The notes under the pieces: model-generated
What the model was told of the DNA's origin: nothing
Seen by the model: only the letters and a program-made list of their open reading frames with translations
Database searches by the model: none
From: an uncultured Methanobrevibacter sp.
GTDB lineage: Archaea; Methanobacteriota; Methanobacteria; Methanobacteriales; Methanobacteriaceae
Assembly: GCF_902774605.1 (NCBI RefSeq)
Contig: NZ_CACYJE010000007.1
Span: 1-64,000, forward strand
Length of the DNA: 64,000 nt
Direction of reading: 5' to 3'
Made by a program: the position numbers and the translations under genes
Shown: positions 1 to 64,000 of the stretch, piece by piece
How the letters are laid out: each line of letters starts with the position of its first letter
How positions within the stretch are numbered: the stretch's first letter is position 1

Positions 1-1311
1 GAGGGAAGTGTTGTCTGCTGCCATTTTACGTTCACCTTGTAGAACGTTGATGTCTACTGAAGGCTGATTGTCGGCTGCTGTGGAGAACACTTGGCTTTTC
101 TTGGTAGGGATAGTGGTGTTTCTTTCAATTAAAGTTGTTGATACTCCACCTAAGGTTTCAATACCGAGGGATAATGGAGTAACGTCTAAAAGAACGATGT
201 CTTTAATTTCACCAGCTAATACTCCTCCTTGAATAGCAGCTCCCATGGATACACATTCCATTGGGTCGATACCACGTTCGACTGGTTTTCCTATGAATTT
301 TTCAACGAATTTTTGCACGATTGGCATTCTGGTAGGTCCTCCGACAAGGATGATTTTGTCAATATCGGATTTGCTCATTTTAGCGTCATCTAATGCTTGT
401 TGCATTGGTTTTCCGGATTTTTCTACAATTGAATCAACGAGCTCTTCTAATTTAGCTCTTGTAAGTGAAATGATTAAGTTTTTAGGAGTTCCGTCACTTC
501 CCATTGCGATGAATGGCAAGTTTACTTCGGTTGTGGTAGTGGTGGACAATTCGATTTTTGCTTTTTCAGCAGCTTCTCTTAATCTTTGCACTGCTTGATC
601 GTTATCCATTAAGTCGATGCCTTCTTGTGCTTTGAATTCATCAGCTAAGTATTTGATTAATACGTTATCCATATCGGTACCACCGAGTTGGGTGTCTCCG
701 CTGGTAGCCCTTACTTCAAAGACTCCTCCACCGAATTCCATGATGGTTACGTCCAGGGTACCTCCACCGAGGTCGTATACCATGATGTTCATGTCGTCTT
801 CATCTGCCTTGTCAAGTCCGTATGCGAGGCTTGCTGCGGTAGGTTCGTTCACGAGCCTTACAACATCCAGTCCTGCAATGGTTCCTGCATCTTTGGTTGC
901 GGTCCTTTGGTTGTCGTCAAAGTAAGCTGGCACGGTAATAACTGCTTTTTCAATTGGTTCTCCGAGGAAGGACTCTGCGTCTTTTTTGATTTTTTGGAGA
1001 ATGAATGCAGAGATTTCCTGTGGGGAGTATTGTTTTCCGTTTACAGTGACCTTGTGATCAGTACCCATGCTTCTTTTGATTGCACTGATTGTATTTTCAG
1101 GGTTGGTTACTGCTTGTCTTCTTGCAGGTTCACCGACTAACATTTGACCGTCTTCTGTAAATGCAACGTAACTTGGGAATGATTTACCGTATTGGCTTGC
1201 TCCTTCAGCAGATGGGATTGTGGTTGGTTTTCCTCCCACAAGCACTGATGCTGCTGAGTTACTTGTACCTAAATCGATTCCAATAATTTTTTCTTTTTTA
1301 GTGTCAGACAT
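1..1311 (-). CDS. dnaK: Molecular chaperone DnaK (Hsp70), 3' part cut by window edge
   Basis: ATP-driven cytosolic chaperone that binds exposed hydrophobic segments of unfolded proteins, working with DnaJ and GrpE. The 437 visible codons give the whole nucleotide-binding domain, with phosphate motif GIDLGTSNS at residues 11-19, the Hsp70 signature [13 protein letters not shown], the second phosphate motif DLGGGTLDV and the adenosine motif LVGGPTRMP, followed by the first strands of the substrate-binding domain (linker region [14 protein letters not shown]). The C-terminal lid lies beyond base 1. The ATG at 1309-1311 is preceded by a GGTGA ribosome site. It lies 43 bp after grpE on the same strand, so grpE-dnaK is probably one transcript, and dnaJ may follow outside the window. 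DnaK is not universal in archaea and is thought to have come from bacteria. Confidence 0.98.
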
Positions 1312-1354
1312 AATTAATCACCTTAATTTTTTTTAATATATTATATAATAAACG

Positions 1355-1906
1355 TTATTTTTTACAAACTATAACTTTTGAATATTTAAGAACTTTGTCC
1401 TTGTACATGTATCCTTTCATGAGTTCCTCGATGATGTATCCGTTTTCAACGTCATCGGATTTCTGAACCATTAGGGCTTCATGCTTGTTCAAGTCGAATT
1501 TTTCTCCTTTTGCAGGGATTTCGCTCACGCCTTCTTTGGTGAGCACGTCACTAAACTTATTGTATATTAACTCTATACCTTTTCTCAAGTCTTCATCTTT
1601 TTCGGTTTCTAAAGCTCTACCGAAGTCTTCATAGCAATCGAGGAAGTCTTTTATCACGTTTTCGTTTGCGAATTTCACAAGATCCTTGTTCCTTTTGTCT
1701 TGGATTTTCTTGAAGTTTTCGAAGTCTGCCTGAAGTCTTTGTGATAGTGCGATGTATTCCTTGGTTTCATCCTCGGATTTTTCAAGGTCGCCTTGAAGTT
1801 TTTCGATTTCTTCATTCTTTTGGGCGAGCTCCTTTTCAAGCTCCTCAATTTTTTCTTCGAAATCAATAATTGTTGCTTCAGTTTCGCTTTTATTTTCATC
1901 AGTCAT
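1355..1906 (-). CDS. grpE: Nucleotide exchange factor GrpE
   Basis: Co-chaperone that releases ADP from DnaK. The 183-residue product has the usual design: a charged, heptad-patterned helix at about residues 14-55 for dimerisation, then the compact beta domain with the family signature near its end (GEKFDLNKHEALM, about residues 133-145, matching the usual G-x-x-F-D-x-x-x-H-E-A). The start at 1906 has an AGGTG ribosome site six bases upstream. It is the first gene of the grpE-dnaK unit. About 36 bp upstream of its ATG sits one arm of an 11-bp inverted repeat whose other arm faces the divergent regulator gene. Confidence 0.96.
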   Translation of the reverse strand: MTDENKSETEATIIDFEEKIEELEKELAQKNEEIEKLQGDLEKSEDETKEYIALSQRLQADFENFKKIQDKRNKDLVKFANENVIKDFLDCYEDFGRALETEKDEDLRKGIELIYNKFSDVLTKEGVSEIPAKGEKFDLNKHEALMVQKSDDVENGYIIEELMKGYMYKDKVLKYSKVIVCKK

Positions 1907-1941
1907 AGTTACACCTTTTTGAGGTTTTTTGAAAAACTTTT

Positions 1942-2044
1942 GTAATAACTCTAACCCGAGAAGATTTTATTTTAGTTCTTTAACATTGGTTTTTGGGAAT
2001 TTATGGACATATAGGAAAATGGTTCATCATTCAAGAGTTATTAC
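1942..2044. repeat. 11-bp perfect inverted repeat flanking the grpE/regulator spacer
   Basis: GTAATAACTCT at 1942-1952 is the exact reverse complement of AGAGTTATTAC at 2034-2044. Read outward from each promoter both arms continue into a similar AAGTTTTTC stretch, so the same roughly 22-base element is present once on each strand, 81 bp apart. One copy is just upstream of grpE and the other is upstream of the divergent regulator. It may be a pair of activator or repressor sites; no function is proven. Confidence 0.55.
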
Positions 2045-2071
2045 TTTAAGTTTTTCTGAACCAAATATTAA

Positions 2072-2128
2072 AGTAACCAAAAGTTATCTTTCTCTTACAT
2101 TATTATAGTAACAAAAAGTTATATAAAG
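2072..2128 (+). promoter_or_regulatory. Two TAAC-N5-GTTA operators and TATA box of the heat-shock regulator
   Basis: AGTAACCAAAAGTTAT (2072-2087) and AGTAACAAAAAGTTAT (2107-2122) differ at one base and are 35 bp apart. Each is an inverted repeat TAAC-N5-GTTA. The second runs into a TATA box, TTATATAAA at 2120-2128, placed about 25-30 bp before the ATG at 2152, so the mRNA is nearly leaderless and a bound protein would block TBP. The Archaeoglobus heat-shock repressor HSR1 has been reported to bind a CTAAC-N5-GTTAG palindrome, which is the same core. Confidence 0.65.
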
Positions 2129-2151
2129 GTTTCGATACATAATGTATAATC

Positions 2152-2727
2152 ATGACTAGTACAAACGACATTGAGAAAAATGAAAAATCTCGCAGAAATG
2201 TCAATGAACCCACTGGCCACATAGAAATCCGTGGAAACTACGACGGCCAGGCAGACGACATTGATGTAGAAGATATCCTTGATGTAATGGGTTGTAAAAC
2301 CAGAAGAGACATTATAAATCTTTTAAGGGAAGAACCTATGTTTGTTAGTGAAATCTCCAATGAACTTGACATTGGTCAAAAAGCAATAATTGCACACCTG
2401 CGTGCAATGGAAGATATAGGAATCCTCAACTCTTCTTATAAAAAGATTTTAAGAGGTCGTCCACGTAAATACTACGATTTGCAAAACGAAGTCAACATAC
2501 ACATCACAATAAACCGTAACAACTTCGACGTACAGTTCACAGACGATATTCTCAACACTTTACAACTTCCATCAGGAGATGAATGGTCAAAACTGCTCGA
2601 CATAGAAAAGAGGATAGATGCCGGACAGCTTGAAGCGATCGACGAGCTGAAAAATCAGATAAGACTATACGGCAACCTCAAGGAAAGGGCCGAGTACATT
2701 CTGGAAAGGACCATGAAGAATAGATAA
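2152..2727 (+). CDS. ArsR-type winged-helix regulator, probable heat-shock repressor
   Basis: A 191-residue DNA-binding protein. Residues about 38-115 form a winged helix of ArsR type: DVEDILDVMGCKTRRDIINLL, then a recognition helix in VSEISNELDIGQKAIIAHLRAMEDIGIL, then a basic wing (RGRPRKYYDL). The C-terminal third is a charged helix that may dimerise. Its position, divergent from grpE-dnaK, and the two palindromes over its own TATA box suggest an autoregulated heat-shock repressor of the HSR1/Phr functional kind; that role is inferred, while the fold is clear. The ATG at 2152 has no ribosome site, consistent with a nearly leaderless message. Confidence 0.85.
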   Translation: MTSTNDIEKNEKSRRNVNEPTGHIEIRGNYDGQADDIDVEDILDVMGCKTRRDIINLLREEPMFVSEISNELDIGQKAIIAHLRAMEDIGILNSSYKKILRGRPRKYYDLQNEVNIHITINRNNFDVQFTDDILNTLQLPSGDEWSKLLDIEKRIDAGQLEAIDELKNQIRLYGNLKERAEYILERTMKNR

Positions 2728-2732
2728 GCAGA

Positions 2733-2775
2733 TGTTTGAACTAATCGTTTCAAACACCTTTTTTTACTTTTTTTA
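2733..2775 (+). terminator. Stem-loop and T-run after the regulator gene
   Basis: TGTTTGAA (2733-2740) pairs with TTCAAACA (2749-2756) around an 8-base loop and is followed by a T-rich stretch to about 2775. It starts six bases after the regulator stop codon. Confidence 0.6.
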
Positions 2776-2897
2776 ATATTGATTTTCGCCTTGTTTTTTT
2801 TTTGATTTGACACATAAATATTGTTCTAATTAAATAATAAATAGTTTTAAATAATGCATGATTAATTAACAGTAATCACTAAATTTGAAGAGGTGAC

Positions 2898-3102
2898 GTG
2901 AAGTTTCATGAAGACATTATCTTCAAAAACCATGGCAGGCGCGCAGGCGAATCCGTACTGAGGATAATGAACTGTAAGGAGGAATAGTCCAGGTTCACGA
3001 AACAGAATTTAGCATAATCGAAGCGAAAATGTGCAATGATTAATTGATGCTTTTGAATCGGGTTCCATTCATGAGGAATTCAACAGATGTGGAACAAAGT
3101 AG
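2898..3102 (+). pseudogene. Possible remnant of a small protein gene, frameshifted
   Basis: In an otherwise A+T-rich 460-bp gap this stretch has higher G+C and coding-like codons, but in three successive frames. A GTG at 2898 with a GAGGTGA ribosome site opens a 29-codon frame ending at 2985 (segment KFHEDIIFKNHGRRAGES). A second frame from 2993 gives VHETEFSIIEAKMCND, stop at 3041, and a third from 3046 gives DAFESGSIHEEFNRCGTK, stop at 3100. This reads like one small gene broken by two shifts; I do not recognise the family. A structured RNA or a genuine 29-residue peptide are the alternatives. Confidence 0.35.
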
Positions 3103-3191
3103 GGTTTTAAATTCTTTATGAGTTATGTTGTTGAAAATTTTCATGGAAAAAAATTTGAGATATGATTCATGTCTCTTTGCATAATTTCTAT

Positions 3192-5432
3192 TCAAATCTT
3201 TTTAGCAACGATGCTCTGGCCTAGGGAAACGGAACCGTCACCGGCACATGTGTTCAGGTGCTGTATGAAATTATATCCATCGCCTTCAACATGACTCTTA
3301 ACGGTTTCGGTAATGGCCTCGTTATAGAAAACTCCTCCTGTAGCACCGATATCCTCAACGCTTTTCGCATCTGCTGCTTGAACTGCAAGTTCACTCAAAC
3401 CTCTTGCAACAGCCCTTTGACCTGCAGCGGCCACATCAGCTTTCTTCTCACCATTTTGGTATAATCTCACCACTTCGCGCAGAATCTCGGTGGTGTTCAA
3501 TTGACTATCCTCAATAATCACTGGAATGTCCAGTTCCTTTGTTGAGTAATATGCTGCTGATTCCAGCTTCATTGAGCATTCTCCTTCATATGTTCTCTCA
3601 TGACATATCTCCAATGCTGTGGCCATTGAATCAAGCACACGTCCTGTACTTGTGCTTAAACCCACGTTTATTCCGGCTTCCATTTGCTTTTTGATGTTTT
3701 TGATTTCAATCTCGCCATACTTGAAGTAATCAACATAATTTCCAATCAACTCATCATCATCAAGGATGCTTGCAAGCATTCGGACAGGGTATCTTGTCGC
3801 CATGTCTCCGCCAGGCATAAGTTGAGGCTGCAGGTGACTCATCCTTTCAAAACTGTTGATGTTAGTGTATAATATTTCCCCTCCCCAGCTTGTGCCGTCA
3901 CTGCCGTAACCCACACCGTCAGCGGCAATGACTATCAAGTCATCGATTCCATGGTCGTTTGCAAGGGCAACGCTATGGGCATGGTGGTGCTGGACCGGCA
4001 AGACTTCCGCAGAGTATTTCTCGGCAAGCTCATGTGCAAGGCGTGTTGTGAAGAAATGAGGGTGCATGTCGCAGGCTATGACATCGAACTCATTTATTTT
4101 GGTGATTCTCTCCATATTCTCAATTGCTTCGCGCAAAAACATCAATGTCTTTGGCTTGTTGGTGTTTCCAATATGCTGTGAAGGATAAACCTTGTCTCCA
4201 CGGGCGATTGAGAATGTAACGTCAAGCTCAGGACCCAATGCGAGAACATTCATGTCGTTCACGTCATAGTTTATAGTGTAGGGTTCCGGTGTGTATCCTC
4301 TGGAACGTCTGATGAATGACAGTTCATTGTTCCTGAACCTTATCACTGAATCGTCGCAGCGGTTCACTATCCTGCGGTTATGTATCAGTGAGTAGTCGTT
4401 TACTCCATTGATGATATCCTTGTTTTCAATCATCATCGGTTCGCCGGGGATGTTTGCGGAGGTCATCACGTAAGTGTCGATGTCTCCCTCATCAAAGAGG
4501 AGGTAGTGCATAGGTGAGTATGGAAGCATCACTCCAATGTTGTGCAGTCCTGGTGAGAGGCTCTCTGGAAACTTATAACCTTCATTTTTCTTTAAAATGA
4601 CGATTGGTCTTTTGTTGCTTGTTATTGTTTCAATTTCTCGCTGGCTTAATTGAGCATATCTTTTTAATGATTCCAGATCCTTGCACATTACCGCAAATGC
4701 CTGGTTCGGACGGTTGAGGCGGTTTCGCAATTCCCTTATCGCATCATCATTATACGCATCAACCACGAGGTGTGTTCCTCCGATTCCCTTGATTGCAAGA
4801 ATCTTTCCTTCCTTGAGTATCTCTGATCCTTTTTTGATTGGATTTTCAACATCCAGCTTTTCCAAGCCTTCATATATTTCCATTTGGGGTCCGCAGTCGC
4901 TGCAGCATATGGCCTCGCCATGGTAGCGCCTATCCAATGGCTGCCTGTACTCGACCAGGCAGTCGTCGCATAACGGGAAATCCTCCATCGAGGTTCTTAC
5001 ACGGTCATACGGGACGCTCTCGATGACGGTGAAGCGGGGTCCGCAATCTGTGCATGCGTTGAATGCGTACTTGTATCTTCTATCTTCAGGGTTTCTAATC
5101 TCTTCCAGGCACTTGTCGCATATTGCAATGTCGGGGGGTATGACGCTGACGCCGGAGTATGCGTCTGCGCTTTCTATTATTTCAAAATCAGTAAAGTTTT
5201 CTATTGGAATCTCTTCAGCTTCCATGGAATCGATTTTGGCGATTGGCGGCAGTTCTCTCGGTAGCCTGTCGATAAATTCACTGGTGTTTTCACCTTCAAC
5301 TATGATTTCAACAACGTTTCCAAGGTTTCTCACATGCCCTTTCAGGTCCAGGTCACTTGCGAGTCTGTAGATGTATGGCCTGAATCCTACGCCTTGAACT
5401 ATTCCTTGTGTTAAAATCTTTAGAGCCTTCAT
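3192..5432 (-). CDS. hypF: Carbamoyltransferase HypF, [NiFe] hydrogenase maturation
   Basis: HypF turns carbamoyl phosphate and ATP into a carbamoyl adenylate and passes the carbamoyl group to the C-terminal cysteine of HypE, where it becomes the CN ligand of the Ni-Fe site. All domains are present in 746 residues, a normal length: acylphosphatase (QGVGFRPYIYRLA, residues 13-25), two zinc-finger modules with cysteine pairs at 105/108, 127/130, 155/158 and 177/180, a YrdC-like domain at about 195-380, and a Kae1/TobZ-like domain with the metal-binding HHHAH near residue 481. Its clients would include the Ehb hydrogenase encoded at 42-52 kb. It diverges from larB across a 55-bp promoter region. 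Confidence 0.98.
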   Translation of the reverse strand: MKALKILTQGIVQGVGFRPYIYRLASDLDLKGHVRNLGNVVEIIVEGENTSEFIDRLPRELPPIAKIDSMEAEEIPIENFTDFEIIESADAYSGVSVIPPDIAICDKCLEEIRNPEDRRYKYAFNACTDCGPRFTVIESVPYDRVRTSMEDFPLCDDCLVEYRQPLDRRYHGEAICCSDCGPQMEIYEGLEKLDVENPIKKGSEILKEGKILAIKGIGGTHLVVDAYNDDAIRELRNRLNRPNQAFAVMCKDLESLKRYAQLSQREIETITSNKRPIVILKKNEGYKFPESLSPGLHNIGVMLPYSPMHYLLFDEGDIDTYVMTSANIPGEPMMIENKDIINGVNDYSLIHNRRIVNRCDDSVIRFRNNELSFIRRSRGYTPEPYTINYDVNDMNVLALGPELDVTFSIARGDKVYPSQHIGNTNKPKTLMFLREAIENMERITKINEFDVIACDMHPHFFTTRLAHELAEKYSAEVLPVQHHHAHSVALANDHGIDDLIVIAADGVGYGSDGTSWGGEILYTNINSFERMSHLQPQLMPGGDMATRYPVRMLASILDDDELIGNYVDYFKYGEIEIKNIKKQMEAGINVGLSTSTGRVLDSMATALEICHERTYEGECSMKLESAAYYSTKELDIPVIIEDSQLNTTEILREVVRLYQNGEKKADVAAAGQRAVARGLSELAVQAADAKSVEDIGATGGVFYNEAITETVKSHVEGDGYNFIQHLNTCAGDGSVSLGQSIVAKKI

Positions 5433-5453
5433 TAAATTATAATATTGTAAGTC

Positions 5454-5472
5454 AAATTTTATATAATTTTAT
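5454..5472. promoter_or_regulatory. Near-symmetric TATA element between hypF and larB
   Basis: The 55-bp spacer contains AAATTTTATATAATTTTAT, close to its own reverse complement. Its centre near 5462 lies about 30 bp from the hypF ATG and about 26 bp from the larB ATG, the spacing expected for archaeal TATA boxes of leaderless genes. Neither gene has a clear ribosome site. One element may serve both directions, or two overlapping boxes may be used. Confidence 0.4.
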
Positions 5473-5487
5473 CCCATATATTATATT

Positions 5488-6249
5488 ATGAAAGACATTC
5501 TTGAAAGATTAGTTAATGGGGAACTTAATGTAGATGAAGCCGAACAGCTCCTGAAGGCAGACAACATTCTCGAGTTCGACGACATTGCCAAGTTCGACAT
5601 TAAGCGCAGTGAAAGGACAGGATTTCCAGAAGCCGTATTCTCACCAAGCAAAACCTACGAGGACCTAATCACAATTATCAGAAACTACCTAAAAAACAGT
5701 GATGAGGACCTCATCATAACCAAGCTATCTCAAGAAAGACACGACAAGATAATTGCTGATTTGGGTGAAAACCCATACATCATTGAATACAATAAAAGAG
5801 CGCAAATACTCATCATAAGAAAACAACTCACCAAAAAAGAGCCAAAAGCCAAGATTGGAATAATAACTGCCGGAACATCCGACATCAACATTGCCGAGGA
5901 AGCGAAAGTGATAGTTGAGGAGGGGGGATGCGAGGCAATAACCTCATATGACATCGGTGTGGCTGGAATCCATAGGCTGTTTCCCCAAATCGCCCATATG
6001 ATTTCACAAGGCGTAAGGGCACTAATCGTATGTGCAGGAATGGAAGGTGCGCTGCCGTCAGTTGTAGCGGGACTGGTTGACGTTCCGGTCATAGCCGTGC
6101 CAACATCAGTTGGATATGGAGTGGGAGAAGGGGGCAGGGTTGCCCTTGATGCAATGCTCCAGTCCTGTGCACCGGGAATAGCGGTGGTGAACATCGACAA
6201 CGGCTTCGGTGCGGGAGTATTCGCCCTGACAATTGTAAACAGTGGTTAA
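5488..6249 (+). CDS. larB: Pyridinium-3,5-biscarboxylic acid mononucleotide synthase LarB
   Basis: LarB carboxylates nicotinic acid adenine dinucleotide to start the nickel-pincer nucleotide cofactor, first known from lactate racemase; older annotations call it AIR carboxylase-related because the C-terminal half resembles PurE. The 253-residue protein has a helical N-terminal part and the conserved PurE-like core: [11 protein letters not shown] near residue 129, [38 protein letters not shown] and [10 protein letters not shown] at the end. The ATG at 5488 is probably leaderless. Its stop codon directly abuts the ATG of the GNAT gene. The nearby hypF is also a nickel-enzyme gene. larC and larE are not in the window. 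Confidence 0.93.
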
Positions 6250-6807
6250 ATGAGATATGAAACATTCAATCCTAAAAAGCATGATGTAAGTAAAGTCGCA
6301 AAACTGGTTTATGACGTTGATTACAGGACATTCGACATGCTGTTCAAGTCAAGCGACACTGCAATCGACAGGATATACAAGAGCCTGTTGGATGAGGATC
6401 TCGAAACATTCACGGTGATACTTGACGATGACGACAACATCATAGGCATACTTATATATTATATAGACAAGTTCAAGGTCCACTTCTACTTCAAGTCATT
6501 GAGACTGCTTATAGTCGACATACTGGACTATTTCGTATTGTGCGATGTCAGGCCAGGTGACCTGTACATTGCAGAGGTCGCCATAGACGATTCCCTAAGG
6601 GGCCAGGGATTGGGTAAGAAGGTAATTGCTGAAGTGATAGAGTATGCCCGTGAAAAAAACCTCAACAGGGTAATATTGGATGCGGACTTCAGAAATACTG
6701 GTGCGCGAAAACTATATGAAAAAATCGGCTTCAAGGAATTTAATAAAAAAAGAGTGAAATTCCCCGGATTCGAAAGGGGAATGCATAATATGGAGTTCAT
6801 CCTTTAA
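6250..6807 (+). CDS. GNAT-family N-acetyltransferase
   Basis: A 185-residue acetyl-CoA-dependent acetyltransferase of unknown substrate. The acetyl-CoA binding motif A is clear: LYIAEVAIDDSLRGQGLGKKV at about residues 104-123, followed by motif B residues with NTGARKLYEKIGFKEF near 150-165. The N-terminal part is acidic and carries a hydrophobic strand pair. Its ATG follows the larB stop codon without any spacer, so the two are translationally coupled, but no role in nickel cofactor synthesis is known. It converges on the next gene with a 4-bp overlap. Confidence 0.85.
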   Translation: MRYETFNPKKHDVSKVAKLVYDVDYRTFDMLFKSSDTAIDRIYKSLLDEDLETFTVILDDDDNIIGILIYYIDKFKVHFYFKSLRLLIVDILDYFVLCDVRPGDLYIAEVAIDDSLRGQGLGKKVIAEVIEYAREKNLNRVILDADFRNTGARKLYEKIGFKEFNKKRVKFPGFERGMHNMEFIL

Positions 6808-7340
6808 ATTGTGAACTCTTTATATTCATTGGTGTTCTTGTTCTGTTTGAAATCCTGTTTGATATTATCCATAATGAATGATATCTCCTTGTCCTGAGTG
6901 TTGAAACTGTCATATTTCACCAATCTCATGGACAATGTGCGGTTGTCCTTTTCAAAGAAAATCAATGTTTCCTTTGGATTGTCGTATTTTGAACCATAAT
7001 CCTCATAATGAATAACATAATAATTGTCTTTTTTTGAATGATCGAGGATATTCACATTTCCATTGCTTTTAAGGGAATTCAAATTCTGCTTGTATGATTT
7101 TAAGGAAGTGTTTCCCTTGCCAAGGAATTCCATGAAAATTGTGTTGTTGTTGTCCGGATTGTACATTGACGCATCGGTTGCATGAGTGTCTCCTGCCTTA
7201 AAGCCAGGTGGCAAGGTAACTGACACATCGCCGATTACGGTAATTGCATTTCCCACAGTATTTGAATTATCAACGATTAAGTACATTGCACTTAACCCTA
7301 TAATAAGTATAATTAGTATTTTAATCCATCGGGTATCCAT
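6804..7340 (-). CDS. Membrane-anchored extracellular protein of unknown function
   Basis: A 178-residue protein with one N-terminal membrane segment (about residues 6-24, KILIILIIGLSAMYLIV) and a soluble outer domain of about 150 residues. The domain starts with VSVTLPPGFK and contains alternating beta strands and FMEFLGKG, resembling small PsbP/DUF4367-like outer domains, but I cannot assign it. It follows the ABC transporter ATPase gene by 9 bp on the same strand, so it is probably the third gene of the exporter operon and may help the exported polymer outside the membrane. A GAGG ribosome site precedes the ATG. Confidence 0.75.
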   Translation of the reverse strand: MDTRWIKILIILIIGLSAMYLIVDNSNTVGNAITVIGDVSVTLPPGFKAGDTHATDASMYNPDNNNTIFMEFLGKGNTSLKSYKQNLNSLKSNGNVNILDHSKKDNYYVIHYEDYGSKYDNPKETLIFFEKDNRTLSMRLVKYDSFNTQDKEISFIMDNIKQDFKQNKNTNEYKEFTI

Positions 7341-7349
7341 ATCAATGCC

Positions 7350-8192
7350 TCATTTCTTTTTTTTCTTTTTTTTATTCATCTTGCTGCCGGCATTTTCAAC
7401 GTATGCATCACAAACCTCGTTGGCTTCCCCTTCCATAACGATTTTACCATTGTCAATCCAGATACATTTGTCGCATATTTTTCTCATTTGGCTAATCGAA
7501 TGGGAAACAAGCAGCACGGTAACCCCTTCAGCCATTAGTTCATTGATTTTCTGGGAACTCTTTTTCCTAAACTTAATGTCCCCAACAGATAGGATTTCAT
7601 CAACAATGAGAATGTCAGGTTCAATGAGGGTTGCGATGGAAAAACCCAATTTGGCCCTCATACCGGAGGAATAGTTTTTAACTGGATAATTGATGTATTC
7701 TCCCAACTCTGAAAATTCAACAATCTCATCGAATTTCTCATCAAGAAAATCCTTATCCATACTTAAAAAAGCACCATTGAGATAAATGTTATTTTTTCCA
7801 GTGTAATTCTTGTCAAAACCGGCACTCAATTCAAGCAGTGGAGCAACTTTTCCGTTTATCTCAATTTTGCCGGAGGTCGGTTCGTAGATACCGGCCATGA
7901 TCTTTAAAAGAGTACTTTTACCGGCACCGTTAAATCCAAGAATTCCTAACTTGTCGCCCTTATAAACTTTGAAAGAAATGTCGTCAAGAACCCTGACCTT
8001 TTCCTTTTCCTTCTTGTTGCGCTTTAGGGTTCTGATAACATACTCCTTTAAAGTGTCGATTTTATCTTTAGTAATTTTGAATTCCATGGATAAGTGTTCC
8101 ACATTAACTGCAACATTATCATCCAGGACAGGCCTATTATCAAGTGACTTGTTAGATCCTATAATTCCTTTAATTTTATCTATTACGCCCAT
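7350..8192 (-). CDS. Polysaccharide/teichoic-acid-type ABC exporter ATPase (Wzt/TagH-like)
   Basis: ATPase that powers export of a lipid-linked polymer through the partner permease encoded just upstream. In 280 residues: an N-terminal extension typical of this subfamily ([24 protein letters not shown]), Walker [10 protein letters not shown] near residues 83-91, Q-loop region, signature [12 protein letters not shown], Walker B ILIVDEIL and H-loop VSHS. It lacks the long C-terminal sugar-binding domain of Wzt, so it is the short form. The C-terminus is a run of lysines (MNKKKKKKK), encoded by an A-rich tract that is prone to slippage. The start lies 12 bp after the permease gene. Confidence 0.9.
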
Positions 8193-8204
8193 AATAACAC
8201 CTGT

Positions 8205-8969
8205 TTATAATTCTAAAGCTAATTTCTTATCATATATGTTGAACAGTATAACTCCGATTCCCAATGTTGTGAATGCAAATGCGCCTAAATACAATAGCAT
8301 TGAAACGTCTGGAAATGCACCGTATACGCATTGCCTAAAGCAGGTCATTGCACAGTATACCGGGTTTAATGTGAATAGTATCTGCACCTGTGTAGGCACA
8401 ATCTCAATCGGATAAAACATTGCGGAAGCATAAAGCAACACTAAAGTGAATACATTGTAGAGGTACCCAATATCTGAGAAATAAGTGTTGCACACTGCTA
8501 AAATCAATCCGACACCGAATATTAATATTACAAGCAATGCAACTGGGATTATTGTATATATCAATGTGAAATGGAATGGTGATCCGGTAATGAGCATCAC
8601 TCCGAATAATATGATTAATGAAATCAAAAAGTTAACAAATTCATAACATATCGAACTTGTGGCGAACATCCGTTTCGGAACGAAAATCTTCTTTAAAAGA
8701 TTCGCATTCTTCCGAATGGAATTCATTGCACCTTTGGTTCCATGAGTGTAGAAATCAAACATTAGCCTTCCGGCCAGATAGTAAACCGGATAATTCTCAA
8801 TGTTTCTACCGAACAGCATGGAAAAGATTGCGGTGAATACCAGCATGGTTAAAAGGGGATTGAAAAAACTCCATAGGATACCTAAAACTGAATCCTTATA
8901 CTTTGAAGTCAAATTCCTTTTAACCAGTTCGGTTAATAAAAATTTTTTTTCTGAAAACGTATCAAACAT
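8205..8969 (-). CDS. ABC-2 type polymer exporter permease (Wzm/TagG-like)
   Basis: Six-helix membrane protein that forms the channel for the ATPase encoded next to it. Hallmarks of the family are visible: the N-terminal amphipathic segment LTELVKRNLTSKYKDSVLGI with the FFNPLLTMLVF helix after it, an arginine-rich loop after the second helix, and the end VILFNIYDKKLALEL. The 254-residue length is normal. A TTG at 8981 would extend the reading frame by four residues, but the ATG at 8969 is the more likely start, with a weak GGTC element before it. It is the first gene of a three-gene operon (permease, ATPase, anchored protein). Confidence 0.9.
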   Translation of the reverse strand: MFDTFSEKKFLLTELVKRNLTSKYKDSVLGILWSFFNPLLTMLVFTAIFSMLFGRNIENYPVYYLAGRLMFDFYTHGTKGAMNSIRKNANLLKKIFVPKRMFATSSICYEFVNFLISLIILFGVMLITGSPFHFTLIYTIIPVALLVILIFGVGLILAVCNTYFSDIGYLYNVFTLVLLYASAMFYPIEIVPTQVQILFTLNPVYCAMTCFRQCVYGAFPDVSMLLYLGAFAFTTLGIGVILFNIYDKKLALEL

Positions 8970-9034
8970 TGTAATGACCAATATTTTTTCAATTTAACTT
9001 AATTTATATTAATATTTATTAATAAAGTTTTTAC

Positions 9035-9325
9035 TTATTTTCGCCTTCTGGCAAATTCCTCGAAGACTTCATCTAGCTCCACGCCTTTATATGCCAGGAG
9101 CAATAATGTGTGAAAAATCAAATCAACGGATTCATAAACAAGATTCTCATCGTTTTTGGAAGCAATCAACACTTCACCCGCTTCCTCAGCTATCTTTTCA
9201 AGAATCTTGTCTTCAGCCTTCTTGTCACTGTCCTTCATGATGTTGGAAGTGTATGAATCAATCGGATTGTCTCTTCTAGACTCCAGAACTTCATAAACTT
9301 CTCTTATAATCTTATCGTTATCCAT
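9035..9325 (-). CDS. hisE: Phosphoribosyl-ATP pyrophosphatase HisE
   Basis: Second step of histidine synthesis, splitting pyrophosphate from phosphoribosyl-ATP in the cytoplasm. The 96-residue protein is the normal size for a stand-alone HisE, with the all-alpha MazG-like core and the magnesium-binding acidic helix [13 protein letters not shown], followed by [14 protein letters not shown]. Its ATG overlaps the stop codon of the CBS-domain gene by one base (TAATG), so the two genes are translationally coupled. No other his genes are in the window. Confidence 0.95.
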
Positions 9326-10131
9326 TAATCATCACCTTTTGACTCTTGATCCTGTAAGCTTTCTGTAAGTGCTATTAACGGATGCTTATCATCATCAATG
9401 ATTTCAATATCATCAAAATTGAATATTCCCGCTTTATCTGCTGTTTTTTCCATTCCTAACTTAATGTCCTTGCCTAAATCAACAACATATGAATCGACGG
9501 TTTCGTAACCTCTTTGCGCTGAGGCAACTGCCCTGTGGTGACCGTCAACAAGAATCCATCTCTCACCAGTCTTAACGACTATTGCAGGTTCGGCCAATCC
9601 CTTTTCCAATTCATAGGCTCTGCCTTCAAGCTCATCTGCATAAACCCTGTCCTGTGTTGGTCTCAATTTATTGGTTTCAACACGCATATGCCTCAAGGTG
9701 GTCTTGATGCCGTATAGCTGTTCCATGGTCTTTTTGAAGTACTCAACCTTATTGGGTGTTGACCTTTCAATGTGTGACCTGACCATGTCGGTGTTTGTGA
9801 TGATGCCGACTAATGCCCCATCACCGTCAACGACAGGCATTCGGGATATGCCTCTTCTAAACATTACTCTTGAAGCGTCATTGATTGACAAGTCCTGATT
9901 TGCAACGACTAGCTTAGTACTCATAATTCCTGAAACTGTTTCAGCCCATTCCTTAGCGACGATGTCGAATGCAGTTACCATGCCCACTAGCTTATTGTTG
10001 TCAACAACAGGGTAACTGTTGTGATGACTTTCCTTCATCAACTCTATTATTTTTTCAGTTTCAGTATCCGGGGAAACACTAATAACATTTTTGGTCATGT
10101 AATCTTTAACAAAAGATTTCTTCTCGCCCAT
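9325..10131 (-). CDS. Two-CBS protein with C-terminal ParB-like domain
   Basis: A 268-residue cytosolic protein. Residues about 8-60 and 70-125 are two CBS motifs, which usually bind adenosine nucleotides as energy or cofactor sensors ([21 protein letters not shown] at the start, [14 protein letters not shown] at the end of the pair). From about residue 155 a ParB/Srx-like fold follows with [20 protein letters not shown] and the motif [20 protein letters not shown], which in ParB proteins surrounds a nucleotide-binding site. It starts 18 bp after gatB and overlaps hisE, so it is in a gatB-CBS-hisE unit. I do not know its reaction; a nucleotide-sensing kinase or regulator is possible. Confidence 0.85.
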
Positions 10132-10149
10132 GCAGTCTTCCTCCCGGAT

Positions 10150-11502
10150 TTATTCAATATTCTCTTTTAAAAGTTTAACAGTTTCTCCAGGGTCGGCTTT
10201 TCCACGAGTTAATCTCATGACTTGACCCACTAGGAAGTTAAGGGATGCTTTTTGACCATCCAGATAATCCTGCACGGCTTTTGGATTTTCATCGATTGCC
10301 TGTTTTACAGCAGCAAGCACTTCATCGTCTTTCACAACACCAAGCAATCCTAATTCCTCAGCAATTGCTTTAGGTGACTTGTCATTGTTTGGCATTTGCT
10401 CGATGATTTTATGGCCTGCCTTGGCGGTAATTTCCTTATCCTGAAGCATTTTTAAAAATTCAATTAAATCGGAGGAGGTTATTCCGCTGTCTGCAAAGTC
10501 TAACTTGTTATAGGATAATACTCTTTTCAATTCATCCCTCATGACTTTTGATGCGAACTTGGAATCGACTTCTTTTACAACTTCCTCGTAAGCGATTGCA
10601 AGATCCAGTTCTGAAGTCAATACCTTAGCGGATTCCTCATCGATGTCATAATCTTCAACAAATCTTTTAACCTTATTGTGAGGAGCTTCCGGCATGGTGT
10701 CAAGAATCCTTTGGATGGTTTCATCGGAAATCTTCATCGGTGGAAGGTCAGGGTCAGTTATGAACCTGTAATCGTCAGCGTCTTCCTTCATCCTCATACC
10801 TACAGTGATCATTTGGCTTTCAAGGTATGCACGGGTTTCCTGTTTGACTTCAACTCCTCTTTTCATGAGGTTTTTCTGCCTGATAAGTTCGAATTTCAAT
10901 GCCTTGTATGCTCCCTTGATGGAGTTGACGTTTTTCATTTCCACCCTGTTTCCTCCGTTGATGGATATGTTAACGTCTGCCCTCATGGTACCTTCACCAC
11001 GTGCTCCTCCACTGTACTGGAGAACGCGTATCAATTCTTTCAGGAAGTTCCTTGCCTCTTCAGGGGACTTAATGTCCGGTTCGGTTACGATTTCAACCAG
11101 CGGGATTCCGGAACGGTTGAAGTTAACGGTACCTCTGTCAGGTTTGAATTGGCCTGGGTCTTCTTCCGCGTGGATTTCACGGATTCTGATTCCGTTCAAT
11201 TCACCGTTGATTCCGATAGGAACTGAAGTTCTCTGATAGCCTGACGGCAAGTCAGGGTAATCGTAATGCTTTCTCATGAAGTATATTACGTCTTGGTCTA
11301 TTTCACAGTTGAGCATTAAAGCGATCATCAATGCGTTTTCCAATGCTTTAATGTTTGTTGGATGTGGTTTTGCACCTGGCTGATTAAGACAAACTGGGCA
11401 TATGTTTGAGTTAATAGGTGCGTCCTGATAGTTTGTAGGACAATCACAGAATAATTTTGATTCGGTTTCTAATTGTACGTGGATTTCAAGTCCACACATC
11501 AT
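10150..11502 (-). CDS. gatB: Asp-tRNA(Asn)/Glu-tRNA(Gln) amidotransferase subunit B
   Basis: GatB with GatA and GatC amidates misacylated Asp-tRNA or Glu-tRNA; in archaea the GatCAB form mainly makes Asn-tRNA(Asn). The 450-residue protein has CGLEIHVQLET at the start, a zinc site C19/C21/C35/C38, the kinase core with MRKHYDYPDLPSGYQ and EEDPGQ, and a C-terminal YqeY-like helical domain ending in NFLVGQVMRLTRGKADP. The first in-frame ATG is at 11502, but the strong AGGAGG ribosome site lies about 25 bases upstream, directly before in-frame ATT codons; the real start may be further upstream than annotated. Confidence 0.97.
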   Translation of the reverse strand: MMCGLEIHVQLETESKLFCDCPTNYQDAPINSNICPVCLNQPGAKPHPTNIKALENALMIALMLNCEIDQDVIYFMRKHYDYPDLPSGYQRTSVPIGINGELNGIRIREIHAEEDPGQFKPDRGTVNFNRSGIPLVEIVTEPDIKSPEEARNFLKELIRVLQYSGGARGEGTMRADVNISINGGNRVEMKNVNSIKGAYKALKFELIRQKNLMKRGVEVKQETRAYLESQMITVGMRMKEDADDYRFITDPDLPPMKISDETIQRILDTMPEAPHNKVKRFVEDYDIDEESAKVLTSELDLAIAYEEVVKEVDSKFASKVMRDELKRVLSYNKLDFADSGITSSDLIEFLKMLQDKEITAKAGHKIIEQMPNNDKSPKAIAEELGLLGVVKDDEVLAAVKQAIDENPKAVQDYLDGQKASLNFLVGQVMRLTRGKADPGETVKLLKENIE

Positions 11503-11653
11503 ATCGACATCGTCACTAATAATAATTCCTCCTTATGGGATAATTTTTTATATTATCACTATATTTGTTTAATTTAATTTATAAATATATGTTAAAAATA
11601 GTGGTTTTGGAAGATGTTTCAAAAGATAAAAAAAGAATTAAATAATTAATGAA

Positions 11654-12421
11654 TTAGTTTTCAAATTCATCAATTAGTTTTTGAGCCTGCTGCCAATCGT
11701 TATGGTCGTCGATTTCAGTCCATTTGAGTCCGTTGGTTAGCACATAGTCGATTGGGGTTTCGGCACTTAATGTCCTGTATGCGAAGTCGTAATAGTTTTG
11801 CTCATCCTCGCTCATCAGGTCTTCAAGTATGCTGTTGAATTTTGAAAGGTCCTTTGAGGCAACCTTTGAAACGCCGATGAATTCTCCGGTGGAACTTGGA
11901 ATGTCGATTCCCTTGCCTATCTCCTTGATGGTTCCGTTGGCGATGCTTTTATCCTCATTGAAGCTTTCGTTTTCAATGATCAGTTTGAATGACTCCTCAT
12001 TCAAGTCCTTGTAGTTGTCAACAATCAGGCTGGTGTTTTCCCTTTCGGCTATTCTTGTTATGATTTCAGGGTCGACAACATTGTCCCCATTGATGAGTAT
12101 GAAATCGTCGCCGCCGTTTTCTTCAATGTGCTTGCTTGCAAGATATGTTGACACTGAAGTGTTGGTCACGTCATATCTCTCGTTTTCAATTATCTCAATG
12201 CTGATGTCATATTTCTCTTCAAGGGTTGGGGTGAATTCAACCACTTTTTCCTTGTTGTAGCCTACGATTACTATGAATTCATTGATGTTCTCGTTCATCA
12301 GGTTCCTAATCATCCTTTCAAGCAGGGTCATGTCGTTGATTTCAAGCAATGGCTTTGGCCTGTCTTTTGTAAGGGGCATTAGTCTAGAACCCATTCCTGC
12401 TGATAAAATTACTCCGATCAT
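11654..12421 (-). CDS. LicC/inositol-phosphate-type nucleotidyltransferase
   Basis: Transfers a nucleotide from an NTP (in this subgroup often CTP) to a phosphorylated sugar, polyol or choline. The 255-residue protein is a single NTP-transferase domain: GVILSAGMGSRLMPLTKDRPKPLL at the N-terminus with the G-x-G-x-R loop and the conserved lysine, INGDNVV for the metal aspartate near residue 110, and a second metal-region signature WTEIDDHNDW near the C-terminus, typical of LicC-like enzymes. It lies 15 bp after gpsA on the same strand, so CDP-glycerol or a related activated polyol is a plausible product. This substrate is inferred. Confidence 0.85.
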   Translation of the reverse strand: MIGVILSAGMGSRLMPLTKDRPKPLLEINDMTLLERMIRNLMNENINEFIVIVGYNKEKVVEFTPTLEEKYDISIEIIENERYDVTNTSVSTYLASKHIEENGGDDFILINGDNVVDPEIITRIAERENTSLIVDNYKDLNEESFKLIIENESFNEDKSIANGTIKEIGKGIDIPSSTGEFIGVSKVASKDLSKFNSILEDLMSEDEQNYYDFAYRTLSAETPIDYVLTNGLKWTEIDDHNDWQQAQKLIDEFEN

Positions 12422-12436
12422 ATTATTTCACCTTCT

Positions 12437-13408
12437 TTATTCAATTGTCTCCCATAATTTATTAAACGCCTTTATAGGGGCTTGCTTGTCGATAATAACG
12501 TTATAAACAAAATTCACAATGTCGCTGTGTATACTGTTGTTGTCGCAGATGTCCTTGACTGCCCTTATTGAATTCTTTCCTTCAAAAACGATTCCGCTCG
12601 CCACTTCGTCAATGATCAGTCTTTGGCCGTACAGTATTCCAAGGGTATGGTTTCTGCTTTCGAATGATGTTGAAGTCAAAATCAGGTCTCCAAAACCGCA
12701 GTACTCATGTGCGGTATCGGAGTTTCCTCCAAAGGACTCGATGATTCTGATTGTGTCGATGAATCCTCGTGTCAGGATGCTGTATCTTGCATTCTCATTG
12801 ATGTTCATTCCTTCACAGATTCCATTGGCAATTGCATTCACGTTTTTCAAAACACCGCAAAGCTCAATTCCCTTGATGTCATCAATGATCTTCACCTTGA
12901 ACTGTTTGGTTGCCAACACTTCCTTAACCTTCCTTGAATTCTCAGGGTTTCTGGATGAGATGTTGGTCACAGTCGGCTGGTTCAGCATTATCTCGGAGGC
13001 GAAATTCGGTCCGGACAATGCGACGTAATTCTCATCGAAATACTCGGATATCAAATCTCCCATGGTTTTCAGTGAAGGATACTCTATTCCTTTTGCGGTA
13101 GTGACAAGTATTGTATCGTTGCTTATCACTTCTTTAAGATTCTTCAAAGTGTCCCTGAATGCGGAAGAAGGTATTGCCAAAAAGATTATTTCGCAATTCT
13201 TCAAGTCATCAACGTCGACTGTAGCCTTTATGTTTTCCTTTAGTTTTTGGCTTGGATAGTACTGGGTATTATACCTCTTATTATTGATATCATCGCATAA
13301 TTCCTGTTTTCTAACATGCAATAATACTTCATTAACGTTTTCACTCATTATCTGTGCGATGGCGGTACCTAGGGAACCTGCACCAATCACACCTACATTT
13401 AAGGTCAT
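12437..13408 (-). CDS. gpsA: Bacterial-type sn-glycerol-3-phosphate dehydrogenase GpsA
   Basis: NAD(P)-dependent enzyme that reduces dihydroxyacetone phosphate to sn-glycerol-3-phosphate. The 323-residue protein has the Rossmann motif VGVIGAGSLGTAIA at residues 5-18, ATTAKGIEYPS-like substrate loop, ALSGPNFASEI, the catalytic lysine region GVLKNVNAIANGICEGMN and CGFGDLILTSTS. Archaeal membrane lipids use the opposite enantiomer made by EgsA, so a GpsA here probably feeds another product; the nucleotidyltransferase gene downstream suggests an activated glycerol phosphate for a surface polymer. A bacterial origin by transfer is likely but not shown. Confidence 0.92.
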   Translation of the reverse strand: MTLNVGVIGAGSLGTAIAQIMSENVNEVLLHVRKQELCDDINNKRYNTQYYPSQKLKENIKATVDVDDLKNCEIIFLAIPSSAFRDTLKNLKEVISNDTILVTTAKGIEYPSLKTMGDLISEYFDENYVALSGPNFASEIMLNQPTVTNISSRNPENSRKVKEVLATKQFKVKIIDDIKGIELCGVLKNVNAIANGICEGMNINENARYSILTRGFIDTIRIIESFGGNSDTAHEYCGFGDLILTSTSFESRNHTLGILYGQRLIIDEVASGIVFEGKNSIRAVKDICDNNSIHSDIVNFVYNVIIDKQAPIKAFNKLWETIE

Positions 13409-13443
13409 TTAAACACCTGCAATAATTAGTTATATATTCTATA

Positions 13444-14961
13444 TTATGCTTTACATTTATTATTAAATTTTCTTTTAATCGTCCTGGAATAATCATTGAG
13501 AATTTTTTCATCAAGATAACTTCCCAATCCAAGTTCAGCCTCGACACTCTTCAAATCATCGAGGCTGAGCGTTTCAAGGCTTTTTTCAATGTCAATCCTC
13601 TTCAACACCCTTTTGGTGTAAGGCCTTTTTGAATCAAGAAACGCAATGCTTTTAAGAAACGACTTGACCAGCGGACTGTTTAAAACAAGCATTGTGACGT
13701 ATGCGGAATCATGATCGTCAAAGGATAGGAAGTAACATGTGTCATCCAGCATGAATGTCTTGTCAGTGTAGACAAGCGAGAAGATGGGGCTCTTGTAAAA
13801 GCCTGAAACCGCCACCTTGTACTTTTTGAATGAATAGTCTCCAATTCCGAAAATGCTGAAGTCCGGCTTGCCATTGTATATTGAGCTTTTGCGCTTGTCA
13901 AAATGCTCCTTGTTATTGTTCAAATACTTCCAGGTTTCAGGAGCTTCATCTTCAATGTAGGAAGTGTCCTGATTTATTCTTTTTTGGGTTATTATGATGT
14001 ACTTTGAGGTTTCAGTGATTATGGGCCTCTTGACCTGGCTGCTTTTAAGCAGGGGGTATACTAAAGAGGTTTCGATGGATAATTTATTCCCATTTTTATT
14101 GAAGAGGCTCCCGTCAACACAATCAAGCTCCATTATGCCTGAGCAGTCATGCTTGACGCCCTGCCTCCACTCGAAAACGCATTCACCGTCAATGTCTGGA
14201 ACATCGTCAATGTTGGAGTAGAAATTGCCGCCCTTAAAGCCGAACCTGTACAGTGTCTTATTCGGGTTTGAAAGGTCTGAAACTCCGCAGGCCATGTCGG
14301 TTAATGTGGATCCTCCAAATTGAAGGACAAGAAGGCACGCTTCAGCATCAATCCTGAAAACTCTTGAAGAGTCAAAGTTCAATTGCCGGATGAAGCTATA
14401 CTTGGTGTTGGTTTCTATCAGATCCTTGAAGATGTTTCTCACAACAATTTTCTTGCACAATAATGCGATTGTTGTGTTGGTTGCTTTGAATTCGGTGATG
14501 ATTTTGCGGATGATTGCCTCTGAAATGTCAAAGTTGCTGTCCCCTGTCATGGCGTCGATGGCCATTTCGTTTCGATAATTGGATTTTTCGGGAAGGTTGG
14601 TTGAGTTCAGTTTTGACAATTCGGTATTGGTTGCCCATGGCGGATTTCCAATTATTAAAATGTTTTTGCTTTTGTCGATATTGTCGAATTTGAATTTGAA
14701 AATGTCCTCGTTAATCAGTGTTAAATTGGGGATTGTTTCATCAACTTCTTTTAATTTGGCCGGGTCAATGTCAATACCATACAATTCTTCATATGGCAGT
14801 GATTCGGATGCGCTTTTTAGAAAGTTTCCAATGCCGCAGGTCGGTTCAATAATGATTTCAGGCATTATTTTTAACTCGTTTTTCAGATATTCGCATATGG
14901 TGTCTGTGAAAAATAATGGAGTCTGGTAATCGCCGAATTCCTTCCTATTGAATTTTTCCAT
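13444..14961 (-). CDS. N6-adenine DNA methyltransferase of a type II R-M system
   Basis: Methylates adenine in its target sequence and so protects host DNA from the linked nuclease. The 505-residue protein has AdoMet motif I IEPTCGIGNFL at residues 38-48, acidic motif II (YGIDIDP), and catalytic motif IV NPPW at 106-109; the order is that of gamma-class or type IIG-like enzymes. The C-terminal half, with AVSGFYKSPIFSLVYTDKTF, should be the target-recognition domain. Its start overlaps the end of the restriction gene, so nuclease and methylase are translationally coupled. gpsA begins 35 bp downstream. The recognition sequence cannot be read from the protein. Confidence 0.9.
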   Translation of the reverse strand: MEKFNRKEFGDYQTPLFFTDTICEYLKNELKIMPEIIIEPTCGIGNFLKSASESLPYEELYGIDIDPAKLKEVDETIPNLTLINEDIFKFKFDNIDKSKNILIIGNPPWATNTELSKLNSTNLPEKSNYRNEMAIDAMTGDSNFDISEAIIRKIITEFKATNTTIALLCKKIVVRNIFKDLIETNTKYSFIRQLNFDSSRVFRIDAEACLLVLQFGGSTLTDMACGVSDLSNPNKTLYRFGFKGGNFYSNIDDVPDIDGECVFEWRQGVKHDCSGIMELDCVDGSLFNKNGNKLSIETSLVYPLLKSSQVKRPIITETSKYIIITQKRINQDTSYIEDEAPETWKYLNNNKEHFDKRKSSIYNGKPDFSIFGIGDYSFKKYKVAVSGFYKSPIFSLVYTDKTFMLDDTCYFLSFDDHDSAYVTMLVLNSPLVKSFLKSIAFLDSKRPYTKRVLKRIDIEKSLETLSLDDLKSVEAELGLGSYLDEKILNDYSRTIKRKFNNKCKA

Positions 14962-15601
14962 GCTTGCACTTCCCGTTAAGTTGATCTTTAAAATTTATCG
15001 CATTACTATATTTCAATCTCCATTGCAATGCGTTTGAGATTGTCAGATAACCTTGTTTTGGAGGATTGGACATTATCTTTTTAGCAAGGTTTTCTAAAAT
15101 TTCTTTGTCGCCAGGAATATTTTTCTCATTTAAAAGATTAATAATTTCCTTTTCACTGGCTCCCTTGCAGAGTAACCTTCTTAATCTTTTTGTTAAGTTA
15201 TAGTCTGCAGTTTTTTCCGATGTGATAAAGATGCAATGCTTGAATTTGAGGAAACATTGATTGTTGATTTCTCTTTTTTTGTAGACGAAAAGAAGGATGT
15301 TGTAACCTAACCCATAGATTTTTTGTTCTATATTCTTGAAGGGGGATGAACTTTGGGGTTTTTTGGTTGAAGTTACTTTAATGTCGGTGTTGATGTGTGG
15401 GTCGGGAAAATCTATTCCTTTGGCACTTGAACCAATATTGAATTCATATTTCCTTTTAAGATAATTTTTAAATTCATGTTCGATATAAGTTCCAATGCGT
15501 TTTCCGTCACTGACTCCGAGTAATTCCGGATGGGATTTTTGACTTTCAAGCTTGGTGAAGTTTTCTGCTTCTCTGATCAATATTTCTAATGATAATTTCA
15601 T
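14945..15601 (-). CDS. Type II restriction endonuclease, PD-(D/E)xK type
   Basis: A 218-residue protein that I take as the partner nuclease of the overlapping methyltransferase. A PD-(D/E)xK site is readable: GIDFPD at residues 62-67 and TDIKVTS at 72-78, giving P66-D67 and D73-x-K75. The N-terminal helix LEILIREAENFTKLESQKSH and the C-terminal region QGYLTISNALQWRL probably contribute to dimerisation and DNA binding. The ATG at 15601 is preferred; a GTG at 15610 would add three residues. The 17-bp overlap with the methylase places the nuclease first, an order that normally needs a control on nuclease level. Confidence 0.8.
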   Translation of the reverse strand: MKLSLEILIREAENFTKLESQKSHPELLGVSDGKRIGTYIEHEFKNYLKRKYEFNIGSSAKGIDFPDPHINTDIKVTSTKKPQSSSPFKNIEQKIYGLGYNILLFVYKKREINNQCFLKFKHCIFITSEKTADYNLTKRLRRLLCKGASEKEIINLLNEKNIPGDKEILENLAKKIMSNPPKQGYLTISNALQWRLKYSNAINFKDQLNGKCKHGKIQ

Positions 15602-15839
15602 TTTAACCACATTTTTGATAATTTAAAAGTTTCATCAGCTATCTTTCAATGATTATTCGTTTCATGCTGTGGCTGTGGTTGGATTTTAATGAAATTTTTA
15701 ATATTTAAAAATTCAATTCAAATATTTATTTGGCATATTATTTAAACTTATTTCCAATAAAAAAGAAGTATATAAAGATATTAATTAATTAAGTAATTAT
15801 ACTATTGTTATATGCATAAATAAATATTTTAAATTAATA

Positions 15840-16820
15840 TCAATATTTATTTTTCAAGGATTCCTTGACATATCTTTTGATGAACTTGTCCAGGTCAGGT
15901 GAGACTTCGCTATGTTTAGGCCCCAGTTGGCTTTTGTCTGTGAATGTTCCTTTCAGTTCACGTCCTGCCCATTTGACTTCCTCTTCAACTCTCTTGCCGT
16001 ATTTTGTTCCAAACATTTTGAACAATGGGAATTTTGTTATTCCGTTGGCTCCGCTCAAGATTAGTATTCCGATGTTTGCAAGATTGTCGATCCATGTTCC
16101 GCAGATTATTTCGATTTCAGGAAATGCCAGTCTGACCTGAGCCACTACCTGGGCATAGTATAGTGAAGCCGGCTGTGATGAGTTTGCATAGATGGTTTCC
16201 TTATGTGGATTCAGGGAGTAGAATATCACTCGGTCTATCTTATGGTCCTTTATGTAGTCTATGATGTAGTTTACATCATCCAGTGTTTCTCCGAGTCCTA
16301 GGATTATTGTTATTGCCTTTTTGAATCCTAAATCGTTTGCTGTATCTAACATATTGCTTATGTCATCCAACTTTTTGGATGGGCAGACTTTTTCATGGAT
16401 TTCGGGGTTTGCAACTTCTACTGCACCTGTTATTCCGGTGATTTCTGATCCGTATTCATCCAGCTCATCGGTTATTCCGGTGTTTAGCCATACGCCTTGT
16501 CCGGTAATGTCTTTTATGGTTGTGGCTATTTGCTTGATTTCCTGTGTCGTGAATGATTCGTATCCGCCGGATAGGAATTCAATGTTCCAGTCTAGGCGTT
16601 TGCACATTTCGGCTTCTGCAAAGATGTTGCTGGTGTTTCTTCTTGCTTTGTGAGGGTCTTTGATTTTGTTTTTTTGTGTTGACATGTAGCAGAATGCACA
16701 GTCTCCCTTGTCACACCACCATGATAGGAATATCGCTCTTTCGAGAGTTATTAGATTGCCATGTTTGTCTAGCGTTGTTTTGTTGGCTTTTTTTATTAAG
16801 TCAAATATGTCAGTATCCAT
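15840..16820 (-). CDS. Radical SAM protein (BioB/HmdB-like)
   Basis: A 326-residue radical SAM enzyme. The cluster cysteines are C36, C41 and C44 in WWCDKGDCAFCYMS, a C-x4-C-x2-C spacing that differs from the usual C-x3-C-x2-C. A GGYESFT segment stands for the SAM-binding GGE motif, and GLGETLDDVNYIIDYI matches the conserved strand-loop of BioB, HydE and HmdB relatives. Methanogens carry several such proteins, some acting on hydrogenase or pterin cofactors, but no substrate can be assigned here. It is a single gene, upstream of which begins the tRNA cluster on the opposite strand. Confidence 0.85.
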   Translation of the reverse strand: MDTDIFDLIKKANKTTLDKHGNLITLERAIFLSWWCDKGDCAFCYMSTQKNKIKDPHKARRNTSNIFAEAEMCKRLDWNIEFLSGGYESFTTQEIKQIATTIKDITGQGVWLNTGITDELDEYGSEITGITGAVEVANPEIHEKVCPSKKLDDISNMLDTANDLGFKKAITIILGLGETLDDVNYIIDYIKDHKIDRVIFYSLNPHKETIYANSSQPASLYYAQVVAQVRLAFPEIEIICGTWIDNLANIGILILSGANGITKFPLFKMFGTKYGKRVEEEVKWAGRELKGTFTDKSQLGPKHSEVSPDLDKFIKRYVKESLKNKY

Positions 16821-17012
16821 GTGAGTACTTTTGTTCCTTAAAGTTTATATACTAGTTTGAATTAATAATTGTATAGATTTGATTTTTCTTATCAAATAAG
16901 TTCAAAAACCAAAAGCTTTATATACTATGTAATGCAAAGTTATTATTACTGTTTAAAGTCTTTTGATTATTAATCATGGGTTTTATTTGGTTAAGTTAGA
17001 TGGGTGTCTCAT

Positions 17013-17085
<73 letters not shown>

Positions 17086-17090
17086 CTTTT

Positions 17091-17164
17091 GGGCCCATAG
17101 CTTAGCCAGGTAGAGCGTCCGGCTCATAACCGGAAGGTCATGGGTTCGAACCCCATTGGGCCCA
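17091..17164 (+). tRNA. tRNA with CAT anticodon (Met elongator or Ile2)
   Basis: Acceptor GGGCCCA/TGGGCCC, anticodon loop CTCATAA, T arm GGTTCGAACC, discriminator A17164. The anticodon stem TCCGG/CCGGA lacks the three stacked G-C pairs of initiators, so this is not the initiator. A GGGCCC acceptor is typical of archaeal tRNA-Ile, so it could be the AUA-reading Ile2 whose C34 becomes agmatidine. Confidence 0.93.
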
Positions 17165-17193
17165 TGTTAAATAAACTTAGTTTGTATTTGTAT

Positions 17194-17268
17194 GCTCCGA
17201 TGGTGTAGTCCGGCCAATCATTTCGGCCTTTCGAGCCGAAGACTCGGGTTCGAATCCCGGTCGGAGCA
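17194..17268 (+). tRNA. tRNA-Glu (TTC)
   Basis: Acceptor GCTCCGA (17194-17200) pairs with TCGGAGC (17261-17267); the anticodon stem TCGGC/GCCGA closes the loop CTTTCGA with anticodon TTC. Discriminator A17268; CCA is not encoded. Confidence 0.96.
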
Positions 17269-17326
17269 TTTTAAAAAATTTGTTATAAGATTTTTAATGG
17301 TTTCTACGTATCCTTACTTTTTATAA

Positions 17327-17409
17327 GCGGGGGTGCCCGAGAGGCCAAAGGGGACAGGCTTAGGACCTGTTGACACAGGTCTTCCAGGGTTCGAATCCCT
17401 GCTCCCGCA
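17327..17409 (+). tRNA. tRNA-Leu (TAG)
   Basis: Class II tRNA with a long variable arm (TTGACACAGGTCTTC region). Acceptor GCGGGGG (17327-17333) pairs with CTCCCGC (17402-17408) with one G-T pair; the anticodon loop CTTAGGA gives TAG, reading CUA/CUG codons. Discriminator A17409. Confidence 0.96.
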
Positions 17410-17445
17410 CTTTTAACATATTTTTTTATATTCATAATATTTCAT

Positions 17446-17522
<77 letters not shown>

Positions 17523-17646
17523 TTATAAAAACTATTTTTTTAGAATTTCAATAATACTAATCATCCGCTCTCTCTCATTTTATTTATATACTCTAATTTC
17601 AATAATAGATAGTGTAATAAAATTTTTTTAATATCTGAGGGTTATT

Positions 17647-18057
17647 ATGGCTAAGAAAGGATCAGCTGAAGAAAGGGATTTGGTACATAAACTATGGGAT
17701 AGGAATTTTGCCGCCATGAGGGCTCCCGCATCTGGTGGAGCAACAAAAAGGCCTTTGCCTGATGTTTTGGCGGGAAATGGTAAGTTATATTTGGCTATTG
17801 AGGTTAAAACAACCACCAAGGATAAGATCTATATTGAAGAGGAGCAGATTACTGCATTATGCGAGTTCTCAAAAATATTCGGTGCAAAACCGTATATTGG
17901 AGTTAGGTTCAAATACACTAAATGGCTGTTTTTAGAACCGGAAAACACTCCAAGAACCAGAAATGGCAATTATCGTGTTGAAAAGGATTATGCGCTTGAA
18001 AAAGGTTTTGAGATTGATGAGATAGTAGGCATCGATAAGCAGATGAAATTCGACTGA
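17647..18057 (+). CDS. hjc: Archaeal Holliday junction resolvase Hjc
   Basis: Dimeric nuclease that cuts four-way DNA junctions during recombination and repair. The 136-residue protein starts KKGSAEERDLVHKLWDRNFAAMRAPASGG, with the catalytic E8/E9 region and R-x-P-x-S-G-G loop, then the PD-(D/E)xK core: LPDVLAGNG (D39 region) and YLAIEVKTTTKD with E-V-K. Length is normal. It is flanked by tRNA genes on both sides and has its own start with a GAGGG element shortly before the ATG. Confidence 0.95.
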   Translation: MAKKGSAEERDLVHKLWDRNFAAMRAPASGGATKRPLPDVLAGNGKLYLAIEVKTTTKDKIYIEEEQITALCEFSKIFGAKPYIGVRFKYTKWLFLEPENTPRTRNGNYRVEKDYALEKGFEIDEIVGIDKQMKFD

Positions 18058-18108
18058 TACCAAATATTTATATATTATTAAAACATAAGTTATTATTGTA
18101 TGTTATGT

Positions 18109-18256
18109 GGGGTTATGGTGTAACCTGGCAGCATCGGGGACTCCAGTTGTCTTTGAAGAAATATACGCGTAACTGAACAGTACCTGTTGTGATGATCAAT
18201 TGGAGTACTGAGACAAGAGAAATCCCCGGATTGGGGTTCAAATCCCTATGACCCCA
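18109..18256 (+). tRNA. tRNA-Trp (CCA) with 75-nt intron
   Basis: Exon 1 is 18109-18146 and exon 2 about 18222-18256. Acceptor GGGGTTA pairs with TGACCCC (18249-18255), discriminator A18256. The anticodon stem GGGGA (18136-18140) pairs with TCCCC (18223-18227), and the anticodon is CCA at 18143-18145. The intron starts after position 37, the canonical archaeal site, with flanking sequences able to form the splice bulges. Boundaries may shift by one base. Confidence 0.95.
18147..18221 (+). ncRNA. C/D box guide RNA inside the tRNA-Trp intron
   Basis: The intron has box C-like TGAAGA (18154-18159), D' CTGA (18173-18176), C' GTGATGA (18189-18195) and D CTGA (18208-18211), closed by the stem TTGTCT/AGACAA (18147-18152/18211-18216). 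The guide before box D, TTGGAGT (18200-18206), pairs with exon sequence ACTCCA; the fifth base upstream of D (G18203) faces C34, the wobble base of the anticodon. This matches the known archaeal self-guided 2'-O-methylation of C34. The guide before D' (ACGCGTAA region) does not match exon 2 around position 39. Confidence 0.85.
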
Positions 18257-18315
18257 TTTTTATACTAAACTTTTTTTCCAAACTTTTAATTACTTTCTTG
18301 ATTATATTATCTTTC

Positions 18316-18921
18316 ATGAGTTCAATTGTTTTTATAATGGGTTATAATTTTGATTCAAATTACTGTTTAATCGATGATAATATACTGGTGGATACTGGTG
18401 CCGGTCTGAACAAGGATTATTTATTCTCCAAACTTCGTGAAAACGGGGTTGAACCGGACGATATTGAAACGGTTGTGAATACTCACTGTCACTTTGACCA
18501 TATCGGTGGAAACCATTTCTTCCCAAACGCCAAAATAGCCATTCACCGTGAGGATGCCCTTTCCATTAAAAATAAGGATACACTGGGAACATCAATGTCC
18601 GTTTTTGAAGAGCCGGGCAACTGCAGGGTGGACATTGAATTGGAAGATGGTGATGAAATAGCTGATTTTAAGGTCATCCACACTCCAGGTCACACCAGAG
18701 GTGGAATCTGTCTTTATGATGGTGAAAGCTTGATTTCAGGCGACACAATATTCGCCGGCGGTGGCGTTGGAAGAATGGACATCGGCGGTGATTACATGGA
18801 TATGAAAAACAGTGTTGCCAAACTCCTGGAATTGGATGTTAAAAACATCTATCCAGGTCATGGTCCCTGTGTTGAAGGGAATGGGAAGGAACATCTTAGG
18901 ATGTCCTATTCACTTCTCTAA
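18316..18921 (+). CDS. Metallo-beta-lactamase fold hydrolase
   Basis: A 201-residue soluble hydrolase of the glyoxalase II-like MBL group. The metal motif HCHFDHIGG is at about residues 57-65, with further ligands in HTPGHTRGG (His near 120), SGDTIFAG (Asp near 140) and YPGHGP (His near 177). The substrate is unknown; thioesters or phosphoesters are usual. An upstream TTG at 18298 is in frame, but the ATG at 18316 is a more natural start. Its 3' end overlaps the convergent trkA by 12 bp. Confidence 0.85.
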   Translation: MSSIVFIMGYNFDSNYCLIDDNILVDTGAGLNKDYLFSKLRENGVEPDDIETVVNTHCHFDHIGGNHFFPNAKIAIHREDALSIKNKDTLGTSMSVFEEPGNCRVDIELEDGDEIADFKVIHTPGHTRGGICLYDGESLISGDTIFAGGGVGRMDIGGDYMDMKNSVAKLLELDVKNIYPGHGPCVEGNGKEHLRMSYSLL

Positions 18922-19560
18922 TTTTTTAGATACCTTTTTCAAGGTTCCTCTCTTAACGAGGATTGAAACCTTTTCCCCACGGCTGATGGTGTTGTCAGGC
19001 TGTGGGATAATTAGTTTTCCGTTTTGATAAGTGGCAATGATAATGTAGTCTTTTGTAGGGGAAACTTCCTTAAATCGTTTTCCAACAACCTTGTCGTTGG
19101 TTATAGTCATCTCAATGATTTCAGCGTCACCCTCTCCAAGAGTGGTCAGTTTTGAAACTCTCGGGTTTGTGACGTATTGCGCCAGGTCTCTTGCGGCGCT
19201 GATTTCAGGGCTGATCACCCTATCGATTCCCACTTCTTTAAATGCTTCCTCGTGGTCAGGGTTACTTACACGTGCAATGATGGTTTCCACATCATATTTC
19301 CTAACCAGAATGCATGACAATAGGTTTGCCTCGTCGTTTCCTGTTGTTGCTATGAAGAAGTCTGCGTCTTCAATGTTGGTTTCCTCTAGTAATTTTGAAC
19401 TGGTTCCGTTTCCACATATTACGAGTGCATCAAGTTCAGCTGCAGCCTCGTTGCATAATGTCTCGTCACTTTCGATTAAAGCAATGTCTGCTCCACTGTC
19501 AATTAACAAGTTTGCAAGAGCAAGTCCTACACGACCTCCTCCCATAATAATTGCATACAC
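18910..19560 (-). CDS. trkA: Trk potassium uptake regulatory protein TrkA
   Basis: Cytosolic NAD(H)-binding gate of the Trk potassium transporter. The 216-residue protein has an RCK N domain with YAIIMGGGRVGLALANLL (residues 2-19, Rossmann G-x-G-x-x-G) and acidic ALIESD at the next strand, and a TrkA-C domain at about 135-216. The GTG at 19560 is chosen because a GAGGCGA ribosome site stands just before it and the Rossmann strand starts there; an upstream start would add ten residues not typical of the family. It follows trkH by 55 bp on the same strand. Confidence 0.93.
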   Translation of the reverse strand: MYAIIMGGGRVGLALANLLIDSGADIALIESDETLCNEAAAELDALVICGNGTSSKLLEETNIEDADFFIATTGNDEANLLSCILVRKYDVETIIARVSNPDHEEAFKEVGIDRVISPEISAARDLAQYVTNPRVSKLTTLGEGDAEIIEMTITNDKVVGKRFKEVSPTKDYIIIATYQNGKLIIPQPDNTISRGEKVSILVKRGTLKKVSKKLEK

Positions 19561-19615
19561 AAAATCGCCTCTTAAACAATTGATAATCAATATTTATTTT
19601 ATGATAATATAAATC

Positions 19616-21049
19616 TTATCTTTTGAATATTTCGAAACCTGCCCTTAATGTTATTAGCACAGGGTATATTTCAAGCCTTCCTGTCCACATGTCGAACATG
19701 CTGACGATTTTAAGTATAGGATTTAATGTAGGGGTGATGATTCCAAGTTCCAAACCATTGTTACCCTGCAGGGACATTGCGGCAAAGAGGCTCCTGAATG
19801 GGTCGTAGCCGAAAAGGCAGAACAGTGCCCATGTGAACATGATGAACATCATGTAGAGTGTGATGAAGTTTCCAGCCTGTGCAATTGCTTTTTCAGGGAT
19901 GCTGTGTCCGTTAAGTTTAACGGGAACGACTCTGCCTTCAGGGGATAAGATTTCCCTGATGTGGCGGTAAATTCCTTTAAAGTAGGTGATCATGCGCACC
20001 AGCTTGATTGCACCTACTGTGGATCCGTTGGAACCTCCGGTTATCATTAGGCACATTAGGCACACTATCACGAATGAAGGCCATCCTGCCATCACGTTCG
20101 GCACGGCAACGCTGGCACCGGTGGTGGTGATTGCTGATACGACGGTGAACACCAGGTCTATCGGCACGATGTCGGATACGAGATAAAGCATTAGGCTTAC
20201 AAGCGCAATCACGGTTATTATTATTTGGAATTGCAGGTCTCCGAATATGGATTTTCCTCTTGTCTTGATAACCTTATAATGTGCTAAAAAGCTTGTTGCT
20301 CCCAGAATCATAAGGACAATTGAAATCAGATAGATGATGTCGCTTTGGTAATAGCCCATGTTGGCGTTTTTAATGCCCATTCCTCCTGTTGAAACAATGT
20401 GGAATGTGTTGCAGATGGCATCAAAGACGGGCATTCCTGCAAGGATATATAATATTATTCCTGCCACGGTATAAATGGCATAGATTTGCAGGGTTTTCTC
20501 CATTGTATTTTTAATACTTGGCTTTATGCGCTCGTCACGAGCTTCTGAATGGTAAAGCTTGGATGATACGGAACCTGGCTTGGTCAAAACGCCGATGACC
20601 ATAACAACCACTCCCAAACCTCCAATCCATTGTTCAAGGGCTCTAAAAAATAGGATGCTGTGGGGCAGGACTTCCACGTCCACGAACATTGTGATTCCGG
20701 TACCGGTCAATGCGGACATGCTTTCGAAAACGCCGTCGATAGGTGAAATTCCTGTTGCCAGTGTGAAAACGAATCCTCCAATCAGACTGGCCCACAGCCA
20801 TGCGAAGGATGAAATCATCATTCCATGCTTGAGGCGCATCTTCTTGTTGACTTTATCATCAAAATAAGTTAAACCAAAAACACCTAACAGTATGGATATT
20901 GCTCCAGGAATCACAAAACTGAGAATGTCGAATTCGAAATATATCAAATCGAATATTAATGGAATTAGGCACATTGCGCCAATCCCTATCATAAGATATC
21001 CTGAATTTTTCGCAACTATTAGTAAGTCTGTTTTTGTAATGTATCTCAT
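19616..21049 (-). CDS. trkH: Trk-type potassium transporter TrkH
   Basis: Membrane subunit for K+ uptake. The 477-residue protein has the fourfold M-P-M repeats of the TrkH/KtrB family, with selectivity-loop signatures ALTGTGITMF, TFHIVSTGGMGI, AITTTGASVAVP and SLQGNNGLELG, each with the conserved filter glycine; GGSNGSTVGAIKLVRM is the highly conserved segment before the last pore. It lies upstream of trkA in a two-gene unit. The gene diverges from the flippase-like gene across 67 bp; no ribosome site is evident, so the message may be leaderless. Confidence 0.94.
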   Translation of the reverse strand: MRYITKTDLLIVAKNSGYLMIGIGAMCLIPLIFDLIYFEFDILSFVIPGAISILLGVFGLTYFDDKVNKKMRLKHGMMISSFAWLWASLIGGFVFTLATGISPIDGVFESMSALTGTGITMFVDVEVLPHSILFFRALEQWIGGLGVVVMVIGVLTKPGSVSSKLYHSEARDERIKPSIKNTMEKTLQIYAIYTVAGIILYILAGMPVFDAICNTFHIVSTGGMGIKNANMGYYQSDIIYLISIVLMILGATSFLAHYKVIKTRGKSIFGDLQFQIIITVIALVSLMLYLVSDIVPIDLVFTVVSAITTTGASVAVPNVMAGWPSFVIVCLMCLMITGGSNGSTVGAIKLVRMITYFKGIYRHIREILSPEGRVVPVKLNGHSIPEKAIAQAGNFITLYMMFIMFTWALFCLFGYDPFRSLFAAMSLQGNNGLELGIITPTLNPILKIVSMFDMWTGRLEIYPVLITLRAGFEIFKR

Positions 21050-21116
21050 TAATGTAAAATTTGAATAAAATTCTATATAAATTTATAAGTATTGAAAATT
21101 ATAACTATTATAAACT

Positions 21117-22178
21117 ATGGACCGTAAAACAATTTTGCTATTGGGGATAAGTGTAATTATTCTGCTTGTGATGCTATGGTTTGTCGGCATAGAACAGGTG
21201 TTGGAGGCTCTTAGAATAGCCAATATCTACATTGTGGCCTTGGCTATCCTAACTCAGATTTTCACTTATTTCATGTATACTCTGCGTTGGCAAATACTGA
21301 ACAGGCTGGCTGATATGGACATCAGCATCAGGGAGCTTCTTCCGATGGTTCTGGTGGGTCTTGCGGTCAACAACATCACTCCATCCGGACGTGGAGGGGG
21401 AGAGCCTGTAAGGGCTTATGTCCTGGCCAAGGAAAAGGATTATCAATTCGAAGAGACTTTGGCTACAGTTGTGGCTGACAGGGCATTGGACACTTTTCCT
21501 TTTGTTGTTCTGGCGGCCGTCACTATTCTTGCAATGACATTATACTTCAAGATGCCTACTTGGCTGCTTGCCGTAATGATTGTGGCGGTTATTGCAATCA
21601 TCATTATTTTAGCGGTCCTCATCTACATGTGCGTCAATCCGGGATTCGGCACAAGGGTTGAAGGTTGGATTATTGGTCTTGTCAGAAGGTTCTACAAGAA
21701 AAATTCCGAGGAATTGGAAAATAACATTCATGAAGCCATTTTCGGTTTCCAGAATACCATGAAAACACTGATTTCAAACAAGAGGGGATTGGTCATTACA
21801 GTTTCCTTATCATTCTTCATCTGGGTTCTTGAGATTATACGGGTTTATCTTGTCTTCCTGGCATTCGGAGCCAATGTCAGTCCGATAGTCATTGGTGAAG
21901 TGTTTATAGTCGCATCACTGGTTGGAATGATACCATTGCTTCCGGGAGGCCTTGGTGCGGTAGACGGATTGATGATACTATTCTACTCCTCAGCCGGAAT
22001 ATCCTCATCTGTCAGTGCGGCGGCCACAGTAATCGAAAGGCTGATTTCATTCTGGATGGCTACAATAATCGGTCTTGTGATTCTGCCAAAATACGGATCA
22101 TCCATTTTAGACAAGATATCCTCCTCGTCACCTGATGAGATTGAAGGGGATTTGAGTGATGAACTTGATGATGGGTAG
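21117..22178 (+). CDS. Flippase-like integral membrane protein (UPF0104/LPG synthase TM domain)
   Basis: A 353-residue multi-spanning membrane protein with about eight segments. Its family signatures are RWQILNRLADMDISIRELLPM, NNITPSGRGGGEPVRAYVLAKE near residues 82-103, LATVVADRALDTFPF and LPGGLGAVDGLMILFY. Members related to MprF and AglD are thought to move or modify lipid-linked molecules. The C-terminus is acidic (SSSPDEIEGDLSDELDDG). It is six bases upstream of the acyltransferase gene, so the two probably form a cell-envelope operon. The actual lipid substrate is unknown. Confidence 0.85.
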   Translation: MDRKTILLLGISVIILLVMLWFVGIEQVLEALRIANIYIVALAILTQIFTYFMYTLRWQILNRLADMDISIRELLPMVLVGLAVNNITPSGRGGGEPVRAYVLAKEKDYQFEETLATVVADRALDTFPFVVLAAVTILAMTLYFKMPTWLLAVMIVAVIAIIIILAVLIYMCVNPGFGTRVEGWIIGLVRRFYKKNSEELENNIHEAIFGFQNTMKTLISNKRGLVITVSLSFFIWVLEIIRVYLVFLAFGANVSPIVIGEVFIVASLVGMIPLLPGGLGAVDGLMILFYSSAGISSSVSAAATVIERLISFWMATIIGLVILPKYGSSILDKISSSSPDEIEGDLSDELDDG

Positions 22179-22184
22179 ATTTTA

Positions 22185-23252
22185 ATGGTCAATAGGTCTG
22201 AACGTATTTTTTATTTTGATGCCCTGCGTGCATTGGCTATTCTTATAGTCATATTATTGCACGTCAATGGTCATATAGCAGAATTAGTCCATTATACGAT
22301 TCACAATATTTACACCCTGCAGGGCGTTCATCAAACCTTCGTGACCAATTTTTTAAGGATAGGCGTCGACTTGTTTTTGATGCTGTCCGGCGCGTTGCTG
22401 CTTGGCCGTTCCGAATCAGTCAAGGAGTTTTACATCAAGCGCATTCCCCGCCTTGTCAAGCCATTCCTTTTCTGGTCATTGGTTTTCACAGTCATGCTTT
22501 TTGCGGTTTCTTATTTCCTTCCGGGCGTTGGCATCGTCGGCCAGTTCGGACCAATGGGCTTTTTGCAGTTGTTCAAAGACATGTTATTGTGCAGGGCTCC
22601 AGGGTCAGTTGTTTACTGGTTTGTCTGGATGATGCTTGCAGTCTATATTCTAATGCCATTCTTAAATAAATGGATTATTAATGCGGATTTAAGTAAAATA
22701 GAGTATTTCCTGATTGTGTGGGTTGTTTATAATATTCTTGTTTACACTTTGATGCTTCCGATTCCTCCTGCCATTTCCTTTGTGGTCAGTCCGGTGGGTT
22801 TTGCAGTTTTGGGATACTACATGAGATACACTCCAAGAAGACTTTTCACCAATCCGATAATTATCTGGAGTTTAATAATCATTCCATCAATAATGATGCT
22901 CATTTACGCTTACACTTTGGTTCATGTGGATTTATTGTTCATTTTTGAAAGATACTCCCTGCCGGTAACCCTGGTGGCCATAGGAGTCTTCTGCTTATTT
23001 AAAAACACCGAATCAATCAATCATGTTGCGACACCCGTGAGGAAGGCAATTTCATCCGTTGCATTGTGCAGCTATGGGATGTATCTCATTCATGGTCAGA
23101 TGATGATGGTGACCCGCAAGATTTTTCACCTCTCATCAAATTATATTTTCGATTTTTTAGTATTGTTTGCAGTGGGATTTATATTTTCATGGTTAATAAT
23201 CTATGTTTTATCTAAAATACCTATTGTCAATGATTTGATTGGGGTTAAATAG
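22185..23252 (+). CDS. Membrane acyltransferase, acyltransferase 3 family
   Basis: A 355-residue integral membrane O-acyltransferase with about ten segments. Typical marks are the start RIFYFDALRALAILIVILLHVNGH with the catalytic-region His and R-A pair, RIGVDLFLMLSGALL near residue 66, the FYIKRIPRLVKPF loop, and SYGMYLIHGQMMM near the C-terminus. Such enzymes acetylate or succinylate surface glycans. Together with the preceding flippase-like gene, this points to modification of envelope polysaccharide or lipid-linked oligosaccharide. The acceptor is not known. Confidence 0.9.
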   Translation: MVNRSERIFYFDALRALAILIVILLHVNGHIAELVHYTIHNIYTLQGVHQTFVTNFLRIGVDLFLMLSGALLLGRSESVKEFYIKRIPRLVKPFLFWSLVFTVMLFAVSYFLPGVGIVGQFGPMGFLQLFKDMLLCRAPGSVVYWFVWMMLAVYILMPFLNKWIINADLSKIEYFLIVWVVYNILVYTLMLPIPPAISFVVSPVGFAVLGYYMRYTPRRLFTNPIIIWSLIIIPSIMMLIYAYTLVHVDLLFIFERYSLPVTLVAIGVFCLFKNTESINHVATPVRKAISSVALCSYGMYLIHGQMMMVTRKIFHLSSNYIFDFLVLFAVGFIFSWLIIYVLSKIPIVNDLIGVK

Positions 23253-23360
23253 GTTTATATTAATATTTTTTTTCAAATAAAATAGAAAACTTTATTTTAA
23301 TATATTCTCATAAATATTATTATCACAAATAAATTTATCTTAAAAAATTTTGGTGAAAAT

Positions 23361-24245
23361 ATGGAAATTAATGGCGTAGAAATACAAGATACCTTTGCTG
23401 AAGGTTTTGGAATTAAAGTATCTAGAATTATTATCACTGCAGCTACCAAACATTTAGCTAAAATCGCTGCTACTGAAGCTACCGGATTCGCTACTTCAGT
23501 TATCGGATGCCCTGCAGAAGCAGGTATTGACCAATACGTTCCTCCAACTGAATCTCCAGATGGAAGACCAGGTTACGCAATCATGATTTGCCACATGTCC
23601 AAAAAAGCATTAGGCGGACAAATCATGGACAGAATCGGACAATGTGTTTTAACCGCTCCTACCGCAGCAGCATTCAATGCTTTAGAAAGCGAAGAAGCAT
23701 TCCCAACCGGAAAACAACTCAAATTCTTCGGTGACGGATACGAAACCGAAAAAGACGTTAACGGTAAAAAAATGCACGTAATCCCAATCATGTCCGGTGA
23801 ATTCTTAGTGGAAGATGAAATGGGCTGGAAAGACGGAGTAGCAGGTGGAAACTTCTTCATCATGGCTGACAGTCAAATGGCTTCCATCGTTGCAGCTGAA
23901 GCTGCTGTTGATGCTATTCACGCTGTTGCTGGTGTAATCACTCCTTTCTCAGGTGGTATGGTTGCTTCCGGTTCCAAAACAGGATCCAAATACTCATTCA
24001 TGAGCGCATCCACCAACGAAAAAGAATGTGTAACATTAAAAGACCAAGTAGAAACTGAATTACCAGAAAACGTATTCGGAAACATGGAAATCGTTATTGA
24101 CGGTGTTGACGAAGAATCAGTCAAGGCTGCTATGAAAGCAGGTATCGAAGCTGCTTGTCAAGTTCCGGGTGTTATCGAAATCGGTGCTGGTAACTACGGT
24201 GGAAACTTAGGACCTTACCAAATCCACTTACAAGACTTATTCTAG
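23361..24245 (+). CDS. ftr: Formylmethanofuran:tetrahydromethanopterin formyltransferase
   Basis: Second step of CO2 reduction to methane: moves the formyl group from formylmethanofuran to tetrahydromethanopterin. The 294-residue cytosolic enzyme is the usual length and conserved throughout, with [16 protein letters not shown] at the N-terminus, [32 protein letters not shown] and [18 protein letters not shown] near the C-terminus. Codon use is strongly biased (GGA, AAA, TTA), as for a highly expressed gene. It stands alone with its own promoter region (a GGTG ribosome site precedes the ATG) and a stem-loop terminator, and marks the organism as a methanogen. Confidence 0.98.
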
Positions 24246-24275
24246 AGAAATTAACTTTTCTCTACTTTTTTAATT
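24243..24275 (+). terminator. Stem-loop and T-run after ftr
   Basis: TAGAGAAA (24243-24250) pairs with TTTCTCTA (24257-24264), followed by a T-rich stretch; the stem begins within the ftr stop codon. Confidence 0.7.
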
Positions 24276-24497
24276 TTTCTTATTTTAAATCATCTAAATT
24301 CTTAAATATTCAATTTATTTTTCAATTATAGTATCTAAAACTCTTTTTTTTAATATTTAAATGTCATATTGAAGTATTTTTTCTATTTATACTGAATTTA
24401 ATAATATTCCTTTATATAATTTTTGTAATATATTTCTACATAGTATTCAATTTGTATTTAGAAAAGTCTAATTAATTTTACTTGGGGTAAATATTGC

Positions 24498-26010
24498 ATG
24501 GAGAAGGATGGTTCTGAATTAGATATTCAAAAAGATTATTCAAAGTTAATAACTAACAATATTATTATTAAGCATTATGTTCAAGGAATGTCAAGATTTT
24601 TGATATTGTGGATTATAAAATTTTATGGTCCTATTCATGGTTATGCTTAATAGTAATGTGGGGGAATTTCAAACGAATTTAAAAAAATGACCATTACAAA
24701 TTCAAATTTCACCAATAATAAGAATAGTGCTATTAATATGGACCCAACAGCATACCTATCTTATTTCATTTCAATAAAAAATTCAAGATTTTCAAATAAT
24801 TTTGACGAATATGGAGGTGGGGCTTTATATTTTAAAATTTATGATGGGTGTTGTATTGTAGATTCATGCAAATTTGAAAATAATAAGGTTAATCATGACG
24901 CAGGTGCGATTTCATTTTACTCAAATAATGCAATAATCAATATTTCAGATTCCACATTTGGTCTTAACAAGGCTAATGAGGGCTCTTCAGTTTATTTATC
25001 CTGTAATGGGGGGCAATCTTTTTAATAACATTTTTGTAAATAATAATGCAAAGGATGAAATTGCAGGCATAGGTTATGTTTCTCCGAAAATAAGAATGGA
25101 TAATAATATTGTTAAATCAAGCGAAATAATTAATGAAAACTTAAAACTTGAATTTTTAAAAAATCCTTCATTTTATGGGGATATTGTCCAAGTAAAATTC
25201 ACAAAAGATAATAAAATTTTTTCAAACAAAAAAATTCATGTAAATGCATTTAATGTTGATTCATTGGATAAATTAACATTTGATGTGGTCACCGATTCGA
25301 ATGGAATAGCCAAATTCGCATTTGCATCCCACAATACTTTAGTGGATGTGGGTGTGTGGGACATTCAGTTCATTGCAGATTCCGGAAATAGTAAACTTGT
25401 CGTTTCAAGTAATGATTTGAATATTGAAAAATTATCTGCAAAATTGATATTGAACGGTTTTTCCACAACATATAAATCAGGTAAAATATGTTCCTTAAAA
25501 TTACTTAATAAGGATAATTCTCCTGCTGGAAATGTTGATTTGTATGTAACAGTATTCAAGAATGGATGGTATTTGAAAAATTATCGTATTGGCACGGATT
25601 TAAAAGGAGTTGCTAATGTTAAAGTATCTGACTTAGATGTTGGCAACTATAAAATTACAATATCTTCTGATGAAATATCTGCAGTTATGAGTTTGTCTGA
25701 AAAATCTGCTTCAATCAAAATCAATAAGGCACCAACCAAAGTCAAAGCACCTAAAGTCACCAATAAGTATAAAAAATCCAAATACTTTAAGCTAACTGTT
25801 AAAGCATATAATAAACCTTTAAAAAATGTTAAAGTTAAGGTTAAAGTATTTACAGGCAAAAAATCAAAAATATATAAAATTAAAACAAACAAAAAAGGTG
25901 TTGCTAAGTTAAATACCAAAAAATTATCTAAAGGAAACCACAAGGTGATAATTTCTTCTGGAAATAATAATTATAAAATTTCAGCAAAAAGTAAAATAAC
26001 AATAAAATAG
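24498..26010 (+). pseudogene. Broken adhesin-like surface protein gene
   Basis: Three pieces in different frames. The first, 24498-24650, has only a trace of the N-terminal region and no signal peptide. The second, 24687-25025, is beta-helix repeat sequence (FTNNKNSAINMD, GGGALYFKIYDGC, FENNKVNHDAGAISFYSNNA). The third, readable from about 25014 to 26010, carries the last beta-helix turn, an Ig-like domain and the C-terminal lysine-rich repeat ending SKITIK. The second and third join exactly if one G is removed from the G6 run at 25008-25013. Loss of the start region and at least one more shift near 24600 argue for a decayed gene rather than an on/off switch. Confidence 0.75.
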
Positions 26011-26034
26011 TAAAATTAAATTAATGGTTTAATC

Positions 26035-27849
26035 ATGTTTAATAAGAAAAGTTTTTTTATTTCAATGTTGCTTTTAATTTTTCTAACTATTGGAATGGTT
26101 TCTGCATCAGACAATTTGACTGATGAAGTCTCTTTAGATGATGCATCTGCTCAAAGCATTGAAACTCCAATATCCTCTGAAATTGAAAGTAATGCAAATG
26201 AATCTTCACAGATTAGTGAAGATGCTCCAAGTCAAGTGAATACAAAAATGGAAGCTAAGGATGTAACAACTTATTATAAGGAGAAATCTGAATTGGTAGG
26301 TTATCTGAAAGATACCAATAATCAGCCAATTTCCGGCAAAAAGGTTTCCATTTCAATAAATAACAAGGTCTATGATAAAATTACTGATAATTCAGGTAAG
26401 GTTGTTTTGAAACTTAACTTAAAACCTGGAACATATACTGCTTCAGTTAAGTTTGCAGGTGATGAAAACTACACTGCAAGCAGCATAAACACAATCGTTA
26501 AGGTAAATAAGGCTTCCTTGAAAGTCACCACTAAAGACTTTAAAACCTATTTTGAATCTGGATTCTATTTTAAAGCAAAAATCATAAATAAAATTACTAA
26601 AAATCCGGTTCAAGGCGTTAAAGTGGCATTTAAAGTTTTTAAAAACAACAAATACAAAACCTATTGGGCAACTACTGACGTTAATGGTGTTGCAAAGTTA
26701 AAAAAGAATCTTAAGGTTGGAAAATATAAGGTTATCACTTCCATTAAAAAGAGCAAGTATTTAAAAGCTAAAAAAGCCAAGGCTACTTTGACTATTAAGG
26801 AAACTGCAGAAATGGGTTGTACATCTTTATATGTTCAGGTAAGCAATACTGAAGCAGTTGCAGGATTCAGAAGGGATGCAACCAATGCAAAAACATTGCA
26901 TATTGTCAAGTATAAGTTGAATGGCAAATGGGCTGTAAAGCAATATAAGAAAAACAGCTATTTCTTCCATTCCTTGACAACTTCTGACGGATGGATGGCC
27001 GGAACTGGAGGTTGGGATAATCCGACCATAAATCATGCTATTGAAAGGTTGGCAGGTAAAATGGCTAAATCCGGCAAAATCAAAAAGGCATATTTAAAAA
27101 AGATTCAAGGTTATGAAAGACAATTAAGAATAGGTCACTTTTCAATCAAGGCTCCAAATGGCAAATATGCTGTTGTGTGGGGTAGTGGAATAAAATATGG
27201 TAAATTAAAACCGGGTGAATATTTTAAAGCCCCTAATGCAAGATCATTATTCCATCAGGGCACATATGATCATTTCAGTAAAAATCCTGTAAAAGCGGCA
27301 ATCAAAATTGCAGCATCTGATTCCTTCGGCGTCAACAGAAGAGATGCAACAGCATTCCATTGGAAAGCTACAACTGATGAGGGTAAGACAACTTCAACAG
27401 TAAAAGTTTATGCTGCAAATGACAACGGGCGTTTGGCTGGAAGAGGTACTGGACATTTAAAGGATGATGTCAGATTCAGAGGCAAATTCATATCCAAAAA
27501 CAGTTTGCCAAAAACTCCTTCCTCAAAATTCCTCGGAACAGTCAAAATGGGAAATATTGACAAGTTGATTAAATCGCAAACCACTGTCAAGGCTCCAAAA
27601 TTAACTAAAAACATTAATGAATCAAAAACATTTGACATTACTGTTAAGGATAAGAAAACTAAAAAACCTGTTAAAGCTCTTGTGCTCAAATTAAAAATTG
27701 GCAAAAAAGTTTTCACTGTAAAAACAAATTCCAAGGGTATTGCGCATTTCAATCCTAAATCATTAAATACTGGAAGTTATAAAGTGGTAATCTATACAGA
27801 CAATATTAAATATTTGGTTTCAGCTAAAAGTACAATTATGATTAAATAA
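26035..27849 (+). CDS. Secreted Ig-like repeat protein with embedded catalytic-looking domain
   Basis: A 604-residue secreted protein. A signal peptide (residues 1-25, ending GMVSAS) is followed by an acidic, Ser-rich spacer, two lysine-rich Ig-like repeats (about 80-160 and 165-250), a distinct domain of about 260 residues starting at Cys262 (GCTSLYVQVSNTEAVAGF), and a final Ig-like repeat (about 520-604, ending STIMIK). The middle domain has WMAGTGGWDN, GHFSIKAPNGKYAVVWGSG and two RRDAT motifs. The Cys start and the GHF..DG-like pattern recall Ntn hydrolases of the bile-salt hydrolase/AAT group, but this is a weak resemblance. It lies 24 bp after the broken adhesin gene. Confidence 0.75.
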   Translation: MFNKKSFFISMLLLIFLTIGMVSASDNLTDEVSLDDASAQSIETPISSEIESNANESSQISEDAPSQVNTKMEAKDVTTYYKEKSELVGYLKDTNNQPISGKKVSISINNKVYDKITDNSGKVVLKLNLKPGTYTASVKFAGDENYTASSINTIVKVNKASLKVTTKDFKTYFESGFYFKAKIINKITKNPVQGVKVAFKVFKNNKYKTYWATTDVNGVAKLKKNLKVGKYKVITSIKKSKYLKAKKAKATLTIKETAEMGCTSLYVQVSNTEAVAGFRRDATNAKTLHIVKYKLNGKWAVKQYKKNSYFFHSLTTSDGWMAGTGGWDNPTINHAIERLAGKMAKSGKIKKAYLKKIQGYERQLRIGHFSIKAPNGKYAVVWGSGIKYGKLKPGEYFKAPNARSLFHQGTYDHFSKNPVKAAIKIAASDSFGVNRRDATAFHWKATTDEGKTTSTVKVYAANDNGRLAGRGTGHLKDDVRFRGKFISKNSLPKTPSSKFLGTVKMGNIDKLIKSQTTVKAPKLTKNINESKTFDITVKDKKTKKPVKALVLKLKIGKKVFTVKTNSKGIAHFNPKSLNTGSYKVVIYTDNIKYLVSAKSTIMIK

Positions 27850-27901
27850 TTGTACTATTTATTTTATACAGTTCATTAAAAGCATATTATGGGTGGTGTA
27901 A

Positions 27902-29323
27902 ATGTTTAAAAAGATATTATTTGCTTTTTTAATTTTAATTTTGACTATTGGTGTCGTTTCGGCTACAGAAAATCTAACGGGTGTTGTTTCAATAGATGAT
28001 AGCCTTAAAAGTCAAGATGCTTTGTCCTATGAAAATGGTTTTGATGAAATTTTAGAAGCTCAAAACACTCAGGAGAACATTTTGCAAAAGGCTCAAACTA
28101 ATGCTGATGATTCAAAATCATCCCCACAAAGTAGTGGACCATCTTCTGAATCAAAAATCATTAAAACTAAAGTAAAAACTTATGATATTGATTCTAATAT
28201 ATATAAGAAAAGTAAAATATTTAAAATCAAAATCACTAATAAAAAAACCAATAAACCGATTAAAAATCTTAAAATATCCCTTGAAATTAGGAACAATTTC
28301 CATAAATACAAAACTTACACTTTAAAAACAAACAATAATGGAATTGCCAAGTTCAATATTAAGAATTTAAAGATGGGGTATAATTCTTTTGATATCACAT
28401 CAAAAGATCCAAAATATCTGGTTGAAGGATTTTCTGGGGTTGCTGTTGGCAAATTGAAAAAACCTGTAACTGTTAAGGTTAATTCCAATATTAAATTAAA
28501 AAATGGGGACAGATTGTCTACATTTTATGTCAAAAAATATGACGGAATGTTTCATAAGGGTTTTCATGTCGTAGGTGATGAGGACAATAAACATATAATT
28601 GACATATATAAAGTAAAGTTTTACTTTAAAAATAATAAAAATGGTAAAATTATTACAAAAACTTCTAATAATTATGTTAAACCAATAAAAGGGTATTCTC
28701 CTGTTAAAGCTAAAATTTGGTATTTGGAATCTCCGATGAGAACAGATGTTAAAGAAAAATCCAAACTTGTTCAATACAAATCAACATATAAACTTCAAAT
28801 TTTATTAAAGGGAAAACCCGTCAAGAATGTGAAGGTCAATTTTAAAGTTGAAAATGGGGGCAAATATAAGAATTATATTTTAAAAACTGATAAAAAAGGT
28901 TTTATAAAATTTAATACTAAAAATTTGAAATTGGGTTATCATAAAATCAGTGTTTCATCTAAGGATAAAAACTATGATATTTATCATAAAAGCAAGATTT
29001 TTATAGGTAAATTAAAAAAGTTTAAGTATCTTGAAAATGATGAATCCTTAGAATTTAAGAATGATGATTTTATTAGAGCTTCCTTTGTAAAATCTAGTGG
29101 AAGCAAAACTAAAATTAAGATTTCAAGTTTGAGGACAGATGATTATGGAAATGATGTGAAAGCCCATAGTCATTTTCTCATTAAGGCTAAAATCTTCTTT
29201 AAAAACAATAAAAACAATAATCTAATAACTATAAAAATAGTTAAAAAAGATTATTCAATCAAACTCAATTCAATAAAAGGTTATACTCCTTTTAAAGTTC
29301 AAGTTTGGTATTTACAAGGTTAA
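27902..29323 (+). CDS. Secreted Ig-like repeat protein with internal duplication
   Basis: A 473-residue secreted protein: signal peptide 1-22 (ending VVSA), an acidic Gln/Ser-rich spacer to about residue 85, then two tandem units of about 190 residues. Each unit is a lysine-rich Ig-like repeat followed by a second module with an IKLKNGDRLSTF- or KYLENDESLEFK-type start and a common end, KPIKGYSPVKAKIWYLES in unit 1 and NSIKGYTPFKVQVWYLQG in unit 2. No membrane anchor is visible, so attachment may be through charge or binding to pseudomurein. A GGTGGTG ribosome site precedes the ATG. The N-terminus resembles that of the preceding gene, suggesting a common ancestor. Confidence 0.75.
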   Translation: MFKKILFAFLILILTIGVVSATENLTGVVSIDDSLKSQDALSYENGFDEILEAQNTQENILQKAQTNADDSKSSPQSSGPSSESKIIKTKVKTYDIDSNIYKKSKIFKIKITNKKTNKPIKNLKISLEIRNNFHKYKTYTLKTNNNGIAKFNIKNLKMGYNSFDITSKDPKYLVEGFSGVAVGKLKKPVTVKVNSNIKLKNGDRLSTFYVKKYDGMFHKGFHVVGDEDNKHIIDIYKVKFYFKNNKNGKIITKTSNNYVKPIKGYSPVKAKIWYLESPMRTDVKEKSKLVQYKSTYKLQILLKGKPVKNVKVNFKVENGGKYKNYILKTDKKGFIKFNTKNLKLGYHKISVSSKDKNYDIYHKSKIFIGKLKKFKYLENDESLEFKNDDFIRASFVKSSGSKTKIKISSLRTDDYGNDVKAHSHFLIKAKIFFKNNKNNNLITIKIVKKDYSIKLNSIKGYTPFKVQVWYLQG

Positions 29324-29330
29324 ACATATA

Positions 29331-29356
29331 AAGTGCAATTGAATTAAATTGCACTT
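29331..29356. terminator. Bidirectional terminator between convergent genes
   Basis: AAGTGCAATT (29331-29340) and AATTGCACTT (29347-29356) form a perfect 10-bp stem between the secreted-protein gene and the convergent potassium channel gene. Confidence 0.65.
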
Positions 29357-30485
29357 ACTTTATTTCTTTTTGTGTAATTTCAGCTATTTCTTTATTAGTT
29401 AAATTGATGCCTATAATTTCTTCTATTTTTTCCAAATCTTCTAATACTCTGTCAAAGGAGGTTTTGTCGGGTCCTGAAATTAAATGGGAGTGGATATTAT
29501 TGACATTTTTATAAAGGTTTTCCAAGGCTTGGCGTTGATCATCATGTGTGTTTAAGTAATTGACGTATTTCTGTCCGTCGGATATGTTCATTGTCTTTAT
29601 TTGGCGGGTAAGCGGTGTCTCAATTCCTGGAATATGGTACTCGATGTTTTCCAGTGTACAACCGTATTTTGCAATAATTTTAAATTCGTCAAATATTTCA
29701 TCTGCACTATGCTTTACAGTAATTTTTAAAAGGTGAGGTCTTGCAGATTCATAATAAAGGCCTTCTCCTCCAATAATTTCGGGAGATACAATCTTGTCGG
29801 CACCAGCCTTTCTAAGCCTTTTGATGTTTTCAAGCTTGCTGGCTCTTGTCACGATCCATGCGTCGGGATTTGTCTCTCGTATTGTCATTACAATGAACAG
29901 GTTGTTGACGTCATCTCCAGTACAGATGATGACACTTCTGCATTTTTCGCCGGCTAATTTGGCAACCAAATCATCCTCAATTGCATCATCATTGATCACC
30001 ACTACATTGTCGCCTTCTTCAATTGATTCGCAAGTATCCTTATCCTTGTCGATCACAATCACGTTCTGGTTTCTTTGGGTCAGCTCATCAAAAACCACTT
30101 TCCCTACTCTTCCGAAACCGCAAATGATATAATAATCTTCCATCACTTTAATAGCCTTCAATTTCCTCGCTCCTTTTGAATATTCGGTCATTTTCTCCTG
30201 GACATTTGTTAAAATAATGTTGAACACATAAGCAAGCAGTGCAACGCCCCCGAGGGCCAGGGTTGTTGCGAATATCTTTTGGACTCCTGTGGTTGGTATG
30301 TAGTCACCGTATCCTACTGTGGCCATGGTGATGACTGAGTAGTAGATGGAATCAACCAGGTTCAGGTGCATTATTAAAATGGAGCCTATGATTCCGTAAA
30401 TGAAAAGGCCTATTATCAATATCAAACCGCTGCTTATGTATTTTGCAGGCAATGTTGTTAAGATTCTGAACGTTATTTTTCGCAT
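29355..30485 (-). CDS. Two-helix potassium channel with RCK domain (MthK-like)
   Basis: Ligand-gated K+ channel. In 376 residues: two membrane helices (about 18-42 and 68-90) around a pore loop with the selectivity filter TVGYGDY at residues 56-62, then an RCK N domain starting YYIICGFGRVGKVVFDEL near residue 112 and an RCK C domain at about 245-330, followed by a helical tail. MthK of Methanothermobacter, gated by calcium, has the same design; which ligand gates this one cannot be told. It is a single gene, unlike the Trk system at 19-21 kb, which takes K+ up. Confidence 0.93.
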   Translation of the reverse strand: MRKITFRILTTLPAKYISSGLILIIGLFIYGIIGSILIMHLNLVDSIYYSVITMATVGYGDYIPTTGVQKIFATTLALGGVALLAYVFNIILTNVQEKMTEYSKGARKLKAIKVMEDYYIICGFGRVGKVVFDELTQRNQNVIVIDKDKDTCESIEEGDNVVVINDDAIEDDLVAKLAGEKCRSVIICTGDDVNNLFIVMTIRETNPDAWIVTRASKLENIKRLRKAGADKIVSPEIIGGEGLYYESARPHLLKITVKHSADEIFDEFKIIAKYGCTLENIEYHIPGIETPLTRQIKTMNISDGQKYVNYLNTHDDQRQALENLYKNVNNIHSHLISGPDKTSFDRVLEDLEKIEEIIGINLTNKEIAEITQKEIK

Positions 30486-30557
30486 AAGATTTTTCCTAAA
30501 GTTAAGATAATTATATTTATACTGGCTACTTATATTTTAACTTATAAGGTGATACTT

Positions 30558-32099
30558 TTGAAACCAATTGACATGATGGTTACTGATTATAATTGTGAAT
30601 ATTTGGGTCTGTCAAGACTGTGCTTGATGGAATCTGCCGGAAAATCATTGGCTGAGGAAGTTGGAAAGATTGCAGTCTACACTTTCTCAAAACCCGTTAA
30701 GGTGGTGATTTTCACAGGTTCCGGTGGAAACGGCGGTGACGGTTTTGTGGCGGCAAGATACCTGCTGAACCGTGGATATGATGTGGACATTTACATGCTT
30801 AAGGATAATATCCATTCTAAAGATGCTAGGACCAATTTCGAAATCCTGAAGAATATGAAGCCACGCCTCTCCTGCCTGAACATATATGACCTGAAAACGC
30901 TTGCCGACATTGAAAACACTGAGGTTGCCAAAAGCATGGACTCCGAGTTCGTCATTGTCGACGGTCTTTTGGGAACCGGAATCAGGGGAAAACTCCAGGC
31001 CAACATTAAACGGGCAATCGAGATAATCAACGAGTCAAATGGCGTCAAGATAAGCGTTGACGTGCCCTCAGGAATGGATCCATTGACCGGTGAGGTGTAT
31101 GACCTTGCAGTGGTTCCGGACTACACCATCAGCTTTCATAAAATCAAGACTGGAGTCCGTCAGGCTGAAGAGGAACTGGTCGGGGGATTGGTTACAGCGG
31201 ACATAGGCATTCCATTCGAGGCGGAGTATTACGTTAACTATGGTGATTTTTTAAGAATGAAAAACCGTGAAACCTCATCCCATAAGGGAAACAATGGCAG
31301 GCTGTTGATTGTCGGGGGAAGTGCTGACTATTCCGGCGCACCTGCAATTGCGGGGATGGCTGCAATCGGTGCCGGATGCGATTTGGTGTATGTTGCATCT
31401 CCTGAAAAATCCGCCGAGGCAATAAAATCAACCTCTCCGGACTTGATAGTGAAATCCCTTCCGGGAGATAAGCTGTCCCTAAGCCATTCACAGGAGATTC
31501 TTGACTTGGCAGACAAGGTGGATGCGGTATTGATTGGTCCGGGAGCAGGAATTGATGATGACACTTCAAAGCTCTTCAATGTGCTGGCGGCTAAAATCAA
31601 AAAGCCATTGGTGTTGGATGCGGACAGTCTAAAGCAGGTTGAAATGTCATTGATTAAAAACAGGAGAGATGTGATATTGACTCCTCACATCTTCGAGTTC
31701 AAGTCATTCTTCAACGTCAATGACGATTTGAGGCTCGACATCGATTCATATGATTTTGCCAAAGTCGATGAAAACATCACAATGTTCCAGAAAATCACCC
31801 GTCAAATCAAGGCAACAGTCATTGTCAAGGGGCAATATGACTTGGTCCTGTCAGGAACCAAATTCAGAATCAACAAGTCAGGCAATCCCGGAATGACTGT
31901 GGGAGGAACCGGTGACGCACTGGCAGGAATATGTGCGGGACTGCTCACTCAGGACTTGGATGCATTTGACTCAGCCTGCCTTGGCGCATTCGTCAACGGC
32001 CTTGCAGGGGATGAGGCATATGGGGCTAAGGGCAACGGTTTTTCGGCAACTGATTTGGTATCATACATCGGAAATGTGATTAAAGATGGATTATGTTAA
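30558..32099 (+). CDS. nnr: Bifunctional NAD(P)H-hydrate repair enzyme Nnr
   Basis: Repairs damaged, hydrated NADH and NADPH: the N-terminal epimerase interconverts the R and S forms and the C-terminal ADP-dependent dehydratase restores NAD(P)H. The 513-residue protein has NnrE features up to about 215 (SRLCLMESAGKSLAEEV, GSGGNGGDGFVAARYL, DGLLGTGIRG, DVPSGMD) and NnrD features after it (KGNNGRLLIVGGSADYSGAP, IGPGAGIDD, VGGTGDALAGI). A GTG at 30549 is in frame, but the TTG at 30558 is preferred because the AAGGTGAT ribosome site precedes it and the family starts MKPID. It overlaps sfsA by 14 bp. Confidence 0.95.
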   Translation: MKPIDMMVTDYNCEYLGLSRLCLMESAGKSLAEEVGKIAVYTFSKPVKVVIFTGSGGNGGDGFVAARYLLNRGYDVDIYMLKDNIHSKDARTNFEILKNMKPRLSCLNIYDLKTLADIENTEVAKSMDSEFVIVDGLLGTGIRGKLQANIKRAIEIINESNGVKISVDVPSGMDPLTGEVYDLAVVPDYTISFHKIKTGVRQAEEELVGGLVTADIGIPFEAEYYVNYGDFLRMKNRETSSHKGNNGRLLIVGGSADYSGAPAIAGMAAIGAGCDLVYVASPEKSAEAIKSTSPDLIVKSLPGDKLSLSHSQEILDLADKVDAVLIGPGAGIDDDTSKLFNVLAAKIKKPLVLDADSLKQVEMSLIKNRRDVILTPHIFEFKSFFNVNDDLRLDIDSYDFAKVDENITMFQKITRQIKATVIVKGQYDLVLSGTKFRINKSGNPGMTVGGTGDALAGICAGLLTQDLDAFDSACLGAFVNGLAGDEAYGAKGNGFSATDLVSYIGNVIKDGLC

Positions 32100-32799
32100 G
32101 GGGATTTTCAAGGCAAGGCCAAACAGGTTCATAGCAGAGGTTGAGGTTGACGGTGAGATGGAGATAGCTCACGTGCCGAACACTGGCAGGTGCAGGGAGC
32201 TTCTGGTTGATGATGCGGTGGTTTGGCTGAAGCCATCTGATAATCCCAAGCGCAAAACTAAATTTTCACTTCACCTTGTCGAGAACCGTGGAGCGCTAGT
32301 GTCACTATACTCGCAGCAAGCCAATAGCATTGTATATGATGCAATCATTGACGGCAAGATAAAAGAGCTTTCAGGCTATGATATTCATCAAAGGGAAAAG
32401 ACAATCGACAACTCAAGGATAGATATATACTTGGCCAATGAAAACGAGGAATGTTATGTGGAAGTCAAGGGAGTGACACTGGTGGTTGGAAGTGAGGCTA
32501 GATTTCCCGATGCCCCAACCGAAAGAGGCGCCAAACACTTGAATGAACTGATCAAACTGAAAAAACAAGGAATAAGATGCTGCGTGTTCTTCCTGATACA
32601 GCATCCGATAGGGCAATTCTTCCGTCCGAACTGGCAAAACGACCCTAAATTCAGCCAAACTCTAAACGATGCATATGATGCAGGTGTTGAGATACTGGTT
32701 TACAGATGCGACAATCAGCTAACCGGTATAGAACTGATTCCCGAACCCCTAGATTTTGATTTGGGAAAAGGTCTTGCCGATGGCCTCATTGATGACTAG
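32086..32799 (+). CDS. sfsA: SfsA family protein (sugar fermentation stimulation protein homologue)
   Basis: A 237-residue SfsA protein; the family has an OB-fold-like N-terminal half and a nuclease-like C-terminal half, and members bind DNA, though the true role is unclear. Conserved blocks are present: KARPNRFIAEVEVDGE, VPNTGRCRELL, ENRGALVSLYSQQAN, IDIYL, EVKGVTLV, ARFPDAPTERGAKHLNEL and a C-terminal GVEILVYRC. The D/E-V-K triad recalls a PD-(D/E)xK site. It starts inside the end of nnr, so the two are coupled, and it overlaps the convergent sirtuin gene by 51 bp. Confidence 0.93.
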   Translation: MDYVKGIFKARPNRFIAEVEVDGEMEIAHVPNTGRCRELLVDDAVVWLKPSDNPKRKTKFSLHLVENRGALVSLYSQQANSIVYDAIIDGKIKELSGYDIHQREKTIDNSRIDIYLANENEECYVEVKGVTLVVGSEARFPDAPTERGAKHLNELIKLKKQGIRCCVFFLIQHPIGQFFRPNWQNDPKFSQTLNDAYDAGVEILVYRCDNQLTGIELIPEPLDFDLGKGLADGLIDD

Positions 32800-33474
32800 G
32801 CTGGCCACATCATCATATGGTGTCTCGCTCTTGTTAACCAACACTAAATTGTCACCGTTGAAATAGTTCACCAATCCTGCAGCGGGATAAACAACAAGGG
32901 AAGTTCCACCGATAATCAGGGTGTCAGCCTGTGAGATGTAGTCGATAGCGAAGCTTAAAACCGCATTGTTCAATGGCTCCTCGTATAAAACGACATCCGG
33001 CTTGACGATGCCTCCGCAATCGCACCTTGGAATCCCATCACTTTCCAGGATATGATCCAATCCATAGGATTTGTTGCATATCTGACAATAGTTCCTGTGA
33101 ATGCTTCCATGAAGCTCCAAAACCTCATTGCTTCCGGCCTTTTGATGCAAACCGTCAATGTTTTGAGTAATCACGGCTTTCAGCTTGCCTGCCTTTTCCA
33201 GTTCGGCCAGTTTCAAATGGGCAGGATTTGGTTCGGCATCAGCAAATACAAGAGTGTCCCTGTAATAATCGAAGAATTCCTCAGTATGGTCAAGGTAATA
33301 GCTATGGGATATCAGATTCTCCGGTGTGTCACCATATTTTTCAAGACTCTTGAAGATTCCGCTTTCAGACCTGAAATCCGGTATTCCACTTTCGGTTGAG
33401 ACTCCTGCGCCGCCAAAAAACACGATATTGTCTGATGAGTCAATTATTTCTTGCAGTTCATTAATCTTAGACAT
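32749..33474 (-). CDS. NAD-dependent protein deacylase, sirtuin family
   Basis: Removes acyl groups from lysines with NAD as co-substrate; in archaea a known target type is the chromatin protein Alba. The 241-residue protein has GGAGVSTESGIPDFRS, QNIDGLHQKAG, catalytic His in ELHGSIHRNYC and a zinc site with the pairs C-x2-C (CQIC) and C-x-C (CDCGG). GTSLVVYPAAGL and the NAD-end NKSETPYD follow. The ATG at 33474 (MSKINELQE) is preferred; an upstream ATG would add 21 hydrophobic residues that do not fit the family. It converges on sfsA with a 51-bp overlap. Confidence 0.94.
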   Translation of the reverse strand: MSKINELQEIIDSSDNIVFFGGAGVSTESGIPDFRSESGIFKSLEKYGDTPENLISHSYYLDHTEEFFDYYRDTLVFADAEPNPAHLKLAELEKAGKLKAVITQNIDGLHQKAGSNEVLELHGSIHRNYCQICNKSYGLDHILESDGIPRCDCGGIVKPDVVLYEEPLNNAVLSFAIDYISQADTLIIGGTSLVVYPAAGLVNYFNGDNLVLVNKSETPYDDVASLVINEAIGKTFSQIKI

Positions 33475-33616
33475 GATATTAATTATATTGGCAGGCACTA
33501 TTAAAATTGTTCCCACCGTGAAAAATTGCTTTCTCATTGTAAAATTGTCTGTTGATTAAAATATTGCTTTAAAATCATTAAATTTACTTGAAAAAGAACT
33601 ATATTCTTTATATTAA

Positions 33617-34486
33617 ATGAAAACATATAGTGATATGGTCAATATGATCGTCGACGATATCTATTGATACTAATCATGGAGGTGGTTGATATTCCTGCCA
33701 AAAATCAGGAATATGATTCCATCCTTAAGCTATCGGCAAGGGCATTCGGCAACGCACTCATGACAATAACTGGTGAAAAACTGGGCATTGTTGAAGTGCT
33801 CCATCAGGACGTGTTGTCTTCACGCCTAAAAAGAGAAATTCTAGATTTGCCCATAAAAACACCATATGGGTATTGCATCGAGTATGAATTTCATTCAAGG
33901 CCTCTCAGTGAGGCCACAGTGCTTAGAAACTACCAAATATGCCATTGATTTGGGTGGAAGTTGATGTTTCCTCAGACATCATATTGTATCATTAGATGCA
34001 ACAAGAACACCAATTCCAAAAGTCGAACTCTTTCCAGGAGTCTACACCAATCCAGAGGTCACTTTCCTAAGTGATGTTGATGGTGAAGAAGTTTTAAATA
34101 CTATCAAAAAGAAATTAGATAAACAACTGGAATTGGATAAAATGGATGCATGTCACATAGCATTGATGCCGTTTTTCAACAATGTTGGAAGTCGTGAGGA
34201 AGTGTTGAGGAACATGTGCCATTTTGTTAACCGAATTCAAATATCTGAAGAGTTGAAATACCATATAAAACTCGTTCAGATATTATCTGTAAGGGCAATC
34301 TTTACAGGTGATGAACAAGAAAAACTTCTTGGAGTGATAAAAATGCGTAGCACTTACCTTGACAACTATGAAAAAAGATTAGTTGAAAGAGCTACAAATA
34401 ATGCTATAATGGATATAGCTTTAAAAATGAAAGCAGACGGTGTTAGTTCTGATTTTATTTTTAAATACTTTGGAGTAAAATTATGA
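33617..34486 (+). pseudogene. Dead Rpn/PD-(D/E)xK transposase-like nuclease gene
   Basis: The region encodes one protein in several frames. Parts that can be joined are DIPAKNQEYDSILKLSARAF (33700 region), an N-terminal nuclease-like piece to about 33935, then YAIDLG, VEVDVSSDIILY, DATRTPIPKVELFPGV and a long C-terminal piece from about 34000 to 34486. At least three shifts (near 33670, 33936 and 33955-33990) separate them. Sequence such as FLSDVDGEEVLNTIKKKLDK and NNAIMDIALKMKADGVSSDFI is typical of the Rpn recombination-promoting nuclease family common in Methanobrevibacter. No terminal repeats were seen, so movement of a whole element cannot be shown. Confidence 0.75.
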
Positions 34487-34557
34487 TTTGGGATTATTTT
34501 TAATCCTTTTCTTTTATTTTTTTAATATTGATTATAATTTGAAGAGGTATTTTTTTC

Positions 34558-36195
34558 ATGGAAAATAATTATTCAAATTTGGACTGGATGATTCACTGGT
34601 CACTGCCTAAATACCATCCCCGCAATAGCCAAATCGTATTGATAAACAAGATAAACAATGCAATACAGGAAGGGTCAAAAAATATCATCCTTGAAGCAGG
34701 AACCGGAATAGGCAAGTCTGCAATCGCCACAACCATTGCCAACATGTATGAGGATTCATATATTCTAACAATGACCAAACAGCTTCAGGAACAGTACCTT
34801 GATGATTTCGGAGCAATGCTTGTTGAAATAAAAGGCAGGGGAAACTATAAGTGCAATTACAAGGGAACATGTGATTTCTGCATAAAATCGGAGTATAATC
34901 TGTCAAAATGCAAGGACTGTGATTATCTGACAGCGCTGAACCTTGCAAAGGAAGCTGAAAACGTAATAACAAATTATGATTATTTCTACTATGCTGGCGT
35001 TGCAAACCCTACATTGAATTCTCGTGAACTGTTGATATTGGATGAGGCTCACAATCTTGAGCGTAAAATGCTGGCATTATCATCTAATGAGCTCAACCGG
35101 GAGTATATCGCAACAACATTTGGAATCGATATCTTTGAACCATTGATGAACAGGTCTAAATCAGTCAATTATCTCAAAAGGCGTCCCGATTACTGGATGG
35201 AATTGTGCGAGGATCTTGTCGGGCATTGCAGCGACAACATCAAGGAGATAGAAGGCGAGCATAAGAATGATGTGCAGGTCACATTGGATGAGTTTGAAAG
35301 CGACCCTGAAAGGTTCTCCAACTTCAACTATGTTGAAAAGCAGCAACTGGAAGCTGATGCCAAAGTTTTCAATTCCATCAAGTTGGGATTGGAGGCTAAG
35401 GACTTGATTATTGATTTGCCTGACCTTGACATGATTAGAAGCAACAGGATGGATATTTCAACCGAATTCAAGCCATACTCCGTAGTGGATGAGACAAATG
35501 AGCTTTTGAAACTGGGAAATGTTCGTATCTTTTTAACTGGAACTCTTGGAAGCAAGGACAAGTTCTGCGAGTGGAACAACATCAATCCGGATGAGACATA
35601 CTATATCTACCAGAAAAGCCCATTCGACGTTAAAAACAGGCCAATCTACACTGATTTTGTGGGAAGCATGAGCGGCAAGAGAAGAAACATTCCAAGATGG
35701 AGGAATGATAAGGCGCTTTTGAAGGTCAGGGAACTGCTCGATAAGCATCCTGGCCAAAAAGGTGTTGTTCACACTTCAAGCAATGAGCAGGCCCATTGGA
35801 TAATGGAAAATCTGAAAGAGTATAATTTCATGTTCGTTGGAGGTAGCGATAGGAATGAGGTTTTAAAGCAGTTCAGCGAAAGCGATGAAAGCATAATTCT
35901 CATAGGCGCTTCCCTGAAGGATGGAGTTGATTTCAAGGATGATTTGTGCAGGTTCCAGATTATATTTAAAATACCTTATCCTCAATTGAACGAGCAGGTC
36001 AAGTATCGTAAGGATTTGGACCCGAAATGGTATTATTATCAGGCGGTGATGTCATTGATGCAGGCGTATGGTCGTGGAATACGTGACAAGGATGACTGGT
36101 GCGTGATGTACATTATTGATTCTGATTTCATGCGATTGTTTGATTTCAACAGGAGCTTCTTCAATGAGTATTTCTCGGAAGCGATAAAAAAATAA
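34558..36195 (+). CDS. Rad3/XPD-like (DinG-related) superfamily 2 helicase
   Basis: ATP-dependent DNA helicase with an iron-sulfur cluster. The 545-residue protein has Walker A GTGIGKS at 48-54, cysteines C99, C105, C108, C118 and C121 in the expected FeS insertion, the DEAH box in LLILDEAHNLE, and C-terminal helicase motifs GVVHTSSNEQAH and QAYGRGIRDKDD. It is shorter than XPD, and resembles archaeal DinG-like proteins of unknown process. A GAGGT ribosome site precedes the ATG. It is a stand-alone gene that converges on argG. Confidence 0.9.
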   Translation: MENNYSNLDWMIHWSLPKYHPRNSQIVLINKINNAIQEGSKNIILEAGTGIGKSAIATTIANMYEDSYILTMTKQLQEQYLDDFGAMLVEIKGRGNYKCNYKGTCDFCIKSEYNLSKCKDCDYLTALNLAKEAENVITNYDYFYYAGVANPTLNSRELLILDEAHNLERKMLALSSNELNREYIATTFGIDIFEPLMNRSKSVNYLKRRPDYWMELCEDLVGHCSDNIKEIEGEHKNDVQVTLDEFESDPERFSNFNYVEKQQLEADAKVFNSIKLGLEAKDLIIDLPDLDMIRSNRMDISTEFKPYSVVDETNELLKLGNVRIFLTGTLGSKDKFCEWNNINPDETYYIYQKSPFDVKNRPIYTDFVGSMSGKRRNIPRWRNDKALLKVRELLDKHPGQKGVVHTSSNEQAHWIMENLKEYNFMFVGGSDRNEVLKQFSESDESIILIGASLKDGVDFKDDLCRFQIIFKIPYPQLNEQVKYRKDLDPKWYYYQAVMSLMQAYGRGIRDKDDWCVMYIIDSDFMRLFDFNRSFFNEYFSEAIKK

Positions 36196-36202
36196 GTAAA
36201 GT

Positions 36203-36221
36203 GATAGCTTAAAAAGCTATC
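36203..36221. terminator. Bidirectional terminator between helicase and argG
   Basis: GATAGCTT (36203-36210), loop AAA, AAGCTATC (36214-36221): a perfect 8-bp stem between two convergent stop codons, with a T-rich stretch on the plus side. Confidence 0.7.
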
Positions 36222-37395
36222 TGTTTAATTTTTGATAGTTTGCAGCTTGAAGACCGTGGTGCTTGATCATTCCTTCAACTTCTCTTTGATCGGTGTCCTT
36301 GTCTTCAAAGGTAATTTGCTCGATGCTGTGTAAGCTGAATGGAGATTTTCTGATGATCGGTTGGATGGAACCTTTAAAGAGTTTCATTACGACTTCTCCG
36401 CTTACTCTTTCCTGCATGTTGTCGATTGCTTGGTCAAGATCTTCTCTTAATGGTTCTTGCCAGAGTGCTCTGTAGACCAAATCGGCATAGAGTGTTGACA
36501 TGTATTCTGCAAATCTTAACTCGTCAGTTGTTAAAACCAATTCTTCAAGAGCTTCGTGAGCTGCAATCAATAATTTAGCTCCTGGAGTTTCGTAGATTTC
36601 CCTACTCTTAATTCCTATCATTCTGTTTTCAATGGTGTCGACTCTGCCGATACCGTGAGCTCCTGCAATTTCATTTGCCTTTTGGATGATGTCGATTAAT
36701 GGCATCATTTCACCGTTGATTGCTACTGGAATACCTTCCTCGAATTCGATGGAGACTTTTTCAGGTTCGTCTTTGGCATCTTCCCAGGAGGCGGTCCATT
36801 CGTAGATGTCTTCCGGTGGTTCGTTTGCAGGGTCTTCTAGGACATCCCCTTCAATTGCTCTTCCCCAGAGGTTTTCATCGATACTGTAAATTTTATCGTA
36901 ATTTAGCTTGATTCCTTTGGATTCTGCATATTCCCTTTCTTCAGTTCTTGTCAGGTTCATTTCTCTGATTGGTGCAATGATGTCCAAATCGGACATTGCG
37001 CGAATTACTGCCTCGAATCTGAATTGGTCGTTTCCTTTTCCGGTACAGCCGTGTGCAATTGCAGTTGCCCCTTCTTTTTCAGCTACTTCGATAAGTTTTA
37101 GGGCAATTAATGGTCTTGCAAAAGCAGTGCTTAATGGGTATCCTTCGTATTCTGCATTTGCTTTGATTCCGCGTGAGATGTATTCGTTTGCAAACTCTTC
37201 TTTTGCATCTATATTGTAGTGTTTTAATCCTCCAATGTTAGCTGCACTGTTTTTTGCTTTTTCCATTTCCTCTTCGCCTTGTCCCACATCTACGCATGCG
37301 GTAATAACTTCTACATTGTATTTTTCTTCTAATAGTTTAACACAAACGGAGGTGTCTAGTCCTCCACTGAATGCTAAAAGTACTTTTTCTGTCAT
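36217..37395 (-). CDS. argG: Argininosuccinate synthase
   Basis: Joins citrulline and aspartate with ATP in arginine synthesis. The 392-residue protein begins [21 protein letters not shown], the PP-loop, and contains [46 protein letters not shown] and YLPAT-equivalent [17 protein letters not shown]. Length is normal. The GGTGA ribosome site before the ATG at 37395 is good. It is a single gene with no neighbouring arg genes in the window. Confidence 0.98.
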
Positions 37396-37528
37396 TTAAT
37401 CACCATATGAACTTAAAATAATTAGTAAATTTTTATTTTATAATAGTTTAATTTATGCATATGATATTATATATATTATTGGGTAATTTTGCAGAATTAG
37501 TTATTTTATAAATTGTGGGCAGAAGAAG

Positions 37529-37602
37529 AACTCTTAATTGAGGGCTAATTGAGGTTGACATATTTATTGGATTTCTAAAAATCGAAACCCTAATTAAGAG
37601 TT
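37529..37602. repeat. Long imperfect inverted repeat in intergenic DNA
   Basis: AACTCTTAATTGAGGG (37529-37544) and CCCTAATTAAGAGTT (37588-37602) pair over 11 perfect bases plus four after a one-base bulge, enclosing 43 bases. It lies about 135 bp upstream of argG. It could be a structured RNA, a small mobile element scar, or a control region; no coding frame is convincing here. Confidence 0.5.
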
Positions 37603-37612
37603 TTATGAGTGC

Positions 37613-37632
37613 AAAGTATTTTTCAATACTTT
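37613..37632. repeat. 8-bp hairpin next to the long inverted repeat
   Basis: AAAGTATT (37613-37620), loop TTTC, AATACTTT (37625-37632). It lies 54 bp after the stop codon of the minus-strand helicase and could act as its terminator, although no T-run follows on that strand. Confidence 0.4.
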
Positions 37633-37674
37633 TCATCTCTCAATTATAATGTTTGTCGTCATAGTATATAAAAG

Positions 37675-37690
37675 TTTAGGTATACCTAAA
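37675..37690. promoter_or_regulatory. 16-bp perfect palindrome TTTAGGTATACCTAAA
   Basis: A perfect 16-bp palindrome that overlaps the stop codon of the minus-strand helicase. On the plus strand a TATA-like TATATAAAAG (37665-37674) directly precedes it, as at a repressed promoter. A one-mismatch copy lies upstream of the ACR3-like gene at 42143. The half-site TTTAGGT resembles operators of DtxR/MntR-type metal regulators. Confidence 0.5.
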
Positions 37691-39614
37691 TTTTAACCAT
37701 CAGGTTTTCATCCTCAACAAACCTCACCAACCTCGCATAAGTGGGATTGCTCATTAACGTGTCCTTATTTCCAATGATGATCAATTTCCTCTTGGCACGG
37801 GTAATGGCAACATTCAAACGTCTCAAATCCTTTAAAAAACCAATGTTCCCATGCTCATTGCTCCGGACAGTGGAAATTATGATGATTTCCTTTTCCCTTC
37901 CCTGAAAACCGTCAACAGTCTTCACCTCAACCGGAGTGCTCTCCTGTATGAGCTTCACCTGATCAGCATAAGGACTTATGATTCCGATATCATCCTCGCT
38001 TACGCCCGCATTCAGGTAATCACGGGCAATGCTGACGCTAACATCAGCCTCCAGTTCATTGACGATTGATTTTGAATCCTTCAAATGCATCTCGTGATTA
38101 CCCTCAACATCGGAAGTGTCAATGAAGAGCAAAGCCTCCTCGTCATGACTTGAATCGAGAATGTCATTGATGGTTATCTCATCAACACTGGAATCGCTTT
38201 TCAAGCCGTTGTCGTAAAACTCACGGTTCGGAAACCTCATGAGCAGGCTGTTCATACGATACTGGACATTCAGCAACTGTGACTTGTGAGGATACATTCT
38301 AATCAGCTCCTCAAACAGGGTCTTCTCCAAATCCCCTGCACGCTCACTGATGATTGTAGGGGGCAGCTGCTTATGGTCTCCCGCAAGAATGAACCTGTGG
38401 GCCTTTGCGATAGGAATCAGGACGCTTGGGATGGTGGCCTGTGATGCCTCATCAATAATCGCCACATCAAACTTCACACGGGCAATGGATTCCAATGCGG
38501 CTGAGGAGTTGGTGGCAAGAATAACGTCGCTTTCCTCAATGATGCTTTTAATCATGCGGTTTTCAATGCGCTTGATTTCATCATGAGCCTCATCTATCTC
38601 CTGATTGATTTCAATCCATTTCGCCATTGACTTCATCTTATCTGCATTCACGCCGCGTGAACCCTTGCCCTTTGAAGCGAAATGCAGGATGTCATAATCC
38701 CCCATTCCACGACGGTACTGTGGGGTCGGCTTGGTGTGAACTTTTCTTTTCTCAATGAGATTATTGATTTGCTTGTGGATCTTCTTGATTTTCTTGTTGA
38801 GCTTATGATTCTCAACCTTGTATGCCAATGTTTGGGTGATATTGTGCTTTGAAACCCTTTGGGGATGTCCCAGTCTTGTCAGTTTCAGCTTCTTGTTGTC
38901 CATCAGCCTCTCAAGGATATTGTCCACAGCGGCATTGCTTTCGGCCGTGGCCAGCACCTTATGGTCCTGCCTTGTCTCCTGGGATATCAGCTCAACCAGT
39001 GTTCGGGTTTTGCCTGTTCCGAACGGGCCATGAATCAAAAAGAAGTTCTCACATGACAATGCGTTCTCAATCGCCCTTTTCTGGGACTCGTTCAGGGAAT
39101 CGTCAATATAGTTGATGTAGGGTGTCTTGCGGTTCTGCTTAGGGTCACGCTCGCTCAGGATATACTCAAGTGCATTCTTGCCCTTTAAGCTTAAATGGTT
39201 CAGATTATCCTCCATGCGTCTGAAGGTAATGTCATTGGCATACAAGTCCAGGCGAACCTTCTTTTTAATTGCCCACTTGGGCACGCGCTTGTCAAATGCA
39301 ACCTTGATGAACCTGGCACCCTTCTCGGTGACAGTGCCTGTCAAATCGCTTCTCAACGGATCGTCAGTGCTCACAAGGACCATGTCTCCAACGCTGATTT
39401 CAGTGTCGATGACTTCCGAACGGCCGAATTGGACAATCTGCAGGCCGAGTTCCTTGCCCAGGCTTTTGCCTTTGACCTTGTTGATTGCCCTTCCCAGCTC
39501 TTCTCTTTTCTGTCCAGACATTGTGCTGATTTCACGTGTCATCAGGTCGATTTCAGCATCCCTTTCATAATTGATTAGTCTTATTAGATTCTTGATATAT
39601 TTCTTCATTTTCAT
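37686..39614 (-). CDS. Superfamily 1 (UPF1/DNA2/IGHMBP2-like) helicase
   Basis: A 642-residue SF1B helicase. The N-terminal 150 residues hold a beta-barrel with VSVGDMVLVSTDDPLRSDLTG (about 97-117), similar to IGHMBP2-like proteins, and a two-domain RecA core follows: Walker A GPFGTGKTRTL near residues 195-205, motif II IIDEASQATI, motif III AGDHKQLPPTI, motif V VDGFQGREKEIIIIS and motif VI LNVAITRAKRKLII. Such archaeal helicases probably act on DNA or RNA repair intermediates. The gene stands alone; a 16-bp palindrome overlaps its stop codon. Confidence 0.93.
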   Translation of the reverse strand: MKMKKYIKNLIRLINYERDAEIDLMTREISTMSGQKREELGRAINKVKGKSLGKELGLQIVQFGRSEVIDTEISVGDMVLVSTDDPLRSDLTGTVTEKGARFIKVAFDKRVPKWAIKKKVRLDLYANDITFRRMEDNLNHLSLKGKNALEYILSERDPKQNRKTPYINYIDDSLNESQKRAIENALSCENFFLIHGPFGTGKTRTLVELISQETRQDHKVLATAESNAAVDNILERLMDNKKLKLTRLGHPQRVSKHNITQTLAYKVENHKLNKKIKKIHKQINNLIEKRKVHTKPTPQYRRGMGDYDILHFASKGKGSRGVNADKMKSMAKWIEINQEIDEAHDEIKRIENRMIKSIIEESDVILATNSSAALESIARVKFDVAIIDEASQATIPSVLIPIAKAHRFILAGDHKQLPPTIISERAGDLEKTLFEELIRMYPHKSQLLNVQYRMNSLLMRFPNREFYDNGLKSDSSVDEITINDILDSSHDEEALLFIDTSDVEGNHEMHLKDSKSIVNELEADVSVSIARDYLNAGVSEDDIGIISPYADQVKLIQESTPVEVKTVDGFQGREKEIIIISTVRSNEHGNIGFLKDLRRLNVAITRAKRKLIIIGNKDTLMSNPTYARLVRFVEDENLMVKI

Positions 39615-39652
39615 ACTTATTTTTAAATAAGAGTTTTACCGTATATTTAATT

Positions 39653-40393
39653 ATGCATTTTGAAAAAATTGAGGGATTCGGTAATTTGGAAATGGGCTAC
39701 ATTTCTGATTTTTCCGGAGGGTTCATTTCAAGAAACACTCATGTTCTTAAAAGATTGGAATTGAACAGGTTCACTCAATTTTTGCTTGAAAAATGTGTTC
39801 ACGGAACACCAATCTTCAAACTGGGCGAGGGCAACAATAAGATATTGATGTTGTCAGGCATTCACGGCAATGAACTGCCTCCTCAGATAGCCAACGTTAG
39901 GCTATTGAACGATCTTCTTTTCATGGACTTGAACACTACCGTGTATGTCATACCCTTTGCGGCGCCGAAGGCCACAATGAACAATGAGCGTGTCTTCAAT
40001 GGAATGGACTTGAACCGCTCCTCACACATCAAGAACTCCCTCAGCAACCTGATTGTTGAAAGCGCCCATGATTTGGGAATCAATTTTGTAGGGGATTTCC
40101 ACTCAACCGCTTACAACTCCAATCCGGGGATTGAATCAGTGTTTTCCTCAAAATCACCTTCTCCCGAAAGCTATCTAATGGCCAACTACATTTCAAAAAG
40201 CATGGGAAGTGAGGTAATCTCATTCGATTATGCGGGATCATCATATAAGGGTGCAGTTGAGGATGTCTGCAATTTAAAAAGGATTCCAGCCGTTACCTGT
40301 GAGGTATTGTCTCCTTTTGCTGCTGTCGGTGAAGGCAGCGTTGATAGGTCATACTGGCAGATGCTCAGTTTTCTGGAATATTTTGGCATTTAA
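39653..40393 (+). CDS. AstE/AspA-like zinc deacylase (M14-related)
   Basis: A 246-residue zinc hydrolase of the succinylglutamate desuccinylase/aspartoacylase family. Zinc ligands H71 and E74 lie in LSGIHGNELPP, and a third candidate, His in GDFHSTAYNS, near residue 154; MDLNR follows the family pattern for substrate carboxylate binding. Members remove acyl groups from amino acids or peptides; the actual substrate is unknown. It diverges from the helicase across 38 bp and has no clear ribosome site. Confidence 0.85.
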   Translation: MHFEKIEGFGNLEMGYISDFSGGFISRNTHVLKRLELNRFTQFLLEKCVHGTPIFKLGEGNNKILMLSGIHGNELPPQIANVRLLNDLLFMDLNTTVYVIPFAAPKATMNNERVFNGMDLNRSSHIKNSLSNLIVESAHDLGINFVGDFHSTAYNSNPGIESVFSSKSPSPESYLMANYISKSMGSEVISFDYAGSSYKGAVEDVCNLKRIPAVTCEVLSPFAAVGEGSVDRSYWQMLSFLEYFGI

Positions 40394-40464
40394 AAATACT
40401 CCTCACACGCTCTCTCATTAATCTTTTAAATACTCAAGTCCTATTTTTAACTAAGGTGATTTAA

Positions 40465-41166
40465 TTGTCTTCATACAAGGGGCATTCGATATTTGCATTC
40501 ATTTTAGCTTTGATGTTTTTTCACAATCCTCTAACTATTGCTTTAACATTCATTGGTGCAAATATTCCCGACTTTGACCATAAGTTCAAAAAGGAAAATG
40601 TCTACAAGATGATTATATTGGGATTGATAGTGTTCATTTCACTATATATCCTTAAATTGCCTTATTATATTGGTTTGATGATTGTTTTTTTAGGCGTCAC
40701 GTTTTATTTCTCCGAACACCGCAGCTTCACGCACTCAATCTTTGGAGTGCTGACACTGACCTCTGCGGTTTCATTGATATTGATATGGGGTTCTCAGCTG
40801 GCTGATGCCGTAACAGTCATTGATAACCATTACCTGCTCATGGCGATTCTGATTGCGCTTTTAAGCTTTTTGTTTTTGAACAAGAAGTTATTGATGATTT
40901 TTCTTCCATTATTCTTCATTAGCCTATTCGTTTTGCCGGTAATGAACATTTCATATGTTGAAATAGTCTTGAGCCTGTTTTTGGGTTTGTTCTCCCACAC
41001 CATTCTTGACTCATTCACGCCGGCAGGGGTTAAGATCTTCGCTCCAATATCCTCCAGGAAGGTTTACAGGAATTTCGGCTTGAGCATGGTGTTGCTGTTG
41101 TGCTGCATTTCACTGGTGATTCATGTGCCAATGTTATTCAAATTATTCGAGCGGTATGTGATTTAG
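40465..41166 (+). CDS. DUF457/YdjM-type membrane-bound metal-dependent hydrolase
   Basis: A 233-residue membrane protein with about five segments. Typical residues are GHSIFAFILALMFFH, NIPDFDHKFK near residue 35, HRSFTHSIFG near 91-100 and LFSHTILDSFTPAGVKIFAP near 175, matching the His/Asp motif set of the DUF457 family. Its biological role is unknown. The start is a TTG at 40465, five bases after an AAGGTGA ribosome site; no ATG is near. Its stop codon overlaps the convergent transporter gene by 4 bp. Confidence 0.82.
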   Translation: MSSYKGHSIFAFILALMFFHNPLTIALTFIGANIPDFDHKFKKENVYKMIILGLIVFISLYILKLPYYIGLMIVFLGVTFYFSEHRSFTHSIFGVLTLTSAVSLILIWGSQLADAVTVIDNHYLLMAILIALLSFLFLNKKLLMIFLPLFFISLFVLPVMNISYVEIVLSLFLGLFSHTILDSFTPAGVKIFAPISSRKVYRNFGLSMVLLLCCISLVIHVPMLFKLFERYVI

Positions 41167-42128
41167 AATAATTTGCATGTGAAGAAGAGTCCTGAACTCT
41201 TCACCCATAGGCAGAATCTGGAAACGACATACAATACTGGAAGTTCAATCAATGGACCGATGACAAGTGCTATTGATATCAGTTCATGTCCTGGGAAGGA
41301 GTTTATGGCTATTGCCAGTGCCAATGGGGAGTTTCGCGCAAGTGTGGTCATGGTGAGGCTTGCATATTCCTCGTAGATGAAATTGATTTTTTCACTCAGC
41401 AATAAGTCGATAATGGTGTTTGCGATGAAGAATATGATTAGCGGCACGAATATTGTGATGACTGAGTCGAGGTTTGTGAACAGCAGTTCTCCCTGGCTTG
41501 CGAAGATGCAGAACACTGCAAGCGCCAGGAAGCATATCTGCAGGTTTGAAAACACTTCGTCTGCCTTTTCCTTTAAGTCACTGTTTAGGATGAATTTCAC
41601 TATTTGCGCTGCTATGAATGGTATGACGATTACGATTAAAAGGGAGTGTGCCAGCTGGGCGTAGTCAATTGTGTTTGCGCTTGAAAAGAATATCACCAGA
41701 TAGATTGGAAGCAGAATAATCTGCAGGACTAGATTGATTGGAAGTATGGATAGGCTTAATGTGAGGTCTCCTTTTGCGAGCTTGGTGAACACCAGGTACC
41801 AGTCTGTGCATGGTGTCAGTATCAGCATGAAAAACCCTATCATGACGTCCACGTTTCCCTTAAGGAAGAGTGAGCCGAGGAAATATCCGAATAGTGGTGT
41901 CCATATGAAGTTGACTATCAGGCTTGTTGCAGTGAATTTCGTGTTTTTGAAACTGTCCTTTAGTTCGTTTAGCGGTACTTCGAGGAATAGTCCAAAGAGC
42001 ATCAGGCATAGGAATATGTTTATGAGGTTTCCTGTGTTCTGGGCAATCGTTTGCATGTTTGAGAATATCAGTCCTATGATTATTGCTGTGAATATGATTA
42101 TCGGTTCAAGTTTTTCGACTAAATCCAT
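41163..42128 (-). CDS. ACR3/bile acid:sodium symporter-family transporter
   Basis: A 321-residue membrane protein with ten predicted segments. The central LTPCTDWYLVFTKLAKGD (about 107-124), with the single conserved cysteine, and SPLALAIAINSFPG near residue 270 fit the ACR3 arsenite efflux branch rather than true bile acid carriers. The substrate could be arsenite or another small anion. Just upstream lies a TTTAGGTATAACTAAA site, a one-mismatch copy of the palindrome at 37675, which suggests control by a metal- or metalloid-responsive regulator. Confidence 0.8.
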   Translation of the reverse strand: MDLVEKLEPIIIFTAIIIGLIFSNMQTIAQNTGNLINIFLCLMLFGLFLEVPLNELKDSFKNTKFTATSLIVNFIWTPLFGYFLGSLFLKGNVDVMIGFFMLILTPCTDWYLVFTKLAKGDLTLSLSILPINLVLQIILLPIYLVIFFSSANTIDYAQLAHSLLIVIVIPFIAAQIVKFILNSDLKEKADEVFSNLQICFLALAVFCIFASQGELLFTNLDSVITIFVPLIIFFIANTIIDLLLSEKINFIYEEYASLTMTTLARNSPLALAIAINSFPGHELISIALVIGPLIELPVLYVVSRFCLWVKSSGLFFTCKLF

Positions 42129-42142
42129 ATAAGCACCATTTT

Positions 42143-42158
42143 TTTAGGTATAACTAAA
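42143..42158. promoter_or_regulatory. Candidate operator upstream of the ACR3-like gene
   Basis: TTTAGGTATAACTAAA, 15 of 16 bases identical to the perfect palindrome at 37675-37690. It lies 15 bp upstream of the transporter ATG on the minus strand, between the start codon and any TATA box. Confidence 0.5.
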
Positions 42159-42251
42159 TTTGTTTATTGTAATATATATAATTTCATAATTTGCATGATT
42201 ACTTCTAAAAAATCATATAACACTTAATTTATTGTTGTTTTTCAGATTTTC

Positions 42252-42396
42252 TGAACAATTTTGTTCATTTTGATTTTTTTATAAATTTTTATATAGTTTA
42301 ATTCGATTTTTAAATAATTATTTTTTAAAAGCATACATTTATAATAAATAATCATGATAAATAATAATAGTATTAACTAATGTCAATTTTGACATT
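42252..42396 (+). promoter_or_regulatory. Promoter region of the ehb operon with two palindromes
   Basis: The 297-bp spacer before ehbA has no gene. It holds a palindrome TGAACAATTTTGTTCA (42252-42267), a TATA-like TTTATAATAA (42338-42347), and a second palindrome AATGTCAATTTTGACATT (42379-42396). Both palindromes share the core CAA-TT-TTG. With transcription starting about 25 bp after the TATA box, the second one lies just downstream of the start site, 30 bp before the ehbA ATG, where a repressor would act. Confidence 0.5.
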
Positions 42397-42425
42397 TAAT
42401 AACTTAATGAAATGGAGCTTGTTTA

Positions 42426-42740
42426 ATGTTTTTGACTAGAATCTGGTGGGGAATTATTTATTTCCTAGACCTTATTTACGAAATTATTAAATCAACCATT
42501 GACGTTGCGTTTAATAAGATTATGGGGAGAAATATTGATCCTGTAATTGTTGATGTTAAAACAGTTTTAGAGAGACCTGTTTCACAGACAATTTTAGCGA
42601 ACAGTATTTCATTAACTCCAGGAACCTTGTCTGTTGATTTGGACAGTGAAAATAACATTATCAAAGTAGCTGCTATTTCTCCAAGAAAACAAGAGGATAT
42701 TATTCCTTTTGAACCTTACATAAAGAAAATGTTGGAATAA
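42426..42740 (+). CDS. ehbA: Energy-converting hydrogenase B subunit A (MnhE-like)
   Basis: First gene of the ehb operon. The 104-residue protein is similar to MnhE/MrpE of Na+/H+ antiporters: one or two N-terminal hydrophobic segments (WWGIIYFLDLIYEIIKSTIDVAF) followed by ISLTPGTLSVDLDSENNIIKV, the signature of MnhE. It is a membrane component of the antiporter-like part of the hydrogenase. The palindrome at 42379 lies 30 bp upstream. Confidence 0.9.
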   Translation: MFLTRIWWGIIYFLDLIYEIIKSTIDVAFNKIMGRNIDPVIVDVKTVLERPVSQTILANSISLTPGTLSVDLDSENNIIKVAAISPRKQEDIIPFEPYIKKMLE

Positions 42741-42773
42741 TCAACCTTTTCATAAAAAATCGAGTGAGATAGT

Positions 42774-43040
42774 ATGGATATATTGTTTATAGCAAAAATT
42801 CTTTTGGTTATTGCATTAATAATAATGATGCTAGTCACCCTAAGGGCAAGTGCATACAAATCCACTTCAATGGGGCTTTTAGGAAGCTCAGTCATTGTAA
42901 ACGCATTTGCAGTAGCATTGCTCATTATCGGTGAACTACATAATCTTCAGTTCTATAGGGATATATCATTAGCTTTAATATTCTTTGGTTTTGTAGGTAC
43001 TGTTGCCTTTGCGGTTGTTTTAGGAGGGAATGACGAATGA
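42774..43040 (+). CDS. ehbB: Ehb subunit B (MnhF-like)
   Basis: An 88-residue protein with three hydrophobic segments, of the MnhF/MrpF type: AKILLVIALIIMMLVTLRASAYKS is followed by a second helix starting SSVIVNAFAVALLIIGEL and a third with FGFVGTVAFAVVLGG. The stop codon overlaps the ehbC ATG (ATGA). Confidence 0.9.
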   Translation: MDILFIAKILLVIALIIMMLVTLRASAYKSTSMGLLGSSVIVNAFAVALLIIGELHNLQFYRDISLALIFFGFVGTVAFAVVLGGNDE

Positions 43041-43459
43041 TAGAATACGTCCAGGCAATCCTTCTTATTATAGCGGCAGTGTTGACAATAATATCTGCAG
43101 TCGGGCTACTCAGCCTAGGCAAAAATACCCGGAATAAGGTATATGCAAGAATCCACATTGTCGGATTGTTCGATATCGCATGTATAATAGCAATGATAGG
43201 CCTTGGCCAATATCTCCTTGCTGGAGTATACTTTATCCTTGCGCCGTTCACTGCACATGCAATAGCTAATGCTTATTGGAAAAAAGAAGATAGAGAAAAT
43301 AACATGGATCTAATGACTGTTGAAGAAGAAGTAGATGAAAATCATCCGTTCATTCACCCTAAAGAAAAAATGCAAGCTTTGGAAAGTGAAGATTCAGAAA
43401 AACTCAAGACGGACGACAGATTTTCAGTAACTACAATAGAGATAAATGAGGATGAGTAA
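43037..43459 (+). CDS. ehbC: Ehb subunit C (MnhG-like)
   Basis: A 140-residue protein with three membrane segments of MnhG/MrpG type ([20 protein letters not shown], then a [20 protein letters not shown] region) and an acidic hydrophilic tail (about residues 80-140, [20 protein letters not shown]). The long tail is absent from antiporter MnhG proteins. Its end overlaps the ehbD region. Confidence 0.9.
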
Positions 43460-43460
43460 G

Positions 43461-43694
43461 ATGTTGGAATTTATACTATGCATTATAACGGTTTTAAGTG
43501 CAATTCTTGCTCTTATTCAAAAAGACTTGCTCAAAGCAGCAATATTGACTGGATTTTCAGGAGGAGCACTTGCAGTTCTTTTCCAAATCCTATTGGCACC
43601 GGATGTTGCTTTAACCCAGGCAATCGTGGGAGCCGCAATCGTGCCAGTGTTCATTGCTTTAGCTGTTAAAAAAACTCAAAGGGAGGGTAGCTAA
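43461..43694 (+). CDS. ehbD: Ehb subunit D (MrpB-N/DUF4040-like)
   Basis: A 77-residue hydrophobic protein with two to three helices: [21 protein letters not shown] and [20 protein letters not shown] fit the DUF4040 domain found in MbhD and MrpA C-terminal parts. Three in-frame ATGs (43446, 43452, 43461) are possible; 43461 has the GAGGATGA element at a usable distance. The stop codon is directly followed by the ehbE ATG. Confidence 0.85.
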
Positions 43695-44081
43695 ATGGCA
43701 CAGACACAATTGGCAATATTGTTGACATCCGTTGCACTAATCGTAATAGGACTGTACTCCGCAATCTTCATTGACAATATCATCAAGAAGATAATCGGTA
43801 TCAGTTTCATCGAGGAAGGAGCAAACCTATTCATCGTTGCAATAGGCTACAAGGCAGGTGGAGTCGTACCGATTCTCATGCCTGGAATGGACACCTCATG
43901 GTTTGCGACAAACGCTGCATACCCATTGCCTTTCGGTTTAGTGCTGACCAGTATCGTAATCGGCGCAAGTACCCTTGCGGTAATGCTGGCGCTGGTGATG
44001 GTGCTTTACAGGAGATACGGCACATTATCCACAAAAGTGATGCTGTCCGACACAGCAAAACAGGAGGAGTACAATGAATGA
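43695..44081 (+). CDS. ehbE: Ehb subunit E (MnhC/NuoK-like)
   Basis: A 128-residue membrane protein with three helices, of the NuoK/MnhC family. [21 protein letters not shown] carries the conserved glutamate of helix 2 implicated in proton transfer, and [21 protein letters not shown] is the third helix. The GGGAGGGTAG region before the ATG gives a good ribosome site. It overlaps ehbF by 8 bp. Confidence 0.92.
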
Positions 44082-45528
44082 GCTAATACCACTTATGGTA
44101 ATCGTACCATTGATGGCGGCATTGTTGATCAGTGCATTTTCAAGATTCAACACTGCAACAAAGGTTTTCGCATTCGTTGTAGCAATCTGTCTTCCAATAA
44201 TACCAATAGCCTCAAACTATGGTCTTCACTACTTTGGAGGATACGCTCCGATGCTCGATAACGTGACCAGCGTAATGTATCACCCGGCAATCACATATTC
44301 GTTCACATTCCTGCAGCAAATATTCATTGCAATGATCGGTCTTTTAACATTCCTGGTCGTATTCGTCTACTTGACAAAGTACAGGAAAGTTTCAGGACCA
44401 TACCTGTTCCTGCTATTCCTGGGAACAGCAGCCGTAACAGCAATGCTCTTGACCGACGACATATTCCACATGTTCGTCTTCTTTGAGATATTGGCGCTTG
44501 CACAGGTAGGTATAGTTGCCGCATCATCAATCGATTACAGTTATGAAATGGCATTGAAATATATGGTTCTTGGATCAATCGGCTCTCCAATAATGCTTCT
44601 GGGAATTGGATTCCTCTTGGCATTGACTGGAAGCGTGAATGTGACAGACATTGCAGCTGCAGTGCATAACGGTTTGGTTGACGCTACTTCTCCAGTGTTC
44701 CTGATGTCTCTCGGTTTAATATTCTTCGGTTGGCTATACGCATCCGGTTTACCACCGTTCCATACTATCAAATCAGGAATATACTCAAAGGCGGAACCTC
44801 ATGGGGCAGCATTGCTGCAATCATTCACAGTAATCTCAATGATTTCAATCGTTCTGATAATGTTCAGGATTTACGCTACACTTCCAATCTTTGAAGTTCT
44901 CATAGTGTTCTTCTCTATCTTGGCTATGATACTGGGTGTTTCACTCGCACTCACTCAAACAGACTTCAGAAGAATGATAGGATTTTTAGCGGTCGGTGAA
45001 TTGGGTTTCATCGGATTAGGTATAGGGCTTGGAACAAACTTCTCAATAACAGCAGGACTCTTCCAGGCATTGAATGAAATTATAATCACCGCATTGCTCT
45101 TCATAGGATTCGGCGCAATAGTTGAGGCAACAAATGAGGTGGACACCAGAAAGCTTGGAGGATTATTGGCTTACCATCCGAAAGTGAGCATAATGCTTTT
45201 AATCGCAGGTCTTGCAATGGCAGGTGTGCCACCGTTAAGCGGTTTCCAATCAAAACTAATGCTTGTTCAAGCTTCACTCAGTTGTGGATTCCCGGAAATT
45301 TCCATTTTGGCGATTATGGTAAGTATTGCAACATTCGTGGTGTTCGTCAAGACATTCTACACAATGTTCCTGAAACCTAAACCAAATGATTTGGATCTGG
45401 AGGGCAAGGAAGTTCCTCGCGCCATGATTTTCACAATGGCAATACTATTGATCATTGTGGTGCTCTTCGGTGTATATCCGGATCTTGTCACAAGCGGAAT
45501 TTCTAACTTCGTAGGAGGGATATTATGA
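44074..45528 (+). CDS. ehbF: Ehb subunit F, antiporter-like ion pump (MnhD/NuoN-like)
   Basis: The 484-residue, 14-helix subunit that should carry ions across the membrane, homologous to NuoL/M/N and MnhD. Key features are [21 protein letters not shown] with the helix-5 glutamate, [25 protein letters not shown] with the helix-7 lysine region and the broken helix, and [15 protein letters not shown] with the helix-12 lysine. AGGAGGAGT stands before the ATG. Whether it moves H+ or Na+ cannot be told. Confidence 0.95.
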
Positions 45529-45860
45529 AACTTTATGACCAGATATTCAATGTTGTGAAACAGTTCAGGAAATTGTTTTCACCAGGTCCTGTAACCAACG
45601 CTGACGTTTCAGGAAGCATAACTGCAGAAATATTCCTTATAGTGTCATTGGTTCTGGCAGTGATACTGTTAAGGCATGTTAGTGTGTTGCTGGCAGGATT
45701 GGCTACATTGGTTGTGGCCATAGTGCTTATTACTAATATTCCGCTTATTCCTAAGTTCAAGATTGAACAGGAGGATTCACTTGAGAAAATGCTGTTCTAT
45801 GCAGTTGTAACATTATCAATCATTATTGCATTTTTATACTGGGGTGGTAACCTTGTCTAA
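45525..45860 (+). CDS. ehbG: Ehb subunit G
   Basis: A 111-residue membrane protein with three hydrophobic segments (about 35-50, 55-72, 85-105) and a cytosolic N-terminal stretch. It is known only from ehb operons and has no assigned reaction. GGAGG precedes the ATG, which overlaps the ehbF stop (ATGA). Confidence 0.88.
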   Translation: MKLYDQIFNVVKQFRKLFSPGPVTNADVSGSITAEIFLIVSLVLAVILLRHVSVLLAGLATLVVAIVLITNIPLIPKFKIEQEDSLEKMLFYAVVTLSIIIAFLYWGGNLV

Positions 45861-46131
45861 AGCTACAATTCGTAATTTGCTTGCAGCGGTAATGGCTGGA
45901 ATATTTTCAGTCACATTATTCGATGCGGTATTTCATTTAAGTTCAATGATAAATCCTGGTGTAAGTTATATTTATAATGCTTTAGGAACTCAAATAGCTC
46001 CAAACCTTGTGACAGTGGTTATTTTCGATTTCAGAGCATACGATACATTAGGAGAATCAATAATACTATTGACCGCTGGTCTGGTGGTATTGTTGGTATT
46101 TGGTAGAGGATTATTGGGGGATAAAAGATGA
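45853..46131 (+). CDS. ehbH: Ehb subunit H
   Basis: A 92-residue membrane protein with two hydrophobic segments (LLAAVMAGIFSVTLFDAVF and ESIILLTAGLVVLLVFGRGLL) of the MnhB N-terminal/DUF4040 type. The TTG at 45853 is chosen as start: it follows GGGGTGG and lies in the ehbG stop codon region; the reading frame extends further upstream only through ehbG. Overlaps ehbI by 4 bp. Confidence 0.85.
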   Translation: MSKATIRNLLAAVMAGIFSVTLFDAVFHLSSMINPGVSYIYNALGTQIAPNLVTVVIFDFRAYDTLGESIILLTAGLVVLLVFGRGLLGDKR

Positions 46132-46604
46132 GTCAAGGTAGCATGATTTTAAAATTAATATCCTTGCCAATTTCAATCATACTGATTTGTTTAGGCGTGA
46201 TGACCATTCTTGGAGGACACATCACTCCTGGTGGAGGTTTCCAAGGCGGTGCTATGATAGCAAGCGGAATCATATTGTCCATACTCGTTTATGGCCTGGG
46301 CAATTCCCCATTGGAGTTATCACACTTATATATTGAAGTTCTGGAATCTGTTGGTGCATTGGGATTCATAATATTCGGATTGATCGGACTGTTCGTTGGA
46401 GGATTCTTCCTCTATAATGCAGGTACAGACCTCTTGAATGTTGTTCCGTCTGCAATTCAAAACGTGCTTCATTATCCTGACGTTACCAATGCGGGCATAA
46501 TCCCTTACCTGAACATTTTCGTCGGTTTGAAGGTGTTCGTGGGATTGTCCTCAATCGTCATTGCATTTGCAGGTTTCAAGAAAATTGTGGAGGAGAGTGA
46601 ATGA
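46128..46604 (+). CDS. ehbI: Ehb subunit I (MnhB-like)
   Basis: A 158-residue membrane protein of the MnhB/MrpB family, with four hydrophobic segments and the signature GGHITPGGGFQGGAMIASGII at about residues 30-50. GGGGGATAA precedes the ATG. It is part of the antiporter-like membrane arm. Confidence 0.92.
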   Translation: MSQGSMILKLISLPISIILICLGVMTILGGHITPGGGFQGGAMIASGIILSILVYGLGNSPLELSHLYIEVLESVGALGFIIFGLIGLFVGGFFLYNAGTDLLNVVPSAIQNVLHYPDVTNAGIIPYLNIFVGLKVFVGLSSIVIAFAGFKKIVEESE

Positions 46605-46852
46605 TGTTAAGTTTAGGTCCAATAATATTCGGTCTGATACTGGGTTTGGTGATTGGTTCACAAATCAAGCTTAATGTCAGCGATGCACACTTCACTCTTG
46701 GAGCATTCGTAATCGTATTAATAGCAGGAATAATTGTGGCATGGCAATCAGGCAATTATCCGTTCTACACTGACTTGCCTGTGTCAACTGCATTCTTGTC
46801 TGCTTTAATTGGAATTTTTGTAGGCAAACTAATATTTGCAAGGAGTAAATAA
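46601..46852 (+). CDS. ehbJ: Ehb subunit J
   Basis: An 83-residue hydrophobic protein with three membrane segments (PIIFGLILGLVIGSQI, FVIVLIAGIIVAWQSG, AFLSALIGIFVGKLIF). It has no known separate function. GAGGAGAGTGA precedes the ATG, which overlaps the ehbI stop by 4 bp. Confidence 0.88.
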   Translation: MMLSLGPIIFGLILGLVIGSQIKLNVSDAHFTLGAFVIVLIAGIIVAWQSGNYPFYTDLPVSTAFLSALIGIFVGKLIFARSK

Positions 46853-46864
46853 GGGGTTATTATA

Positions 46865-48268
46865 ATGTTTTTATCTACTAATAATTGTGATAGTGAGTGT
46901 ATTAAAACATGTCCTACAAAATCCATTAAATTGGTTAACGGAACACCGTTCAGCTGTCTGACCTGCGGAATATGTCACGACAACTGTCCGAACGGTGCAA
47001 TATTCAAGAACATTTACGGAGGATATGTGGTGGACAGGGCCAAGTGCAACGGCTGTGGAATGTGCATGTACAACTGTCCGACCAACAATATCACTATCGA
47101 GGACGGCATAGTCTATGGTATCTGTTCACGCTGCGGCGTTTGTGCGGAAAAGTATCCTGAATGCCGTGTTGACGGATTCGAATATGAAAAGGAAAAGCAA
47201 TTGACACTGATCAGGTCATTGAATATATTGAATCCGCCATTGGACAAGGTACCTCACAAGAACGACAATATCGTCACTGAGGTTTCAAGAACATACTTCG
47301 GAACCGACACTGATGAGTGTATCTTCTGCGGAAGATGTGAGGAATACTGTCCTACAGGAGCAATCAACGTTAAGGTTGACCGTGACGATGGAATTTGTAG
47401 GGAATGCAGGTTATGTATGGATGTGTGTCCTAACGGATCCATGAACAAGCTTCAAATAGTCAACAAGTCCACTTGCACATTATGCCTTAACTGTCTGAAG
47501 GCATGTCCTAACAATGCGATTTCCGTTGAGGATTCAAATATAGTAATCAATAACCTGCGCCAAAAGCCGACAGGAAGCATCGTGTCCTGTCTCAACTGCG
47601 GATTATGCGCAGACTTGTCCGAGAACGGTTCACTTAAAAAGGTTGACGGCAGGTTAAGGTATGACCCGACAATCGACACTGAAAACATTACTCATGACCT
47701 GGCAATGAGCCATTGTCCGGTCAAGACATTGTGCGTTGACAGTGAAATGTTCATCTATGACGAGTATGAGGATGAGGAACTGCCGACATTGTCCGGATTC
47801 TGCGTAAGCTGCGGCAAGTGTGTCCAGGTATGTGACGAGGTCGGAGCCCGTCAGGTGATGACTCAAACATGGGATGGTACAGTCTCAGACGATTGTATTT
47901 CCTGCGGAATCTGTGTTGAGGAATGTCAGGAAGACGCAATCACCCTTCACAGGGGCACAATCTCAGTGGACTTGAGCAAGTGCATACTATGTGAAAACTG
48001 TGCAATCCACTGTCCGGTTGATGCGATTCCGAAATCCACTATGTACAAGAATGAAATCGACGGAGGATTCAACTTCATCGAGCAGGAACTGTGCATGCAC
48101 TGTGGAGTGTGTCATGGAATATGTTCCTATGATGCAATAGAGGAGATTGACGGCAATTATGTGGTTAACGAAGAGAACTGTACTTACTGTGGTGCATGTA
48201 AGAATGCATGCCCTGCTAAGGCATTCTTATTCGAGAGAAATTTTAAAGATTCAATAGATGGTGTTTAA
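46865..48268 (+). CDS. ehbK: Ehb polyferredoxin
   Basis: A 467-residue iron-sulfur protein with about twelve C-x2-C-x2-C-x3-C motifs spread along its length, for example CLTCGICHDNC, CNGCGMCMYNC, CIFCGRCEEYC, CRECRLCMDVC, CTLCLNCLKAC, CILCENCAIHC and CTYCGACKNAC. Two motifs are incomplete (CSRCGVCAEKYPEC and CLNCGLCADLSEN), so some clusters may be missing or differently ligated. It probably carries electrons between the hydrogenase and soluble ferredoxin-dependent oxidoreductases such as those of autotrophic CO2 fixation. Confidence 0.94.
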   Translation: MFLSTNNCDSECIKTCPTKSIKLVNGTPFSCLTCGICHDNCPNGAIFKNIYGGYVVDRAKCNGCGMCMYNCPTNNITIEDGIVYGICSRCGVCAEKYPECRVDGFEYEKEKQLTLIRSLNILNPPLDKVPHKNDNIVTEVSRTYFGTDTDECIFCGRCEEYCPTGAINVKVDRDDGICRECRLCMDVCPNGSMNKLQIVNKSTCTLCLNCLKACPNNAISVEDSNIVINNLRQKPTGSIVSCLNCGLCADLSENGSLKKVDGRLRYDPTIDTENITHDLAMSHCPVKTLCVDSEMFIYDEYEDEELPTLSGFCVSCGKCVQVCDEVGARQVMTQTWDGTVSDDCISCGICVEECQEDAITLHRGTISVDLSKCILCENCAIHCPVDAIPKSTMYKNEIDGGFNFIEQELCMHCGVCHGICSYDAIEEIDGNYVVNEENCTYCGACKNACPAKAFLFERNFKDSIDGV

Positions 48269-48760
48269 ATGAGCAGTATACTTAGAATAGCTTTGGAAGG
48301 AGCATTTACTAACTTTAAAAGAATCTTTTTTGCAGCTGATAGAGTTACAGACATGGACATGAGAAACCAAATCGCCACCTTGTCAGTGAAGGTTGATGAC
48401 AGGGTTGATGAGAAGGCGTGCATAGGTTGTGCTGGTTGCGCCAATGTCTGCCCTACAGGTGCAGTTGAGATGAAAAAACTGGCAAGTCCGGTTAAGATCA
48501 CTGATGACTGGACTAAAAGTGAAGTGCCTGAAATTAATCTTGAAAAATGTGTTGTATGCTATTACTGCCATGATTTCTGCCCGGTATTTTCACTTTACGG
48601 TGAGAAGGGAACAATTCATCCAAGCTGCGTTGGCGATCAGGAAGTTGACATTGCCAGCACTATGGAGCAGCCGTTTAAAATTTCTGATGATAAGCTTAAG
48701 TTCATTGCACAATACTTATCTGACAAGACAGTGTTGAAGAATCAGGAGGATGGTGATTAG
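48269..48760 (+). CDS. ehbL: Ehb 2x[4Fe-4S] ferredoxin subunit
   Basis: A 163-residue electron-transfer subunit of the NuoI/HycF kind. It has two [4Fe-4S] motifs, CIGCAGCANVC (about 51-61) and CVVCYYCHDFC (about 93-103), that would connect the small subunit to electron carriers. The ATG directly follows the ehbK stop codon, and its own stop directly precedes ehbM. Confidence 0.94.
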   Translation: MSSILRIALEGAFTNFKRIFFAADRVTDMDMRNQIATLSVKVDDRVDEKACIGCAGCANVCPTGAVEMKKLASPVKITDDWTKSEVPEINLEKCVVCYYCHDFCPVFSLYGEKGTIHPSCVGDQEVDIASTMEQPFKISDDKLKFIAQYLSDKTVLKNQEDGD

Positions 48761-49207
48761 ATGGGACTTAAATCATTTTCAAGAGCAAGGGCAATACATG
48801 TGATGCTGGTTTACACCGGCGGCTGTAACGGTTGCGATATTGAAATTGTAAACTCAATATTATCACCTCGTTTCGATGCTGAACAGTATAAGGTATTCCT
48901 GACATGGAATCCTCGTGAAGCCGACGTGCTGGTTGTCACTGGACCCGTAACTCATTTGAACAGGAAACCGTTGGAGGCGATTTATGAAGCCATTCCTGAC
49001 CCTAAACTGGTTGTGGCTGCTGGTAGTTGCGCTCTGATGGGCGGTGTTTATAAGAATTGTCATGGTGATATTCCTTCAGAAGAGATTGAAGGGCCGGTTG
49101 AAAACATCATACCTGTAGCCGCTAAGGTTCCAGGCTGTGCCGTAAGGCCGCAGGATGTTTTGGCTGGTGTAGTTACACTTTTACCTACATTATTAGATGC
49201 GGATTAG
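48761..49207 (+). CDS. ehbM: Ehb [NiFe] hydrogenase small subunit
   Basis: A 148-residue NuoB-like small subunit carrying the proximal [4Fe-4S] cluster. The four ligands are C22? and C25 in [10 protein letters not shown]90 in AGSCALMGG and C126 in VPGCAVRP, the usual CxxC...C...C pattern of group 4 hydrogenases. The alternative alignment of the first pair is fixed by the conserved NGCDIE. It faces the large subunit, whose gene follows. Confidence 0.95.
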
Positions 49208-49220
49208 GAGGGGGATTAGA

Positions 49221-50348
49221 ATGGATGAGAAAGTACCGAGAAGCAATATTATTGAAACAGAAATTCCAATGGGTACAGTTCACCCTGCTGCATTGGAACC
49301 GTATAGGGTAAGGCTTTTTGTAGAGGATGAGATAGTTCAGGAAGCTGAAATAACTATTGGTGTTAATCATAGGGGTATTGAAAGGATTATGGAGGGTCTT
49401 CCAGTTGAAAAGGCAAATTCATTGACCGAGAAGATTTGTGGTATTTGTTCAAATTCACATATATATAATTCCTGCAGAACAGCGGAAATGGGATTAGGTA
49501 TTGAAATTCCAGAGAGAGCTGTTTACATTCGCGTTATAATGGAGGAGCTTGAACGTTTACATTCACACTTCTTGTACCTGGCACACGGTTGTGAAGTGCT
49601 CGCCCATGAGACATTCTCAATGAGAGTGTTCTATATGAGGGAGATTGTCATGGAATTATTGGCCATGATAGGTGGAAACCGTGTACAGTACGGTTGCTCA
49701 GTCCTCGGTGGGGTAAGGCCAAGATGCGACCTTGACGAGGCAAAAATACTAAGGCTCAAAAACGACATGGACACTGTCGAACAGAATTTATCAGACTTCG
49801 TTGACAGGTTCATGGCAGATTCCATATTGTTGTCAAGGATTACCGGAATAGGGGTATTGCCTCAAAAGCAGGCAATCGAACTTGCGGTGACAGGACCTAC
49901 TCTCAGGGCAACCGGTGTTGCAAGAGACCTGAGAACTACAATGTTCGAGTATGACAACTTCGACTTTAACGTGATTACTCAGCCTGACGGGGACGTCAAG
50001 TCAAACCTGGTCATGAGGGCATTGGAATCATTCGAGTCAATTAAGATTATAAGACAGGCCATTGCAAACATTCCTGATGGTAAAGTCGTCACACGTGACT
50101 GGGAGATGTTCGACACTGACATAATTCAAAGTTACATTGAAGTTCCAAGAGGAACATTATACCATTCATACAGGCTAGAGAGCGGAAGGGTAAGGCACTG
50201 CATAATAAGAACACCTTCCATGGCGAACATTGGAGCAATGCAGTATGCTTGCATTGGCGACCAGATAACAGATGCACAATTGTCCATTGTACAGTGTGAC
50301 CCATGTTTCACATGCACCGACAGGGCAATTGAAATAATAAGGAGATAG
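49221..50348 (+). CDS. ehbN: Ehb [NiFe] hydrogenase large subunit
   Basis: Catalytic subunit that produces or uses H2 at a Ni-Fe(CN)2CO site. Both cysteine pairs that bind nickel are present: C73 and C76 in [10 protein letters not shown] and C362 and C365 in [10 protein letters not shown]. Group 4 enzymes of this kind end shortly after the second pair, as here. The ATG at 49221 (MDEKVPRSN) follows GGAGGGGGA; a start at 49197 would overlap ehbM by 11 bp and lacks a ribosome site. HypF at 3-5 kb would supply its CN ligands. Confidence 0.96.
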
Positions 50349-50352
50349 TTAA

Positions 50353-51351
50353 ATGTTTGAAAATACAATGATAAATCCAATAATATCAGTAATACTTACA
50401 GTGCTAGTTTGCTTTGTAATTTCAACATTGCTCCCGGGAATTGAACGCAAGTACATTCACGCCAGAATACAGCAAAGAATCGGGCCGCCGGTAACATCTC
50501 CTGGAATAATGGCTCCGCTGAAATTCATATATAAGAAGAGTACTGAAGTGTCCTCACCAGTCCCTGGACTGTACAAGGCATTGCCGATAATATGTTTCAT
50601 AGTCGTGCTGTGCATATTGATAGCATTGACACCTCAGGCATATAAGATTCCGGCACTTGCAAGCCTAGTTGCAATTGTAGGGTTCCTTAAAGTGGAGGAA
50701 ATCTGCTATGTATTGATGGGCGCATTGTCAAAATCCGTCATGTCAGTCAACATGCCGTTCCCGGATGTCGTCAAAGGAGCAGCACACTTGAATGCGACAA
50801 GATCATTCATTGAGGACATAAGTGCAAAAAGATCCCTCAGGATGATAACATACGGTTCATTCCCATTATACCTGGCATTGTTCGCGCCGGTTACTGCTGC
50901 AAGAAGCATATTCCTGCAGGACATCGTTGCTTTCCAGCAAACCCATGGACCGTTCCTCTTCACAGTCTCAGGAGGAATCGCAGCAATAGTGTTCTTCATC
51001 GGATACATGATAATATTGAACGAGTATCCGTTCTCAATAATCAAGGCTAAAAGCGATGTCATTGAAGGACCGTACATGGAATACGCTGCAAAATACCGTG
51101 CAGTGGTGGTATTGACCAGAGGATTCTTCATGTTCGTGCTTGGCGCAATATTTTCCGTTCTGTTCATTGGAGTGCCGCCAACAATATTCTCCCCGGCAAT
51201 ATTAATCAACATCATCGTCGCATTGATATTCGTGTTCATGATGGGAATATTTTCAGCATTCACACCGGTATTTACAAACAGGCAATTGCTGCCAACAATA
51301 TTGAGCGCAACATTGCTAGGAATCTTATCTATCGTAATCGGATTATTATAA
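50353..51351 (+). CDS. ehbO: Ehb membrane anchor subunit (NuoH-like)
   Basis: A 332-residue membrane protein with eight segments, homologous to NuoH/HycD, which docks the hydrogenase module to the membrane. Conserved loop residues are present: GIERKYIHARIQQRIGPPVTSPG near residues 26-48 and EYPFSIIKAKSDVIEGPYMEY near 215-235, the latter part of the quinone-chamber-like loop. The ATG is four bases after ehbN. Confidence 0.95.
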   Translation: MFENTMINPIISVILTVLVCFVISTLLPGIERKYIHARIQQRIGPPVTSPGIMAPLKFIYKKSTEVSSPVPGLYKALPIICFIVVLCILIALTPQAYKIPALASLVAIVGFLKVEEICYVLMGALSKSVMSVNMPFPDVVKGAAHLNATRSFIEDISAKRSLRMITYGSFPLYLALFAPVTAARSIFLQDIVAFQQTHGPFLFTVSGGIAAIVFFIGYMIILNEYPFSIIKAKSDVIEGPYMEYAAKYRAVVVLTRGFFMFVLGAIFSVLFIGVPPTIFSPAILINIIVALIFVFMMGIFSAFTPVFTNRQLLPTILSATLLGILSIVIGLL

Positions 51352-51364
51352 AAGGGTGATTATC

Positions 51365-51625
51365 TTGAAATTTGTTATGAGACCATATCATATGGTGAGT
51401 CTTGGAGGATACATTGTGGAATGGGATTTCCCATACAGGGACTTGATCATCGTGAACAAGACCTCCGAACCAATTAAAATTGAAATACCCGTTTTTCATG
51501 AAGAATGGATTGTCCAACACCGTGAATTGGGTTTGGATGTAATCCCGGTGACTGAAAACGATAATTATTTGAGCATGTGGAAAAGGGCACATGCGGAACT
51601 TGATAAAATAAGGCCAAAAGAATGA
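51365..51625 (+). CDS. ehbP: Ehb subunit P
   Basis: An 86-residue soluble protein known from ehb operons, of unknown role. It has [21 protein letters not shown] at the start and is rich in acidic residues later. The start is a TTG at 51365, preceded by GGGTGA; a GTG at 51356 is the alternative. It overlaps ehbQ by 4 bp. Confidence 0.85.
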
Positions 51626-52281
51626 ATGATTATACTTTAACAATAAAAACCAATGAGAAAAAAGGCGTATTGGACAACATCACTGATGTCATAACCAATC
51701 ATGGTGCCAACATCAGTTATGTTCACCTCTTCGTAGAGCGAAACAATATGGGTTCAATAAACCTTGAACTTGAACATGTAAATGATATCGATGAGCTTGT
51801 AGGTGACCTGGAAGGCATCCCTGATGTCAAGCTCGTGGAATTGCATGGTTCTCAACTGGACATTTACGGTAAACGTATAATCATCGTCGGTGGCGGTGCA
51901 CAGGTTTCACAGGTTGCAATGGGTGCAATCACAGAAGCAGACAGGCACAACATACGCGGCGAGCGCATAAGCATAGACACAATCCCTTTGGTTGGTGAAA
52001 AATCCATTGCAGAGGCAGTTGAAGCGATATCAAGACTTCCTCGTGTAAGCGCATTGGTGCTTGCAGGCTCCCTTATGGGCGGTGAAATCACAGAAGCGGT
52101 CAAGAAGGTTAAGGAGGAAAGCAAGCTTATAGTGATTTGCCTTAACATGCCTGGAAGCGTAACCAAGTATGCCGATTTAATAATCACCGACCCGATTCAA
52201 GCAGGGGTTCTGGCGGTAATGTCAATAGCCGACACTGCAGTGTTCAATATTGAACGCTTGGGCGACAATATCAAATTCTAA
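51622..52281 (+). CDS. ehbQ: Ehb operon ACT-domain protein (DUF5612)
   Basis: A 219-residue cytosolic protein at the end of the operon. Residues 1-75 are an ACT domain ([20 protein letters not shown]), which usually binds an amino acid or other small ligand, and the rest, with [20 protein letters not shown] and [21 protein letters not shown], looks like a nucleotide- or ligand-binding fold. It may be a regulator of Ehb rather than a structural subunit, which would give the operon feedback from biosynthesis. This is inferred. Confidence 0.88.
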
Positions 52282-52300
52282 AACTCATTTTTATGGACAT

Positions 52301-52326
52301 ATAGGGGAGTTTAAACACTCCCTATC
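52301..52326. terminator. Terminator at the end of the ehb operon
   Basis: ATAGGGGAGT (52301-52310) pairs with ACTCCCTAT (52317-52325), with one G bulged and loop TTAAAC. It lies between the convergent ehbQ and the Cas4-like gene and may serve both. Confidence 0.65.
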
Positions 52327-53117
52327 TAATTTAAACACAAGTCATTATATTCGCATTTTTCACATTTCTTATCATTTTTACTTACTTTGGGCTTTTTCTT
52401 GTTCTCAACGATTTCCTTGACGTCACGCACAATGTCAAAGAACTCCTTTCTAAGGTTGATGTCCATCACTACTGGGCGGCGGTCATTGATTTTCTCATAA
52501 TCGACAAAACCGACATAAACGTCCTTTTCAAACTCTTCCTCAATGAGCACTGCATATGATGCAAGTTCAATGGCATCCTGATCCCAAACTCCCTTCAATG
52601 GAGGATTGCCGCTTTTAAGCACCACTGGATAGTATTTCCCGTCAACAATCTCTATCTTATCGCACACTCCAATCAGGTCAATTGTCTTGTCCTTGATGAG
52701 AAATGAGTACATGCAGTTAGGGTAGAACATGTCGATTATTTCATGGGCGTCACGGTTGAGTATGCTCATCACCTGCTTCAGTTTAAGCGCAGTGGTCTTT
52801 ATGTTGAAGTAGGCATTGTCAATCATTTCATTGATCTGTGAGTTTTCAAGCCCAAGGTTCATGGACTTGATGGATTTTGTTGTGCCTTCAATGTATGGGT
52901 CGATGTTGTCTGCCAGTATGTTTTCAATCTCGGTGACGGTCATGTTCCTCTGGACCTTGCGCATGTTCTTCTGGATCAAATCGCTAATGTCGATTTTAAG
53001 CTTCTTGATTTCAACAGATAATTGGTAATCATCGCTTTCGCGCATGTCAATGTGGGTTTCATTATACAGTTTCATGGGACAGTACATGTATTGTTTTATA
53101 GAAGATACTTTAATCAT
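52326..53117 (-). CDS. Solitary Cas4/Dna2-like protein with altered nuclease motifs
   Basis: A 263-residue RecB-type protein with the four cysteines of the Cas4 iron-sulfur cluster, C13 (YMYCPMKLY) and C252, C255, C261 (CEKCEYNDLC). The domain order and IDLIGVCDKIEIVDGKYYP segment fit Cas4. However, the catalytic motif that is usually V-E-x-K reads PVVLKSG, with Val in place of Glu, and the later Q-L-x-x-Y motif reads ELASY, with Glu for Gln. So nuclease activity is doubtful. No CRISPR array or other cas gene is near. An AGAGGTT ribosome site precedes the ATG. Confidence 0.75.
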   Translation of the reverse strand: MIKVSSIKQYMYCPMKLYNETHIDMRESDDYQLSVEIKKLKIDISDLIQKNMRKVQRNMTVTEIENILADNIDPYIEGTTKSIKSMNLGLENSQINEMIDNAYFNIKTTALKLKQVMSILNRDAHEIIDMFYPNCMYSFLIKDKTIDLIGVCDKIEIVDGKYYPVVLKSGNPPLKGVWDQDAIELASYAVLIEEEFEKDVYVGFVDYEKINDRRPVVMDINLRKEFFDIVRDVKEIVENKKKPKVSKNDKKCEKCEYNDLCLN

Positions 53118-53204
53118 TTTTATAACCTCTTAAAACTTGGTAATATTACATTATACTCGGTTATATATAAAATAAGAAGTTATGAGGGGAGTAAATTTTT
53201 CAAG

Positions 53205-53243
53205 GTAAAATAAAAAAAGTAAATAGCTAATAATTTAGCTATT
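53205..53243 (-). terminator. Terminator after the SNF transporter gene
   Basis: AATAGCTAA (53222-53230) and TTAGCTATT (53235-53243) make a 9-bp stem with a TAAT loop; on the minus strand it is followed by a T-rich run (53205-53219). Confidence 0.75.
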
Positions 53244-53254
53244 CGATAACAATA

Positions 53255-54733
53255 TTACGTGTTGTAATAATTTTTGTTTATTGCAGGCAACTTGGCGAAG
53301 ATAATCGGCACAATAATCAGCACTGCTGTTAGGATGAGCATTATTGTTGTGCTCAAACCGTCCGCTGTCTTTGCGGTTGAAAGGATTCCCTGAATCCAAA
53401 GTCCGGCAATACAGATTGGCAGAATGTATTTGATTGCCGCTTTCCAGGTTTTGCCCACTTTAATGTTGGAGTTTTCATTCAATGTTTCGATTAAATCATC
53501 GAACTTGTAAATCCAACCGAAGATGATGCATTCAAGGAGCACTGCAAAGAGCAATGCGAAATTGTTCAGGTATGCATCGAAGACTCCAAGTATTGTGCTT
53601 CCGATACCGGTTGCAAAAATGCAGGATATCAAAAATCCGATTATGCACACAACAGTGGCTGTCTTTTTACGCTCAATGAGGAATTTCTCTGATATTGAGT
53701 AGCACACTCCCTCTAGAAGCGCAATCACAGAGGTGATTCCAGCAAAGAGTATGCATATGAAGAACAACGGTCCGACCACGTATGCCGCCGGTCCCATTGT
53801 GTTGAACACTTGAGGGAACACTACAAACGCAAGGCCTGTTCCTTCGGTTACAAGCTCGTTGAATGGTATTCCTGAGGATAGTGTCATGAATCCTAGAATT
53901 GAGAATATTCCGATTGAGTTGAACACTTCAAAACCTGAGTTTGAGAATGCAACGATTATTGCATTGTCAACGAGTTTGGATCCTTCCGGAAGGTAGCTTG
54001 CATAGGTCATTGCAATCGCCATACCTAAACTCAGTGAAAATACGATTTGACCGAATGCGGCCAGCCACACGTCCAGGTTTGTCAGTGCACTCCAGTCCGG
54101 TGTGAAAATCTGAGTGTATCCGATTGATGCTCCCGGAAGTGTCAATGAGAATATTACGATTCCAACCACTATCAAACATAAGAGCGGTAGTAATATCTGA
54201 CTTACTTTACCGATTCCGTCATTCAAGTCCCTTTTGATGATTGCCCATGCAATGAACCATATGATGAATACGGACACCAGCACGTTAGGGACTATGGTGA
54301 ACAGTCCGGACATTGAGTCTGTTGCATGCAGTACGTTGTTTGCAAAGTACAGGTCAGGGTTTGCGCCCCATGCCTTTGTGAAGCTTAATATGATGTATAT
54401 GAAGTCCCATCCCACTACACAAACATAGTATGTTGTTATTAAAAATACGATCAATAAGATTAACCATGCTATTGGTTCTAATTTTCCTTTGATGGAGTAT
54501 AATATTCTTGCAATGGATTTCTTGAACTTGAATCCGACAGCGTATTCCACAAGAACAAATGAGATTCCTAAAAGAAATAGTGAAACTATGTATGGAATCA
54601 TGAATGATCCTCCACCGTTGGAGTAGAGCACGTTTGGGAAACGCCATATGTTTCCAAGCCCGACGGCTGAACCAATCATTGCCATCATGAATGCAAGATT
54701 ACTATTCCATTCCTGTTTTTTAGTTTCTGTCAT
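53255..54733 (-). CDS. Sodium-dependent SNF-family transporter
   Basis: A 492-residue neurotransmitter:sodium symporter family member with about eleven membrane segments, probably taking up an amino acid with Na+. The NSS signature is in MIGSAVGLGNIWRFPNVLYSNGGGSF at about residues 15-40, with the sodium-site residues of helix 1; SLGMAIAMTYASYLP and the helix-8 region (VIALLEGVCYSI) also match. The substrate cannot be told. GTGATAAA precedes the ATG. Confidence 0.93.
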   Translation of the reverse strand: MTETKKQEWNSNLAFMMAMIGSAVGLGNIWRFPNVLYSNGGGSFMIPYIVSLFLLGISFVLVEYAVGFKFKKSIARILYSIKGKLEPIAWLILLIVFLITTYYVCVVGWDFIYIILSFTKAWGANPDLYFANNVLHATDSMSGLFTIVPNVLVSVFIIWFIAWAIIKRDLNDGIGKVSQILLPLLCLIVVGIVIFSLTLPGASIGYTQIFTPDWSALTNLDVWLAAFGQIVFSLSLGMAIAMTYASYLPEGSKLVDNAIIVAFSNSGFEVFNSIGIFSILGFMTLSSGIPFNELVTEGTGLAFVVFPQVFNTMGPAAYVVGPLFFICILFAGITSVIALLEGVCYSISEKFLIERKKTATVVCIIGFLISCIFATGIGSTILGVFDAYLNNFALLFAVLLECIIFGWIYKFDDLIETLNENSNIKVGKTWKAAIKYILPICIAGLWIQGILSTAKTADGLSTTIMLILTAVLIIVPIIFAKLPAINKNYYNT

Positions 54734-54962
54734 TTTATCACTTAAATCTAATACTTAGTATATTGGTTTTTGAAGTTTATATATTATTAGTATTGGATTG
54801 CAATAAAACAGTGTTGATTTATTCTAATTTTGTTGAATGTTTTCATATTCGGTTATTTTTTCATTTGAATAATATTCGTTTGAAAAAAATTAGTGAAATT
54901 AAATATTAAAACTATAAATTATTTAAAGTGTTCATATTGAATTGTTTAAAAAATAAGTAAGT

Positions 54963-54982
54963 AATGAGAGAAGTCTCTCATT
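54963..54982 (-). terminator. Terminator after the nucleotidyltransferase-domain gene
   Basis: AATGAGAG (54963-54970) and CTCTCATT (54975-54982) form an 8-bp stem with an AAGT loop, 8 bp beyond the stop codon of the minus-strand gene. Confidence 0.65.
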
Positions 54983-54989
54983 GAAATGT

Positions 54990-56063
54990 TTAAGCGGGAC
55001 TTTCCTTAAGCTTCACGTACTCGTCAATCGCTTCACGGGTGGTTCCGACAACCAATCGGTAATGTGAATCCTCACCATTTATGATGACCTTCTCCACCTT
55101 GCCCTTGGCGATGACATGCTCGCCGTCAACCACTTCACCGGCATAGGTGTGGGTGAATGAAACGATTTCGGTCAACGGATAATCGACTCCGTCCAGGTGC
55201 TGAACGTTTTCAATGGTGTATAGGGACGGATTGTCGTATGCCCCAAGAGCGCTTACGATATCGCATTCAATCTGCTCGATTCCCTGCGGTTCATATATGG
55301 TATCTCCCCATTCCCCGAGGATTTCATCATAGTCCCTTGTGGCCAGGATGTCGAATAGGGTTCCGTTTATTGTTCCACGGTTCGCCTTCCTGTTCTCATA
55401 CCATTTGAACTCCTCTTTTGTGAGGCTTTCATCGAACATTCTCTTGTCATAGACGAATTCCCAGTAATCGTCTGTTATGCCCTCAACAGTAATGTGCTTG
55501 TCGATTTGCTCAATATACACTTCATTTCCACGGTATTTCTTGAATGTTTCGATTGCTCTTCTGTGGTTTTCAAGCCCGTAGACTACAAAGTCCAAGTCGG
55601 ACACGTCGCTTTTCTGAAGCCCAGGCAGGATTGAGCCTGAGATTCCCAGATGGTCATAGGGGATATCGGCCAGGTAGTGGAAGAAGTCAGCCACATCCAT
55701 AAGCTTTGAGATGAGCTCTGGATTTTTAACCTCTCCTCCATTGTCGAATGTGTCCTTGAGACCTAATAATCGTTCATCTGGTTTGATGATTCTTTCCACC
55801 TTGTCCAGTGGCACTCCCATCATCTCAACGTTTGTGATGTCGCAGAAGTACAGGTAATCCGGGTGGTTTTCACGTAAGTATGAGTATGCTTCCTCAGACC
55901 CTACCTTGCGGTATCTTTTGCCGTTTTTTTCACGGTCTCCTTCAGGATCTGGAATGTATCTTAAAAATGAGTTCACCTTATCTTGTGGGTGAATGTAGTT
56001 TGTTGAAGCGAAGTACATATCATCGCTAGTGTAGATAAAGTCTCTTGTTCTAACTGGTTTCAT
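54990..56063 (-). CDS. Nucleotidyltransferase-domain protein of unknown function
   Basis: A 357-residue cytosolic protein. Residues about 140-165, HLGISGSILPGLQKSDVSDLDFVVYG, show the pattern G-S-x(n)-D-x-D of pol-beta-type nucleotidyltransferases, and a third acidic residue may lie in the later strands. The N-terminal region contains a KVGSEEAYSYLRENHPDYLYF segment and the C-terminal third (from about residue 270) a beta domain. Such proteins are common in methanogens but no substrate is known to me. An AGGAG site precedes the ATG. It is a single gene. Confidence 0.75.
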   Translation of the reverse strand: MKPVRTRDFIYTSDDMYFASTNYIHPQDKVNSFLRYIPDPEGDREKNGKRYRKVGSEEAYSYLRENHPDYLYFCDITNVEMMGVPLDKVERIIKPDERLLGLKDTFDNGGEVKNPELISKLMDVADFFHYLADIPYDHLGISGSILPGLQKSDVSDLDFVVYGLENHRRAIETFKKYRGNEVYIEQIDKHITVEGITDDYWEFVYDKRMFDESLTKEEFKWYENRKANRGTINGTLFDILATRDYDEILGEWGDTIYEPQGIEQIECDIVSALGAYDNPSLYTIENVQHLDGVDYPLTEIVSFTHTYAGEVVDGEHVIAKGKVEKVIINGEDSHYRLVVGTTREAIDEYVKLKESPA

Positions 56064-56362
56064 AAAAATTAACTCCTATAATATATATTATATGGGCTTT
56101 GGGTTTTTTAATCATTATGATTTGAAAAATTCATGATTGATGATGATGAGATATTGTGCAACGTTTAGCGTATATTGATATTGTTGTACATATCAACACA
56201 TAAACAATTGTTATGTGTATGAATAATTTTTATTTATTGAAACAATGTATCATTTCATATATAAAAATGTTTATTTTTTGTACAATGGCATATGTTTATA
56301 TATTACGATAACCAATATAACAGCTGTATAAACGAAAATCTAGTATGTTAGATATTTGTTAA
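56064..56362 (+). promoter_or_regulatory. Upstream control region of the giant adhesin gene
   Basis: About 300 bp without a gene. It has an inverted repeat TGATA/TATCA (56176-56180/56191-56195), a perfect 8-bp pair ACACATAA/TTATGTGT (56196-56203/56211-56218) around a CAATTG centre, and a TATA-like TTTATATATT at 56295-56304, about 75 bp before the start codon. A long 5' leader of about 45 bases with a strong GGAGGT ribosome site at 56365-56370 is expected. Confidence 0.5.
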
Positions 56363-56377
56363 TTGGAGGTTAAATTT

Positions 56378-59300
56378 ATTAAATCAAAAATTTTTATTGC
56401 TTGTATACTATTAATTACATTATGTTCACTAACTGCAATCGCTGCTAGTGATGCCGATAATACAGTTGCAAGCGCAAATGATGAAAACTTGACGGTTCAA
56501 ACAAGCACACAGGATAGTGCTCTTGTCGAACAGTCAAATCAAGAAATTGTGAACACGGAACAAGACGCTGAAAGCAGTCAAGGGGATGTGCTTTCGGCAA
56601 GTTCTGATGAGGAGGTTTTAAGTGGCACACAAACTCAATTGAAAAATTTGATAAGTAATGAGGGTAATTATCTCGAATTGCATGAGGATTATTCAGTTTC
56701 ATCTTATATATCCATATATAATAAAAATGGTTTAGTTATAGATGGTAAAGGCCATACTATTGATGCGAATCGGGCATCAGGTATTTTCAATATTGCTAGC
56801 TCTTGTATAAATATGACTTTTAAGAATATTAAATTTATTAATTCAGCTGACACTGCAATTGTTTTTGAACATGATGGTGAATCTATTCAAGCTTCATTTT
56901 GTTTTATTAATTGTACATTTGAAAATAATACTGGATATAATGGTGCTGTAATAAGGGCAACAAAATTTAATGGGTTCTTGAACATTACTAATTCCACAAG
57001 TTATGGAAATAGTGCTTATAGAGGAGCGTTTTATTATTCATCTTCTTCTGCAGGCGTGACTAATAAAATTAAACTAAACCTTATAAACTCTTCATTTACT
57101 GAAAACAATGTATCTGGTGATGGAGGAAGTGTATATGTGATGTGGACTACGGATATTAATATCATATCTTCAATTTTCACCCGTAACCATGGTTATCAAG
57201 GCGGAGCGATAAGGACTAATACTGATATAAAAGTTGATGGAAGTAAGTTTTATTCAAATGAAGCTTCTTATGAAGGAGGTTGCATTTTTATCGGAAGAAG
57301 TAATAATTTTGAAATAAAGGATTCCTACTTTGAAGGTAATTCTGCATACAGGAGAGGCGGTGCACTTTTCACTTATGGTGCTACAATTGAAAATTCTAAC
57401 TTTGTTAACAATAATGTAAGTCTTACTCGACCGAGCAGTGATGATGAGGTAGGTAGAGGAGGAGTTTTTTATTCTAGACAGGAAAGTGTCACATTTAGAG
57501 ATTGTAAATTTTCGGATAATGTCGCACGAGAAGGTGGTGCAATTTCAGTAGATTATAGAGTTGCCACTTTATCAACACATAACTGTGAATTTAATAATAA
57601 TTTTGCTACAGACTATGGTGGTGCCATTTCCAGCCGTGTAAAAGGTACAACAGCAGTGACATATTCTAAATTCAATAATAATTCTGCTAGATATGGTGGA
57701 GCTATTGCAACAGGTTATGAAAAGGGCATTACAACTGGAAGATTTGAAATGCATGACTCTGATTTTACTAATAATAAAGCTTCCGTTAATGGGGGTGCAC
57801 TTCATTTAGAAACAACTAATTCTGTAGTTGATACTTCTAGATTTACTGACAACACTGCATATATGGGTGGTGCAATTTATTGGGATGGTAATGGTGGTTT
57901 AATTGATAACTCTAATTTTGAATCAAATACTGCCAATAATGGTGTTTCAGTGTACTGGAAAGCAAATAATGGTGAAATTACCCGATCTATATTTAATGAG
58001 AATAATCCTGCAGGTGGTGCTGTTTACTGGGAAGGTACAGGTGGAAAAATATCTACTTCTACTTTTAATGGAACTAAAATGATTTATATTCCTAGTGCTG
58101 GGTCTGTTGTTCTCACATCAAATATTCAAAATTCAAGTTCTTATGATGGATCTTCCGTTTATCTGGAAGGTAAGGCATCATTTTCTTTAAATGAATTTAT
58201 GAATGCAATTTACAATAAGGGAGTGATTTTATCCGAAACCTACATGACAACTTTAAATAATATTACTGTTGTCACTAATGTTAATTCATTGCCTGTGTTC
58301 TCACGTATTGAAGATGATAACGGAAACCCTATTAAGGTTGATGATGCTATAATCATTTTTTATGATAACGGTAATCAATTGACAACCACATTCAATCATA
58401 CTGATTATGTGTCATCTGTAAGCAATCTTGCTATTGGGCTCCATAATTTCACATCTTCAGGTTATAAAACTGCCAATTTCAACAATATTGCTCTTAAAAA
58501 TGGTGCAATATTATATTTGATGATGAATCTTACTGTCAATCAGACAAATTATGGTGAAAAGGTTGTATTCACAACAACTTTAATCAACACCACTTTAAAT
58601 GGTACTATTGATTTGCATATTAATGATGTAGTCTATAATGTTCCTCTTATTAATGGTGTTGCTGAATTGACTTTATATAATATGGCTCCTAATGAGTATA
58701 TAGTTACTGCGATATATGAGGAATATAATCAGACATTAAATGTTAATGTCACTATTGATGTTCAACTGCGTAATAGTACAATAAATGTTACTGCTAATAA
58801 TATTACCTATGGTGGAGTTGTCACTATTAATGTTACTGCTACTAACGGTACAAGTGGTAAGGTTTACATATTTGTTAACAATAGGATGTATACTGTAACT
58901 TTAAAGAATAGTACTGCACAACTTAACCTTACTAATTTGCCAGGTGGTGATTATACTGTATATGCTGTATATAATGGTGATGTGAACTTTAATGGTTGTA
59001 ATAATAATACTGCATTCAGTGTTACTAAGCAAAATGTAACCATAAACATTACTGCTAAGGATATAGAAATGGGGCAAACTGCTATTATAAATATTATATT
59101 GCCTAATGATGCAAATGGTACTTCACATGTTTATGTGGATGGTACTGCATATCATTTCACTAAACAAAATATTGCATTTAATGTTACTAGTTTAACTCCA
59201 GGTAATCATACTGTAAGGGTGATATATGATGGTGATGATAAATACTTGCTAGGTTCCAACAGTACTACATTTGAAGTAAAGAAAAATGTTATTGGTCTTA

Positions 59301-62300
59301 ATATAGTTGCTCAGGATATTTATGTTGGTGATAATGCAACTATTAGAGTTGACTTTACTGGTCTATTTAATGCTACTGGTCTTGTACTGTTAACGGTTAA
59401 TGGTGTTCAATATTATACTTATGCGAATAATACAAATGCAACATTCGTAATTTCCAATCTTCCATATGGAAAATATAACGTAACTGCCACATATTTGGAA
59501 GATGATATATATTATGCTGCTAATACTAGTGGATCTTTCATGGTTAATTATGTGAAAATTAATCCAGTGTTTAATTATTCAGTAGATGATGACTTGAATG
59601 TGATTGCAAATGTGACTGTTCCAATTGATGCGAACGGTGACATTATTATTGAGGTTGATGGTAAAAACTACACTTCAGATATTGTAAAAGGCAAATTCAG
59701 TGTACCGATTAATGGTTTGGAAGGTGGAGAATATCCTGTTAAAATCTACTTCGCAAATGACACTAGATATCTTGCAGTAAATACTACTGGAAAAATTATT
59801 TTGAAAAAAGTTAAACCTACTATTCACATTGATTCAGAGCATATTTTTGTTGGTGATAATGCAACAATTACCGTGCGTCTTCCAAGTGATGCAACTGGTA
59901 ATGTGACAATAACCATTAACAATAATAATTACACTGAATCCATTGTAAATGGAAGTGCAGTGTTTAATGTATCAGGTTTGCCTCATGGTAATTATACCGT
60001 TGTTGCAAATTACACTGGGGATAGAAAATATTATGCTAATGTAGAGGATGAGGTATTGATTGTTAGAAAAGTGGATCCTAACCCTTATTCATACATTAGT
60101 GTTGATGATATTTTTGTAGGTGAAATTGCAACATTTAACATTACAATGCCAAGTGATTTAACCGCAAAAATCAATCTGACCGTACAGGGCATTACACATG
60201 TTGTTGACATTATAAATGGTTCTGGACAAATCAACATCTCCGATCTAAAAGAGGGCCTTCCAGTTCCAGTTCACGCATCATTCTTGGGTAATGATAAGTA
60301 TCTCGGATGTGAAAGGGATTATACTAGATTCTCAGTTCACAAGATTACAAACTATCCGATTAACATAACTGCTACTACAAATTCAACTAGCGCTAATATT
60401 ACTGTCATATTGCCGAGCGATGCAAACGGTCCGGGTAATATTACTATTGATAATAGGGTTTTCCAGGTCACTTATGTCAACGGTAAGGCGAATGTCACTG
60501 TTGATGAATTAGTTTCAGGTCAGCAGTATGTTGTTAATGCAACATTTGCAGGTGATGATAAATACACTGAGGGTGGTGCAAGTAAAACATTAAACAGTAA
60601 TAAAACATTGGATTATAATTTCACAGCTGCTGCTAAGGATATTGTTGTTGGTCAAACCGCATATATTAATGTTTACCTGCCAAACATTACCAATGGAACA
60701 ATAACAATCAGGGTTCCTGGAAGGACTCCATATACTATAAATGTTAATGAGACATTTGTTAATGGAACCTATGATCTTCCAGTCTATAACTTGGCGGCTG
60801 GATCATACACTTGTTATGTAACATATAATGGTAATGACATGTATGAAGCAAGTACTAGGTCAGGTACACTTGTGGTTTCTAAAATCCACACTTCTCCGGG
60901 CATCAACTTTAATACCACTTACGTGGGTCAAAATCTTACTATTCAGGTTACTTTGCCTAGTGATTCAAATGGTACTGTGAATATTACAATTGATGGTAAG
61001 GTTTATAATGCTACCGTGGTTAACGGAACTGCTTATGTTAATGTTCCGGGATTGGCTGCTGATACATATGAGGCCAGTTTATTCTATAGTGGTAATGAGA
61101 AATATGATAATCGTACCCAAAAATTCCCAGTGACAATTTTAAAAGTCCGTGACTTCCTATTTGACCTTGGAACTATTGACATTAAAGTTGGGGATAATGA
61201 AACAATCACTATAAGATTGCCTTCAGACATTGATGTAAATGTGACAATCACTATACCTGGCACCGATTATATTGATAAGGTTATTCAACTAACCAATGGT
61301 ACTGCCACATTCAATGCTACAGGATTTAAGATTGGAAGGTATAATGTAACTGCAAGCATTAAGGATAGTGTAAAATATATTGATCGTTCTGTAATTGGAT
61401 ACTTCACTGTTTCAGCTATTGATGATTATTTATTCAGATTGCGTGATGTAAACACAACAATCGTTAGGGATAATATCACTTTCGTATTGGAGTTGCCTGA
61501 AGATGCAACTGGTAATGCAACCGTATTCATCTTTGGTGAAAATTACACTGCTGAAGTTAAAAATGGTGTTGCTACAATCAAGGTGCCTACTACTGCACAG
61601 GGCAATTATCAATTTACAATCAGTTTTGAAGAGGAAGGAAAATATGTTTATAAATCACAATCTGGATATGCATTTGTTGTTAAAACAAATCCTAATGTGA
61701 ACTTGGTATATAATGCTAGTGTAAATGTTGATGAGAGTGTTACAATTACTTTCGTTCTTGATAAGGATGCGACTGGAAACGTGTCTGTTACCAGTCGTGG
61801 TGTGACATACACTGCTAAATTGGTTAATGGTTCTGCTAATGTGACTATTAATGGATATCCAGTGGCTTCTGCATATTCTCCACATATGTCCTACACTGGT
61901 GATGATAAATATAATCCTTACTCAGATACTATCAAGATTACTGCTCATAAAGTTAGTGATTATAATATTACTGTGAATGTTTCCAATATCACTGTTGATG
62001 ATGTGGAATTGGTTAATATTTCTATTCCAAGTGATGCAACTGAGGACGTGTTGGTATCTGGAAACTTCTCAAACAACACATTTTCAGTAAAACTCAACAA
62101 AGGAAATGCAACATTCATTATTAAGGATTTGCCTGCTGGAACTTACTTTATTAATGTAAGGTATCAAGGGTATCAAAAATATGAAGATAAGAATGTGACT
62201 AAAATATTTAGAGTGGATAAGGTTGTTCCACCTATAGCAATCGAATTTGTGAACAATGACACTATTGTTGTTAGATTGCCTGAGCTTGCTAATGGTCTTG

Positions 62301-64000
62301 CAAACATAACTGTTGGTGATGGTTTAATCAAAACTCAAATCAACATTACTAATGGTGTTGGATCATTAAATATAAGTGGTATTCGTCCGGGTAATTATTC
62401 AGTTAATGCTACTTTCTTGGGTGGTGCAAGATACTTGCAAAACAGTACCAACATTACAATCCTAATTCCAAAAATTAAGGATTACGTTTTACCTATTAGT
62501 GTGAGGGATATTACAGTTGGCGAGAATGCTACAATAACTATTGTGGCTCCTTATAATGCTTCGGGTAAAATGAATTTGACTATCAATGGCGGAAGCGTTA
62601 TTGAAGTGCAGATTATTAATGGTATTGCTACATATAACGCAACTAAATTGGCTGTTGGCAATTACACTGTTGTAGTGAGTTATGAGGATGAAGAATATGT
62701 ATATAAAACCAATTCCACTAAATTCCAAGTTGGCAAAATCGAAACTGTTATTCAAATGAATATTACTGGTAATTCAACCAGTCTGACTGTGAATGCGAAC
62801 TTAACTGAAAGTGTTTATGGTGGTAATTTAACAATAACTATTGATGGAACTCCAGTCGTTTTCAAGGATATTACTTCAAACATGATAAATTTAACCGTTC
62901 CAGCTCTGCCGGGTCAACATGTAGTCTTTATTGAGTATTCTGGTGATGAAAATCATACTTATAAGAGTGATTTTGGTTCTTATGAAACTTTCAAAATTGG
63001 TAATTATACATTAACTGTTGATGCAACTGATGTGATAACTGTTTTAGATACTAATACTGTAATTGTAACTCTTCCAAAAGGAATCGCCGGTGAGGTTAAT
63101 ATTTATATTAATGATGAATTATATGAAGAGGATGTTATTATAAATTCTACAACTGGTAAAGCAACATTGGTATTGGATAGGTTGCCTAGTGGTAATTACA
63201 CAATTCGTGCAAGTTTTTCAAGTGCAATTTATGAATTAAAAGAAAACACAACTAACTTCACAGTAATTAAGTTAAACACTACAATTAGCGTGAATGTAAC
63301 TAATATTACTAAGGATTTAACTGAAGTGATTAATGTCACAGTAAACAAAAACGCTACTGGTTATGTGGAAATATTCATTAATAATGTAACATTTAGGGTT
63401 AAAGTTGAAAATGGAACTGCAGTATTGACAAGGTCCAATCTTGTTGACAAGAATTATCCGATTGTTGTAACCTACCTGGGTGATGATTATTACAATATTA
63501 ATGAAACAACTGCTGAATTCACTGTTTCAAAAATCCCAGTCAATATTACAATAACCTGTAATGACATTGTAATCGGCCAGGAGGCTAACTTCACTATCGA
63601 AACATCAAGAAACATTACAGATCAAGTGACTGTAAGAATAGACAACAGGAATTACACTGCTGTTGTCTATAATGGTAAAGGATCTTTGATAGTGCTTGGA
63701 GAAAACCTTGGAGTGCACAATGTGACTGTATTCTACGCTGGGGATAAGGATTACTTGCCTGCTAATGACACTATAAACGTTACAGTCTTTGATAGGCTCC
63801 CAACTTCAATCAGTGTAAATGTTACCAATATCACAGTCGGTGAAAAACTAACCATTTACATTAACGTGACCGGTGCTCAAAATGGTACTGTAAGAATATA
63901 CATGCTTGGTAATCCAGTGGATGTTAAAATCACAAATGGTACAGGCAATTACACATATACTAATCTGACTGCACGTAATTACCACTTCACTGCGGAATAC
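56378..64000 (+). CDS. Giant adhesin-like surface protein, open at window end
   Basis: At least 2541 codons with no stop, frame verified at several points to the last base. A signal peptide (KSKIFIACILLITLCSLTAIAAS) and an acidic spacer are followed by a beta-helix region (about residues 95-560) of N-N-x-A-x-x-G-G-A-I type turns such as NSAYRGAFYYSS and NVAREGGAISVD, and then about twenty Ig-like repeats of about 80 residues, each with a D-I-x-V-G-x-x-A-T-I motif and a final N-Y-T-V-x-A-x-Y. Asn-x-Ser/Thr sites are very dense, so heavy N-glycosylation is likely. No ATG is available near the signal peptide: a TTG at 56363 overlaps the ribosome site, and an ATT at 56378 sits at the ideal distance of 7 bases. 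The C-terminus and anchor are outside the window. Confidence 0.9.
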   Translation, partial: MKSKIFIACILLITLCSLTAIAASDADNTVASANDENLTVQTSTQDSALVEQSNQEIVNTEQDAESSQGDVLSASSDEEVLSGTQTQLKNLISNEGNYLELHEDYSVSSYISIYNKNGLVIDGKGHTIDANRASGIFNIASSCINMTFKNIKFINSADTAIVFEHDGESIQASFCFINCTFENNTGYNGAVIRATKFNGFLNITNSTSYGNSAYRGAFYYSSSSAGVTNKIKLNLINSSFTENNVSGDGGSVYVMWTTDINIISSIFTRNHGYQGGAIRTNTDIKVDGSKFYSNEASYEGGCIFIGRSNNFEIKDSYFEGNSAYRRGGALFTYGATIENSNFVNNNVSLTRPSSDDEVGRGGVFYSRQESVTFRDCKFSDNVAREGGAISVDYRVATLSTHNCEFNNNFATDYGGAISSRVKGTTAVTYSKFNNNSARYGGAIATGYEKGITTGRFEMHDSDFTNNKASVNGGALHLETTNSVVDTSRFTDNTAYMGGAIYWDGNGGLIDNSNFESNTANNGVSVYWKANNGEITRSIFNENNPAGGAVYWEGTGGKISTSTFNGTKMIYIPSAGSVVLTSNIQNSSSYDGSSVYLEGKASFSLNEFMNAIYNKGVILSETYMTTLNNITVVTNVNSLPVFSRIEDDNGNPIKVDDAIIIFYDNGNQLTTTFNHTDYVSSVSNLAIGLHNFTSSGYKTANFNNIALKNGAILYLMMNLTVNQTNYGEKVVFTTTLINTTLNGTIDLHINDVVYNVPLINGVAELTLYNMAPNEYIVTAIYEEYNQTLNVNVTIDVQLRNSTINVTANNITYGGVVTINVTATNGTSGKVYIFVNNRMYTVTLKNSTAQLNLTNLPGGDYTVYAVYNGDVNFNGCNNNTAFSVTKQNVTINITAKDIEMGQTAIINIILPNDANGTSHVYVDGTAYHFTKQNIAFNVTSLTPGNHTVRVIYDGDDKYLLGSNSTTFEVKKNVIGLNIVAQDIYVGDNATIRVDFTGLFNATGLVLLTVNGVQYYTYANNTNATFVISNLPYGKYNVTATYLEDDIYYAANTSGSFMVNYVKINPVFNYSVDDDLNVIANVTVPIDANGDIIIEVDGKNYTSDIVKGKFSVPINGLEGGEYPVKIYFANDTRYLAVNTTGKIILKKVKPTIHIDSEHIFVGDNATITVRLPSDATGNVTITINNNNYTESIVNGSAVFNVSGLPHGNYTVVANYTGDRKYYANVEDEVLIVRKVDPNPYSYISVDDIFVGEIATFNITMPSDLTAKINLTVQGITHVVDIINGSGQINISDLKEGLPVPVHASFLGNDKYLGCERDYTRFSVHKITNYPINITATTNSTSANITVILPSDANGPGNITIDNRVFQVTYVNGKANVTVDELVSGQQYVVNATFAGDDKYTEGGASKTLNSNKTLDYNFTAAAKDIVVGQTAYINVYLPNITNGTITIRVPGRTPYTINVNETFVNGTYDLPVYNLAAGSYTCYVTYNGNDMYEASTRSGTLVVSKIHTSPGINFNTTYVGQNLTIQVTLPSDSNGTVNITIDGKVYNATVVNGTAYVNVPGLAADTYEASLFYSGNEKYDNRTQKFPVTILKVRDFLFDLGTIDIKVGDNETITIRLPSDIDVNVTITIPGTDYIDKVIQLTNGTATFNATGFKIGRYNVTASIKDSVKYIDRSVIGYFTVSAIDDYLFRLRDVNTTIVRDNITFVLELPEDATGNATVFIFGENYTAEVKNGVATIKVPTTAQGNYQFTISFEEEGKYVYKSQSGYAFVVKTNPNVNLVYNASVNVDESVTITFVLDKDATGNVSVTSRGVTYTAKLVNGSANVTINGYPVASAYSPHMSYTGDDKYNPYSDTIKITAHKVSDYNITVNVSNITVDDVELVNISIPSDATEDVLVSGNFSNNTFSVKLNKGNATFIIKDLPAGTYFINVRYQGYQKYEDKNVTKIFRVDKVVPPIAIEFVNNDTIVVRLPELANGLANITVGDGLIKTQINITNGVGSLNISGIRPGNYSVNATFLGGARYLQNSTNITILIPKIKDYVLPISVRDITVGENATITIVAPYNASGKMNLTINGGSVIEVQIINGIATYNATKLAVGNYTVVVSYEDEEYVYKTNSTKFQVGKIETVIQMNITGNSTSLTVNANLTESVYGGNLTITIDGTPVVFKDITSNMINLTVPALPGQHVVFIEYSGDENHTYKSDFGSYETFKIGNYTLTVDATDVITVLDTNTVIVTLPKGIAGEVNIYINDELYEEDVIINSTTGKATLVLDRLPSGNYTIRASFSSAIYELKENTTNFTVIKLNTTISVNVTNITKDLTEVINVTVNKNATGYVEIFINNVTFRVKVENGTAVLTRSNLVDKNYPIVVTYLGDDYYNINETTAEFTVSKIPVNITITCNDIVIGQEANFTIETSRNITDQVTVRIDNRNYTAVVYNGKGSLIVLGENLGVHNVTVFYAGDKDYLPANDTINVTVFDRLPTSISVNVTNITVGEKLTIYINVTGAQNGTVRIYMLGNPVDVKITNGTGNYTYTNLTARNYHFTAEY

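Follow-up and report, generated by a model that had tools for sequence, protein, structure and literature searches.

With two exceptions, glycerol-phosphate cytidylyltransferases belong to the TagD-type family (Litschko et al., 2021, PMC8262930). Enzymes of the LicC family (COG1213) are reported to act on phosphocholine, phosphosugars, phosphoglutamine and phosphoglycerate, and one of them, CpgD, makes CDP-glycerate (PMC12275187), so that the substrate of a LicC-family enzyme cannot be deduced from family membership alone. In archaea, the M. ruminantium M1 genome paper reports teichoic-acid gene homologues and cites a high wall phosphate content for M. ruminantium, comparable to that of teichoic-acid walls (Leahy et al., 2010, PMC2812497). 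In a later bioinformatic paper, two genes of M1 that carry the description thiamine monophosphate synthase are assigned as 'tagD' (PMC7772410). GpsA is already known in Methanobacteria (PMC5059525). Archaeal GpsA has been treated as horizontally acquired and discussed within lipid evolution (Yokobori et al., 2016, PMC5059525; Coleman et al., 2019, PMC6431249), and the deep nodes of the published GpsA trees are unresolved (PMC5059525, PMC6431249).

We analyzed a 64,000-nucleotide stretch of DNA (the window) from an uncultured Methanobrevibacter sp., a gut methanogen. The initial annotation had placed a bacterial-type GpsA beside a LicC-like transferase, 15 bp apart, in this archaeon, and the coordinates, strand and families of the two genes are all confirmed (Table 1). 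We consider it highly probable that the two genes supply the precursor for a teichoic-acid-like pathway in this archaeon, which would run from GpsA through CDP-glycerol synthesis by the LicC-family enzyme to a polymer made by TagF.

Table 1. Positions of the genes and intervals discussed. Plain positions refer to the window; the prefix L marks other loci, and G marks genomes.
Feature	Position	Strand	Description
gpsA	12437..13408	minus	323 aa, ATG; putative NAD(P)-dependent sn-glycerol-3-phosphate dehydrogenase (DHAP to sn-glycerol-3-phosphate)
LicC-family (PF00483) nucleotidyltransferase	11654..12421	minus	255 aa, ATG; proposed CTP:sn-glycerol-3-phosphate cytidylyltransferase replacing TagD, substrate inferred
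gpsA/transferase spacer	12422..12436	minus	15 bp, with ribosome-site-like AAGGTGA
ABC-2 permease (Wzm/TagG-like)	8205..8981	minus	Candidate polymer exporter; PF01061 58 bits; best NCBIfam match galactan Wzm/RfbD, 60 bits
ABC ATPase (Wzt/TagH-like)	7350..8192	minus	Candidate polymer exporter; PF00005
Type II restriction-modification pair	13444-15610		MTase 387 bits, REase 226 bits (PADLOC)
TarI + TarJ-like	L150:8475-9538 (own genome, G000 contig 23)		Ribitol-type teichoic acid donor genes in an archaeon
LCP (LytR-CpsA-Psr, PF03816) match	L154:2-1261 (G000 contig 70)		46-residue match at contig end, then zinc-ribbon region
TagD-like gene in TagF cluster	L133:8786-9220 (G050)		144 aa
TagD-like gene in TagF cluster	L134:8155-8589 (G056)		144 aa
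PF04464 gene	L038:6727-7815		362 aa
MTase-like fragment	L044 217-816		Resembles MTase C-terminus
PEP-mutase fusion	L053:4824-6152		Fused to cytidylyltransferase-like domain
PntC-like fusion	L125:4581-6404		Transferase-aminotransferase (Methanobrevibacter)
Streptomyces plasmid genes	L149:6001-8559		Transferase relative and two following genes

The gpsA and transferase genes

The gpsA gene is the upstream member of the pair, and the transferase start follows on the same strand. The shortness of the spacer and the AAGGTGA within it point to co-transcription and coupled expression of the two genes. Promoter and terminator scans gave signals at about the level expected from shuffled sequence, and we give them no weight. 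The closest orthologues, at 85-87% identity, come from Methanobrevibacter MAGs, and the genome encodes EgsA; the host is accordingly an archaeon near Methanobrevibacter. In the window, a type II restriction-modification pair lies between gpsA and a radical-SAM gene. In four relatives (L056, L059, L120, L137), the radical-SAM gene directly precedes gpsA and the restriction-modification pair is absent from that site, so the restriction-modification genes look like a strain-specific insertion. A fragment resembling the C-terminus of their methyltransferase lies beside TagF genes in a different locus (L044).

GpsA matches PF01210 (139 bits) and PF07479 (124 bits) across the whole protein and passes the cut-off of NCBIfam NF000942 (277 bits against 257). 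Seven residues, K106, K188, N189, D241, T245, R252 and N253, are invariant in 21 archaeal copies of the module. They align with K120, K204, N205, D260, T264, R269 and N270 of human GPD1, which are its catalytic and phosphate-binding positions. The family and the active-site residues of GpsA are thus established, and the protein is predicted to reduce DHAP.

The transferase matches PF00483 with 67 bits, and its best sequence match in the PDB is the CTP:phosphocholine cytidylyltransferase LicC (1jyk, 7e-14). An AlphaFold model (pLDDT 95.6) has PntC and LicC as its nearest structures, and the nearest solved relatives overall are LicC, PntC and inositol-phosphate cytidylyltransferases. The protein carries the G-x-G-x-R...P-K signature, metal-binding Asp residues, an invariant N-G-D motif and an E-I-D motif. 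No NCBIfam model reaches its own cut-off on the transferase and no equivalog claims it, and its closest relatives by both sequence and fold are CTP enzymes. TagD/TarD proteins (TIGR01518) are defined by a CTP_transf_like fold with HxGH and RTxGIST motifs; the window transferase matches no CTP_transf_like model. From its genetic linkage, the missing TagD and the fold, we infer that this enzyme is a CTP:glycerol-3-phosphate cytidylyltransferase.

Linkage of the pair across genomes

Loci were gathered by similarity to the transferase alone, from a one-genome-per-species scan (51 loci) and from whole-genome searches, giving 64 loci after removal of duplicates. GpsA is present in 53 of the 64, and in 47 it lies on the same strand within 150 bp of the transferase. 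Among the 11 loci that lack it are a remote relative (L126) and six in which no more than 500 bp separate the transferase from a contig end. In 46/64 loci, a TagF-like gene of PF04464 lies within 3 kb of the transferase, and 59/64 have either TagF within 10 kb or the exporter within 5 kb.

The trio of GpsA, transferase and TagF recurs across Methanobrevibacter and genera related to it, and it is also present in further families of the same order and in Methanoculleus. In Methanoculleus the order is TagF-transferase-GpsA, and the transferase is 37-41% identical to that of the window. The arrangement in G063 and G147, which represent two more families of the window's order, is transferase-GpsA-flippase-like gene-TagF, at 33-37% identity to the window proteins. 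Because the gene order is rearranged and the cluster is nonetheless kept, the genes appear to form a working unit rather than to reflect inherited proximity. The window's own subclade has TagF outside the cluster, elsewhere in the genome.

Within the genus, the transferase and the module type of GpsA occur together in 22 of 60 genomes and separately in none (raw counts, uncorrected for ancestry, with GpsA types assigned by position). The adjacency of the two genes is therefore not chance. A 23rd genome has no more than part of a transferase gene, truncated where the contig ends. TagF proteins scoring above about 338 bits are found in 18/23 genomes with the transferase and in 2/37 without it, again uncorrected for ancestry. 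PF04464 genes as a whole occur in 59 of the 60 genomes, and since 36 of these lack the pair, it is not required by every PF04464 enzyme. The evolutionary distances of GpsA and the transferase correlate over 21 loci (r = 0.95), which shared species history alone could also explain.

A second type of GpsA, about 50% identical, is present in other Methanobrevibacter genomes. In the loci examined (L050, L051, L053, L055), it adjoins or lies near genes for a TarI-like cytidylyltransferase and LicD, and such loci perhaps represent an independent route to CDP-glycerol.

From bacteria, the genome scan yielded only distant relatives of the transferase, without GpsA or TagF (L099-L105), and a relative in Prevotella adjoins LicD. 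A scan of plasmids added two cases. In the bacterium Solidesulfovibrio, a plasmid-borne transferase relative overlaps with a PF04464 gene and has no GpsA close by, as would be expected if bacterial GpsA is a housekeeping enzyme. On a Streptomyces plasmid (L149), a transferase relative is followed by an iron-alcohol-dehydrogenase gene and then by a CDP-alcohol phosphatidyltransferase gene, with an ABC transporter further on. The best model for the dehydrogenase is glycerol-1-phosphate dehydrogenase, at 230 bits and below the cut-off of 413, and this locus is possibly a mirror-image system for the other enantiomer. The Solidesulfovibrio, Streptomyces and second-GpsA loci are consistent with the idea that such cytidylyltransferases activate small polyol phosphates supplied by a neighbouring dehydrogenase.

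Homologues of polymer genes in the same genome and a candidate exporter

The genome from which the window comes is a draft of 108 contigs that is 96% complete, and absences from it carry some risk. The initial annotation had proposed looking there for TagB/TagF-like glycerophosphotransferases, and the genome encodes four PF04464 proteins, one of which is a full-length TagF homologue. This protein of 725 aa (PF04464, 388 bits) is colinear over its full length with Staphylococcus epidermidis TagF (3l7i, ~720 aa; 387 bits) and scores 96 bits against solved TarL. It keeps the catalytic histidine of the TWHGTPLK motif in alignment with 3l7i; the 3l7j chain reads TWNGTPLK. In relatives that have TagF beside the pair, the score of this neighbour is 342 bits with TarF and 156 with TarL. 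Another PF04464 type, of about 360 aa, is found in almost every congeneric genome examined, whether or not it carries the pair, and scores slightly higher with TarL (171) than with TarF (145). A protein of this size and score is encoded at L038 (362 aa), beside sugar-nucleotide and glycosyltransferase-like genes.

The best match to TagD (TIGR01518) in the same genome scores 25.8 bits, below the 165.4 that the model requires. This weak match, in an open reading frame beginning MKIMATGTFDILHPGHG, was the only candidate for a TagD hidden elsewhere in the genome and was rejected. The TagD cut-off is reached in none of the 67 genomes examined. TagD-like genes of about 99 bits (cut-off 165) do occur in TagF clusters of genomes G050 and G056, both of which also carry the GpsA-transferase pair in another part of the genome. 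TIGR01518 matches of 110-119 bits in other genomes fall in open reading frames of 435-455 aa, which we read as phosphonate genes on the basis of one frame of this size and kind, a PEP-mutase fusion. Transferase matches of 600-635 aa were likewise read as phosphonate genes, the one scanned having a C-terminal aminotransferase as in PntC. The fusions at L053 and L125 are likely phosphonate (aminoethylphosphonate) genes.

Two further genes bear on the kind of polymer that might be made. TarI is encoded with 358 bits against a cut-off of 166 (291 bits to 4jis), and it is followed by a TarJ-like gene that is cut by the contig end and whose N-terminus scores 131 bits to 6xh9, a solved ribulose-5-phosphate reductase. 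With both genes in the genome, CDP-ribitol is probably also made, and some of the PF04464 enzymes may use it. A linkage-unit transferase of the TagA/WecG type (PF03808) has no match in this 96%-complete draft, and in its absence the linkage unit would differ from that of bacterial wall teichoic acid. LCP enzymes ligate wall polymers in bacteria; the genome has a single LCP match over the cut-off (L154).

The initial annotation had also suggested that an exporter at 7-9 kb of the window could move the polymer. The ATPase resembles both galactan Wzt/RfbE (217 bits) and TagH (209 bits), in each case below the model's cut-off. The exporter lies 2.7 kb from the pair in the window, and a spacing of 2.6-2.7 kb between exporter and transferase is conserved in 13 loci. 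These features make the suggestion plausible, but housekeeping genes lie between, and the exporter is a candidate. Downstream of the pair come gatB (by sequence), a CBS-domain gene and a phosphoribosyl-ATP pyrophosphohydrolase-like gene before the exporter is reached, an order that is kept in close relatives. Export of the polymer by the transporter at 7.4-9.0 kb is the weakest link in the proposed pathway.

A proposed pathway to a glycerol-phosphate polymer

In the pathway that we propose, GpsA would reduce DHAP to sn-glycerol-3-phosphate, the enantiomer that the archaeon does not use in its own lipids. The LicC-family enzyme would then combine sn-glycerol-3-phosphate with CTP to give CDP-glycerol, from which Gram-positive bacteria build teichoic acids, doing the job of TagD with an unrelated fold. 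TagF/TarF-like transferases of PF04464, whose genes adjoin the pair in most relatives and lie apart from it in this genome, would transfer glycerol phosphate to a lipid-linked glycan. Export of the polymer to the pseudomurein wall would fall to a transporter of the Wzm/Wzt (TagGH-like) kind, perhaps the one at 7.4-9.0 kb. The proposal in the initial annotation of an activated glycerol-3-phosphate for a teichoic-acid-like polymer is thus the favored reading, given the TagF homologue in the genome and the TagF genes beside the pair in most related loci. With less confidence, we lean towards a broader interpretation: that LicC-fold glycerol-3-phosphate cytidylyltransferases are a new family for this activity and define a teichoic-acid pathway of archaea that Methanobacteriales and Methanoculleus have both kept. 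Its product would be an sn-glycerol-3-phosphate polymer on cells whose lipids contain only sn-glycerol-1-phosphate, and the pathway would include a dedicated GpsA since these archaea would have no housekeeping source of sn-glycerol-3-phosphate.

A related reading is that the pair makes only a glycerol-phosphate linkage or primer, with a main chain of poly(ribitol phosphate) or glycosyl-ribitol phosphate built from the CDP-ribitol of TarI and TarJ, as in ribitol-type Gram-positives. TarI and the TarJ N-terminus in this genome speak for it, as does the higher score of the genus-wide 360-aa PF04464 protein with TarL. However, the 725-aa homologue matches TagF along its full length and far better than it matches TarL, and the PF04464 neighbour of the pair in relatives is a TarF-like enzyme. 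We regard a ribitol main chain as possible and rather unlikely; it stands as a variant of the proposed pathway, and CDP-glycerol synthesis holds either way.

Two other readings would separate the pair from CDP-glycerol altogether. The transferase might activate another compound, such as phosphocholine, a sugar phosphate, phosphoglycerate or an aminoalkyl phosphonate, with the product of GpsA used separately. The identity of its nearest solved relatives, the synthesis of CDP-glycerate by CpgD within the LicC family (PMC12275187) and the LicD neighbour in Prevotella all leave room for this. We nevertheless judge it improbable, because GpsA is fixed beside the transferase in distant archaea with TagF beside both, the module type of GpsA is never found without the transferase in the 60 congeneric genomes, and the phosphonate cytidylyltransferase of these genomes is a separate, fused gene. 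Alternatively, GpsA might feed bacterial-type or mixed membrane lipids or a redox shuttle, its neighbourhood being incidental; it is a bacterial lipid enzyme, and its archaeal homologues have been discussed under the lipid divide (PMC5059525, PMC6431249). The 96%-complete genome has no PlsY, however, and it encodes EgsA (487 bits) for the sn-glycerol-1-phosphate of its lipids, so GpsA is not needed for lipids and we rejected a housekeeping or lipid role. GpsA tracks the cytidylyltransferase and TagF instead, and the second GpsA type, too, has a TarI-type cytidylyltransferase adjoining it or close by, along with LicD. This last reading seems to us very improbable indeed.

If the proposed pathway is correct, GpsA would have a non-lipid reason to exist in these archaea, with consequences for lipid-divide arguments that draw on GpsA distribution. 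It would also name a candidate gene family for archaeal glycerol-phosphate cytidylyltransferase activity. High wall phosphate, noted long ago in M. ruminantium, could now be tested against specific genes, and its genus has a prominent place among the methane producers of the rumen.

The suggestion of an undescribed pathway holds in part. For M. ruminantium, earlier work had reported teichoic-acid homologues and a high wall phosphate content and had suggested teichoic-acid-like polymers, and GpsA was known in Methanobacteria; what appears to be new is the LicC-family replacement for TagD together with its dedicated GpsA. The literature searched, which mostly lay outside subscription papers, describes neither a LicC-family glycerol-3-phosphate cytidylyltransferase nor a GpsA-transferase-TagF cluster, and we claim no priority. 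A genome that matches M. ruminantium M1 in size (G083, L109; 2,937,203 bases) has gpsA clustered with the transferase and TagF, and the passages found in the main text of the M1 genome paper name no cytidylyltransferase or CDP-glycerol route (PMC2812497). An archaeal CTP:glycerol-phosphate cytidylyltransferase activity is also known from Archaeoglobus fulgidus (Rodrigues et al., 2017, as relayed in PMC8262930). By that secondhand account, it prefers sn-glycerol-1-phosphate and its gene is described as unidentified.

With LicC/COG1213 enzymes (LicC, PntC, Cj1416, CpgD), the window transferase shares fold and motifs. It differs from them in its partners, GpsA and TagF, hence its likely substrate is glycerol-3-phosphate; the literature examined contains no COG1213 enzyme with that substrate. 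The bacterial wall teichoic acid route of B. subtilis and S. aureus (TagD/TarD, TagB/TagF) is similar in the proposed formation of CDP-glycerol from sn-glycerol-3-phosphate and its proposed polymerization by PF04464 enzymes, in having a candidate ABC-2 exporter and in the full-length TagF homologue. Compared to it, the archaeal system would have a LicC-family enzyme in place of TagD, a dedicated GpsA, no TagA that we could find in this genome, a pseudomurein wall and archaeal lipids. If our proposal is true, glycerol teichoic acid chemistry would occur in two domains of life that differ in the enzyme used for activation.
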